From: an uncultured Bacteroidota bacterium
GTDB taxonomy: Bacteria; Bacteroidota; Bacteroidia; UKL13-3
Length of the DNA: 42,365 nucleotides
Direction of reading: 5' to 3'
Assembly (NCBI GenBank): GCA_903901345.1
Contig: CAIUQQ010000276.1
Span: 1-42,365, forward strand
Shown here: positions 1 through 42,365 of the stretch, piece after piece
How positions within the stretch are numbered: the stretch's first letter is position 1
Layout: each line of letters begins with the position of its first letter
The notes under the pieces: generated by a model
What the model saw: only the letters and a program-made list of their open reading frames with translations
What the model was told of the DNA's origin: nothing
Database searches by the model: none
Translations under genes and position numbers: made by a program

Positions 1-2
1 CA

Positions 3-317
3 GTATTTTTATTTATTTTAGTTGTAGCAATTTATTATTTATTTCAAGTTTTTGTGATAAGTATTGAAATTGAATTTAAAAAAAAAATATTGGTGATAAA
101 ACAAAAGAATTATTATGAAAACGAAACCTTTGAAATAGGCTATGAAGCAATAAAAGATGCACTTATTGTTTTAAGAAATAGAAATAGTAATAATCCAGGG
201 AATTACTTAATATTAATTGATAAAGAAAATGTTTGTTATAGATTTAAAATTGACCAATTAGATATCCGATTGGTGACATATAATATTGAAAAAAGATTTA
301 CTAGAGATTTTACCTAA
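3..317 (+). CDS. Partial membrane-anchored protein of unknown function (5' end outside window)
   Basis: The reading frame is open from the left edge, so the true start lies outside the window; a GTG at 54 is inside the frame and is probably not the start. The first visible residues (VFLFILVVAIYYLFQVFVI) form a hydrophobic stretch that looks like the end of a membrane helix. About 85 polar, charged residues follow, ending in RFTRDFT. The region after the helix resembles a small beta-rich cytosolic or periplasmic domain, but I recognise no family. The stop at 315-317 may be premature: a second frame is open from about 305 to 427 and continues a plausible protein sequence (see findings). Function unknown. 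Confidence 0.5.
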   Translation, partial: VFLFILVVAIYYLFQVFVISIEIEFKKKILVIKQKNYYENETFEIGYEAIKDALIVLRNRNSNNPGNYLILIDKENVCYRFKIDQLDIRLVTYNIEKRFTRDFT

Positions 318-494
318 ATTTGTTAACAATACCTCAACCCAACGATAAAGTTAGCCAAGCACTTAGTGATTTCAGAATGGATATTGTGTTTGTTGTGTGT
401 AGTAGAAACGAATTTCAATTAAAATAAAGAACCTTTATAAAACCTCATAGCCTTCATTTTTTAAAAAATAAACAAAAAACGCTTTGGGTTGTAT

Positions 495-502
495 TATATT
501 TG
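495..502 (+). promoter_or_regulatory. Probable clpX promoter, Bacteroidota -7 box
   Basis: TATATTTG matches the Bacteroidota -7 consensus TAnnTTTG exactly. No clear -33 TTG lies at the expected distance. Transcription would begin near 508, leaving a leader of about 30 nt before the ATG at 540. The box lies inside the longer open frame that starts at 489, which argues against that upstream start. Confidence 0.45.
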
Positions 503-539
503 CAGGCTATTTATAAAAATACTTAGCTCTATAATTTTA

Positions 540-1772
540 ATGGCAAAGAAAACCGAAGATAAATGTTCATTTTGTGGACGAAACAGAAATGAAGTTCAAT
601 TTTTAATAGCTGGACTTGATGCCCTGATATGTGAAGATTGCACTAAGCAAGCAAATAGAATCATTAGTGAAGATGCAGAAGTAAAATCGTCAACTCCTTT
701 AAATAAATTAGTTTTACTAAAACCAGCTCAAATAAAAGCACATCTTGACGAATACGTAATAGGCCAGGATGAAGCCAAAAAAGTATTGAGCGTAGCAGTT
801 TATAATCACTTTAAACGCTTATTGGTTAAAAGCAAAAAGAACGATATAGAAATAGAAAAAAGCAATGTAATGCTAGTTGGTGAAACTGGAACTGGCAAAA
901 CTTTATTGGCTAAAACATTGGCTAAAGTGCTGGATGTTCCTTTCTGTATTGCTGATGCAACCGTGATTACTGAAGCTGGTTATGTAGGCGAAGACGTAGA
1001 AAGTATATTAAGCAGATTGCTGCAAGCAGCCGATTATAATGTAGAAATGGCGGAACGTGGCATTGTTTATATTGATGAAATTGATAAAATAAGCCGCAAA
1101 AGCGATAACCCAAGCATTACGCGCGATGTAAGTGGGGAAGGCGTTCAACAAGCATTATTGAAAATTTTGGAAGGAACCATTGCCAATGTGCCACCACAAG
1201 GCGGACGCAAGCATCCTGACCAAAAAATGATTCAAATAAACACCAGTAATATCTTATTTATTTGTGGTGGTGCGTTTGATGGAATTGACAGACATATAGC
1301 TAGAAGGTTACAAACTCAAGCCATAGGTTTTAAAAACGAAGAGGAAATGGGTGCTGTAAACGAAAAAAACATGTTGCAGTATATTAGTCCAGCTGATTTA
1401 AGAAGTTTTGGTTTAATACCCGAAATTATTGGTCGTTTACCAGTGTTATGTCATTTAAATCCTTTGGATAAAGAAGCTTTGCGCAATATATTAACAGAAC
1501 CCAAAAATGCGTTGACCAAGCAATACAAATATTTGTTTGATTTGGAAAAAATAGAATTACAGTTTACCGATGATGTGGTAGATTTAATTGTAGATACCGC
1601 ATTTGGATTTAAATTAGGCGCACGTGGTTTACGCAGTATTTGCGAAGCCATTATGCTTGACTTAATGTACGATGCTCCTGATTTGGCCGTTAAAGGAAAA
1701 ATTGTCATTGACTTGGCTTATGCCAAAAGCAAAATAGAAGCCCTGAAATACAAAACTTTTCAAGCGGCATAA
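540..1772 (+). CDS. clpX: ATP-dependent Clp protease ATP-binding subunit ClpX
   Basis: ClpX is a hexameric AAA+ unfoldase that feeds substrates to the ClpP peptidase in the cytosol. The 410-residue product has the N-terminal zinc-binding domain (Cys9, Cys12, Cys31, Cys34), Walker A GETGTGKT at about 114-121, pore loop GYVG at 147-150, and Walker B VYIDEID at about 176-182. It also has the RKH loop (GGRKHP) and the IGF loop (AIGF) that docks on ClpP. I chose the ATG at 540 because [13 protein letters not shown] is the normal start of the family, and the longer frame from 489 would add 17 residues that overlap the promoter. No clpP lies beside it in the window. It is followed by its own terminator at 1844-1882. 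Confidence 0.97.
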
Positions 1773-2248
1773 TTTTAGCCACAGATTACACAGATTTCGC
1801 AGATTTTATAAAAAATCAGTTTGATAGCTTTGTATTAAATAACGAAACCAAAAAAATCTTTGCAAAAGCTTTTTTTGGTTTCATATATACTGTTGTTTTT
1901 GTTTCAATGGGTTAAAACCCGTTGCTATAAATATGTCGTTCCTACGGAACTTTAATTTAAAAAATAGCTGCTATTCAATGTGGTTCAAAAGTTTTGTCTT
2001 TCGAGGTTATTTTAGACACAAATTTTATTTTAAAGCAACAAAAGCTATGTTTTCTATGTTTCTATGTGGTTCAAAAGTTTAGCTTACTCGCGTTTGTTTT
2101 AAGCGACAGACTACACAGATTTTTTTTTAACAATTTAAAAGCTATATTTCAATGTGGTTCAAAAATATTTATTTGTTACTTTTTGGTTCAAAAAATTTTA
2201 TAGTCTTGGCTAAATATTTTATTTTATTTGTAAAATAAAATTTCAAAA
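1773..2248. repeat. Repeat-rich spacer between clpX and thyA
   Basis: This 476-base gap holds no convincing gene; the 69-codon frame at 1994-2203 is read through repeats. Besides the clpX terminator it contains: two diverged copies of a CACAGATTACACAGATTT-like string (1782-1799 and 2105-2122); a hairpin CAATGGGTT/AACCCGTTG at 1905-1924; a hairpin GTTCC-TAC-GGAAC at 1938-1950; and three imperfect copies of a unit ending in ATGTGGTTCAAAA (about 1965-1991, 2040-2078 and 2137-2165), with a fourth shorter TTTTTGGTTCAAAAAA near 2181-2196. From memory, such strings recur in intergenic DNA of environmental Bacteroidota; I cannot check copy number here. Confidence 0.65.
1844..1882 (+). terminator. Rho-independent terminator after clpX
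   Basis: GAAACCAAAAAAA (1844-1856) pairs with TTTTTTTGGTTTC (1870-1882). Inside the loop CTTT and AAAG pair again around GCA, giving a long stem with one mismatch. It begins 72 bases after the clpX stop, and the T run lies in the 3' arm. Confidence 0.75.
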
Positions 2249-3043
2249 ATGAATCAATACGAAGAATTACTGAAGCATGTATTTACTACAGGAGCCGAAA
2301 AAAGTGATAGAACAGGAACTGGAACACGCAGTATATTTGGCGCACAAATTAGGTTTGATTTAATCAAAGGTTTTCCGCTTATTACTTCTAAAAAAGTTCA
2401 TTTAAAATCCATCATTCACGAATTACTTTGGTTTATAAAAGGCGAAACCAACACCAAATATTTAACCGATAATGGTGTAAAAATATGGGACGAATGGGCT
2501 GACGAAAACGGAAATCTTGGACCTGTTTATGGGCATCAATGGCGCAACTGGCCAAAAGCAGATGGCGGACATATAGACCAATTAAGTGAAGTGATAGAAA
2601 CCCTGAAAAAAAATCCTGATAGCCGCAGAATTATTGTGAGCGCATGGAACGTGGCCGATTTAGAGAAAATGGCTTTGATGCCTTGCCATGCTTTCTTTCA
2701 GTTTTATGTGGCCAACGGAAAACTAAGTTGCCAGTTATACCAACGCAGTGCCGATATGTTTTTGGGCGTTCCGTTTAATATTGCTAGTTATGCTTTACTC
2801 ACTTTAATGGTTGCACAAGTGTGCAATTTAGAACCAGGCGATTTTATTCATACTTTTGGTGATGCACATATTTATAGCAATCATTTTGAGCAAGTAACCT
2901 TGCAATTAAGTAGAGACGTTAGGCCTTATCCAAACATGAAAATTAACAAGGAAGTGAAGTCTATTTTTGAGTTTAAATACGAAGATTTTGAATTGGAAAA
3001 TTATAACCCACACCCAGGAATTAAAGGAGCAGTAGCCATTTAA
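2249..3043 (+). CDS. thyA: Thymidylate synthase ThyA
   Basis: ThyA methylates dUMP to dTMP using methylenetetrahydrofolate, the last step of de novo dTMP synthesis. The product has 264 residues, the same as E. coli ThyA, and aligns without gaps at the key sites. The nucleophile is Cys146 in [13 protein letters not shown], the phosphate-binding arginines occur in SDRTGTGT and [11 protein letters not shown], and the folate/dUMP site is [18 protein letters not shown]. The C-terminus ends in GAVAI, as expected for the closing tail. The stop is separated by one base from the start of recR, so the two genes are almost certainly co-transcribed. Confidence 0.97.
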
Positions 3044-3044
3044 C

Positions 3045-3650
3045 ATGAACTTTCCATCTGCCTTAATTGAAGAGGCTGTTAACCAATTATCGCGTTTTCC
3101 GGGTGTAGGGAAAAAATCAGCCTTGCGCATGGTTTTGCATATTTTAAAGCAAGAACCTCAAGATGTCATTCGCCTTGGACAAGCTATAGAACAAGTAAGA
3201 ACTTTAATAAAATACTGCAAACGCTGTCATAATGTGAGCGATGGCGATTTGTGTAACATTTGCCAAAGCCATAAACGTAATCCTGAATTAGTTTGTGTAG
3301 TAGAAGATTTGCGCGATGTAATGGCTATTGAAAACACTTCACAGTTTAATGGTTTATACCATGTTTTGGGTGGAGTAATTTCTCCAATAAATGGTGTTGG
3401 ACCTGACGATGTGAATATTTCTTCATTAATAATTAGGGCTGAAACCGAACAAATAAAAGAATTAATTATTGCACTGAGTGCAACACCAGAAGGCGATACA
3501 ACCACTTTTTACATTTCGAAAAAACTAGCTCATTTACCCATTCAAATCAGCACCATTAGCCGTGGAATTTCTATTGGTGGTGAATTGGAATATGCCGATG
3601 AAATTACATTGGGAAGAAGTATAGTAAGTAGAATTCCTTACGGGAAGTAA
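3045..3650 (+). CDS. recR: Recombination mediator protein RecR
   Basis: RecR works with RecO and RecF to load RecA on gapped DNA. The 201-residue product has the usual length. Helix-hairpin-helix FPGVGKKSALRM occupies about residues 18-30. The C4 zinc finger uses Cys58, Cys61, Cys70 and Cys73. The Toprim domain begins at VCVVED (about 83-88) and includes the GLYHVLGGVISPINGVGPDD segment typical of RecR, and the C-terminal Walker-B-like segment is GGELEYADE. The ATG follows the thyA stop by one base, which suggests translational coupling. Confidence 0.96.
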   Translation: MNFPSALIEEAVNQLSRFPGVGKKSALRMVLHILKQEPQDVIRLGQAIEQVRTLIKYCKRCHNVSDGDLCNICQSHKRNPELVCVVEDLRDVMAIENTSQFNGLYHVLGGVISPINGVGPDDVNISSLIIRAETEQIKELIIALSATPEGDTTTFYISKKLAHLPIQISTISRGISIGGELEYADEITLGRSIVSRIPYGK

Positions 3651-3675
3651 TAATATTTTACTTTTTGAAAATATT

Positions 3676-4392
3676 TTAAACTTGCATTGGCACTTCCATT
3701 AATAAAAATTCTGCATCAGATTCTGCGGTAATTTCTACATTATTTGTATCCCAAATCCCAATGCCATCGCGGGTAGAAATGGATTGATCATTGACTTTTA
3801 AATTGCCTTTTAAATTAAAAAGATACAAGCCATTGCCTTGGCTTTTGAATTCATAATTAGTGCTTATTCCTTTATCGAAATCGGCTAAATGGAACCAAGC
3901 ATTTTGATGAATCCAAACCCCAGCATCGTTTGGATTAGGCGATAATATTTGTTGTAATTTATTTTTCCTATCGGCCATGTTTAAGGTAATTTGATCGTAA
4001 CGAGGAGTTACATTGTTTTTGTTTGGAAACACCCAAATTTGCAAAAATTTTACTTCCGCATCTTTGTTTTTATTGTATTCGCTGTGCTGAATTCCAGTTC
4101 CAGCACTCATTACTTGAATGTCACCACTTTTTATTACAGTTACATTGTTCATGCTATCTTTATGTTCTAAATCGCCTGATAAAGGAATGCTAATAATTTC
4201 CATGTTATCGTGTGGATGTTTTCCAAAACCCATTCCAGCAGCCACCGTGTCATCGTTTAAAACACGAAGCACACCAAAGTTCATTCGTTCGGGATTATAA
4301 TAATTTGCAAAGCTAAAAGTGTGTTTGCTATGCAACCAACCATGGTTTGCATCGCCACGAGAATCAGCTTTGTGTAATACAGTATTTTTCAT
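3676..4392 (-). CDS. Pirin family protein (YhhW-like bicupin)
   Basis: Pirins are bicupin metalloproteins; bacterial YhhW-type members show quercetin 2,3-dioxygenase activity in vitro, but their physiological roles are mostly unsettled. The 238-residue product has the four metal ligands in the N-terminal cupin: His59 and His61 (GKHPHDN), His103 and Glu105 (GTGIQHSEYN). The second cupin (about 130-235) lacks an obvious metal set, as is usual. It starts 50 bases after the stop of the membrane-fusion protein gene on the same strand, so the two may share a transcript, though no functional link is obvious. It converges with recR across a 25-base gap that holds only a weak all-AT hairpin. Confidence 0.9.
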   Translation of the reverse strand: MKNTVLHKADSRGDANHGWLHSKHTFSFANYYNPERMNFGVLRVLNDDTVAAGMGFGKHPHDNMEIISIPLSGDLEHKDSMNNVTVIKSGDIQVMSAGTGIQHSEYNKNKDAEVKFLQIWVFPNKNNVTPRYDQITLNMADRKNKLQQILSPNPNDAGVWIHQNAWFHLADFDKGISTNYEFKSQGNGLYLFNLKGNLKVNDQSISTRDGIGIWDTNNVEITAESDAEFLLMEVPMQV

Positions 4393-4442
4393 AATTTTTT
4401 TGAGAAAAAAGTTGTATTCAAATAAAAAGTGTAGAAGTTTTG

Positions 4443-5792
4443 TTATTTTTTTACTTCAAACAATTCTTCTTTGCTTACTTTTTTAAGTTTATCGCCATGT
4501 TTTAAAGTTTTGGAAACTGTAGCATACGGCCCACTTATTACTTCATCGCCTTTAGCCAAACCACTGGTAATTACTATTAATTTATCATCTTGAATTCCGG
4601 TAACTATTTTGCGAATAGCAGCAGTATTATTATTGTTTACAAACACTACTTCTACTTCATCTTTTGAATCAGCAATGGTCGTTATTTCTTTTTTATCGGC
4701 AGTAGTTGCAGTATCCAAATCAGCAGGCTGCCTAACCGTTACGGCTTCTATTGGTATGGCCAAAACATGCTGAGCCACTTCTGTTTGAATTTCAACACTG
4801 GCACTCATTCCCGGACGAAAAACTGCTTTTCGTTTTCCAAATTTTGCAGTTAAATCGGCATAACTGCTTCTTAAAATTTTTATTTTTACCACAAAATTTG
4901 TCACTTGATCGCTGGTACTAGCAGTAGTAGAACTAGCGCTATTGGCTATTTCTGACACTAAACCTTTAAATTTTCTAGTTCCATAAGCATCTACTTCTAT
5001 TAAAACAGTATCTCCTAATCCAACTTTTATAATGTCATTTTCGTTTACATCAACGCTTACTTCCATGGCATTTAAATTTGCAATGCGCATCATTTCAGTT
5101 CCTGCCATTTGCGATGTACCAACAACGCGTTCACCTCTTTCTACTTTTAAACTTGAAACTATTCCGCTTACTGGGGCAAATATTTCGGTTCTAGTCAAAT
5201 TCTTTTTGCTTTCTTTTAATGAAGCTTCAAAACTTTTTACAGTAAAATCAGCACCAATAACATTTTGTTTAATGGCATCTACTTCGGCTTTAGCGTTTTT
5301 ATAACTTGAAGTGGCAGTTTCTATTTCGGCTTCACTGATTAACTTTTGATCCGCCATTTTTTTAGATCTATTATATTGTTTTTCTATTTCCGCAAATCGT
5401 GCTTCTGCTTGCGTTAATCGTGCTTTAGTAGTTGCTGAATTTGCTTTTGCATTGCTTAACGAAGCACTACTTCTATCTAGTGCCGAAGCATATAATTCTG
5501 GATCTATTCGGGCTAATAACTGACCAACAGTTACCGAGTCGCCTTCTTTTACATATAATTCTCTAATCTCGCCACTTACATCCGAACTAATTTTTACTTC
5601 CGTTTCAGGTTGTATTTTTCCATTAGCACTTACCGTTTCTATCACCGTTTTTATTTCGGCTACAGCCATGCTAACTCTGGTTTCGTCTTTGCCACCAAAC
5701 CAGCCTTTTTTCTTTCCAACTACTGCTATAATTATTAATATTACAACTGCTACACCAAGCCAAATGAATAGTTTATTGTTTAATTTTTTCAT
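4443..5792 (-). CDS. RND/MacA-type efflux periplasmic adaptor (HlyD family membrane-fusion protein)
   Basis: The product is a membrane-fusion protein that would bridge an inner-membrane transporter and an outer-membrane channel. An N-terminal anchor helix (LFIWLGVAVVILIIIAVVG) is followed by a half-lipoyl motif (EIRELYVKEGDSVTVGQLLA), an alpha-helical hairpin rich in Ala/Lys/Glu (about 90-200), the second half-lipoyl (EIFAPVSGIVSSLKVERGE), a beta-barrel domain, and a membrane-proximal domain with GLAKGDEVISG. I prefer the ATG at 5792 (449 residues, MKKLNNK) over one 8 codons upstream, since it sits directly before the charged residues of the anchor. No MacB-like ATPase/permease or TolC is adjacent, so its partners must be encoded elsewhere. 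A Thr/Asp/Lys-rich insert (about 355-375) is lineage-specific. Confidence 0.88.
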   Translation of the reverse strand: MKKLNNKLFIWLGVAVVILIIIAVVGKKKGWFGGKDETRVSMAVAEIKTVIETVSANGKIQPETEVKISSDVSGEIRELYVKEGDSVTVGQLLARIDPELYASALDRSSASLSNAKANSATTKARLTQAEARFAEIEKQYNRSKKMADQKLISEAEIETATSSYKNAKAEVDAIKQNVIGADFTVKSFEASLKESKKNLTRTEIFAPVSGIVSSLKVERGERVVGTSQMAGTEMMRIANLNAMEVSVDVNENDIIKVGLGDTVLIEVDAYGTRKFKGLVSEIANSASSTTASTSDQVTNFVVKIKILRSSYADLTAKFGKRKAVFRPGMSASVEIQTEVAQHVLAIPIEAVTVRQPADLDTATTADKKEITTIADSKDEVEVVFVNNNNTAAIRKIVTGIQDDKLIVITSGLAKGDEVISGPYATVSKTLKHGDKLKKVSKEELFEVKK

Positions 5793-6054
5793 GAAATATT
5801 TGTTTAAAAAAAGCAACTGGTTTCCATACCAATGATGGGCGAAAATTACATTTATTTTATTATAATATTTATTACCTAAATACTATTTTTATAAACGGTA
5901 CAAAATGTTGGAAAATAAAGAGAATTTGGAAGTTGAAAAAAATAAATTTATGCTTGAAAAATTTGACATGAAACTTCACAAAAAATAAATTTGAGGAAGA
6001 CACAATGATGAATATAATGAATATTAGGTAATAAAAATGGATAAATACTAAGTA

Positions 6055-6459
6055 TTAATCCCAAGGACTTTTGCCCTTTTCTTCATCCCAAGGACTGGTA
6101 TTGCTGTTGTTATTATTATTGGAATTGTCAATATAAATTTCAATTTTTTTATCGTATTCCCAACTAAAAAACCAAATTGGCCAAGCATAAACAAAACCGA
6201 GAAGAAATTTTAGAGAGTTGAAATCTCTCGAGATTTTTTCTTTTGCAATAACCTTTCCTCTTTTATCTTTTATTTCTATCAATTTTTTTTGAGGCAACCC
6301 AGACCTTTGAAACTTTATTTCGCTATTGGTCATGCCTTTGTACTGATTATTTATAAAAACAGCATAGGGACGGCTATTACCAGTTACTTTAATCAACGAA
6401 GTTTGACAGGAAGAAAGTAAAATTAAAAGTACTGAAAAATAAATAAGTTTAGTTTTCAT
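6055..6459 (-). CDS. PEGA-like lipoprotein with a membrane segment
   Basis: The 134-residue product starts with a lipoprotein signal ending in LLSSC (Cys18 would be acylated). Residues about 25-65 (RPYAVFINNQYKGMTNSEI) look like a PEGA-type surface beta domain, a family often found on bacterial envelope proteins. A hydrophobic stretch (FLLGFVYAWPIWFFSW, about 87-102) follows, then an Asn-rich linker and two copies of SPWD at the C-terminus. The start codon overlaps the stop of the upstream gene as TAATG, so translation is probably coupled and the two proteins probably act together. Function unknown; the PEGA assignment is by eye only. Confidence 0.6.
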   Translation of the reverse strand: MKTKLIYFSVLLILLSSCQTSLIKVTGNSRPYAVFINNQYKGMTNSEIKFQRSGLPQKKLIEIKDKRGKVIAKEKISRDFNSLKFLLGFVYAWPIWFFSWEYDKKIEIYIDNSNNNNNSNTSPWDEEKGKSPWD

Positions 6460-7481
6460 TATCTTCTAAATAATATTTCCAAACGAATTAAAACACCATT
6501 GGTATAACCAAAGCTTTTATCATGAATAGGATTACCACTATAATAGTAGTTATTATTAGATTTAACATCATAAAAACCTAACAAATAATTAGCTGAAAGG
6601 CGTAAAGAAACAGTAGATGTTCTGTTAAAAATATAACCCCCACCAACCAATGCCATTAAACCATAACCCGATGCAGTAGAAGTGGAAAAACCATAATAGC
6701 TTTGATCTTCAGAAATAGCTGTTCTTGAAAAAGCTAAACCACCACCATAAAAAGGAGTATTTCCTTTAGTATAAATGGGCTTTTGCATTTCTATAGAAAG
6801 GCTATAAACATCTCTTGTGCTATTAAAACTCCAAGATGGCTTAATGTCAAAAATAAAATTACGTGCATCAAAACTCCAAGCCAAACTAAGTCCTGATAAA
6901 GCAGAAGAACTTGATTGGTCACCTAATAATGCCATTCCACTTAAGCCAATTCCAAAGCTATTATTACTTTCTTTTTTCTTCAATTGTTGTGTTTCTTGAT
7001 TGGTAACAGAATAAATATCGTCTGCTGTAGTTGCTTTATTTTCTGTTCCTATATTTTGACCAACTCTTTGTAAAATGGGATCTAAATCTTCTGGAGTAAA
7101 TGCTTTTAATTGGTCGAACCAAACTTTTTTACCAGTTTCAGTTTCAAATAAATTGATGTTTACAATTACATTTTCACCTAGTCTGTTTAAAGAGCCTGTA
7201 ATATAATACATGGTATTCTTTTCTCTTGCCTTTGCAATGATAGATGCATTTTGATTTTCATAATTAACAGAAGAATCATTTACATCTTGCATAATTACTT
7301 GGTATTTATTTGCACTTTCAATGTAGTTTTTAAGCAATCGAGTGCTCGAATATTGGAAATCTTTTTTTAAATTTATAGTCTCAAGCAGCGGGAGATAAAC
7401 TTTTGTTTGTGCAAATATATTAAAGAAACAAAAAATTGTTAAGCTCAATAAAAGCGTGAATCTCAAAGTATTTCTATACAT
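6459..7481 (-). CDS. Secreted protein: TolB/CsgG-like N-terminal domain plus outer-membrane beta-barrel
   Basis: A signal peptide (MYRNTLRFTLLLSLTIFCFF...FAQ, cleavage near 25) leads a domain of about 130 residues. This resembles the TolB/CsgG-type fold that senses or assembles at the outer membrane: SSTRLLKNYIESANKYQVIM, then YYITGSLNRLGENVIVNINLFETETGKKVW. A short Gln/Lys/Ser linker (about 155-170) leads to alternating hydrophobic strands with many Gly, Ser and aromatic residues, ending in VLIRLEILFRR, like an 8-strand porin-type barrel. The downstream lipoprotein gene overlaps it by one base. Upstream (7504-7552) are two perfect TATATTTG boxes and a 19-base imperfect tandem repeat. I recognise the architecture but no named protein. 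Confidence 0.6.
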   Translation of the reverse strand: MYRNTLRFTLLLSLTIFCFFNIFAQTKVYLPLLETINLKKDFQYSSTRLLKNYIESANKYQVIMQDVNDSSVNYENQNASIIAKAREKNTMYYITGSLNRLGENVIVNINLFETETGKKVWFDQLKAFTPEDLDPILQRVGQNIGTENKATTADDIYSVTNQETQQLKKKESNNSFGIGLSGMALLGDQSSSSALSGLSLAWSFDARNFIFDIKPSWSFNSTRDVYSLSIEMQKPIYTKGNTPFYGGGLAFSRTAISEDQSYYGFSTSTASGYGLMALVGGGYIFNRTSTVSLRLSANYLLGFYDVKSNNNYYYSGNPIHDKSFGYTNGVLIRLEILFRR

Positions 7482-7503
7482 GATTTTTTTATTTTAAAAA
7501 AAA

Positions 7504-7552
7504 CAAATATAAAAATAATTTCCAAATATAAAACTAATTTCCAAATGAAAAT
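7504..7552 (-). promoter_or_regulatory. Putative promoter region with imperfect tandem repeat upstream of the beta-barrel gene
   Basis: On the minus strand two copies of TATATTTG, a perfect TAnnTTTG box, lie at 7504-7511 and 7523-7530. They are part of a repeat with period 19: TAATTTCCAAATATAAAA (7516-7533) and TAATTTCCAAATGAAAA (7535-7551). No well-spaced -33 element was found for either. The repeat could be an operator or simply a duplicated promoter box. Confidence 0.35.
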
Positions 7553-7709
7553 ATAATATTATCTTAAAAAAATCAAATTAACTTACTTGGCAATTCAATT
7601 GACGAAATCAAACTTTTCACAATTATTATATTAGCGAATAATACTTTTAGTAAAAATTTGATAAAGAATGGGCCATCTAACTGTAAACTTAAGTCCTGCT
7701 TTTGCAGGA

Positions 7710-7747
7710 TCGGGGTAGCAGTAACACCCTGCGTGATACGACCTCCA
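7710..7747 (-). other. tRNA-Pro 3'-half-like fragment with adjacent hairpin
   Basis: Compared with the real tRNA-Pro 3' half (7811-7843), this copy keeps TCGGGGTAGCAG (11 of 12 bases; 7710-7721) and TACGACCTCCA (11 of 11; 7737-7747), while the T-arm between them differs (15 bases instead of 10). Read on the minus strand, the replaced middle can still form GCAG-GGTGTTA-CTGC, a T-arm-like hairpin. A second hairpin, TCCTGC-TTTT-GCAGGA, directly adjoins at 7694-7709. The block lies beyond the tRNA terminator. It is not a complete tRNA. Confidence 0.5.
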
Positions 7748-7768
7748 ATTTTATTTTTTTTAAAATAA

Positions 7769-7799
7769 AAAAACTCAAGTCTTTTGAACTTGAGTTTTT
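7769..7799 (-). terminator. Terminator of the tRNA-Ser/tRNA-Pro operon
   Basis: AAAAACTCAAGT pairs with ACTTGAGTTTTT around the loop CTTTTGA. Read on the minus strand, the stem is followed by a T-rich tail (7751-7770). It starts 12 bases after the 3' end of tRNA-Pro. Confidence 0.75.
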
Positions 7800-7810
7800 G
7801 CCTGTTAAAG

Positions 7811-7884
7811 TCGGGGTGGCAGGATTCGAACCTACGACCTCCACATCCCAAATGTGGCGCGATACCAGGCTACGCTACACCCCG
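7811..7884 (-). tRNA. tRNA-Pro (anticodon TGG)
   Basis: The minus strand folds into a standard 74-nt cloverleaf. The acceptor is CGGGGTG/CACCCCG with discriminator A, the anticodon stem is CCACA/TGTGG with loop TTTGGGA (anticodon TGG), and the T-arm is GTAGG-TTCGAAT-CCTGC. CCA is not encoded. It follows tRNA-Ser in the same transcript. Confidence 0.95.
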
Positions 7885-7952
7885 TTTGCAAGTTTTTCAA
7901 AAGTGCTAAATTTTTGAACTAAGCATTACTACTCGCCCTATAAAAAAATGTG

Positions 7953-8041
7953 CGGTGAGAGAGAGATTCGAACTCTCGATACACTTTGACGCGTATGTCG
8001 GTTTAGCAAACCGGTGGTTTCAGCCGCTCACCCATCTCACC
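7953..8041 (-). tRNA. tRNA-Ser (anticodon GCT)
   Basis: The minus strand gives an 89-nt class II tRNA with acceptor GGTGAGA/TCTCACC, anticodon loop TTGCTAA (GCT), and a long variable arm (about CATACGCGTCAAAGTGTAT). The T-arm is GAGAG-TTCGAAT-CTCTC. The first pair of the anticodon stem (27-43) is a C-A mismatch; the other four pairs are good. CCA is not encoded. Confidence 0.93.
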
Positions 8042-8063
8042 AATTGCTTTTTTAAAGGGAGTG

Positions 8064-8093
8064 CAAATGTAGCAATCTCAAGCAAACAACAAA
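8064..8093 (-). promoter_or_regulatory. Promoter of the tRNA-Ser/tRNA-Pro operon
   Basis: On the minus strand TTTG (8090-8093), an 18-nt spacer and TACATTTG (8064-8071) match the Bacteroidota promoter consensus exactly. The box lies 22 bases upstream of the tRNA-Ser 5' end. It is one of the best promoter matches in the window. Confidence 0.7.
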
Positions 8094-8275
8094 ACTTTTC
8101 TTTCATTTTTACAAAATATTTTTTTAAAAGTATTTATATGATATAGTTAATAAATAAAAAGCCTTTGAATACTAGTAAGTTATATTAAAAATTGTGTAAA
8201 ATTAATATTTAATAGTTTTTCAATAATAATATGCAGTAAAATTGTTCGTTAATTAACAAAAAATAAACTTTAGTC

Positions 8276-10879
8276 ATGGCAAAAGATAAAGTAGTAAATT
8301 ACAAGTATCGCGACTTAAAAATATTTGGTAGTACTGAATGGTTAGCGAATAACGAAAAAAAATATAGACAAGTTTATGATCTTTCTGAATGCACTTTTAT
8401 TTATTGTGAACTTTCGTTTTTCAATAAATTATTTGATGAAAAAGAATGGGATGTAAAAATAAGTTTAAAGTGTGTAAAGCAAGACGATAGCACTGAAATT
8501 TGTACGCTTACTGCTGATAGAACTATAAAAAAAGACGAAAACATTGTTTATATAAGAGAAGGTTGGGGCGTAAAAAGCACTGGTACTTTTTGGAAAAAAG
8601 GAAGTTATCGTTGGGAAGCTTGGGTAGATGGCGTGTTTATAGCAGAAAAGGCATTTTATATTTTAGACATTGGTGTAGTTACAGAAACCGAAAATCCTTA
8701 TTTTAACATAAAAACTAACAAACTTTACGAAGGAACTGAAACCAATATTCCAAAAACGGAACGTAATTATTTAAGTGCTTTTGACACCAAAGAAACAAGG
8801 TATGTTTGGCTTGAAATGGTTGCGGAAAACTTAGTAAAAGGCGAAGAAAAATGGCCTTGTGAATTAATATTTAACTTTAAAACTCGTTCGGGTCAGTTAA
8901 AAGGTTCAGTTGAAAAAATATTTTTTGTGGATCCAATTGAACCAGAATTTGAATGTAGCATTGGCTGGGGAAATGATTTAAAAGGAACTTGGGGTTCAGA
9001 TTATTATACCATTGAGGTTATTTTTATGGACCAATTGGTAGCAAGCATTTTGTTTGATGTAGGAAACGAGTTTTTGATTGAACAAAAAGTTAAGGAAATA
9101 AAAGCTAAAACTAAACAGACCACTAAGGTAATTGAAGCTGAACCAGCTCCCGAGAATATTGAAAATATTATGCAGGAGCTTGATAATTTGATTGGGCTTG
9201 ACTCTATAAAAAAGAAAATTAAAGAATACACCACTTATTTAAATTTTTTAAAAATAAGGAAAGAAAAAGGCTTTGATGACTCTGAGAAAATAAACTTACA
9301 TGCAGTTTTTACCGGTAACCCAGGAACAGGAAAAACTACTGTTGCCAAAATGCTTGGAAAAATTTATTTGCAGCTTGGTTTGTTAAGTAAAGGACATGTA
9401 ATAGAAGCTGATAGAAGTGATTTGGTAGCAGAATATATTGGTCAAACGGCACCAAAAACCAAGGAAATTATAAAGCGTGCAAAAGGTGGAATTTTATTCA
9501 TAGATGAAGCTTATGCTTTGGCACGAAAAAACGATGACAGCAAGGATTTTGGTAAAGAAGCCATTGAAATTTTACTGAAAGAAATGAGTGATGGTGATGG
9601 CGATATAGCAATTATTGCCGCAGGCTATCCCGATGAAATGAATAACTTTTTAGAAAGCAATCCTGGAATGAAAAGTAGGTTCCAAATGTTTTACGATTTC
9701 CCGGATTATTTGCCTAAAGAATTACTTTTAATTGCCGAATATTCAACTCAAAAAAGAGGTATCAAATTCAATGAATTTTCAAAGGAATTGATGTTCAAAA
9801 AACTAATTGACGGATATAGAGACAGGGACAGAATGTTTGGAAATGCACGTTATGTAAATAACTTAATTGATGAATGTAAAATGAACATGGGCTTGCGCTT
9901 AATGCAATCGCCAAACCCAAGCGAATTGAGTAACGATATATTAAGTACAATAGAAACAGTAGACATTGAAAAAGTATTCGGCATTAAACATAAATCAATT
10001 ACTGACATTCCAATTGACGAAGAATTATTGTCATCATCGCTAAAAGTTTTACATAGTTTAATAGGATTAGAAAAGGTAAAAAATGAAATAGACGAATTGG
10101 TAAAATTAGTTCGTTTTTACAGAGAAATAGGCAAAGATGTTCGTCAATCGTTTTCATTACATACTGTTTTTACTGGAAATCCGGGAACAGGTAAAACCAC
10201 AGTGGCACGTATTCTAGCACAAATTTATAAAGCGCTTGGAATTTTAGAAAGAGGTAATTTGGTAGAATGTGATAGACAAGATTTAGTTGGCGGATATGTA
10301 GGGCAAACTGCGTTAAAAACCAACGCAGTTTTGAATAAAGCAATGGGTGGCGTTTTGTTTATTGACGAAGCATATGCATTAAGTGAAGGTGGTGAAAATG
10401 ATTTTGGCAAAGAAGCAGTGGAAACTATTTTGAAAAAAATGGAAGATGCAAGGGGCGATATTATTGTAATTGTAGCCGGATATACCGATAACATGAAAAA
10501 GTTTTTGGAAAGTAATCCAGGGCTAAAAAGCAGGTTTGACAGAGAAATGCAGTTTGAAGATTATGATGCTTTGCAATTACATGAAATAGCTTTAAAAATG
10601 CTTGACAATAATGCAATTAAACCAACCGAAGAAGCATCAAATCACTTAAAAGCATACAGTGAATCGATGTATAAAACCAGGAATAAATATTTTGGAAATG
10701 CACGAAGCATTAGAAAAGTGGTAGAAGAAGCAATTAAAAATCAACACTTGCGGTTAGCAAAAATTCCTGCAGCTGAACGAACATCAGAAATGATTTTTGA
10801 ATTGGTTTTAGATGATGTTTTAGAATTTAAAATTGACATAAGTATTCCTGAAGCAAGAAAATCGATAGGATTTAATTAG
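8276..10879 (+). CDS. Tandem CbbX/SpoVK-type AAA+ ATPase with duplicated N-terminal domain
   Basis: The 867-residue cytosolic protein has two AAA+ modules of the CbbX/SpoVK/EccA type. Module 1 has Walker A GNPGTGKT at 347-354, Walker B ILFIDEAYAL around 406-415 and sensor-2 motif FGNARYV near 521. Module 2 has Walker A at 634-641, Walker B VLFIDEAYAL around 693-702 and FGNARSI near 804. Both keep the acidic Walker B pair, so both should hydrolyse ATP. Residues 1-280 look like two related beta-rich repeats of about 120 residues. Each has a Trp/Tyr-rich core, an FD/YDLSE or FDTKE turn, a GWG...GTW/GTF motif, and a final strand ending in DIG or DVG. CbbX-like proteins remodel partner proteins; the target here is unknown. 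It is monocistronic, closed by a hairpin at 10888-10914. Confidence 0.85.
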   Translation: MAKDKVVNYKYRDLKIFGSTEWLANNEKKYRQVYDLSECTFIYCELSFFNKLFDEKEWDVKISLKCVKQDDSTEICTLTADRTIKKDENIVYIREGWGVKSTGTFWKKGSYRWEAWVDGVFIAEKAFYILDIGVVTETENPYFNIKTNKLYEGTETNIPKTERNYLSAFDTKETRYVWLEMVAENLVKGEEKWPCELIFNFKTRSGQLKGSVEKIFFVDPIEPEFECSIGWGNDLKGTWGSDYYTIEVIFMDQLVASILFDVGNEFLIEQKVKEIKAKTKQTTKVIEAEPAPENIENIMQELDNLIGLDSIKKKIKEYTTYLNFLKIRKEKGFDDSEKINLHAVFTGNPGTGKTTVAKMLGKIYLQLGLLSKGHVIEADRSDLVAEYIGQTAPKTKEIIKRAKGGILFIDEAYALARKNDDSKDFGKEAIEILLKEMSDGDGDIAIIAAGYPDEMNNFLESNPGMKSRFQMFYDFPDYLPKELLLIAEYSTQKRGIKFNEFSKELMFKKLIDGYRDRDRMFGNARYVNNLIDECKMNMGLRLMQSPNPSELSNDILSTIETVDIEKVFGIKHKSITDIPIDEELLSSSLKVLHSLIGLEKVKNEIDELVKLVRFYREIGKDVRQSFSLHTVFTGNPGTGKTTVARILAQIYKALGILERGNLVECDRQDLVGGYVGQTALKTNAVLNKAMGGVLFIDEAYALSEGGENDFGKEAVETILKKMEDARGDIIVIVAGYTDNMKKFLESNPGLKSRFDREMQFEDYDALQLHEIALKMLDNNAIKPTEEASNHLKAYSESMYKTRNKYFGNARSIRKVVEEAIKNQHLRLAKIPAAERTSEMIFELVLDDVLEFKIDISIPEARKSIGFN

Positions 10880-10887
10880 TACAAACC

Positions 10888-10914
10888 GATGCCTTCATTC
10901 CACATGAAGGCATC
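10888..10914 (+). terminator. Terminator after the AAA+ gene
   Basis: GATGCCTTCAT pairs with ATGAAGGCATC (11 bp) around TCCAC, 9 bases after the stop codon. The tail AGTTCTATTTC is only moderately T-rich. Confidence 0.55.
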
Positions 10915-10984
10915 AGTTCTATTTCAAATGCTTTGGTTTTATTACGATTCTATTTTCGTAAATTTTAAAACATAAAATAGGTAA

Positions 10985-11011
10985 TTGTTTTAAAATAATC
11001 ACTTACTTTTG
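10985..11011 (+). promoter_or_regulatory. Probable purF promoter
   Basis: TTG (10985-10987), a 16-nt spacer and TACTTTTG (11004-11011) fit the Bacteroidota promoter pattern. The spacer is slightly short. The -7 box ends only 11 bases before the ATG at 11023, so the leader would be just a few nucleotides long. I see no purine-type riboswitch. Confidence 0.5.
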
Positions 11012-11022
11012 CCCATACTTTT

Positions 11023-12918
11023 ATGAGTGATTCAATCAAACACGAGTGCGGAATAGCCCTTATTCGCCTGCTTAAACCAATGAGTTTTTACCAAGAAAAA
11101 TATGGCTCAGCTCTTTACGGATTAAAGCGTCTTTATCTTTTAATGGAAAAACAGCAAAACCGTGGCCAAGATGGAGCGGGAGTTGGAACCATAAAAATTA
11201 ACGTAAAACCAGGCGAAAATTACTTAAACCGCCAACGAGCAAATGGCAGTAACGCCATTGCTGAAATATTTGAAAAAGTAAACAAAAAAATTACTAAAGC
11301 TGGAACAAAAGAACAGTTAAACGATACTGATTATTTGCGTTCACACGTTCCTTTTATGGGCGAATTATTGTTAGGCCATTTGCGTTACGGAACCCATGGT
11401 GGAAACAGCGTAGATTTATGCCATCCATTTATCCGTGAAAACAATTGGATGAGCCGTAATTTAATGCTTGCTGGTAATTTTAATTTAACCAATGTAGATG
11501 AACTTTTTGATGTGTTAGTTGGCCTTGGGCAGCACCCAAGCGAAAGAGCAGATACTGTTACCATGTTGGAAAAATTTGGACATTTTATTGATGAAGAAAA
11601 CCAACGTTTATTTACCCGTTATAAAATAGAAGGACACAGCAATCAACATATTTCAAATATGATAGCTGAAGAATTAAACGTTGAAAATATTTTGAAACGT
11701 TCACTTCGCGATGCCGATGGAGGTTATGTTATGGCTGGTTTAATTGGTCATGGCGATGCTTTTGTGGTAAGGGATCCAAACGGAATTCGTCCATGTTTTT
11801 ATTATTGTGACGATGAAATAGCTGTGGTAACAAGTGAACGTCCTGCTATACAAACTGGGTTCAATATTCCAGTAAGAGATATCAAAGAATTAGGGCGTGG
11901 AAATGCATTAATTATTAAACGTAACGGAACTATTAGCGAAGTAAATATAATTCCTCCAGGTGAAAACAAAAGCTGTTCATTTGAACGCATTTATTTTAGC
12001 CGTGGAAACGATAAAGACATTTACAAAGAACGAAAGGAATTGGGTTATTTACTAGCAAATAAAATTATGAATGCAGTAAATAATGATTTTGAAAATACTG
12101 TATTTAGTTTTATTCCAAATACTGCTGCTGTTTCGTTTTACGGAATGATAGACGGAATCAATGATTTATTGAATATTCATAAAATTGAACAAATAAAGAA
12201 AATTGGTTCTGAAATAAATGAAGCGCAACTTAAAACCATTTTAGCAGTTCACCCTCGCAGAGAAAGAGTGGCTGTAAAAGATGCAAAACTGCGCACTTTT
12301 ATTACCAACGATAATAACCGCGAAGACATGGTGGCTCACGTTTACGATGTTACATACGGAATAGTAAAAAACCATGAAGACACGCTTGTAGTCATTGACG
12401 ATTCAATTGTTCGTGGTACAACTTTAAAAACATCTATTCTTAGAATTTTAGATAGACTACATCCTAAAAAAATAATTATTGTTTCGTCTGCTCCGCAAAT
12501 TCGTTATCCTGATTGTTACGGAATAGACATGAGTAAATTGAAGGATTTTGTTGCCTTTCAGGCAATGATAGCGCTAATTAAAGAACGTAAATTAGACAAT
12601 AAAATTGACGAAGTTTACAAAAAATGTAAAGCGCAAGAACATTTACCAAAAGAAGAAATGAAAAACTATTTGATAGAACTATATTCATTGTTTACTGATG
12701 AAGAAATTTCTGCTCAAATATCTATCATAGTTACTCCGCCCGAAATTACAGCAAATGTTCAAGTAATTTATCAAACAATAGAAAACCTGCATATTGCTTG
12801 TCCAAACCATCATGGCGATTGGTATTTTAGTGGAAACTACCCAACTCCAGGAGGGAATAAAGTAGTAAATAAAGCATTTATGAATTATTACGAAGGCAGC
12901 GATGCCAGAGCTTATTAA
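11023..12918 (+). CDS. purF: Amidophosphoribosyltransferase, long Bacteroidota form (PurF-like)
   Basis: PurF makes 5-phosphoribosylamine from PRPP and glutamine, the first step of purine synthesis. Cys9 in KHECGIAL matches the catalytic N-terminal Cys exposed after removal of a short propeptide, as in Bacillus PurF (EECGV). The glutaminase domain has NRGQDGAG and HLRYGTHGGN. The PRPP loop VIDDSIVRGTT lies at about 457-467. The protein has 631 residues against roughly 470-500 in classical PurF; most of the excess is inserted in and around the phosphoribosyltransferase domain. Two cysteines similar to Bacillus Fe-S ligands are present (KSCSFERIYF and PDCYGID), while the C-terminal pair is not obvious. 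It could be a paralogue with an altered role, but all catalytic motifs are kept. It ends at the shared terminator 12921-12974. Confidence 0.85.
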   Translation: MSDSIKHECGIALIRLLKPMSFYQEKYGSALYGLKRLYLLMEKQQNRGQDGAGVGTIKINVKPGENYLNRQRANGSNAIAEIFEKVNKKITKAGTKEQLNDTDYLRSHVPFMGELLLGHLRYGTHGGNSVDLCHPFIRENNWMSRNLMLAGNFNLTNVDELFDVLVGLGQHPSERADTVTMLEKFGHFIDEENQRLFTRYKIEGHSNQHISNMIAEELNVENILKRSLRDADGGYVMAGLIGHGDAFVVRDPNGIRPCFYYCDDEIAVVTSERPAIQTGFNIPVRDIKELGRGNALIIKRNGTISEVNIIPPGENKSCSFERIYFSRGNDKDIYKERKELGYLLANKIMNAVNNDFENTVFSFIPNTAAVSFYGMIDGINDLLNIHKIEQIKKIGSEINEAQLKTILAVHPRRERVAVKDAKLRTFITNDNNREDMVAHVYDVTYGIVKNHEDTLVVIDDSIVRGTTLKTSILRILDRLHPKKIIIVSSAPQIRYPDCYGIDMSKLKDFVAFQAMIALIKERKLDNKIDEVYKKCKAQEHLPKEEMKNYLIELYSLFTDEEISAQISIIVTPPEITANVQVIYQTIENLHIACPNHHGDWYFSGNYPTPGGNKVVNKAFMNYYEGSDARAY

Positions 12919-12920
12919 TC

Positions 12921-12974
12921 AATATTTAAACATAAAAAAAGCTGCATTAGCAGCTTTTTTTATGTTTAAATATT
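12921..12974. terminator. Bidirectional terminator between purF and the MazG-like gene
   Basis: A perfect 25-bp inverted repeat, with core AAAAAAAGCTGC and GCAGCTTTTTTT and loop ATTA, fills the gap between two convergent genes. Its right arm overlaps the stop codon of the minus-strand gene (12973-12975). Either strand gives a GC-rich stem followed by T residues. Confidence 0.9.
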
Positions 12975-13281
12975 ATTCTCTAATGTGGTTTACTACTCCA
13001 TCATCATTGGGCTTTCCCCATTTTCTGTTAAAGTTTATATCCATTTTTTCGTCTATTGCTTTGCAAATATCTTCATAGCACATTCCATCGGAGGCAGCGG
13101 CACCAAATAATAAAATAAAACAATCGGCAAATTCCATTCTTTTATTTTCACTATTATTTTTCAAATCAGAAACTAATTCTTCCATTTCCTCTGATAAGTG
13201 AGCCATTTTTGACAAAGCAGTTGCTTTTATAAATGTTTCATTTTGCCATTGAGTAATACTTTCAAACTGTTCTTTTTTCAT
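12973..13281 (-). CDS. MazG-superfamily nucleotide pyrophosphohydrolase, DUF550 / dATP-dGTP diphosphohydrolase-like
   Basis: The 102-residue product resembles the DUF550/MazZ branch of the all-alpha NTP pyrophosphatases, which remove pyrophosphate from (deoxy)purine triphosphates. The Mg-binding motif is EEMEE (Glu31, Glu32, Glu35) with Glu50 and Asp53 in EFADC. The C-terminal signature NFNRKWGKPNDDGVVNHI is typical of DUF550. Such proteins are common in phages, where MazZ contributes to base substitution in the genome; here it is the last gene of the holB-ricT-gldH operon, 9 bases from gldH, so a nucleotide-pool housekeeping role is likelier. Its stop codon lies within the shared terminator. 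Confidence 0.75.
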   Translation of the reverse strand: MKKEQFESITQWQNETFIKATALSKMAHLSEEMEELVSDLKNNSENKRMEFADCFILLFGAAASDGMCYEDICKAIDEKMDINFNRKWGKPNDDGVVNHIRE

Positions 13282-13290
13282 ACTTTTATT

Positions 13291-13791
13291 TTACCAAGCT
13301 TTGGATTCTGACGTCCAAAATTCAACGCGAACACCAGCACTTACTACATTTTCCAAAATATCATCGCGCATGTTTTGCTCTAAACTATAAGTGTAAATTC
13401 CAGATTGTTTAAACTTTACACGAGGTTTGTATTGTAATTGGTAAGCGTGAATATCGCCAAAACCTTTTCCTTGCCATTTTCCTCTGTCATCGGCTAATAT
13501 AAACTCTATTCTTTCTTTAGTAACAGTTTTATCGGGTAAAGTTTCATGAACCCACATAAATAAATTACTGTATTTGTAATCGCCATTTATACGCAAATTG
13601 ATAAAAACATTGCAATATTTATTGGTATCCTTTATGTTTATATCAAAGTTAATTGGCGCTTTATAGTCCCATTTATATTCCGCAATTTCTTTGTTTTCAT
13701 CAAAAATTGGCGCATTTCCGCAAGCTCCAAAACAAAATGAAACCAACACAAATACTAATATTGAAAGAATATGTTTACTCCTTTTTATCAT
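13291..13791 (-). CDS. gldH: Gliding motility lipoprotein GldH
   Basis: GldH is a lipoprotein needed for gliding motility in Flavobacterium; it is widespread in Bacteroidota, including non-gliders. The 166-residue product starts with a lipoprotein signal (SFCFGAC, Cys24). It has the family features: KYSNLFMWV, a RIEFILADDRGKWQGKGFGDIH core, and the C-terminal SGIYTYSLEQNMRDDILENV. The gene overlaps the 3' end of ricT by 17 bases. The ricT-gldH order is, from my knowledge, common in this phylum. It fits the presence of a T9SS cargo in the window, although no T9SS core genes are seen here. Confidence 0.88.
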   Translation of the reverse strand: MIKRSKHILSILVFVLVSFCFGACGNAPIFDENKEIAEYKWDYKAPINFDINIKDTNKYCNVFINLRINGDYKYSNLFMWVHETLPDKTVTKERIEFILADDRGKWQGKGFGDIHAYQLQYKPRVKFKQSGIYTYSLEQNMRDDILENVVSAGVRVEFWTSESKAW

Positions 13792-15229
13792 CTGGCTTTG
13801 GCAAATTGGGTTTATTTCTATTATTCCTATTTTTATTAAACTTAGGCTTATTATTTTGATTAGGGTTTACAGTATTATTCTCCAATGGCTTATTTTCATT
13901 AGCGTTCACATTAGCTTGTGGCGGTCTTTGATTTGGATTTACTGGCCTTGGCTGTTGATTAGGATTTGCTGGCTTAGCATTTGGATTATTGTTTACTGGT
14001 TTTGCATTTGGATTCGTGTTTACAGGCCTTGTTGTTTGGGGTTGTCTGTTCTGAATTGGATTATTTCCTTGCACCGCATTTGTGTTTGGTTTAATGTTTT
14101 TATTGCGGTTATTTTTATTGTTAGTATTAGTATTATTTCGTTTTTTGTTATCGTCCAAACGAGTTAAACTATCCATACCCATGTCATTTTTAAAGTCAAG
14201 CTCTATCACTTTCTTTAATTCAACTTTGGGTTTAATGACCAATTCTGGTTTTATTCCATCTCTGTTTTGGTTAATATATTCCTTGGCTATTTCTACACTT
14301 AACTCTAACCAATCACCATTTGCTTCGCCCATTGGCGCAAAAAATAACATGCGTTTTAAAATATCAATTTTCACTTGTTTGTAACGCAAATCACCAGCAA
14401 ATTCAATGATATTATTGTCTTTTTCAGGAAAATCTTTTAACGATTCTTGGTACACATCTAACTCAAAGTTTAAGCAGCATTTTAATTTACCACATTGGCC
14501 CGAAAGTTTTAACTGATTAATGGATAAATTTTGGTATCGAGCAGCATTGATATGAACCATTTTAAAATCGGTGAGCCAAGTACTGCAGCAAAGTTCTCGT
14601 CCGCAACTACCAATGGCACCAAGCCTTCCCGCTTCTTGGCGGTAGCCAATTTGTTTCATTTCTACACGAACTTTAAACTCATCGGCTAGTTTTTTTATCA
14701 ATTCTCTAAAATCAACCCTGTCTTCGGCTGTGTAATAAAAAATAGCTTTTCGTTTATCGCCTTGGTATTCTACATCGCTTAATTTCATGTTTAAACCTAA
14801 CTCCAAAGCATGAGTTCTGGCCTTAAACATGGTTGGAATTTCTAATTCTTTATTTTCCTTGTGCTTTGCAATATCAGTATCGTTTGCTCTGCGAATAATT
14901 TTACGAATATGCGTACTTTCGGGAGTTAAGCCTACCTTCTTCAATTGTAGTTTTACTAATTCTCCTTTTAAATTTACTTTACCAAAATCATAACCATTTT
15001 CTAATTCTACAATTACAAAATCGCCATTGGTTATATCCAAATTATTATTCCTAAAGTACTCTTTTCTTGTACCTTTAAAACTTACTTCTACTACATCAAA
15101 AGGTTTGGTGTGAGGTGGCATTACCAAATCACTTAACCAATCGTATGTATTTAATTTATTGCAGCCACCTGTGCTACAACCTCCGCTAGAGCAGCCACCT
15201 GTGCTACATCCTCCGCTTGAACATCCCAT
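13775..15229 (-). CDS. ricT: PSP1 domain protein RicT (YaaT)
   Basis: In Bacillus, RicT forms the RicAFT complex, which carries Fe-S clusters and affects RNA maturation by RNase Y. The 484-residue product has the PSP1 core with the conserved segment GSCGRELCC (Cys209, 214, 215) and SGQCGKLKCCLNFE (Cys246, 251, 252). Two features are added. The N-terminus is a cysteine ladder with Cys at 3, 8, 13, 18 and 23 in GGC repeats, encoded by a near-perfect 30-base DNA duplication at about 15150-15211. From about residue 358 the C-terminal tail is Asn/Pro/Gln/Lys-rich and disordered, with copies of NPNAKP. It lies downstream of holB (110-base gap) and overlaps gldH. Confidence 0.9.
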   Translation of the reverse strand: MGCSSGGCSTGGCSSGGCSTGGCNKLNTYDWLSDLVMPPHTKPFDVVEVSFKGTRKEYFRNNNLDITNGDFVIVELENGYDFGKVNLKGELVKLQLKKVGLTPESTHIRKIIRRANDTDIAKHKENKELEIPTMFKARTHALELGLNMKLSDVEYQGDKRKAIFYYTAEDRVDFRELIKKLADEFKVRVEMKQIGYRQEAGRLGAIGSCGRELCCSTWLTDFKMVHINAARYQNLSINQLKLSGQCGKLKCCLNFELDVYQESLKDFPEKDNNIIEFAGDLRYKQVKIDILKRMLFFAPMGEANGDWLELSVEIAKEYINQNRDGIKPELVIKPKVELKKVIELDFKNDMGMDSLTRLDDNKKRNNTNTNNKNNRNKNIKPNTNAVQGNNPIQNRQPQTTRPVNTNPNAKPVNNNPNAKPANPNQQPRPVNPNQRPPQANVNANENKPLENNTVNPNQNNKPKFNKNRNNRNKPNLPKPDDKKE

Positions 15230-15339
15230 TTATTATTTATATATTTTAAATAATTGAACTTTAAAAAATTTAGTTTTAGGGCATAATTTAACAATAATAA
15301 AAACCCTGAATTATATTACAAATATTGCTATTAAATACC

Positions 15340-16482
15340 TTATTTTTTAATAGTTGCTATTTGTAATTGTTTGCCAATATACATAGAAAGATTTAAATAC
15401 ATAATTTTTACACTTGCATTTCGCTCCACATGAAAAATTGCTTCGTCAATTGCGGTGGTTATCAATGCTAAATTATTTGGTGTAAAAACCACACTGAACT
15501 GATTTAAAAAAGCCAACTCTTCTGGTGAATTTTTCCTTAATGAAGGATGACCAAATTTGTAAATAAATGCAGACCGAATCATTTGACTGCTGTAAGTTAA
15601 AAAACTTTTTACTTGCTCACGACCAACCGTTGAAAGCTTTTCAATCAAAGCCGTTAGTTCATCGGGCTGCCCAGCTTGCGTTGGTTTGTTATAAGTAAAT
15701 GATTTACGCATCCATTCAATAAATAAGTTCAAATAATCGCCATGTTCAATGTTTATTAAACTCAAAGCTAAATTATAATTTCCACTTACAAGCCTTGCTA
15801 TTGCTTGCGCTTTGTTACTTTCTATTTGATGGTTTTGAATTAAATCATTGACTATATCTTCATCTAATACTTGCGGAACTTTTATTAATTGTGCCCTCGA
15901 TAAAATGGTAGCAATTACTTTTTCACTGTCATTGGCCACTAAAATAATCAAGGTATTTTCAGGTGGTTCTTCCAAAAGTTTTAAAATAATATTGCCTTCA
16001 GTTTTCATGTATTCGGGCATCCAAATAATTAAAGTTTTAAACTTTGCCTCGTATGCTTTTAGGCTTAGTTTTCTGATGATATCTCTACATTCTTCGGCAG
16101 TTATATTTCCTTGTTTATTACCAGCATTATCCAAATTACAAATCCAATCAAAATCGTTCATGTAAGGATTTTCGAGTAGTGCTTCTCTAAATTCTGACAA
16201 TACATCAATGCTTAATTTGGTTGGTGAAATTGTAGGAAATGTAAAATGTAAATCGGGGTGAATGAATTTTTGATATTTTACACAGCTAGAACAAGTTCCA
16301 CAACTATCGGTTTCTTGTTGGTTTAAACAATTTACATATTGTGCATACGCAATTGCCAAAGCTAAATTCCCACTTCCTTCGGCTCCTAAAAACAGTTGCG
16401 CATGGCTTATGCGCCCATCTCTGGTGGTTTGTATTAGTTTGTTAATTAAGGTTTTTTGTCCTACAATATTTTTAAATTGCAT
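15340..16482 (-). CDS. holB: DNA polymerase III subunit delta' (HolB)
   Basis: Delta' is the stator of the clamp loader that places the beta clamp on DNA. The 380-residue product starts with FKNIVGQKTLINKLIQ and has the degenerate P-loop GAEGSGN (33-39), which lacks the ATP-binding Lys, as expected for delta'. The zinc module uses Cys52, Cys61, Cys64 and Cys67. The KLLEEPPENTLIIL segment and the following SRAQLIKVP are typical of the family. It is the first gene of the holB-ricT-gldH-mazG-like group. The DNA upstream (16483-16559) is too short and AT-rich for me to pick a promoter. Confidence 0.9.
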   Translation of the reverse strand: MQFKNIVGQKTLINKLIQTTRDGRISHAQLFLGAEGSGNLALAIAYAQYVNCLNQQETDSCGTCSSCVKYQKFIHPDLHFTFPTISPTKLSIDVLSEFREALLENPYMNDFDWICNLDNAGNKQGNITAEECRDIIRKLSLKAYEAKFKTLIIWMPEYMKTEGNIILKLLEEPPENTLIILVANDSEKVIATILSRAQLIKVPQVLDEDIVNDLIQNHQIESNKAQAIARLVSGNYNLALSLINIEHGDYLNLFIEWMRKSFTYNKPTQAGQPDELTALIEKLSTVGREQVKSFLTYSSQMIRSAFIYKFGHPSLRKNSPEELAFLNQFSVVFTPNNLALITTAIDEAIFHVERNASVKIMYLNLSMYIGKQLQIATIKK

Positions 16483-16559
16483 AGTGGCAAATAACTAAAA
16501 AATATTCAGAAGAGCAAAGGAGAATTTTGATAGAAATTTTTGTGAAATAAATCCAAATC

Positions 16560-18203
16560 TCAAAAATCACTTTGCACTTTTATGTTATCCCAAGTTTTGT
16601 TTTTAATGGAATCCATCATCATCCAAATGGCTATTGCTGAAAGCACAATTAATAAAATTACAATGGGTAAAAAATCACGAATTAAGTAATGAAGTACTCC
16701 AATGGAAAGCGGAATAAGCATGGAAAACAATCCTCTAATAAAGCTGCTTCCTTTTATTTTATATCCTGCTTGAATAGAAAATGGTAAATCTTTGAACGAG
16801 ATAAAGGCTATTACTAAAATAATCAGCACTTGATTACAAATTCCTAGTATAAAATTTGGAAAAGCAGATAACCCTAATAAGAAATAAGCCAAGGAAATAA
16901 TTAAAATAACTAGCGGAAAATAAAATTTAAACAAAATAGATTTTACTGAACCTATAATTAATTGACCTGGTTTATCAATAGGAGTTACAAAGTAAATCCA
17001 AGCGGCTTTGTATTTATCGCTAAATGTTAGGTAACCTAAAGCAGTTATCAAAACAAAATTGCAAAAATAAACGATAAAAATATAGAAAAACGAGTTAGGT
17101 TCGGGCAAAGTTAAACTTCCTTCATCGCTTTTATTATTTACAAAAAGCAAAACCACATAAACTGCTAAATATCCTAACGAAGGATACACTTTCATTTTAA
17201 AATCGCGGCTGCGGCTAGTCATTTTCCAAGTATGTAAAAAACTCATTCTTTCAGCTCCTTTTTGGGTAAAAAATTTGCTCAATAAGGTTAAATATTTTGA
17301 TGTGGTAGATTTTATAATTTTACCACTTTTGTTTACACTTGGCTCCTCGCTTGTGCCACTAATCATGGCTAGTTTTTGATTAAACGAAGGTGCAAAATAT
17401 TTGATAACTACCCAAATACTTAAAATAGGAACAGCAATACTTAACAACACACAAAGTACTAATTTAAAACCACCTTCAAAAGCAAATAAATATTGCCAAG
17501 CACCCGCAAACCAATAAGGTGGGGCTAACATTGCCAACCAAGAATCTTCCAAATTATAATTAGCCAAAGTAGATTGTTTGATTAACCTTGGCACTAATTG
17601 ATAACTTGCATAAATAAGAACAGCCAAACCAATTTGGAAATAAGAAATGATACTTTTAAATTTTTGTGGAGTGGTAATTTTCAATACAAAAATATAAACT
17701 GCATTGATCAAAAAGATGGTCAACAAAGTAGCTAAAAGAATGAGGATAATAAACAATAATAAACCCCAAATTCCATTATAAATAGCCATGTAACCCATAC
17801 CAATTAAGGTCATTGGTAAGGCTGTTTTTGATATATAAATTAAGATGTAAAGTAACCTAGACATCAGCACTGTTTTATCATTTACTGGTTTTGGAAGTAT
17901 AATAAAATTATCTCTCACATCTATTAAAACAGTAGTGAAATCTGCTATTAAAGTAGATGTTAGTACAAAAATATACATAGAGAAATAAATGGTAAGTTTA
18001 GTTACATAATTGGCTCCAATAAAAAACGAAAACATAAACATAACTCCCAAAAATACAGACATAAATATTTGGGTAAAACTTACTCCTGTTGTTGGCTTAT
18101 TTTGTTTGGTTTTTCTAATAGCTCTAATTCCAGTTGGCGTCCTATCACCTAAAGTAATTTTGGTTTTTAAAATGGCTTTTAGTTGGGTTGTATTTACACC
18201 CAT
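16560..18203 (-). CDS. ABC exporter membrane subunit (polytopic permease)
   Basis: From the ATG at 18203 the product has 547 residues and about 12 hydrophobic segments, with a long soluble stretch in the middle (GTSEEPSVNKSGKIIKST...). The start MGVNTTQLKAILKTKITLGDR is preferred over an upstream ATG at 18326, because the extra 41 residues are a hydrophobic translation that overlaps the XRE gene in another frame. Comparable large permeases in Bacteroidota sit directly behind an ABC ATPase. Here the likely ATPase (19266-20039) is the next same-strand gene but one, about 1 kb upstream. Substrate unknown. Confidence 0.7.
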   Translation of the reverse strand: MGVNTTQLKAILKTKITLGDRTPTGIRAIRKTKQNKPTTGVSFTQIFMSVFLGVMFMFSFFIGANYVTKLTIYFSMYIFVLTSTLIADFTTVLIDVRDNFIILPKPVNDKTVLMSRLLYILIYISKTALPMTLIGMGYMAIYNGIWGLLLFIILILLATLLTIFLINAVYIFVLKITTPQKFKSIISYFQIGLAVLIYASYQLVPRLIKQSTLANYNLEDSWLAMLAPPYWFAGAWQYLFAFEGGFKLVLCVLLSIAVPILSIWVVIKYFAPSFNQKLAMISGTSEEPSVNKSGKIIKSTTSKYLTLLSKFFTQKGAERMSFLHTWKMTSRSRDFKMKVYPSLGYLAVYVVLLFVNNKSDEGSLTLPEPNSFFYIFIVYFCNFVLITALGYLTFSDKYKAAWIYFVTPIDKPGQLIIGSVKSILFKFYFPLVILIISLAYFLLGLSAFPNFILGICNQVLIILVIAFISFKDLPFSIQAGYKIKGSSFIRGLFSMLIPLSIGVLHYLIRDFLPIVILLIVLSAIAIWMMMDSIKNKTWDNIKVQSDF

Positions 18204-18249
18204 GTTTTGGTAAAAAGCCTTTGGCAATAATACCACATTTACCAAAAAT

Positions 18250-18450
18250 TTATCTATGAAATTCAATATATGAAGAGGAATCAATATCAAGTAAAAATAA
18301 TACAGAAACGCCCAAAATAAATGCAATTTTTTTCAAAGTTGAATAAGACGTTTTTTCAGCATTTTTTTCAGTCATAGAATAACAAGGTTGAGAAACCCCT
18401 AACTTATCGGCAACAAAATCTTGAGAATATCCTTTTTCAATTCTTATCAT
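18250..18450 (-). CDS. Small XRE-type helix-turn-helix regulator, possibly with a non-ATG start or truncated
   Basis: The 66-residue frame matches an XRE/Cro-type domain: GYSQDFVADKLGVSQPCYSMTEKN (recognition region) and STLKKIAFILGVSVLFLLD. Helix 1 of such domains normally begins about 8-10 residues earlier. The upstream in-frame codons read FIELSKRIRMIRIEKG, which fits the family (KRIR..R.EKG), but there is no ATG, GTG or TTG there; the only candidate is an ATT at 18472-18474. So either it uses a rare ATT start, or the original start has been lost. It stops 46 bases before the permease start and may regulate the exporter. Confidence 0.6.
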   Translation of the reverse strand: MIRIEKGYSQDFVADKLGVSQPCYSMTEKNAEKTSYSTLKKIAFILGVSVLFLLDIDSSSYIEFHR

Positions 18451-18570
18451 TCTAATACGTTTCGAAAGTTCAATAAATATATAATTTAAACCTTATAATT
18501 TATAATTTAAAACCAATTGTTTAATAACAAGATGACGATTATTATTGTATTTCTAATTATAATAAAAAAT

Positions 18571-18648
18571 ATGAAAAACAAAAATTTAAAACTGATTTTA
18601 TTTGTTGCAATAATTAGGGTAGAAATTTCTTACAATCAACCAAAATGA
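18571..18648 (+). CDS. Possible 25-residue leader peptide upstream of the secreted protein
   Basis: ATG at 18571 opens a short frame (MKNKNLKLILFVAII...) with a lysine-rich start and a hydrophobic core, like a truncated signal peptide. It ends in TGA overlapping the next start as ATGA (18645-18648), which would couple the two. It may be a leader peptide or the remnant of a duplicated signal sequence. No homology is claimed. Confidence 0.3.
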   Translation: MKNKNLKLILFVAIIRVEISYNQPK

Positions 18649-19265
18649 AAAAATCAATTTTAATTACAATATTATTTTACCTTGTTAAATTTGGGTTCGC
18701 ACAAAATAATGAGAATCCTTTACGAGATGTAAAAGCACAACTTACTTTACAAAATACAAATATTCTTAGTTCAAATTCATATGGACTAGGCTTGGAATTT
18801 TCTTTTTTTAATTCAAAAAATTTTTCTCATGGTTTGTATTTTAGTGCTTTAGAAAGCAACTTACAATCGAACTTCAATTATATAACAACTGAACCTGTTT
18901 TAAATATGAATGACATTGGAATATCAAATGAATTAGAAGTATTCCATATTAAAAAGCTACAGTTTAGCACTAATTTAACAACTGGATTTACGTATTTACG
19001 TTTAGGTAATAACCTAATAAAAGAAGGGATTGGTATTCGAGAGCAAAGTCAAAAATTACATTCTGAATATTATTTTTTAACACAGCCAGGAATAAACCTT
19101 ACAATGCCTATTACTTATACTGAAAAAGGTCTTGCAATAAATTTATCTGCACAAGCAAAATATAGGTTACTATTAGGAAATAACGAATTATTTATTGGTG
19201 AAAATGTTCAAAATAGCTTTACTTTTTTAATTGGACTTTCCATTGTTAAGTTTAAAAATAAATGA
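18645..19265 (+). CDS. Secreted protein of unknown function, possible outer-membrane beta-barrel
   Basis: The 206-residue product has a signal peptide (MKKSILITILFYLVKFGFAQ, cleavage about 20). The rest alternates hydrophobic and polar residues (YGLGLEFSFF, GLYFSALES, LEVFHIKKLQFSTNL, AINLSAQAKYRLL, FTFLIGLSIVKFK), which fits an outer-membrane barrel of 8-10 strands. It ends with TGA directly abutting the reverse-complement stop of the ABC ATPase gene, with no spacer. It lies on the strand opposite to the exporter genes and splits them. The composition looks more AT-rich than its flanks by eye. Function unknown. Confidence 0.5.
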   Translation: MKKSILITILFYLVKFGFAQNNENPLRDVKAQLTLQNTNILSSNSYGLGLEFSFFNSKNFSHGLYFSALESNLQSNFNYITTEPVLNMNDIGISNELEVFHIKKLQFSTNLTTGFTYLRLGNNLIKEGIGIREQSQKLHSEYYFLTQPGINLTMPITYTEKGLAINLSAQAKYRLLLGNNELFIGENVQNSFTFLIGLSIVKFKNK

Positions 19266-20039
19266 TTAATTGTTAAAAGCATTCATTAACTGTTCCGAAG
19301 CCTCATTATTGCCTGAACCTTGTGTTAGCAACGAGAATATTTGCTCCAAACTTTGATCACCTTGCTGCTGTTTTAACTCTTCAAAACTGCCATCAGCAAT
19401 AACAGTTCCATTGTTAATTAATACAATTCTATCACTTACTTTTTCTACTACATCCATCATGTGGCTACAGTAAAAAATAGTCTTCCCATCTTTGGCTAAT
19501 TTACTAATTAATTCCTTTACAATTATTACGCTATTTGCATCTAATCCACTTAAAGGTTCGTCTAAAATTATAATTGCTGGGTTATGCAAAAGCCCTGAAA
19601 TGATCAACACCTTTTGGCGCATACCTTTGCTAAAAGTATCCATTCTTTGGTGCATTACACTTTCAAGTCCAAAAGCAGTTAGCATTTTGGTCATTCTATC
19701 GGTAGCAATGCTATCATCTAACCCATATAATTCGGCCATAAAATTCAAAAATTCTATGGGTGTTAATACATCGTAAAGCTCAGCTAATTCAGGTACGTAG
19801 CCTATTATACTTTTAACAGCTAATGAATCATTTTTTATATTAATTCCATTTACCAAAACTTCCCCTTCAAAATCAGAAATTAAGCCACAAAGAATCTTTA
19901 CAGTTGTACTTTTTCCTGCACCATTTGGACCAATATATCCAATAATTTGACCTGGAAAAATGTCTAAATTTATTCCTTTTAAAACCTGCTTTTCGCCAAA
20001 GTTTTTGTGTACGTTTTTTAAACTAATTATTGGTTGCAT
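19266..20039 (-). CDS. ABC transporter ATP-binding protein
   Basis: The 257-residue product is a cytosolic ABC ATPase of the DrrA/CcmA-like exporter type. It has Walker A GPNGAGKST (37-45), Q-loop region near VPELAEL, signature TFSKGMRQKV (variant of LSGGQ), Walker B IIILDEP followed by the D-loop SGLD, and H-loop CSHMMD. A C-terminal tail (GDQSLEQIFSLLTQ...) is typical of this branch. The probable membrane partner is the permease at 16560-18203; the two are separated by an XRE gene and a reverse-strand gene. The start MQPIISLK is the only plausible ATG. Confidence 0.88.
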   Translation of the reverse strand: MQPIISLKNVHKNFGEKQVLKGINLDIFPGQIIGYIGPNGAGKSTTVKILCGLISDFEGEVLVNGINIKNDSLAVKSIIGYVPELAELYDVLTPIEFLNFMAELYGLDDSIATDRMTKMLTAFGLESVMHQRMDTFSKGMRQKVLIISGLLHNPAIIILDEPLSGLDANSVIIVKELISKLAKDGKTIFYCSHMMDVVEKVSDRIVLINNGTVIADGSFEELKQQQGDQSLEQIFSLLTQGSGNNEASEQLMNAFNN

Positions 20040-20175
20040 GTATGGTATTTTGAAAAATTAAAATTTAGTGCAATATAATTTTTGTAGTGTAAAGTTTATG
20101 CGAATAATTAGGAATTTTATTACACCAAATTCATAAAAAATAATTTAATTGCTGAGCAATAAATAAGCAATTAAA

Positions 20176-21216
20176 ATGATAGATTTAAGAAGCGATACCG
20201 TTACCAAACCAAGCCCAGAAATGCTTAACGCCATGATGGAAGCCAAAGTGGGTGACGATGTTTTTGGTGAAGATCCAACAGTAAACGAATTGCAAAACTT
20301 TGCAGCCAATATGTTTGGTATGGAAGCAGCTTTATTTTGTGCCAGCGGAACCATGACCAATCAAATTGCCATTAAATTGCATACGCAACCTAGCGATGAA
20401 GTTATTTGCGATAAACTTTCGCATGTGTATTTATATGAAGGTGGCGGAATTGGCTATAATTCGGGTTGTTCTACTCGCTTATTAGAAGGGAATTATGGAC
20501 GATTTACCTCTGAACAAGTTCAAGAAAATATAAATGATAAAAACAATATTCATTTTCCAATAAGCAAGTTAGTTTGTATTGAAAATACAGTAAACAAGGG
20601 CGGTGGCGTTTGTTGGGATATTGATGAAATAATAAAAATAAAAGCTGTTTGTCAAAATAACGAAATGGCTTTACATTTAGATGGTGCTAGACTTTTCAAT
20701 GCTTTGGTTGCCAAAAATCAATCTGCTTTAAAATATGGGCAATTATTCGATACCATTTCTATTTGTTTAAGCAAAGGATTGGGATCTCCAGTTGGTTCAT
20801 TGCTGTTAGGCAGCCGAAAAAATATTGAAAAAGCAACTAGGATTAGAAAAGTAATGGGTGCCGGAATGCGCCAAGCAGGCTTTATAGCAGCTGCTGGTTT
20901 GTATGCTTTGCAAAATAATATTGATAGGTTAACCATAGACCATGAACGAGCAAAAATTTTGGCAAGTGTTTTGCAAACATGCTACTTTGTTGAAAGTATT
21001 TATCCGGTTGAAACCAATATTGTAATATTTAAAATAAACACAAATGAATTAAGCACCAATCATTTTATAGAATTTTTAAGAAACAATGATATCAATGCAG
21101 TAAGTATGGGTAATAATTTGATTAGATTTGTTTTACATTTAAATATAACAGCAACTGAATTTGAATTTTTAATAAATAAAATAAAACAAATAAACATTAG
21201 CAACCCAATTCTTTGA
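20176..21216 (+). CDS. ltaE: Low-specificity L-threonine aldolase
   Basis: The PLP enzyme splits L-threonine or L-allo-threonine to glycine and acetaldehyde. The 346-residue product has the family start [20 protein letters not shown], the [15 protein letters not shown] loop, DGARLFNA (169-176) and the Schiff-base lysine Lys200 in [14 protein letters not shown], followed by [12 protein letters not shown]. Length and motifs match bacterial LtaE. A WG-repeat gene follows after 35 bases and may be co-transcribed. Assignment rests on motif recognition. Confidence 0.93.
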
Positions 21217-21251
21217 TTTTAAAAAACTATTTAGCATATTCGCCCTCCTTT

Positions 21252-21665
21252 ATGAAAAAAATAATCCTATTAATTACAATATTCTCCTTAGCATTTATTT
21301 ATAGTGAAGCTCAAACTAGAAAAAAAGCCGTTGCTAAAGGTTATGATGCTATTTATCCATTTATAAGAGGAAAAGCAAAAGTTTTAAAAAATGGAAAACT
21401 TGGATTTATAAACATGGAAGGCGAAGAGTTTATACCATGCAAATACGAAGAAATATTCCCGTTTGAAGGCGGCAGAGCAAAAGTATTAAGAGAAGCAAAA
21501 TACGGTTTTATCAATGAACAAGGAGAAGAAGTAATTGAATGCAAATTTAATTTTATTGGTCCTTTTAAAAATGGAAGAGCAGTGGTAAGATTGAATGGTA
21601 AACTTGAAATTATAGATACTGAAGGTACAGTAATTACCGAGGGCAATCATGGTGGTGCACAGTAA
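21252..21665 (+). CDS. Small secreted WG-repeat protein
   Basis: From the ATG at 21252 (MKKIILLITIFSLAFIYSEAQ) the product has 137 residues and a clear signal peptide; the longer frame from 21213 would overlap the aldolase stop and bury the signal. The mature part is three WG-type repeats of about 35 residues. Each has a KAKVLKNGKLGFINMEGEE-like core followed by a CKYEEIFPF or CKFNFIGPF-like segment. WG repeats form beta-propeller-like or solenoid surfaces in secreted bacterial proteins, usually in larger numbers. Role unknown. Confidence 0.75.
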   Translation: MKKIILLITIFSLAFIYSEAQTRKKAVAKGYDAIYPFIRGKAKVLKNGKLGFINMEGEEFIPCKYEEIFPFEGGRAKVLREAKYGFINEQGEEVIECKFNFIGPFKNGRAVVRLNGKLEIIDTEGTVITEGNHGGAQ

Positions 21666-21709
21666 TTTTTATAATCCTCGTCACAAAACAGAAATATTCG
21701 ATTAGTTTT

Positions 21710-21740
21710 TTTGCATCAATCAAAACAATTACTAATTTCG
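21710..21740 (+). promoter_or_regulatory. Probable gltA promoter
   Basis: TTTG (21710-21713), a 19-nt spacer and TAATTTCG (21733-21740, one mismatch to TAnnTTTG) fit the Bacteroidota consensus. Transcription would begin near 21747. The leader then contains the small hairpin AACTGC-AAT-GCAGTT (21761-21775), 17 bases before the ATG at 21793. Confidence 0.55.
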
Positions 21741-21792
21741 AACGGTTAATAAAAAAAGATAACTGCAATGCAGTTTATACTACAATATAAAA

Positions 21793-23109
21793 ATGAGTAA
21801 TTTAAAGACAAAATTTGCTGAAAAAGCATTACCCTTAGCAGTAGAAATTAGAAACTTTGTAAAAGAAAATGGTGAAGTTATATTAGGAAATTGTACCGTT
21901 GAAGATGTTTATCATGGTCAAAAAGGTATAATTGGATTATTAACCGAAACTTCATTATTAGATGCAAATGAAGGAATTAGATTCAGAGGTTATACCATAC
22001 CAGAATTAAGAGAATTATTACCAAAAGTTCCAGGTGGAACAGAGCCACTTCCTGAAGGATTATTTTATTTAATGCTTATTGGTGAGTTACCAACTTACGA
22101 AGATGTATTAGATATACAAGCAAATTGGGCAGCAAGAGCAAATGTTCCCCCTCACGTATTTGCTGCATTAGATGCAATGCCAATAACAACGCATCCAATG
22201 ACTCAGTTTGCTATTGCAATAAATGCTTTACAAACAGATTCAGTTTTTGCAAAAGCATATAAAGAAGGAATCAATAAAAAAGATTATTGGGATTATACTT
22301 ATGAAGACGTTTGTACTTTATTAGCGCGTATTCCAATAGTAGCAGCATATATTTACAGAAGAACATACAAAAATAGTGACCATATAGCTGCAGATCCAAA
22401 ATTAGATTGGGCCGCAAATTTTGCTCACATGTTAGGCTATAACCAAAATGAATTTTACAAATTAATGCGTTTGTATTTAGTAATTCATGCTGACCACGAA
22501 GGCGGAAATGTTTCGGCACATACTACTCATTTGGTGGGTTCTACATTAGCAGATCCTTATTTAAGTTTTGCTGCTTCTATGAACGGACTTGCAGGTCCTT
22601 TACACGGATTAGCAAACCAAGAAGTAGTTCGATGGATAAAAGATATGCAACAAGAAATTGGTGAAGATCCAAATGAAGAACAAATAGCATCTTATATTCA
22701 ACAAACATTAACAGATGGAAAAGTTGTTCCAGGTTATGGACACGCAGTATTACGTAAAACTGATCCTAGATTTACAGCTCAACAAGAATTTGCTAAAACA
22801 TATATGCCAGATGATAAATTGGTAAATATAGTTTGGAAAATATATAAAGTAGCTCCGCCAATATTAGAAAATACAGGTAAAATTAAAAATCCTTGGCCAA
22901 ATGTAGATGCACATTCAGGAGCATTATTATTACATTATGGTTTTGCAGAATACGAATTCTATACTGTTTTATTTGGAGTAAGTAGAGCTTTAGGTGTTAT
23001 GGCTTCATTACTTTGGGATAGAGCTTTAGGATTACCTTTAGAAAGACCAAAATCTGTAACTTACGAATGGTTAAAAGCTACAGTAGCAGCTAAAAAAGCA
23101 ACTGTATAA
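21793..23109 (+). CDS. gltA: Citrate synthase, eukaryotic (mitochondrial) type
   Basis: Citrate synthase condenses acetyl-CoA and oxaloacetate in the first step of the TCA cycle. The 438-residue product resembles pig-heart-type citrate synthase rather than E. coli GltA. The three catalytic residues are His271 (GPLHGLANQE), His317 (VVPGYGHAVLRKTDPRF) and Asp372 (NPWPNVDAHSGALL), each three below the pig numbering 274/320/375. Other mitochondrial-type blocks are HADHEGGNVSAHTTHLVGS and TVLFGVSRALGV. It should therefore lack the NADH-regulated Cys-type control of enterobacterial enzymes; that is an inference. It stands alone with its own promoter and a convergent terminator. Codon use is strongly AT-biased (many TTA, AGA, CCA), as in an abundant protein of this genome. 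Confidence 0.95.
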   Translation: MSNLKTKFAEKALPLAVEIRNFVKENGEVILGNCTVEDVYHGQKGIIGLLTETSLLDANEGIRFRGYTIPELRELLPKVPGGTEPLPEGLFYLMLIGELPTYEDVLDIQANWAARANVPPHVFAALDAMPITTHPMTQFAIAINALQTDSVFAKAYKEGINKKDYWDYTYEDVCTLLARIPIVAAYIYRRTYKNSDHIAADPKLDWAANFAHMLGYNQNEFYKLMRLYLVIHADHEGGNVSAHTTHLVGSTLADPYLSFAASMNGLAGPLHGLANQEVVRWIKDMQQEIGEDPNEEQIASYIQQTLTDGKVVPGYGHAVLRKTDPRFTAQQEFAKTYMPDDKLVNIVWKIYKVAPPILENTGKIKNPWPNVDAHSGALLLHYGFAEYEFYTVLFGVSRALGVMASLLWDRALGLPLERPKSVTYEWLKATVAAKKATV

Positions 23110-23120
23110 ATTAGATATAC

Positions 23121-23160
23121 AAAAAAAACCTCATCCTAAATTAGAATGAGGTTTTTTTTT
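23121..23160. terminator. Bidirectional terminator between gltA and the membrane protein gene
   Basis: AAAAAAAACCTCAT pairs with ATGAGGTTTTTTTT around CCTAAATTAGA, in which CTA and TAG can pair again. It lies 11 bases after the gltA stop and 19 bases beyond the stop of the convergent gene. Confidence 0.85.
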
Positions 23161-23179
23161 GTTTAAAATATTAAGAAAA

Positions 23180-23998
23180 TTAGTTTTCGTTTCTATTTCT
23201 AATAGCTAAAGGGAACGCTAATTTAGGAATGAAATTAGCTAATGTAGACACAAGTGAATACATGTAATTATAAACTGAAAGACTAACGTATAAAACAGCT
23301 AAACCAGCAATAACATTAACAAATGAACTTGCAACAATAACAATATCTGAAGCATACCAAATAAAATCATTACCAAAAGATTGGGTTGCAGTTAATTTAA
23401 ATGCGGTAAATGATTGCAAAGCATTAGCAATTACATCAAGTCTTAGTGAAACTAAAATATTAGATAAAGTATTAATTGGGAATGTATATAAACTACCTAA
23501 AATTTCTAGAATAGGATCGCTTGAAGAAGATAAAAGTAAATCAGAATCCAACAAAAAACACAATGATAAATTAATTGAATAAATAATTCCTAAAACTGCC
23601 ATTACTTCACCAAATATTCTGATGTTAGTAGTAACAAAATCTTTAAAAATAAATTCAATCATTCCATTATGAGAACCACCAAGAGTTTCTCCTTTTGATT
23701 TAATAATGTGTGCAATTGGAAAAGCAGAATATGCCATTAAAATTAATGTAACTACACTTCCAACTTTACCAATAATTGTAATTGCAGGATTTCCAAAATG
23801 TGCTAAAGCTGCATTTAACACACCCCATTCCATTGTTAAAAATACAACTAAAGCGGCAACCTGATAAATTAATTTAACATAACTGCGAATTCCATCTTGT
23901 GAATCAAAAGAATCAATTGTTGAATTCAATTTTGCATTTAATACTTTTTGATTAACCATTTGAGGAAAATCAAGAATTTGATTAAAAATTTGTTTCAT
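23180..23998 (-). CDS. Polytopic membrane protein of unknown function
   Basis: The 272-residue product begins with an amphipathic region (MKQIFNQILDFPQMVNQKVLNAKLNSTIDSFDS) and then has about five hydrophobic segments. These are roughly 42-65 (LIYQVAALVVFLTMEWGVL), 74-95, 130-153, 160-185 and 212-245. A short loop KSKGETLGGSHNG sits after the second segment. I recognise no family. It is a single gene, separated from truA upstream by a 561-base spacer with a structured-looking patch just before its start, and it shares a terminator with gltA. Confidence 0.55.
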   Translation of the reverse strand: MKQIFNQILDFPQMVNQKVLNAKLNSTIDSFDSQDGIRSYVKLIYQVAALVVFLTMEWGVLNAALAHFGNPAITIIGKVGSVVTLILMAYSAFPIAHIIKSKGETLGGSHNGMIEFIFKDFVTTNIRIFGEVMAVLGIIYSINLSLCFLLDSDLLLSSSSDPILEILGSLYTFPINTLSNILVSLRLDVIANALQSFTAFKLTATQSFGNDFIWYASDIVIVASSFVNVIAGLAVLYVSLSVYNYMYSLVSTLANFIPKLAFPLAIRNRNEN

Positions 23999-24559
23999 AA
24001 TATATTGTTTTTAGTTTTCCTACTCATTTGGCTTTTCAGATATCGCCCCGTTATTATAGAGTTCTCTGGTCTACTCTTTAAATTTTTTAAAACAAAATAT
24101 CAATCATTATATGATTAATGTTTTATTTTATGGTTACAAATCTATTTTTTTTAAGAAATAAAAAACCTGAACAAGAATTAACTTTTGCACCAAATAGTTT
24201 TTTTAATCAAAAAAAATAAAAGATATTAAAATTTTAAGAAGCTAATTATCATTTATTTAATAGTATTAGCTAATAAATAAACTATTAAAGCGAAAAGAAA
24301 ATTGAGAAAAATTAAAAGTAATTTCCTAATAAAGTAGAGACAGTTGAAGGTGAAAAATAATTACTGACAAATTCATATAAACAAGAATCATAATTTTTAT
24401 AAAAAAATTAAAAAACGGAGAAATTAAAAATTAAAATGTTAATAATTTCTATATTTTAATTGTCTAGGTAACTAAGATTTATAAAAATAGGGGGAGTATT
24501 CTATAATATAAAAGTTTAAGTAAAATTGAAATAAAAATCCCTAATAAAAAACTTAAATA
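23999..24559. other. AT-rich spacer with one GC-richer patch
   Basis: This 561-base gap holds no credible gene. Most of it is A/T runs. One patch at about 24016-24080, immediately upstream of the 272-residue membrane protein gene, is distinctly richer in G and C. On the minus strand it contains AGAGT...ACTCT and GGC...GCC pairings, so it may be a structured leader or small RNA. A weak TATTTTG box lies just upstream (near 24100, minus). The rest (24120-24559) shows nothing I can support. Confidence 0.35.
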
Positions 24560-25285
24560 TTAATAAACTACTTTAGTTAAAAACAAACCGTGTGCGGGAA
24601 CAGACATTCCTGCTTCAGAACGGCTTTTACTTACTAAAATTTGCTCTAACTGAGTTAAATCTATATTATGTAAGCCAACTTGAATTAAAGTGCCTACAAT
24701 GGCTCTAACCATGTTTCTAAGAAATCGATTGGCTTTAATTGAAAAAACTAATAATTCGACATCTTGTTTCCAATATGCTTCCATCAAATTACAATTAAAA
24801 TTATTTACTTGCGTATGTACTTTACTAAAACATTCAAAATTTGTGTGAGTTAAAAGCAATTGACATGCTTGATTCATTAAATCAATGTCGACAGAAGTAG
24901 GATTATACCAAGAAAAATCATTTAGAAAAGGATTTGGTTTAGTAGCAATTACATATTCATATTCACGCCATTTAGCATCAAAGCGAGCGTTAAAAGAATC
25001 ATGGATTGGAGTTATATTTTTAATCGCAATATCTTTAGATGTTATCCTATTTAATTTATAAACTAAATTAGGAGTATCTAATAATTCATGAAAGTCAAAA
25101 TGAGCAACAAATTGTTTAGCATGAACACCGGTATCTGTTCTCCCACAACCAAGAGTTTCAATTGGATTTTTAAGTAAAATAAACAATTTTTCTTCTAATT
25201 CTTGTTGAACGGTTCTTGCATTTAATTGCTTTTGCCATCCGTGAAAATTAGTGCCATTATAGGCTAATTCAATAATATACCTCAT
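24560..25285 (-). CDS. truA: tRNA pseudouridine(38-40) synthase TruA
   Basis: TruA converts uridines 38-40 of many tRNAs to pseudouridine. The 241-residue product has the start MRYIIELAYNGTNFHGWQKQ, the catalytic motif GCGRTDTGVHA with Asp51 as nucleophile, FNARFDAKWREYEYVI, and the C-terminal RFLRNMVRAIVGTLI. All are standard for the family. The gene follows the giant secreted protein on the same strand but is separated from it by a strong terminator, so it needs its own promoter; none was clear in the 29 bases between the hairpin and the ATG. Confidence 0.96.
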   Translation of the reverse strand: MRYIIELAYNGTNFHGWQKQLNARTVQQELEEKLFILLKNPIETLGCGRTDTGVHAKQFVAHFDFHELLDTPNLVYKLNRITSKDIAIKNITPIHDSFNARFDAKWREYEYVIATKPNPFLNDFSWYNPTSVDIDLMNQACQLLLTHTNFECFSKVHTQVNNFNCNLMEAYWKQDVELLVFSIKANRFLRNMVRAIVGTLIQVGLHNIDLTQLEQILVSKSRSEAGMSVPAHGLFLTKVVY

Positions 25286-25313
25286 TGTTTAAATACGATT
25301 CTCTATACATAAA

Positions 25314-25347
25314 CAAACCCCAAAAGACTTAAGTCTTTTGGGGTTTG
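25314..25347 (-). terminator. Terminator after the giant secreted protein gene
   Basis: A 34-base perfect inverted repeat with core CCCCAAAAGACTT/AAGTCTTTTGGGG has almost no unpaired loop. It starts 23 bases after the stop of the 2919-residue gene and lies 28 bases upstream of truA. Confidence 0.8.
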
Positions 25348-25370
25348 AATAATTTATTTATTAATAAAAT

Positions 25371-28300
25371 TTATTGTTTAACCAATGATTTAACAATCAT
25401 ATCGTCACCAATTTGAACTTTAACAATATAAGTACCCGCAGCAGTAAAATTATTTGAAGCTAATTCAAATTCATGTTTTCCGCTAGCTACATTATTATGA
25501 TTTGTAGTAGAAATTACTCTTCCTAATATATCTGTAATAGTGATTGTAATGTCTTCAGTTTTAGTTAAACTCAAACCTACAACAGTGTTATTAGCAAAAG
25601 GATTAGGATAAGCAGATAAGTTAAACTTACTAGCTAACTCTTTACCAGCACTAACACTTACATTTACAATAACTGAATCTTGGTAATTTACTACACAACC
25701 TTCAGCAGTTGTTACTTGCATTCTAACATAAAAAGTACCTGCTTTGTTGTAAGTAAAATCCATAATACGTTGATTAGAAGTGGTGCTATCAGCATCACCA
25801 TGATTCCATAAATATTGGTTCATGTCAGATGATAAATCAGAAGGTGTTAATACTTTACGGTTATTCACTGTAAACTTACCTGGTATTGGGAATGATTGTT
25901 TAGTGAAAGTAATGATAGGTTTAGCAACAACTGTAATTGTACCCGATTTTGTATCGATACAACCATCAGAAGTAGCAGAAATACTCCAGTTGTAAACACC
26001 AGCATCAGGATAAACATTAGATGAATTACATGCACCACTACTTGGACCATTACCAAATACCCATGCACAAATAATACCTGAACCACTTGAAGCAAAAGAT
26101 TTACTAGTAAATGTTACAACATTACCTTGACAAACTTTATCAGTTGTAACACCTGTTTTAATTGTACCACTTAATTCAGCAACAGCAACTGGAGCTGTTT
26201 TAACTTCTACATTTTTAGTTACCGAATCTTTACAACCAAATAACTTATTATAAGCAACTAACTTAACAATAAATGGATCACCACTGTTATTGTTTAAATA
26301 ACGATGTTTAGGATCTTGACGTAAATCTTCACCACTGTTATCACCTAAATCCCAAATATAACCTGCATTTTGAATACCAGCACCAAAAGTACTTTGGTTA
26401 TTAAACGTTGTTGAGTCATTGGTACAAGCACTAGTGAATAAGAAATCAGGACGTGGCGTTTCATATACTGTTACTAATCTTGATGTAGTATCTTGACAGC
26501 CAGCAGCAGAAATTAAACGTAAACTAACAGTTACATTACCACTATTTGCAAATTTAATTTGGAATGCATTTGATTGACGAGTCTCTCCAGTACTAAATGT
26601 CCAATACCAACCTAATCTATCACCATTTGAAATAGTTGAACTATCAGCATAAGGCATGTATTGACCTTGACAATGGCTAGTTACATAAAATTTAGCTTTA
26701 GGTTTAGCATATGAAGGGAAAATTTTGTTATTAATAGCAAAACAACCATTTGAACTACTTGTAACTCTTAAATTTACATTATAGTTTGTATCAGCTTTAG
26801 TAAAACCAAAAGTTGTAACAGGAGTAGTTCTAGAAATATTACCTGGGAAAGTCCATAAATAATTTAATCCAGCTGCTTGATTTGTTACTGTAAAATAAGT
26901 TGAATCATTTTGACAAACAATAGCAGTAGAACTAGCAGTATAAGCTGCATTTGGAGCTTGTAATACTGTAATTAATTTAGAAACAGTATCAGATAATCCT
27001 AATGCTGAAGTAGCACGTAAAGTTACTCTGTAAGAACCTGCAGTATTCCAAATATGGTTTGGATTTCCAAAAGTAGAAGTTGTATTGTCACCAAAAGTCC
27101 ATAACCAAGTTACGCCACCTTGTGGTCCTTGATTAATTATGAAATTCAAACCGGTACCAGTACAAGCTGTATCAGTTCTTGGTCCTGTAATAAAACCATA
27201 AGCAACAGGGTTATTTACTTTAATATAACGATATACAGTTGTATCACAGTTAGTAGGTAAGAAACGAATAGTTGTTTTTAAAACAAATAAAGTATCACCT
27301 TCAGCAATTGTTGGTGTAAATGAAACTTTAGCATTTGTTGTAGCAGTAGGAGCTGTTATTACTACGTTAGTAGCAGGAGTATTTCCATAAACTGTTCTAA
27401 CTGAAGTGTTTAATAAAGTCCAATTTGTACCGTAACTAGCATTTGTATAATAACTAGTTGGTGTTAATATTTCATATTTTAAACTATTATTATATTTAAC
27501 AGCATCTGGTTTATTTAAATCACCATCATTAGCAGCACCATCAAATGCACCTGGAGCTAAATCAGGAATAATATAACCACCAGCAGCCACAATTGGACGT
27601 GTAAAACGGTTAATTACAGTTGTAAAACTACCAGGTAAATTATTACTACAATAGTTAGGTTGTACTGAAGATGAAGGAGCTTGGTAAGTTCCAGAACCAT
27701 AATTAATAGCCGAAATAACATAATTTAAAGTATCAACTTGACGATTTCTAAATCTTAAAGTTAAAGAACCCATATTACCAGTAGCTGAATCCAAAGTTCC
27801 AACTCCATTACCAGAAGCATCTAATTCAATGGCTCTGTATACATAACGGTAATCAGTATTAGGTACAGTAATAGTTACAGGTTGGTTTAAATTACAAATT
27901 GATGCAATTACACCAGTAGGCACTTGACTTTGATTATCATCAATAATTTGAATACTATCAATTAATATATTGTTACCTAAACCAGCACTAAATGCATCAA
28001 ATTGGAAACTGTAGTTGTATCCTGGAGTTCTGTATTCAGTTAAACAAGCTTCATAAGTAAACCAATCTGGATAAGCAGAAAGTGAATTAGGTCTAACTGC
28101 AACTTTAATTACAGGACCTTGGAAACCGTTGATTAAAACTGTAACATTTACTGAATCTCTTTTTGTAACATTATTATTACTTTGAGAAAAACGGAAACGT
28201 AAAATTGGTCTTTGTAAAACACTTAAATTAAAACAAGGAGAAATTAATCTAGCTGAAGCACCAGCTGCTAAAGTAGCAGCAGGGAATACCGCACATTTAA

Positions 28301-31300
28301 TACCATTTTCTACTGGTTGAGAAGGATTAATAGACGAACCGAAAGCAGCTGTATTCCAATTTGCAGCTAGTGTTAATGATTGAGTTGACCAACCTTTTAA
28401 ACCATCTTCAAAATTCATAGTGTAAGGATAAGTAGCAATACCAGTAGATAAAGTATCCCAAGCTTTTACAGCAGGATTTGGATAAAGTCCATTATTACCA
28501 GCAATATCAGAAGCAGTAATTTTATACTCAATAATTCCACCTGAAGCAAAAGCAGTAGAAGGGAAACTATAAGTTCTAACTAAAAAGCCATTACTGTTAG
28601 TGCTAGATGAGGTAGAAGAACTTGGTAAATTAATTTGTGAACCACCATTAACTCTATATGTTAAAAAATCACCAGTGTAATTTTTATCTACTACTATAAA
28701 ACTAATTGTAGGGAAAGTAGCATTTAAACAAACAACAGTATTTGCAGGAATAACACGAGGCAAAACACTATCAATATTATTACCACCAGTATATTCGTGA
28801 GCACCCATAGTTGGACTCAATCCATTTCTAGTTGTAGAAATAACATCGGTAGTTACACCAACTACAGGAGTACCAGCACCATAAATTACTGAATTTGTTA
28901 AATCAGGAATAAATAAATTTAAATCACTAGTAAAAGGAATTGTAAAATTAGTACTATATAAATCACCACCAGTGAATTTGTTAATATTATCCCAACCATT
29001 AAATAAGTTTTCAGTACCAATTGCATTAGTTGTTAATTGATTATTAGTAGCATTAGTAGCATTACATAAGTAATTGTTATTTTCAGATAAAGAAAAAGCA
29101 CTTAATAAACTACTTACTTGAACAGCACTTGCTTTAACACCATTTAAAATTGAAGTACCACCTAATTTATTAGAGAATAAATTATTTGACATTTTAAATC
29201 CTGATTTCAATAATAATGAAGTAGCATTTAAAGCAAACTTATCAGCAATAGCTAAACAAGCTGTTCTACCAGCAGTAACCGTATTTGCAGTTCCTAAATT
29301 TATAGAATTATAATAAATTCCAATATTAGGATCAGAGTAAGGATTTGTTGGAGCTGCATCGATTGCAATTCCATAAACACCACTCATTAAAGTAGCAGAA
29401 CCTGTAGATGAAATTCCAGAAATCATGTTGTTGGTTATTCTAGTACTATTAGTAACATTACCAGCATCAGTTCCAAAATTCATATAAATACCATAAGCAG
29501 CACTTCCACTTACTGTTGAATTTATATTTTTAATAATATTACCATCAATAATGTTAGCAGAATCTAAAATAGTATTTAAACCAGCAATGGTTCCTAATTC
29601 AATACCTCTAGGGTTTGAAAAAGTAATCATATTGTTTTGAATTTTATTTTGTTTAATGTTTGCTCTGTATTGACCAACACAAAAAATTGCAGCAGCATTA
29701 TTAATACCACCATAATAATTTGTTGCAACAGTTCCTCCTGGAGCATTATTACCACCAATAACATTGTTTAAAACTGAAGTAGTAACATCACCTTGGCCTC
29801 TTACACCGTTTCCTCTTAAATAAAGTCCATATTGACATCCACCAATAAAGTTATTTGAGAATGAATTATTGTTATTTCCACCTAAGCCAGCACCATTTGA
29901 AGGAGTAGCAGTAATACCACCCATATAAATAGCCGCAAAAGTATTAATAGCAGTTGTTGTAGAATTTCCAATTAAATTACAATTGTTTACAAAGTTATTT
30001 GAAGTAGAAAGACTAGTAGCAAAAATTGAGCTTTGACCACCTAAAATATCAATTATTTTATAAGTAGGTGAAGTCATATTGCTAGGCATTACAATTGTTA
30101 AATCTCTAGAAGAAGTTCCATTATTAGAACCATCAAAACCAAAGTAACTAGAGCTTGTAAATCTAATTAAACTCGAATTTGCTGCAGGAGCAGTTATAAC
30201 GTTTGTGAATTTAATTGTATCTTGACGACCAGCAGCAACCGTTACAAAAACTGGAACAGTAGAAGTAGCAGAAGGATAATCAAAAACGGTAATTGGCGTA
30301 ACAAAAGTATCTGTTTCACCAACATAACCACTACTTAAAGCTAAACGAACTGGATTAGAACCAGAGAATGCTAAACCAACACCAAATGCATTTAAGTAAT
30401 TAACTGCAGAACGCAATGTTTTAAATGAACCAGTGCTTGCACTCGCTAACACAGGATAATTATCTACACCATTAATTTGATAAGTAGCATTGGGTTGTAA
30501 AGGTGTATTTATTAAATTTAATTTTACAGCACCCATTTGAGGTCCTAAAGATCTTGTAGCACCATAAATATCAACAAGTACTAATGAAACAGAAGCACCT
30601 GCAGTATATCTAGAACCAGCAGTTACAGCATTTAAATCAGGTAATGTATCAGATTTAAATGCAGTTGGGAAATTAAATGAACTTAAATCAGCAGTAGTTC
30701 CTGTGAACTGGCGTAAAGTATTTATGTTCATTCTAGTTGGAACTGTTGTTGATGGAGTTGCCATCAATATATTATTAGTAGCAGTAGGATTTGTTCCAGA
30801 AACAAAATATGAATTGAAATCTGATGCTGGAATAGATAATACTGGATTTAAAGCAAATGGATTAGTTGGCGAAATTGAAATTACAGAATACATTGTACCT
30901 GCTGTGTTTCTATTTGCTGTTACACCAAATATATTATTTACACTTGAAATACCTCCTCTAATTGAAGACCCCATAAATAATGCTGAGATAGAACTATTTG
31001 CTGCTAAAATATTATTACCACTCATGTTTATAGTATTATTAGACAAGGTAACTAAATTAGCAGACGTATAAATATTAACAGTAGAGGCATCAATTAAAAT
31101 ACCTGTTGGATTTAATAAACTTGCTGGCGAACCAGCACTTGAACCAACAGAAAGAATATTTGAAATGAAATTATTTGCAAAGAAATAACTTCTAGCTCCA
31201 GTAGGTGCAGTAAAATAAGTTCTTATTCCAATTACACTTTGACCACCAACAGTAACTAAATTATAAATAAAGTTTTTAGTAACTGTTACATCAAAATTTG

Positions 31301-34130
31301 GATATTTAGGAGAAACTTCAGCAACTTCAATTCCTCTAAAACCTGAAGATATCGAAGTAGTTGGTAAAGTATTTCTAACAATATTTGAATCTATTAAAGT
31401 AGCTTCAACACCTTGAACATAAATACCTGCTTGATTAGCCGCACCACCAATAAATGTAGTTGGTAAACTACCATTTGGAGCTGTAGAGCCACCAATAATA
31501 TTACCAACCATTTTTAAATTAGCAATTCTAAATGATGGAATTCCAGAAGCTGTTCCTAAAAAATCAGGTGCAGATCCTGCAGGATTTGCAGCTGAACCTA
31601 ATACTACAATACCACTTCTTACACCTTGAATTAAATTATTATAGATGTTGATATTGCTGTTAGCAATTGTTCTTATAGTATCATTTCCAGCAGGAATAGT
31701 ATTAGTTATAGGGAAACCATAATAAATACCTGCATGTGTATTAACAGCTGTTGTAGAAGTATTACCTAAAATGTTTATATTTTTGATAGTAATATTCTGA
31801 CAAGGTACATCTGTAGGAACGATACCAATAACACGTGTATTATTTGTTACTGATTGACCTCTAAACATAAATGTTAAGTTTCTTACATTAGGACCAGTAC
31901 TAGTTAAACCATCAACTATTACATTTTTTGCACCCATAAATCTTAAAATAGATGTGTTAGCCATGTTTTGAGTATTTGGAGCCCAAATAGTATCAATAAC
32001 TCCAACATTTGGTTTAATTACTACATTTAACGAAGGATCTGAGCCTGGGTAATCTAAGATTGCTGGAATCCAACCTGTTTCTCTAGCATAACCAGCAGAA
32101 ATACGAAGTGTTACATTGTTTTGATTTCCTGAAATACCATAAGAATTTAAATGGGTAATGGCTTCAGCTAAATCTTTAAAACTACCTGTATTAGGAGTAG
32201 ACGCTACTGGAGGACTAGAAAAACCGTCAATATTATAAGTAACACCACCACGTAAAGCAGTAGGAATATCTATTGAATCTCCTAACCATTGGTGACAACC
32301 TATTGAAGTAAATCTACCTAATCCTGTTCTAGAATTTCCAAAAATATCATCACTTATTTTATTTCTTAATGCATTAAAAACTGCAACATTAAATTGATTT
32401 AAAGTTGTTAAAGCATAACCTCTATTATAAGTTCTATGAGAAAAACCACTTGCTACTGACCATAAGGTATCGCTAGTATTTGGAGGATTAACTGCAAAAC
32501 TATTTGTATCTGAAGGGCAAAAAGAAACATAGCTTTTTATAGTAGAAACATTAGTTAAAACGTTGTTTCTGTTTAAACCAGCTACAAATGTATATCCACC
32601 ACCAAATGTGTTAGCAAAATAATTATTAAAATTTGAAAAAGCAAAAGGATTAACATTACTTGCTGCTACTATTATAGCATAGTTTTGGTAACCCGCTAAA
32701 TTACCAAATGTAGTAACACCATCACCTATTGTTCTGCTTAATTTATTTACAAATGAATTATTCATCATAGTTATACCACCTGTAGTTGTACTACTAGTTA
32801 CCAAACAAGCTGAAATTGAATTTGAAGCAATTGTATCTCCAGTTAAATTAATTGAATTAAACAATACTTCTAAACCAACATTTGCAGTTGCAACATCTAT
32901 TAATATACCTGCAGTATATGTTCCCATACTTCCAAAAGCATTTGCACCATTTAAAGTTGCTATTTTAGCAATTGAATTATTTGCAATTAATATATTTCTA
33001 GGTGCAGTGGGAACTCCTAAACTTACTCTAATTCCAGAAACACCTTGACTTACTGCATTTGAAAAAATACCATAAATTTGATTTTTTACAATTCTAATAT
33101 TTGAATCTAACGCAATAGCACCTGTTCCATCTAATCTTATTCCCGAAAAATTACCATTTACCGAAGCTACACTTAATGGTAAAGCATTTCTAATAATATT
33201 ACCAGAAACTGTAGAGTTGGAAACTGTATTTAAATAAATACCTGCAAGATTTGAAGTAGTACCACCTATGCAAGCTGAATTTGACGCATTAATTGGGTTA
33301 CTATAATTACCTATTATATTATTAATAATGTTTACTCCTGTATCTTGTGAAGGAAACAAAGTAGTACTTGAAGCAAGTCCTCTATGTGAAATACCATTTT
33401 GAACTGCCATAATTAAATTATTTACATAACTAATATTATAGTTTGTTCCTACTAAAGCTGGAGCAGTGTTTGAAGCTGTACCACCAAAATAAACACCTGC
33501 GTATGTATTAATAGTAGTTCCAACAGAATTACCAACGATAATACAATTTTTTATTCCAACATTTCTTAATCTGTTTGCAGCAGCAGGAATAAAGTCAATA
33601 ACTTTAGCAGTTGGAGCATTTGAAGTTGCCATGTTAAACGTTATATTTCTTTGTCCTACAGTTCCACTTCCATCTATAGTAAAATCTGTACTTCCTAAAA
33701 CTCTAAATAAACTACCATTTGCAGCAATAGTTGCAGAAGTAGAAATTACAAAGTTTAAACCTGCAGCAGGTTTTAACACAATTGGTCTCGTTGAACTCAT
33801 GTTAGGATAACCTGCACCAGTTCCTTGCCCAACTTGAATAGGTGAAGGTTCAACTCCAGAATATCCAGAAGATAATAATATAGTAACAATACCCGGTGCT
33901 AAAGTAACATCAATACCATTAGTATTTAAATACGTAATGGCACCAGCATTTCCAGTACCTGAAAGGTTAACAAATGTATCTACGGGTGCAACTAAATCTG
34001 CTTGTCCGTTTACAACATAAGTTTTACCTCCTGCAAAACCTTGGGCAAAAGCACTACTTGCTGTTAGCCCAATAAATACAACTAAGAATAAACTTAGTTT
34101 AGCGTAAAAATTAGTAAATTTTGATTTCAT
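25371..34130 (-). CDS. Giant secreted beta-helix/PKD protein with T9SS type A sorting domain
   Basis: The 2919-residue product has a signal peptide (ending SSAFAQ, about residue 30). Then come three tandem modules of roughly 580 residues. Each opens with a Y-x-[VI]-N/D-G start, a GSFK-like linker, an LN-x-[YF]-G-[IV] helix and an LSSGY-like motif, then continues as right-handed parallel beta-helix repeats rich in NN, ISN and GI (about 36-625, 629-1210, 1215-1785). Next are a jelly-roll-like region (about 1895-2070, FEDGLKGWST) and several PKD-type domains (about 2310-2830; WTFGDN, WDLGDNSGED, WNHGDADSTT). The C-terminal sorting domain (about 2838-2919) begins LSAYPNPFANNT and ends IVKSLVKQ. 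It should be exported by Sec, then T9SS, and anchored or released at the surface. A role as adhesin or matrix protein is inferred. No catalytic site is visible. Confidence 0.9.
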   Translation of the reverse strand: MKSKFTNFYAKLSLFLVVFIGLTASSAFAQGFAGGKTYVVNGQADLVAPVDTFVNLSGTGNAGAITYLNTNGIDVTLAPGIVTILLSSGYSGVEPSPIQVGQGTGAGYPNMSSTRPIVLKPAAGLNFVISTSATIAANGSLFRVLGSTDFTIDGSGTVGQRNITFNMATSNAPTAKVIDFIPAAANRLRNVGIKNCIIVGNSVGTTINTYAGVYFGGTASNTAPALVGTNYNISYVNNLIMAVQNGISHRGLASSTTLFPSQDTGVNIINNIIGNYSNPINASNSACIGGTTSNLAGIYLNTVSNSTVSGNIIRNALPLSVASVNGNFSGIRLDGTGAIALDSNIRIVKNQIYGIFSNAVSQGVSGIRVSLGVPTAPRNILIANNSIAKIATLNGANAFGSMGTYTAGILIDVATANVGLEVLFNSINLTGDTIASNSISACLVTSSTTTGGITMMNNSFVNKLSRTIGDGVTTFGNLAGYQNYAIIVAASNVNPFAFSNFNNYFANTFGGGYTFVAGLNRNNVLTNVSTIKSYVSFCPSDTNSFAVNPPNTSDTLWSVASGFSHRTYNRGYALTTLNQFNVAVFNALRNKISDDIFGNSRTGLGRFTSIGCHQWLGDSIDIPTALRGGVTYNIDGFSSPPVASTPNTGSFKDLAEAITHLNSYGISGNQNNVTLRISAGYARETGWIPAILDYPGSDPSLNVVIKPNVGVIDTIWAPNTQNMANTSILRFMGAKNVIVDGLTSTGPNVRNLTFMFRGQSVTNNTRVIGIVPTDVPCQNITIKNINILGNTSTTAVNTHAGIYYGFPITNTIPAGNDTIRTIANSNINIYNNLIQGVRSGIVVLGSAANPAGSAPDFLGTASGIPSFRIANLKMVGNIIGGSTAPNGSLPTTFIGGAANQAGIYVQGVEATLIDSNIVRNTLPTTSISSGFRGIEVAEVSPKYPNFDVTVTKNFIYNLVTVGGQSVIGIRTYFTAPTGARSYFFANNFISNILSVGSSAGSPASLLNPTGILIDASTVNIYTSANLVTLSNNTINMSGNNILAANSSISALFMGSSIRGGISSVNNIFGVTANRNTAGTMYSVISISPTNPFALNPVLSIPASDFNSYFVSGTNPTATNNILMATPSTTVPTRMNINTLRQFTGTTADLSSFNFPTAFKSDTLPDLNAVTAGSRYTAGASVSLVLVDIYGATRSLGPQMGAVKLNLINTPLQPNATYQINGVDNYPVLASASTGSFKTLRSAVNYLNAFGVGLAFSGSNPVRLALSSGYVGETDTFVTPITVFDYPSATSTVPVFVTVAAGRQDTIKFTNVITAPAANSSLIRFTSSSYFGFDGSNNGTSSRDLTIVMPSNMTSPTYKIIDILGGQSSIFATSLSTSNNFVNNCNLIGNSTTTAINTFAAIYMGGITATPSNGAGLGGNNNNSFSNNFIGGCQYGLYLRGNGVRGQGDVTTSVLNNVIGGNNAPGGTVATNYYGGINNAAAIFCVGQYRANIKQNKIQNNMITFSNPRGIELGTIAGLNTILDSANIIDGNIIKNINSTVSGSAAYGIYMNFGTDAGNVTNSTRITNNMISGISSTGSATLMSGVYGIAIDAAPTNPYSDPNIGIYYNSINLGTANTVTAGRTACLAIADKFALNATSLLLKSGFKMSNNLFSNKLGGTSILNGVKASAVQVSSLLSAFSLSENNNYLCNATNATNNQLTTNAIGTENLFNGWDNINKFTGGDLYSTNFTIPFTSDLNLFIPDLTNSVIYGAGTPVVGVTTDVISTTRNGLSPTMGAHEYTGGNNIDSVLPRVIPANTVVCLNATFPTISFIVVDKNYTGDFLTYRVNGGSQINLPSSSTSSSTNSNGFLVRTYSFPSTAFASGGIIEYKITASDIAGNNGLYPNPAVKAWDTLSTGIATYPYTMNFEDGLKGWSTQSLTLAANWNTAAFGSSINPSQPVENGIKCAVFPAATLAAGASARLISPCFNLSVLQRPILRFRFSQSNNNVTKRDSVNVTVLINGFQGPVIKVAVRPNSLSAYPDWFTYEACLTEYRTPGYNYSFQFDAFSAGLGNNILIDSIQIIDDNQSQVPTGVIASICNLNQPVTITVPNTDYRYVYRAIELDASGNGVGTLDSATGNMGSLTLRFRNRQVDTLNYVISAINYGSGTYQAPSSSVQPNYCSNNLPGSFTTVINRFTRPIVAAGGYIIPDLAPGAFDGAANDGDLNKPDAVKYNNSLKYEILTPTSYYTNASYGTNWTLLNTSVRTVYGNTPATNVVITAPTATTNAKVSFTPTIAEGDTLFVLKTTIRFLPTNCDTTVYRYIKVNNPVAYGFITGPRTDTACTGTGLNFIINQGPQGGVTWLWTFGDNTTSTFGNPNHIWNTAGSYRVTLRATSALGLSDTVSKLITVLQAPNAAYTASSTAIVCQNDSTYFTVTNQAAGLNYLWTFPGNISRTTPVTTFGFTKADTNYNVNLRVTSSSNGCFAINNKIFPSYAKPKAKFYVTSHCQGQYMPYADSSTISNGDRLGWYWTFSTGETRQSNAFQIKFANSGNVTVSLRLISAAGCQDTTSRLVTVYETPRPDFLFTSACTNDSTTFNNQSTFGAGIQNAGYIWDLGDNSGEDLRQDPKHRYLNNNSGDPFIVKLVAYNKLFGCKDSVTKNVEVKTAPVAVAELSGTIKTGVTTDKVCQGNVVTFTSKSFASSGSGIICAWVFGNGPSSGACNSSNVYPDAGVYNWSISATSDGCIDTKSGTITVVAKPIITFTKQSFPIPGKFTVNNRKVLTPSDLSSDMNQYLWNHGDADSTTSNQRIMDFTYNKAGTFYVRMQVTTAEGCVVNYQDSVIVNVSVSAGKELASKFNLSAYPNPFANNTVVGLSLTKTEDITITITDILGRVISTTNHNNVASGKHEFELASNNFTAAGTYIVKVQIGDDMIVKSLVKQ

Positions 34131-34171
34131 ATATTCTTTTTTTTGTTTAGTTTTTTAAATATTTGAGTTAG

Positions 34172-34202
34172 CTAAAATAGAGACTTAGTTTAAAAAAGCA
34201 AA
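34172..34202 (-). promoter_or_regulatory. Probable promoter of the giant secreted protein
   Basis: On the minus strand TTTG (34199-34202), a 19-nt spacer and TATTTTAG (34172-34179, one mismatch) fit the Bacteroidota promoter. The box lies about 41 bases before the ATG at 34130. Confidence 0.55.
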
Positions 34203-34228
34203 CATTTGCACAATAAATTAACATTTTT

Positions 34229-35749
34229 TTATTTTTTATATTGATAATAAACCTTTTGTGGTTTTTCTTTTTCGCGCCAAACAAAGCCTCGTAGTCTTAA
34301 TTCTTCAGGTTTTAATTCATCAAGTGGGTAAAATAAACCTTCAGGATTTGTGATAAAAACACCTTTACTTATTTTTTTATTTAAAAAATAAAATTCCATT
34401 TCACTGCAATCAACTTTGTTAATTCCAATATAATTTACACTGTCTTCTTTGGCATAATATATACTTTGTCCATTGCCATAAACACGCAAATATTTGATGT
34501 TTGAACTGTCTAAATAACCCTTCATATTTTTACCTTTTACTTGGTTATAATGCAGTCCTTTTTCGTTCGAAATTAAGAAGGAATTGCTTCTTAACGCAAA
34601 GGAATCCAGCTTATTATTGTTAATATAAAAATGTATGGTATCTGCAGTAATTTGATTTACTCCGTTCCAAATAATTGGTGATGAAAACATAGATAAAGTA
34701 GAATCAGATTTTTGATAAATTAAACTATCGCATACCCCTTGAATATCCGACATAAAAATTTTGACTTTATGGTATGCTTTTATGGCTTCTTTTTGTTTTA
34801 ATTTTTTATCGAATTGTAATAAATAAATACTGTCAGCATATAAAAACATACTGTCGCTTTTGTCCAAAATCATTAATGCATAAGGATTTTGAGTAACAAA
34901 AGTTTTTTTTGTTTTACCATTGGTAATTCCATAATTTCCATACAATTTTATTTTTTGAATAGAATCATACAATTCAATATTATTAAATGCTTTTCCAATA
35001 TTGTTTTTTCTATCATAAAATAAACTATCAGCTTTTAAAATTTTATTTTCGGTGTAAAGCACCGCATTTATACTAAACTGACTCACTTCTTTTTTGGTAT
35101 CATACCAACCATTTTCACAAGTAATTTTATCTTTTTTTCCTTCAATAACTGTTGGACCATAAAAATAAGATGTTTTAGCAATGGTGTTGTACATAAGTGT
35201 ATCACTTTTCATGGTGTAATCAGGATTAATTAACACCACATTCTTTTTAAAGAAAAAGTTCCGAGTTCTACTGTAATAATATCCAAATTGACTTGTCAAA
35301 TTATTTTTATCACTCATTATTTGTGCATTATTCAAATAATAACCTACATTATTTGCCATATCAAAATTAAGCTGGTTAGTGGTTAAAGTCATTGATTTAT
35401 CATACATCTTGACGTTTCCTTCCATGTATGCTTGTTTTGAATTGCCATCGTATTTCAGGTAATTTCCTTCCATGTGAATACTGTCGTTATGATTAATTCT
35501 AACATTGCTATATGCTTTTACCATGTTTGAGTCATCAAACAAAATGGCAGAATCGCAATACATCAAAGTGTTTTCTTGTTTTAATTTTACATTCCCAATT
35601 AATTTTTTAGAATTTCCAAACTGAGTAACCTGACCTTCAAACAAATCGGCACCTAAAATCTCTACTCTACTTTTTTGTTGAGCATTTACTACTTGAACCA
35701 ATGTTATGAAAACAATAAGGTATTTAAATCTTTTGGCAAAATATTGCAT
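34229..35749 (-). CDS. OstA-like (LptA/LptD N-terminal-like) envelope protein
   Basis: The 506-residue product has a signal peptide (MQYFAKRFKYLIVFITLVQVVNAQ) and a long beta-jellyroll of the OstA/LptA type. Its repeating pattern (NVKLKQENTLMYCDSAILFDD, NVRINHNDSIHMEGNYLKYDG, GNVKMYDKSMTLTTNQLNFD) is that of LPS-transport bridge proteins. In Bacteroidota, stand-alone OstA-like proteins of this size are common and are presumed to act in LPS or outer-membrane assembly; direct evidence is limited. A perfect TAGTTTTG box at 35754-35761 (minus) lies just 4 bases before the ATG, so the transcript may be nearly leaderless. It is divergent to tilS, an arrangement I have seen in related genomes. Confidence 0.8.
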   Translation of the reverse strand: MQYFAKRFKYLIVFITLVQVVNAQQKSRVEILGADLFEGQVTQFGNSKKLIGNVKLKQENTLMYCDSAILFDDSNMVKAYSNVRINHNDSIHMEGNYLKYDGNSKQAYMEGNVKMYDKSMTLTTNQLNFDMANNVGYYLNNAQIMSDKNNLTSQFGYYYSRTRNFFFKKNVVLINPDYTMKSDTLMYNTIAKTSYFYGPTVIEGKKDKITCENGWYDTKKEVSQFSINAVLYTENKILKADSLFYDRKNNIGKAFNNIELYDSIQKIKLYGNYGITNGKTKKTFVTQNPYALMILDKSDSMFLYADSIYLLQFDKKLKQKEAIKAYHKVKIFMSDIQGVCDSLIYQKSDSTLSMFSSPIIWNGVNQITADTIHFYINNNKLDSFALRSNSFLISNEKGLHYNQVKGKNMKGYLDSSNIKYLRVYGNGQSIYYAKEDSVNYIGINKVDCSEMEFYFLNKKISKGVFITNPEGLFYPLDELKPEELRLRGFVWREKEKPQKVYYQYKK

Positions 35750-35753
35750 GGGT

Positions 35754-35761
35754 CAAAACTA
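35754..35761 (-). promoter_or_regulatory. Putative -7 box for the OstA-like gene
   Basis: Minus-strand TAGTTTTG matches TAnnTTTG exactly but has no clear -33 partner. The distance to the ATG would make the mRNA leaderless or nearly so. Confidence 0.3.
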
Positions 35762-35853
35762 TTAAATTTTTAATTACAGCGTACATATAATGTTATTTAA
35801 TGCAAAATTATTTGTAAAATTACACCATAAATTATTCCAAGTTATTTTTGTCA

Positions 35854-37173
35854 ATGTTAATTTCGTTCAAAAAATTTATAGAAACCAACCAATTATTTCA
35901 AAATTCCGATAAAATTTTGTTGACTATAAGTGGTGGCATAGATTCAATGGTAATGCTTGATTTATTTATAAAATCAAATAGTAAAATTGCTGTGGCACAT
36001 TGTAATTTTGGGTTGCGGAGCAATGAAAGTGATGGAGATGAAAAGCTTGTTTTTGATACTTGTAAAAAAAATAATATTGAATTTTTAACAATAAAATTCA
36101 ACACAAAATCATTTGCCGAAGAAAATAAAATTTCTATTCAAATGGCTGCTCGCCAATTAAGGTATGATTGGTTTAATAAAATTGCATTAGAAAATAATTG
36201 CCAATTTATTGCCACCGCACACCACCAAAACGATGTAGCGGAGACCATGCTCATTAATATAACTCGAGGAACTGGAATAAGTGGTTTGCACGGAATTTTA
36301 CCAAAAAACAATAATATTATTAGGCCATTATTATTTACCAATAAAGCTGAAATTACTATTTATGCCAATGAAAACAACATTGATTTTAGGGAAGACAGTA
36401 GCAATAAAAAAGACGATTATTGGCGAAATAAAATTAGGCATTTGGTGATTCCAAAACTGGAAGAATTAAATTCCAATGCAGTGAATAATTTTTATTTGCT
36501 AAGCAAAAAAATTAGTGCCGATGAAATATTACTCAATGAAAGAATAAATGAACTGAAAAGTCAGTTTGTAAAAACCAGCAATAACTTAGTTTATATTAAC
36601 CTTGAAATTATGCAGCATGCGGCTGTAACTAGCTTACTTTACAGTATTTTGAGTGAATATAATTTGAATGAAACTGCTATTTTAAACATCATAGAAAACC
36701 ATAAAAACAACAGTGGAATTATTTTTGAAAGTGAAACCCACGAACTATTAATTGACAGAGAGTTTATGATCATTCGTGAACGAAAAGTAGAAGAATTTCA
36801 TCAAACATTATTGATTGAAAATACCATTCAAAAAATGAATACACCTATAGGTGAAATTAGCTTTGAAAAAATGAATGAAAAACCAAGTATTTTTTCAAAA
36901 GATTTTTTATACTTAAACAAAGAGAAAACTGGCAATGAATTTATTATACAAACTTGGCAGCAAGGCGACCGGTTTAAACCACTTGGAATGAATGGCAACA
37001 AGCTAGTTAGCGATTATTTAATTGACAAAAAAATAAACATTTTTGAGAAACAAAAATGCATGGTTTTAGTAAGTAAAAAAACCAACGAAATTGTAGCGTT
37101 AATTCCCTATCAAATTAGTAACGATTATAAGCTAGAAAACGATTCGAAAAGTGTTTTGAAAATTAGCTTTTAG
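35854..37173 (+). CDS. tilS: tRNA(Ile)-lysidine synthase TilS
   Basis: TilS adds lysine to C34 of tRNA-Ile(CAU) so that it reads AUA codons. From the ATG at 35854 the product has 439 residues. A TTG two codons upstream is a possible alternative, but ATG is preferred. The PP-loop is ILLTISGGIDS (about 21-31). Further motifs are VAHCNFGLR, IATAHHQNDVAETMLINITRGTG and RPLLFTNK. A C-terminal TilS domain includes QQGDRFKPLGMNG followed by KLVSDYLIDKKI. The enzyme matters here because AT-rich genomes use ATA codons heavily, as this window does. It converges with the small gene at 37211. Confidence 0.95.
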   Translation: MLISFKKFIETNQLFQNSDKILLTISGGIDSMVMLDLFIKSNSKIAVAHCNFGLRSNESDGDEKLVFDTCKKNNIEFLTIKFNTKSFAEENKISIQMAARQLRYDWFNKIALENNCQFIATAHHQNDVAETMLINITRGTGISGLHGILPKNNNIIRPLLFTNKAEITIYANENNIDFREDSSNKKDDYWRNKIRHLVIPKLEELNSNAVNNFYLLSKKISADEILLNERINELKSQFVKTSNNLVYINLEIMQHAAVTSLLYSILSEYNLNETAILNIIENHKNNSGIIFESETHELLIDREFMIIRERKVEEFHQTLLIENTIQKMNTPIGEISFEKMNEKPSIFSKDFLYLNKEKTGNEFIIQTWQQGDRFKPLGMNGNKLVSDYLIDKKINIFEKQKCMVLVSKKTNEIVALIPYQISNDYKLENDSKSVLKISF

Positions 37174-37210
37174 TTCTCTCCAAGAACAGAAAAAATGTAA
37201 TTTTAATTCC

Positions 37211-37486
37211 TTATAGTCTTCCGTTATGCGCTAACATGCCATCTTTGGTAGCCAAATAACTATAAGCATTCATGTCGTCAGCATCATAAATAAAGCTTTT
37301 CATATAATCCTGTTTTTCCTCGTCAAAGCGCATGGCAACCACATATTTTTTAGCAATCAAATGCTTTAAGCAATCTGCTACTATTTTGGGCGGTGCGGCT
37401 ACTTCTTCTAATATTTTTTCAAAAGGTTCTACAAAGTATAAAACATCTAAAATATCGTAATCTATTTCGCTTAATTCGTAATTCAT
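37211..37486 (-). CDS. Small cytosolic protein of unknown function, possible winged helix
   Basis: The ATG at 37486 gives 91 residues (MNYELSEIDYDILDVLYFVE). The longer frame from 37546 would overlap the upstream glycosyltransferase and is unlikely. Residues 8-55 resemble a helix-turn-helix or winged-helix fold: DILDVLYFVEPFEKILEEV, then PKIVADCLKHLIAKKYVVAM. The tail is YSYLATKDGMLAHNGRL. It is the last gene of a three-gene operon, 4 bases after the glycosyltransferase stop. The context suggests a regulator or small partner of that operon, but this is only an inference. Confidence 0.55.
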   Translation of the reverse strand: MNYELSEIDYDILDVLYFVEPFEKILEEVAAPPKIVADCLKHLIAKKYVVAMRFDEEKQDYMKSFIYDADDMNAYSYLATKDGMLAHNGRL

Positions 37487-37490
37487 ATTG

Positions 37491-38621
37491 TTAGTGATGG
37501 GTTCTTTCTTTCCATTTATAGGTTGCAAAATTAGCCCAAATACCAATAATTATTACATAAATAACATGAAATATTTCGGCTATGGGAAGTAATAAAATGA
37601 GCGTTTTTTTATTATAAAATTTAAGCATTGTAAACAAAAACAAACCTTCTATAAACATTTTAAAAAGCAGTTGATTTAATGCCAACTGCCAGTCAATAAA
37701 TATGTTTAAAACCATGCTAACATTATAAAAATAAGCCATTACCAATATTAAAGTAATGTATCGGTTTTCGTATTTGGTACTTTTACTCACCCACCGTTTT
37801 CGTTGTTCAGTTAACTGTGCTAAAGTTCCGTTTGCACCTGTTTCTACAATGGCATTTTTATCAAATAAAAACTTTACTTGATTCGGATATTTTTTAAATA
37901 TTTTGTGCATTAAAAACTCATCATCACCAGTCATAATATGTTCATTATCGGTATAGCCATTTACCTCAAAAAACACTTGTTTTTCAAATATTAAATTTGC
38001 AGCGCTACACATGTTTGGATTTTTAAGTTCCATGGCGGCAGCCCCTACTCCTACTAAGCCTGCAAACTCTAATGCTTGTAGTTTTTCAAATGTGTTTTTT
38101 GCTTTAAATTCTACCGGAGCATATATTAATTTTGAAGCTGAAATATTGATAAAATCATTGATGCTTTGCAACCATAAATTTCCTCTTACACAATCGGCAT
38201 CTGTTAAAATAATATAATCAAAAATGGCATCATTAATTCCTTTGGTAATGGCTTGTTTTTTGTTGTTAATATTTTCAAAATTTGCTAAGTCAATGATTGA
38301 AATTTTGAATGCTGAGTTTTGTTTCTTAAATTCTGTTATTACATCCAAAGTTTTGTCGGAAGAATGGTCATTAATTACCATGATTTCAAACTTAGTTTTA
38401 TCATAATTTTGACTGGTAATTGAGGACAAGCATTTACCTATAAAATGTTCTTCATTGCGAGCAGCAATAACAATAGAAAAAGTGTTTAAATTACTTGATT
38501 TAGCTATTATTTCCGACTTTTTTGTTCGGAATATAATTGCTAATAATCCAACAAAGAAAAAGGCAATTAAAATAAAATAACCAGCAGTTAAAGCGTATGA
38601 AAAATAGGTCCAAAAAATCAT
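37491..38621 (-). CDS. Family 2 glycosyltransferase, membrane-bound
   Basis: The 376-residue product has an N-terminal membrane helix (about 5-31) and a GT-A domain: SIVIAARNEE (49-58), the metal-binding DAD at 141-143, the acceptor motif GDDEF (232-236) and QRKRW (273-277), as in processive cellulose/hyaluronan synthase-like enzymes. Two or three C-terminal helices follow. It probably transfers a sugar from a nucleotide donor to a lipid or polymer at the cytoplasmic face. Its start overlaps the stop of the flippase-like gene (ATGA), indicating tight coupling. The exact donor and acceptor cannot be told from sequence. Confidence 0.85.
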   Translation of the reverse strand: MIFWTYFSYALTAGYFILIAFFFVGLLAIIFRTKKSEIIAKSSNLNTFSIVIAARNEEHFIGKCLSSITSQNYDKTKFEIMVINDHSSDKTLDVITEFKKQNSAFKISIIDLANFENINNKKQAITKGINDAIFDYIILTDADCVRGNLWLQSINDFINISASKLIYAPVEFKAKNTFEKLQALEFAGLVGVGAAAMELKNPNMCSAANLIFEKQVFFEVNGYTDNEHIMTGDDEFLMHKIFKKYPNQVKFLFDKNAIVETGANGTLAQLTEQRKRWVSKSTKYENRYITLILVMAYFYNVSMVLNIFIDWQLALNQLLFKMFIEGLFLFTMLKFYNKKTLILLLPIAEIFHVIYVIIIGIWANFATYKWKERTHH

Positions 38622-39598
38622 TTAGAAAAACGGTGTTTTAAAATAAAAATTAGGCCTAAAAGAGAAGGAATCATCATGTTGATAATCCAGAGTGAATATG
38701 CTGCAAGCAAAACACCTAATTCTATGCTTTTATCAAAGTTACTCAATTCCTCAAAAACAAAAATTGCGGCAGCACCACGCAAACCAATATCTAATAGAAT
38801 AAAACTTGGCACCACAGATTGAATACAAAACACAGCAACAACACCTATAAAACTATTTGCCAATCCAATACGAACACCATAAAATTGCAATAACAACATG
38901 TATTGAACCATGAAAACGGTGTAACGAATAATAGAAAAAAGTAAAACTTTAGTTAACTGAGTTTTGGAATATGATTTAAAAACAATGATGTATTTTTCAA
39001 TTTTATTAAAAAATCTTGTCCGGCTTAAAAGATTATACAATAAATCGATTCGTATATAACCTATAACTGCAAAAACATGCATGATAAAAAACGCAAAAGC
39101 TATTTGTTTCCAATAGATATAAACGTAAAAATCAGCTTTAGCAGTAAAAGCCAAAAGTGCGTACATTCCAAAAATAGCGGTAACCAAAACCTGCGCAGTA
39201 TGGCCAATAACAGTAATTAACGAGCCTTTTATTTTGTTCAAAGTTTGCAAGTGAATGACCCTTCCTGCAAAATCACCCAATTGATTTGGCGTAATAATGC
39301 TTAAAGTAACACCAGACAAAACGGCTTTTAACGAATTACGAAAACTAATTTTCTCAAATTGGTTAATGAGCAAATGCCATTTAGCGGTTTCTAATCCCCA
39401 GTTTGCAAAAAGCAACAAAATGGCAAGTATAAGAAATAAAGAATTTTGAAGTGAAAAGTCGAAATGAAATTGAATAAATTTTTTATCTATTTGATAAGCA
39501 ACCAATAATTTATAAAGTATAAACGCAATGGTAAAAACTGCTAAAGCAATTTTTAAATACGTAATCCATTTTTTATGTGTTTGCCAAAACTGTTTCAA
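38618..39598 (-). CDS. Flippase-like integral membrane protein (LPG synthase TM-region / YbhN family)
   Basis: The 326-residue product has about eight membrane helices and the pattern of the UPF0104/lysylphosphatidylglycerol-synthetase TM domain: WGLETAKWHLLI, SGVTLSIITPNQLGDFAGRVIHL, and IRYTVFMVQYMLLLQFYGV. Family members flip lipid-linked or aminoacylated lipids, and in Bacteroidota they often neighbour glycosyltransferases. It is the first gene of the operon; the glycosyltransferase start overlaps its stop by 4 bases. It likely moves the product of that glycosyltransferase across the membrane, which is inference. No aminoacyl-transferase domain is present. Confidence 0.8.
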   Translation of the reverse strand: MKQFWQTHKKWITYLKIALAVFTIAFILYKLLVAYQIDKKFIQFHFDFSLQNSLFLILAILLLFANWGLETAKWHLLINQFEKISFRNSLKAVLSGVTLSIITPNQLGDFAGRVIHLQTLNKIKGSLITVIGHTAQVLVTAIFGMYALLAFTAKADFYVYIYWKQIAFAFFIMHVFAVIGYIRIDLLYNLLSRTRFFNKIEKYIIVFKSYSKTQLTKVLLFSIIRYTVFMVQYMLLLQFYGVRIGLANSFIGVVAVFCIQSVVPSFILLDIGLRGAAAIFVFEELSNFDKSIELGVLLAAYSLWIINMMIPSLLGLIFILKHRFSK

Positions 39599-39640
39599 GC
39601 CAATATTTTGCCTTTAAGGTGTGCAATTTATATAATTTTA

Positions 39641-39671
39641 TTGGTTTGCTTTTGTTTTAAAATTATATTTG
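39641..39671 (+). promoter_or_regulatory. Probable promoter of the membrane protein-ruvC operon
   Basis: TTG (39641-39643), a 20-nt spacer and TATATTTG (39664-39671) match the Bacteroidota consensus. Transcription would begin near 39677, 13 bases before the ATG at 39690. This argues against the alternative TTG start at 39669, which lies inside the box. Confidence 0.6.
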
Positions 39672-39689
39672 AGTTTTTTAAAAACAAAA

Positions 39690-40085
39690 ATGGGTTTTAT
39701 ATTTTATCTATTATCAGGATTTGCTATTATGTTAATTGCAAGAGTTTGGCAACAAAAATTTATTGAACAACTTAACAGCGAACACAAAGCAATATTAATT
39801 GGTCTTTTTGGCAAACGAAATAATTTAAATTTATACATCAGTTTGGGTACTATGGTTATTTTTATCATCATTATTTTAATGGATTTAATAGCTATTCGTT
39901 TGGCGTTATTAGGTTTTGCTTTAAGCAACGTTTTATCTTTGGCTATACCAATGAATATGAACTATAACAAACTTTTGAAAGCAAATTTTCCAATTGAATT
40001 TACCAATAATTATTTAATGACTTCGGCATTACGAATTATTGGAACCATAGTCATTTTTTCTTATTTGTTTTTTGAGCAAAATTAA
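39690..40085 (+). CDS. Small polytopic membrane protein of unknown function
   Basis: From the ATG at 39690 the product has 131 residues and four hydrophobic segments: FIFYLLSGFAIMLIARVW, LNLYISLGTMVIFIIIILMDL, AIRLALLGFALSNVLSLAI, and LRIIGTIVIFSYLFF. A polar loop (KFIEQLNSEHKAILIGLFGKRNN) lies after helix 1. I recognise no family. It overlaps the 5' end of ruvC by 14 bases if the TTG at 40072 is used, and the pair share a promoter. Confidence 0.55.
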   Translation: MGFIFYLLSGFAIMLIARVWQQKFIEQLNSEHKAILIGLFGKRNNLNLYISLGTMVIFIIIILMDLIAIRLALLGFALSNVLSLAIPMNMNYNKLLKANFPIEFTNNYLMTSALRIIGTIVIFSYLFFEQN

Positions 40086-40692
40086 CTTGGAAATTTTACC
40101 CGAAATAAAAGAATTTGACCGCATTATTTTAGGAATAGATCCTGGAACTTTGGTAATGGGATATGGAATTATTGGCATCAAAAAAAAGCAAGTTTCGTTA
40201 ATTACACTAGGTGTTTTGCATTTAGAAAAATACGATGATTATGCCATGAAATTGAAGAAAATATTTGAGCGAACAGTTGGTTTAATCGATGAGTTTAAAC
40301 CAGATGAATTAGCCATTGAAGCGCCTTTTTATGGTAAAAATGTTCAGTCGATGTTAAAACTAGGAAGAGCGCAAGGCGTTGCTATTGCTGGCGCCATGAG
40401 CCGTGAGTTAGCAGTAAATGAATATGCTCCAAAAAAAATTAAACAATCGATAACGGGAAATGGAAATGCTACCAAAGAACAGGTTTCGGGAATGCTGCAG
40501 CATATTTTAAAGTTCCAACACGACTCTAAATTTTTAGATGCCACCGATGGATTAGCAGCTGCTTATTGCCATTATATGCAAAAAAATTTGGGCATTGCTA
40601 CTGCAAAAACCAAAGCAAAAATTCCTGCAAAAAAGAAAGCCACCAGTTGGGATAGTTTTGTAAGTAATAATCCAAGTAAAATTAAGAAATAA
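40072..40692 (+). CDS. ruvC: Crossover junction endodeoxyribonuclease RuvC
   Basis: RuvC resolves Holliday junctions together with RuvAB. The acidic catalytic set is complete: Asp23 (GIDPG), Glu83 (LAIEAPF), Asp156 and Asp159 (LDATDGLAAAYCH). There is no ATG upstream of the domain. The start is a TTG at 40072 (206 residues) or possibly a TTG at 40087; both give a few extra residues before RIILGIDPG. A basic Lys-rich tail (KTKAKIPAKKK, about 180-190) extends beyond the usual length. It overlaps the upstream membrane protein gene and is followed after 27 bases by the TPR gene. Confidence 0.93.
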   Translation: MSKINLEILPEIKEFDRIILGIDPGTLVMGYGIIGIKKKQVSLITLGVLHLEKYDDYAMKLKKIFERTVGLIDEFKPDELAIEAPFYGKNVQSMLKLGRAQGVAIAGAMSRELAVNEYAPKKIKQSITGNGNATKEQVSGMLQHILKFQHDSKFLDATDGLAAAYCHYMQKNLGIATAKTKAKIPAKKKATSWDSFVSNNPSKIKK

Positions 40693-40719
40693 ACCCTTTA
40701 TTTGCTATTGAAAATAAAA

Positions 40720-42365
40720 ATGAAATTCGCTTATAAATTTATACTTTTTTTATTGTTTTTTGCCTTTGGCAATGACATGGTTGCACAAAACAACGAAGAG
40801 AAATTAGCAGCTCAATTTTTCTCGAATGCGGAGTACGATAAAGCCGCTGATTTGTATGAAAAATTACTCAATAAAAATCTTACTTCTTTTTACTTTTACG
40901 ACAATTTATTACAGTCGTACATTAAGCTCAAACGCTTTGATGATGCGGAAAGTTTATGTAAAAAAATGTACCGAAAACTGAATTCTGCTTATTATATGGT
41001 AGATATTGGCTACATTAACAAATTAAATAACAAGCCCGAAAAAGCAATTAAACAGTTTGATGAAGTTATAAAAAAAACCATTCCTAATCAGGATAAAATA
41101 AACGAAGCTGCCAATGCTTTTGAAAAACGCAACGAAACAGAATATGCCATAAAAAGCTATATAAATGGACGAAAATTATTGGGCTATATCAGCGTTTTTA
41201 ACAATGAATTAGCAGCACTTTATGCCAAAACCAAACAAACTCAATTAATGATTGACGAATATTTGGGAAGCGTGGAACAAAGTCCAGTGATTAGTGAAGA
41301 AATTCAAGGTTTATTACAAAATAATATTCAACAAAATTCAGACTTTGAGTTACTGAAAAATTCAATGATTCGTAAAATAAAAAGCAATCCAAATACTGAT
41401 GTTTTTTACGAAATGTTGATTTGGTTTTATGTGCAACGAAAAGACTTTGACAATGCATTAATTCAAGCAAAAGCAATAGACAAACGATTAAAAGAAGAAG
41501 GCCGAAAAATGATGGATTTGGGTTATTTGGCCATTAGCAATGAAAAATATGATGCCGCCATTCGCTTGTTCAATGAAGTAGTAATTTTAGGAAACACCAA
41601 AGCTTATTATTTATCGGCAAAACTGGGAATTTTGGAAGCCAGTAATAAAAAATTATTGAGTAATTCGAATTTAAGTTTGCTTGATTTACAAGATTTAGAA
41701 AAAACCTATATTTCATTTTTAGCAGAAAACGGAAAAACAAATTACACAGCTCAAAGTATGCGCGATTTGGGTAAATTATATGCTTATTACTTAAACGATA
41801 TTGATAAAGCAATTGACATTTACAACAATATTTTAGAGTTACCAGGAACTGATAATTTTTTTAAAGCTGAATGCAAATTAGACTTAGGCGATTTATACGT
41901 AATAAAAGGTCAAGAGTGGGATGCAATGCTGCTTTACGGACAAGTAGATAAGGAGTTTTTGGAACATCCATTTGGCCAAGAAGCCAAGTTTAGAAATGCA
42001 AAATTGAGTTTTTATTTAGGTGAATTTGAATGGGCAAAAGCCCAATTAGACATTTTAAAAACTGCTACCACACAATTAATAGCAAATAATGCATTAGAAC
42101 TTTCATTATTAATTCAAGACAATACAGTGGATTCAAACGAAGATGCGCTCAAACTATTTGCAAAAGCCGATTTAGATTATCAGCAAAACAAGTTTGCAGC
42201 AGCATTTCAGTTATTAGATTCCATTATATTATTGTTTCCAAAACATGCTTTAAGTGACGATATAGCATTTAAAAAAGCACAGATTTACACCAAACAAAAG
42301 AAATTTATTGCCACCATTATATCTCTAAAATATGATTGGGAAACTTTAGACGATTATCTGTTAAA
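40720..42365 (+). CDS. Secreted TPR-repeat protein, 3' end outside window
   Basis: The ATG at 40720 opens a frame with no stop to the right edge (548 codons seen), so the gene is truncated by the window. A signal peptide (MKFAYKFILFLLFFAFGNDMVAQ) is followed by helical repeats of the tetratricopeptide type, for example AAQFFSNAEYDKAADLYEKLL, YIKLKRFDDAESLCKKMY, AISNEKYDAAIRLFNEVV, LYAYYLNDIDKAIDIYNNIL and LSFYLGEFEWAKAQLDILK. The protein is probably periplasmic, acting as a scaffold. It begins 27 bases after ruvC on the same strand. Similar large periplasmic TPR proteins are common in Bacteroidota; its partner is unknown. Confidence 0.8.
   Translation, partial: MKFAYKFILFLLFFAFGNDMVAQNNEEKLAAQFFSNAEYDKAADLYEKLLNKNLTSFYFYDNLLQSYIKLKRFDDAESLCKKMYRKLNSAYYMVDIGYINKLNNKPEKAIKQFDEVIKKTIPNQDKINEAANAFEKRNETEYAIKSYINGRKLLGYISVFNNELAALYAKTKQTQLMIDEYLGSVEQSPVISEEIQGLLQNNIQQNSDFELLKNSMIRKIKSNPNTDVFYEMLIWFYVQRKDFDNALIQAKAIDKRLKEEGRKMMDLGYLAISNEKYDAAIRLFNEVVILGNTKAYYLSAKLGILEASNKKLLSNSNLSLLDLQDLEKTYISFLAENGKTNYTAQSMRDLGKLYAYYLNDIDKAIDIYNNILELPGTDNFFKAECKLDLGDLYVIKGQEWDAMLLYGQVDKEFLEHPFGQEAKFRNAKLSFYLGEFEWAKAQLDILKTATTQLIANNALELSLLIQDNTVDSNEDALKLFAKADLDYQQNKFAAAFQLLDSIILLFPKHALSDDIAFKKAQIYTKQKKFIATIISLKYDWETLDDYLL

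Follow-up and report, generated by a model that had tools for sequence, protein, structure and literature searches.

The window, the whole stretch of 42,365 nucleotides of DNA from an uncultured Bacteroidota bacterium that we analysed, encodes a tandem AAA+ protein whose open reading frame begins with an ATG codon (Table 1). Pfam recognizes two AAA modules and two AAA_lid_6 lids in its 867 residues, and no domain within residues 1-285. The first-pass annotation had described the protein as two duplicated halves made of two beta-rich repeats and two CbbX-type motors; both repeats and both motors are there, but the domain order is b1-b2-D1-D2 (bb-AA), that is, two domain pairs and not two halves. 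It knew of no described function for this layout, and we likewise found none in the open literature that we searched. The AlphaFold model of the full-length protein has an overall pTM of 0.39, and we trust it for single domains only.

The surroundings of the gene contain several other features. Short open reading frames at 7573-8146 overlap the genes for tRNA-Pro (7810-7884, minus strand) and tRNA-Ser (7952-8041, minus strand), and are therefore unlikely to be genes. On the plus strand, positions 11023-12918 encode a 631-aa protein with weak similarity to PurF (118 bits against a cut-off of 350), which is far longer than the usual PurF. The minus strand at 25371-34130 encodes a 2919-aa protein that contains PKD domains and carries a sorting tail for type IX secretion.

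Table 1. Features of the tandem AAA+ gene and of the clpX gene used for comparison (positions in the window).
Feature	Position	Strand	Basis or remark
Whole gene, tandem AAA+ protein, 867 aa	8276..10879	+	ORF list; Pfam; universal in order
Ig-like domain b1, residues 8-136	8297..8683	+	AlphaFold; HHalign to b2
Ig-like domain b2, residues 137-270	8684..9085	+	AlphaFold; HHalign to b1
Linker, residues 271-292, predicted disordered	9086..9151	+	pLDDT < 50
AAA+ module D1 with lid, residues 299-566	9170..9973	+	CbbX match E 1e-59; motifs
D1 Walker A, residues 347-354	9314-9337	+	motif GNPGTGKT
AAA+ module D2 with lid, residues 591-850	10046..10825	+	CbbX match E 2e-56; motifs
D2 Walker A, residues 634-641	10175-10198	+	motif GNPGTGKT
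C-terminal tail, residues 851-867, sequence variable; 858-867 predicted disordered	10826..10876	+	
Ile-Gly-Phe, residues 864-866, conserved [ILM]GF, putative ClpP-docking motif	10865..10873	+	
Terminator-like hairpin directly 3' of gene	10888..10914	+	consensus scan only
clpX, comparison gene	489..1772	+	ClpP-docking loop IGF at 1323-1331

The gene is present in single copy in 60 of the 64 genomes of the order to which the window belongs, and in 44 of the 45 near-complete ones; one genome has it divided between two contig ends. Outside the order, the gene is thinly spread in the phylum: any match to the N-terminal profile was found in 25 of 395 genomes, mostly in other architectures. Ignavibacteria, Saprospiraceae and one genome labelled Aminicenantes contain close homologues. 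In the last of these, the gene's next neighbour, on the same strand, codes for a DUF4062-NACHT-TPR protein of 1190 aa (L076:10706-14278), and this neighbour, together with weak PADLOC matches to IetA and TRIP13, would suit an ATPase of anti-phage defence. The PADLOC matches are confined to the AAA+ part, the gene belongs to the core of its order, and we could not find any mobile or viral copies in IMG/VR or in phage and plasmid collections, all of which makes a defence role very improbable.

No neighbouring gene is conserved within the order, which points to a client encoded elsewhere, as the first-pass annotation had proposed when it called the gene isolated. The Ignavibacteria gene comes after a phosphate-uptake cluster (phoU) and an M61 peptidase, whereas three other loci (L075, L122, L128) have a common neighbourhood with ferredoxin and IscX. 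These surroundings differ and none is conserved in the order, so the gene neighbourhood was rejected as a source of the client.

The N-terminal part of the protein consists of a pair of predicted Ig-like domains. A single-sequence BLAST of b1 against b2 gave nothing significant (E > 1). The profiles of residues 8-136 and 137-270 were aligned end to end by HHalign over 121-127 columns, with a probability of ~98% and E-values of 2e-12 to 1e-13, and AlphaFold on 38 sequences predicted two Ig-like sandwiches with the same eight-strand order twice (pLDDT 90.5). From the profiles and the predicted structure, b1 and b2 are co-linear homologues, two copies of one fold. The first-pass annotation had read this segment as two copies of one beta-rich domain and had suggested aligning them, with unrelated folds as the contrary outcome; the alignment and the model agree on two copies, and unrelated folds were not what we obtained. 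The copies of the domain have in common an Arg/Lys-x-Tyr, a Glu and an Asn further along, and the GWG..G.W motif already noted in the first-pass annotation. It has no significant Pfam or NCBIfam model and nothing convincing among PDB sequences. Fold searches returned general Ig-like matches (RbmA, transglutaminase barrels, the Wzt carbohydrate-binding domain and the AlkC Ig-like domain), and the Ig-like fold is too common for these matches to indicate a function.

In the window's own genome, exactly two copies of this domain were found, both in the 867-aa protein, and none in any other protein. A wider profile search detected one copy in TPR-3xCbbX proteins of ~1300 aa, two in a 661-aa protein and one in a 153-aa protein. 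It also detected two in a 278-aa protein without an AAA+ module (L112:5526-6362 and L113:5475-6311), the kind of occurrence that the first-pass annotation had proposed to look for. Read by eye, the start of this 278-aa protein resembles a signal peptide, and from this the domain looks to have a use outside the cytoplasm as well. The Ig-like domain is a common element of several tandem-CbbX architectures, to which model-based annotation may give the name SpoVK or CbbX. As the N-terminal domains of the clade are thought to recruit clients (PMC10659427), it is plausible by analogy that the Ig-like pair recognises the substrate.

Both AAA+ modules are intact, as previously noted from the sequence: Walker A lies exactly at residues 347-354 and 634-641, and Walker B (LFIDEAY), sensor 1 (AGY), the finger region (NPGxKSRF) and sensor 2 (FGNAR) are complete in D1 and D2. 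These motifs are near-invariant among 32 relatives. The two modules are 45% identical to each other, and each matches the solved CbbX (Table 1). A GY at sensor 1 is listed as a feature of the SpoVK-CbbX-EccA clade of classical AAA (PMC10659427), and AGY is found in D1 and D2 alike in 32 of 32 relatives. NPGxxSRF is equally universal (32/32) and has the Asn typical of the clade four positions ahead of the first arginine finger, and the Arg of sensor 2 (FGN[AG]R), the second arginine finger, is present in both modules of all 32. The first finger position itself is mostly occupied by Lys (Arg in five D1 and eight D2 modules, another residue in five D2 modules, n = 32), and the Arg two residues beyond it is invariant (n = 32). 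Aromatic pore loops ([YF][IV]GQT) accompany two intact motors in nearly every member; the D2 loop is without its aromatic residue (HIGST, HIGET) in three of the 32 relatives. A fold search with the full-length model ranked CbbX first, followed by two-ring unfoldases such as Drg1, Rix7, p97 and ClpA. The NCBIfam cut-offs for SpoVK and CbbX are exceeded by whole-protein scores that sum the two modules, and such a score does not amount to identity.

In a maximum-likelihood tree of 66 modules, the modules of the two-ring proteins cluster with their counterparts in the three-ring family, D1 with D1 and D2 with D2 (support of the D2 branch 100/99), which makes the D1/D2 duplication older than the split between the two families; the single CbbX row sits on a long branch beside the D1 modules, and its placement is unsure. 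One group of three-ring relatives adjoins groESL (L117, L129) or lies one gene away from it (L120). Later AAA+ modules are degenerate in L117 and L129, and the latter has two modules only. A natural single-ring form of 598 aa (L123:7862-9658) has kept the Ig-like pair, D2 and the IGF tail and has lost D1.

CbbX-like modules, along with an rbcL gene in the window's assembly, could suggest a Rubisco activase of the CbbX type. This rbcL, form-I-like, shares a 3.4-kb plastid-like contig (C142, L133:1-3429; 3429 bases, 23-35% GC) with an rps4-like gene and a ClpC-like end. Judged by eye from its gene content, the contig is apparently algal plastid DNA that was binned into the assembly, and it would mislead anyone inferring carbon fixation. 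No match to Rubisco was found in any of the 39 other genomes searched, which include 23 members of the family, 22 of them with the AAA+ gene. With the sole rbcL of the assembly on a contaminating contig and no relative possessing Rubisco, we rejected Rubisco as the client and consider an activase function extremely improbable. The link to CbbX and Rubisco drawn in the first-pass annotation therefore does not transfer to the client, and the link that it drew to EccA and type VII secretion comes down to a shared motor clade.

All 63 full-length members (850-900 aa) carry an [I/L/M]-G-F near the C-terminus, followed by 0-9 residues, a feature that the first-pass annotation had overlooked. The motif is found in 38 of 38 representatives below 85% identity, against 2.4% expected from shuffled tails, a figure to be taken as a guide and not as a probability since the members are related. 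Across the alignment of 32 proteins, G865 and F866 do not change, and the dozen columns that precede the motif are variable and gapped; the residue before GF is mostly I, with Met in two of the 32. Residues 858-867 are predicted to be disordered (pLDDT < 50). None of the 27 other proteins of the same AAA+ clade in the phylum that have a readable C-terminus, mostly from one three-ring sister family, contains [ILM]GF in its last 14 residues, and no IGF tail was found in that sister family. It is kept in Aminicenantes and Ignavibacteria, and in the L123 protein that is devoid of D1. On the alignment and the predicted disorder, this tail has the look of a short linear motif.

Clp ATPases are known to dock on the hydrophobic pockets of ClpP via flexible loops that contain (L/I/V)-G-(F/L) (PMC8745299; PMC9035409). 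The [ILM]GF of the tail matches this tripeptide and, like it, lies on a segment predicted to be flexible. The Met variant falls outside the quoted consensus, yet it is present in ClpX of related genomes, whose docking loops read IGF, LGF or MGF. The window's own ClpX, encoded 6.5 kb upstream, has QAIGFKNE in this loop. With up to nine residues allowed after the Phe, the tail is a poorer fit for a ligand of carboxylate clamps (PDZ, HbYX). The known motifs for docking on ClpP are located in internal loops and not in C-terminal tails, and to our knowledge a C-terminal IGF has no precedent. We found no paper in the open literature that connects docking on ClpP to relatives of CbbX or SpoVK.

We propose, with a probability of roughly 50%, that the protein is a tandem-ring unfoldase of the SpoVK/CbbX/EccA clade and an alternative ATPase partner of ClpP, a partnership suggested by its sequence motifs. 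The flexibly tethered Ig-like pair would capture a client or an adaptor. By analogy with relatives, D1 and D2 would form two stacked hexameric rings, and these would use ATP hydrolysis to draw the client through the pore; threading is expected from the relatives, and the motor residues and pore loops are present in the sequence. The tails, predicted to be disordered and present on each D2 subunit, would insert their [I/L/M]-G-F into hydrophobic pockets on ClpP, in the same way as ClpX does with its IGF loops, and the unfolded chain would then be degraded by ClpP. The fuller description, which we give nearly even odds, would be a ClpP-dependent protease with a SpoVK/CbbX-clade motor, C-terminal IGF docking in the manner of proteasomal ATPases and substrate selection by tandem Ig-like domains. 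Its motor would be a classical AAA, not one of the ClpX or Clp/Hsp100 lineages, and its Ig-like domain an undescribed one.

ClpP is present in 19 of 21 family genomes and in 17 of 17 other genomes searched, and it is so widespread that its presence lends the partnership weak support. We could not detect clpP in the window's own assembly or in that of G002; the relatives have it, so that an assembly gap is the simplest, and a likely, reason for its absence from the window's assembly. In four genomes of the family (G005, G017, G019, G023), the usual clpP is accompanied by another ClpP-like gene (E ~1e-68). The AAA+ gene is not a neighbour of clpP, which, like the loss of the aromatic residue from some D2 pore loops, speaks against the proposal. 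The three-ring relatives found beside or near groESL in one group count in favour of an unfoldase, and the described members of the SpoVK/CbbX/EccA clade, which are chaperones without peptidase partners (PMC10659427), count against a partnership with ClpP.

These described members are the model for the main rival to a ClpP-docking unfoldase, a dedicated non-proteolytic chaperone like SpoVK and CbbX. Here the Ig-like pair would recruit one client, the double ring would remodel and release it, and the tail would bind a partner other than ClpP or the ring itself. Every characterised relative works in this way, with varied N-terminal domains (PMC10659427); the motors are closest to CbbX, and a conserved single-copy core gene is also consistent with such a chaperone. 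An invariant [ILM]GF that is specific to the family and closes a disordered tail would not be expected of such a chaperone, and the tail is hard to explain in these terms, but another partner could bind it. We regard a chaperone of this type as possible, at odds appreciably below even. A characterised client of the family would have overturned the first-pass reading, and none was found in the open papers searched.

In the current view, only a few Clp ATPases serve bacterial ClpP, and the SpoVK/CbbX/EccA clade works without peptidases. The conservation of a ClpP-type docking motif in a core protein of this clade calls both ideas into question, and a change of three residues in the motif provides a handle for testing them. 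With its ClpX-like tripeptide, the protein may represent a novel machine for protein destruction and not the helper of Rubisco that the resemblance of its motor suggests.

Among known systems, CbbX (the red-type Rubisco activase; PDB 3syk, 3zuh; TIGR02880) aligns with the full length of each of the two modules, lid, finger region and pore loop included, at ~41% identity. It differs in having one module and neither Ig-like pair nor tail, and Rubisco is absent from the holders of the gene studied here. SpoVK (the spore MurG chaperone; TIGR02881) is of the same AAA+ clade (PMC10659427), and its NCBIfam cut-off is exceeded by a score that two modules inflate. It has a single module with a short N-terminal domain and is restricted to sporulating Firmicutes (PMC10659427), whereas our protein combines two modules in a tandem ring with an Ig-like pair, both missing from SpoVK. 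EccA (the type VII secretion ATPase; TIGR03922; PDB 9lur) also belongs to the clade and is matched by the modules with E-values of 6e-46 and 3e-48. It has one module and a TPR N-terminal part, which the Ig-like pair replaces here, and the protein scores 429.5 bits against an NCBIfam equivalog cut-off of 466.65. ClpX and ClpA/ClpC likewise have an [ILV]G[FL] tripeptide for docking within a flexible segment, and ClpA and ClpC are also two-ring motors; they are of another AAA+ lineage and carry the motif in an internal loop, not in a C-terminal tail. The TPR-b-3xCbbX proteins of other Bacteroidota (L115-L120), for which we found no name, have one copy of the beta domain and the D1-D2 order in common by descent, and they differ by the TPRs in front, a third module and the lack of an IGF tail, with some of them encoded beside or near groESL.
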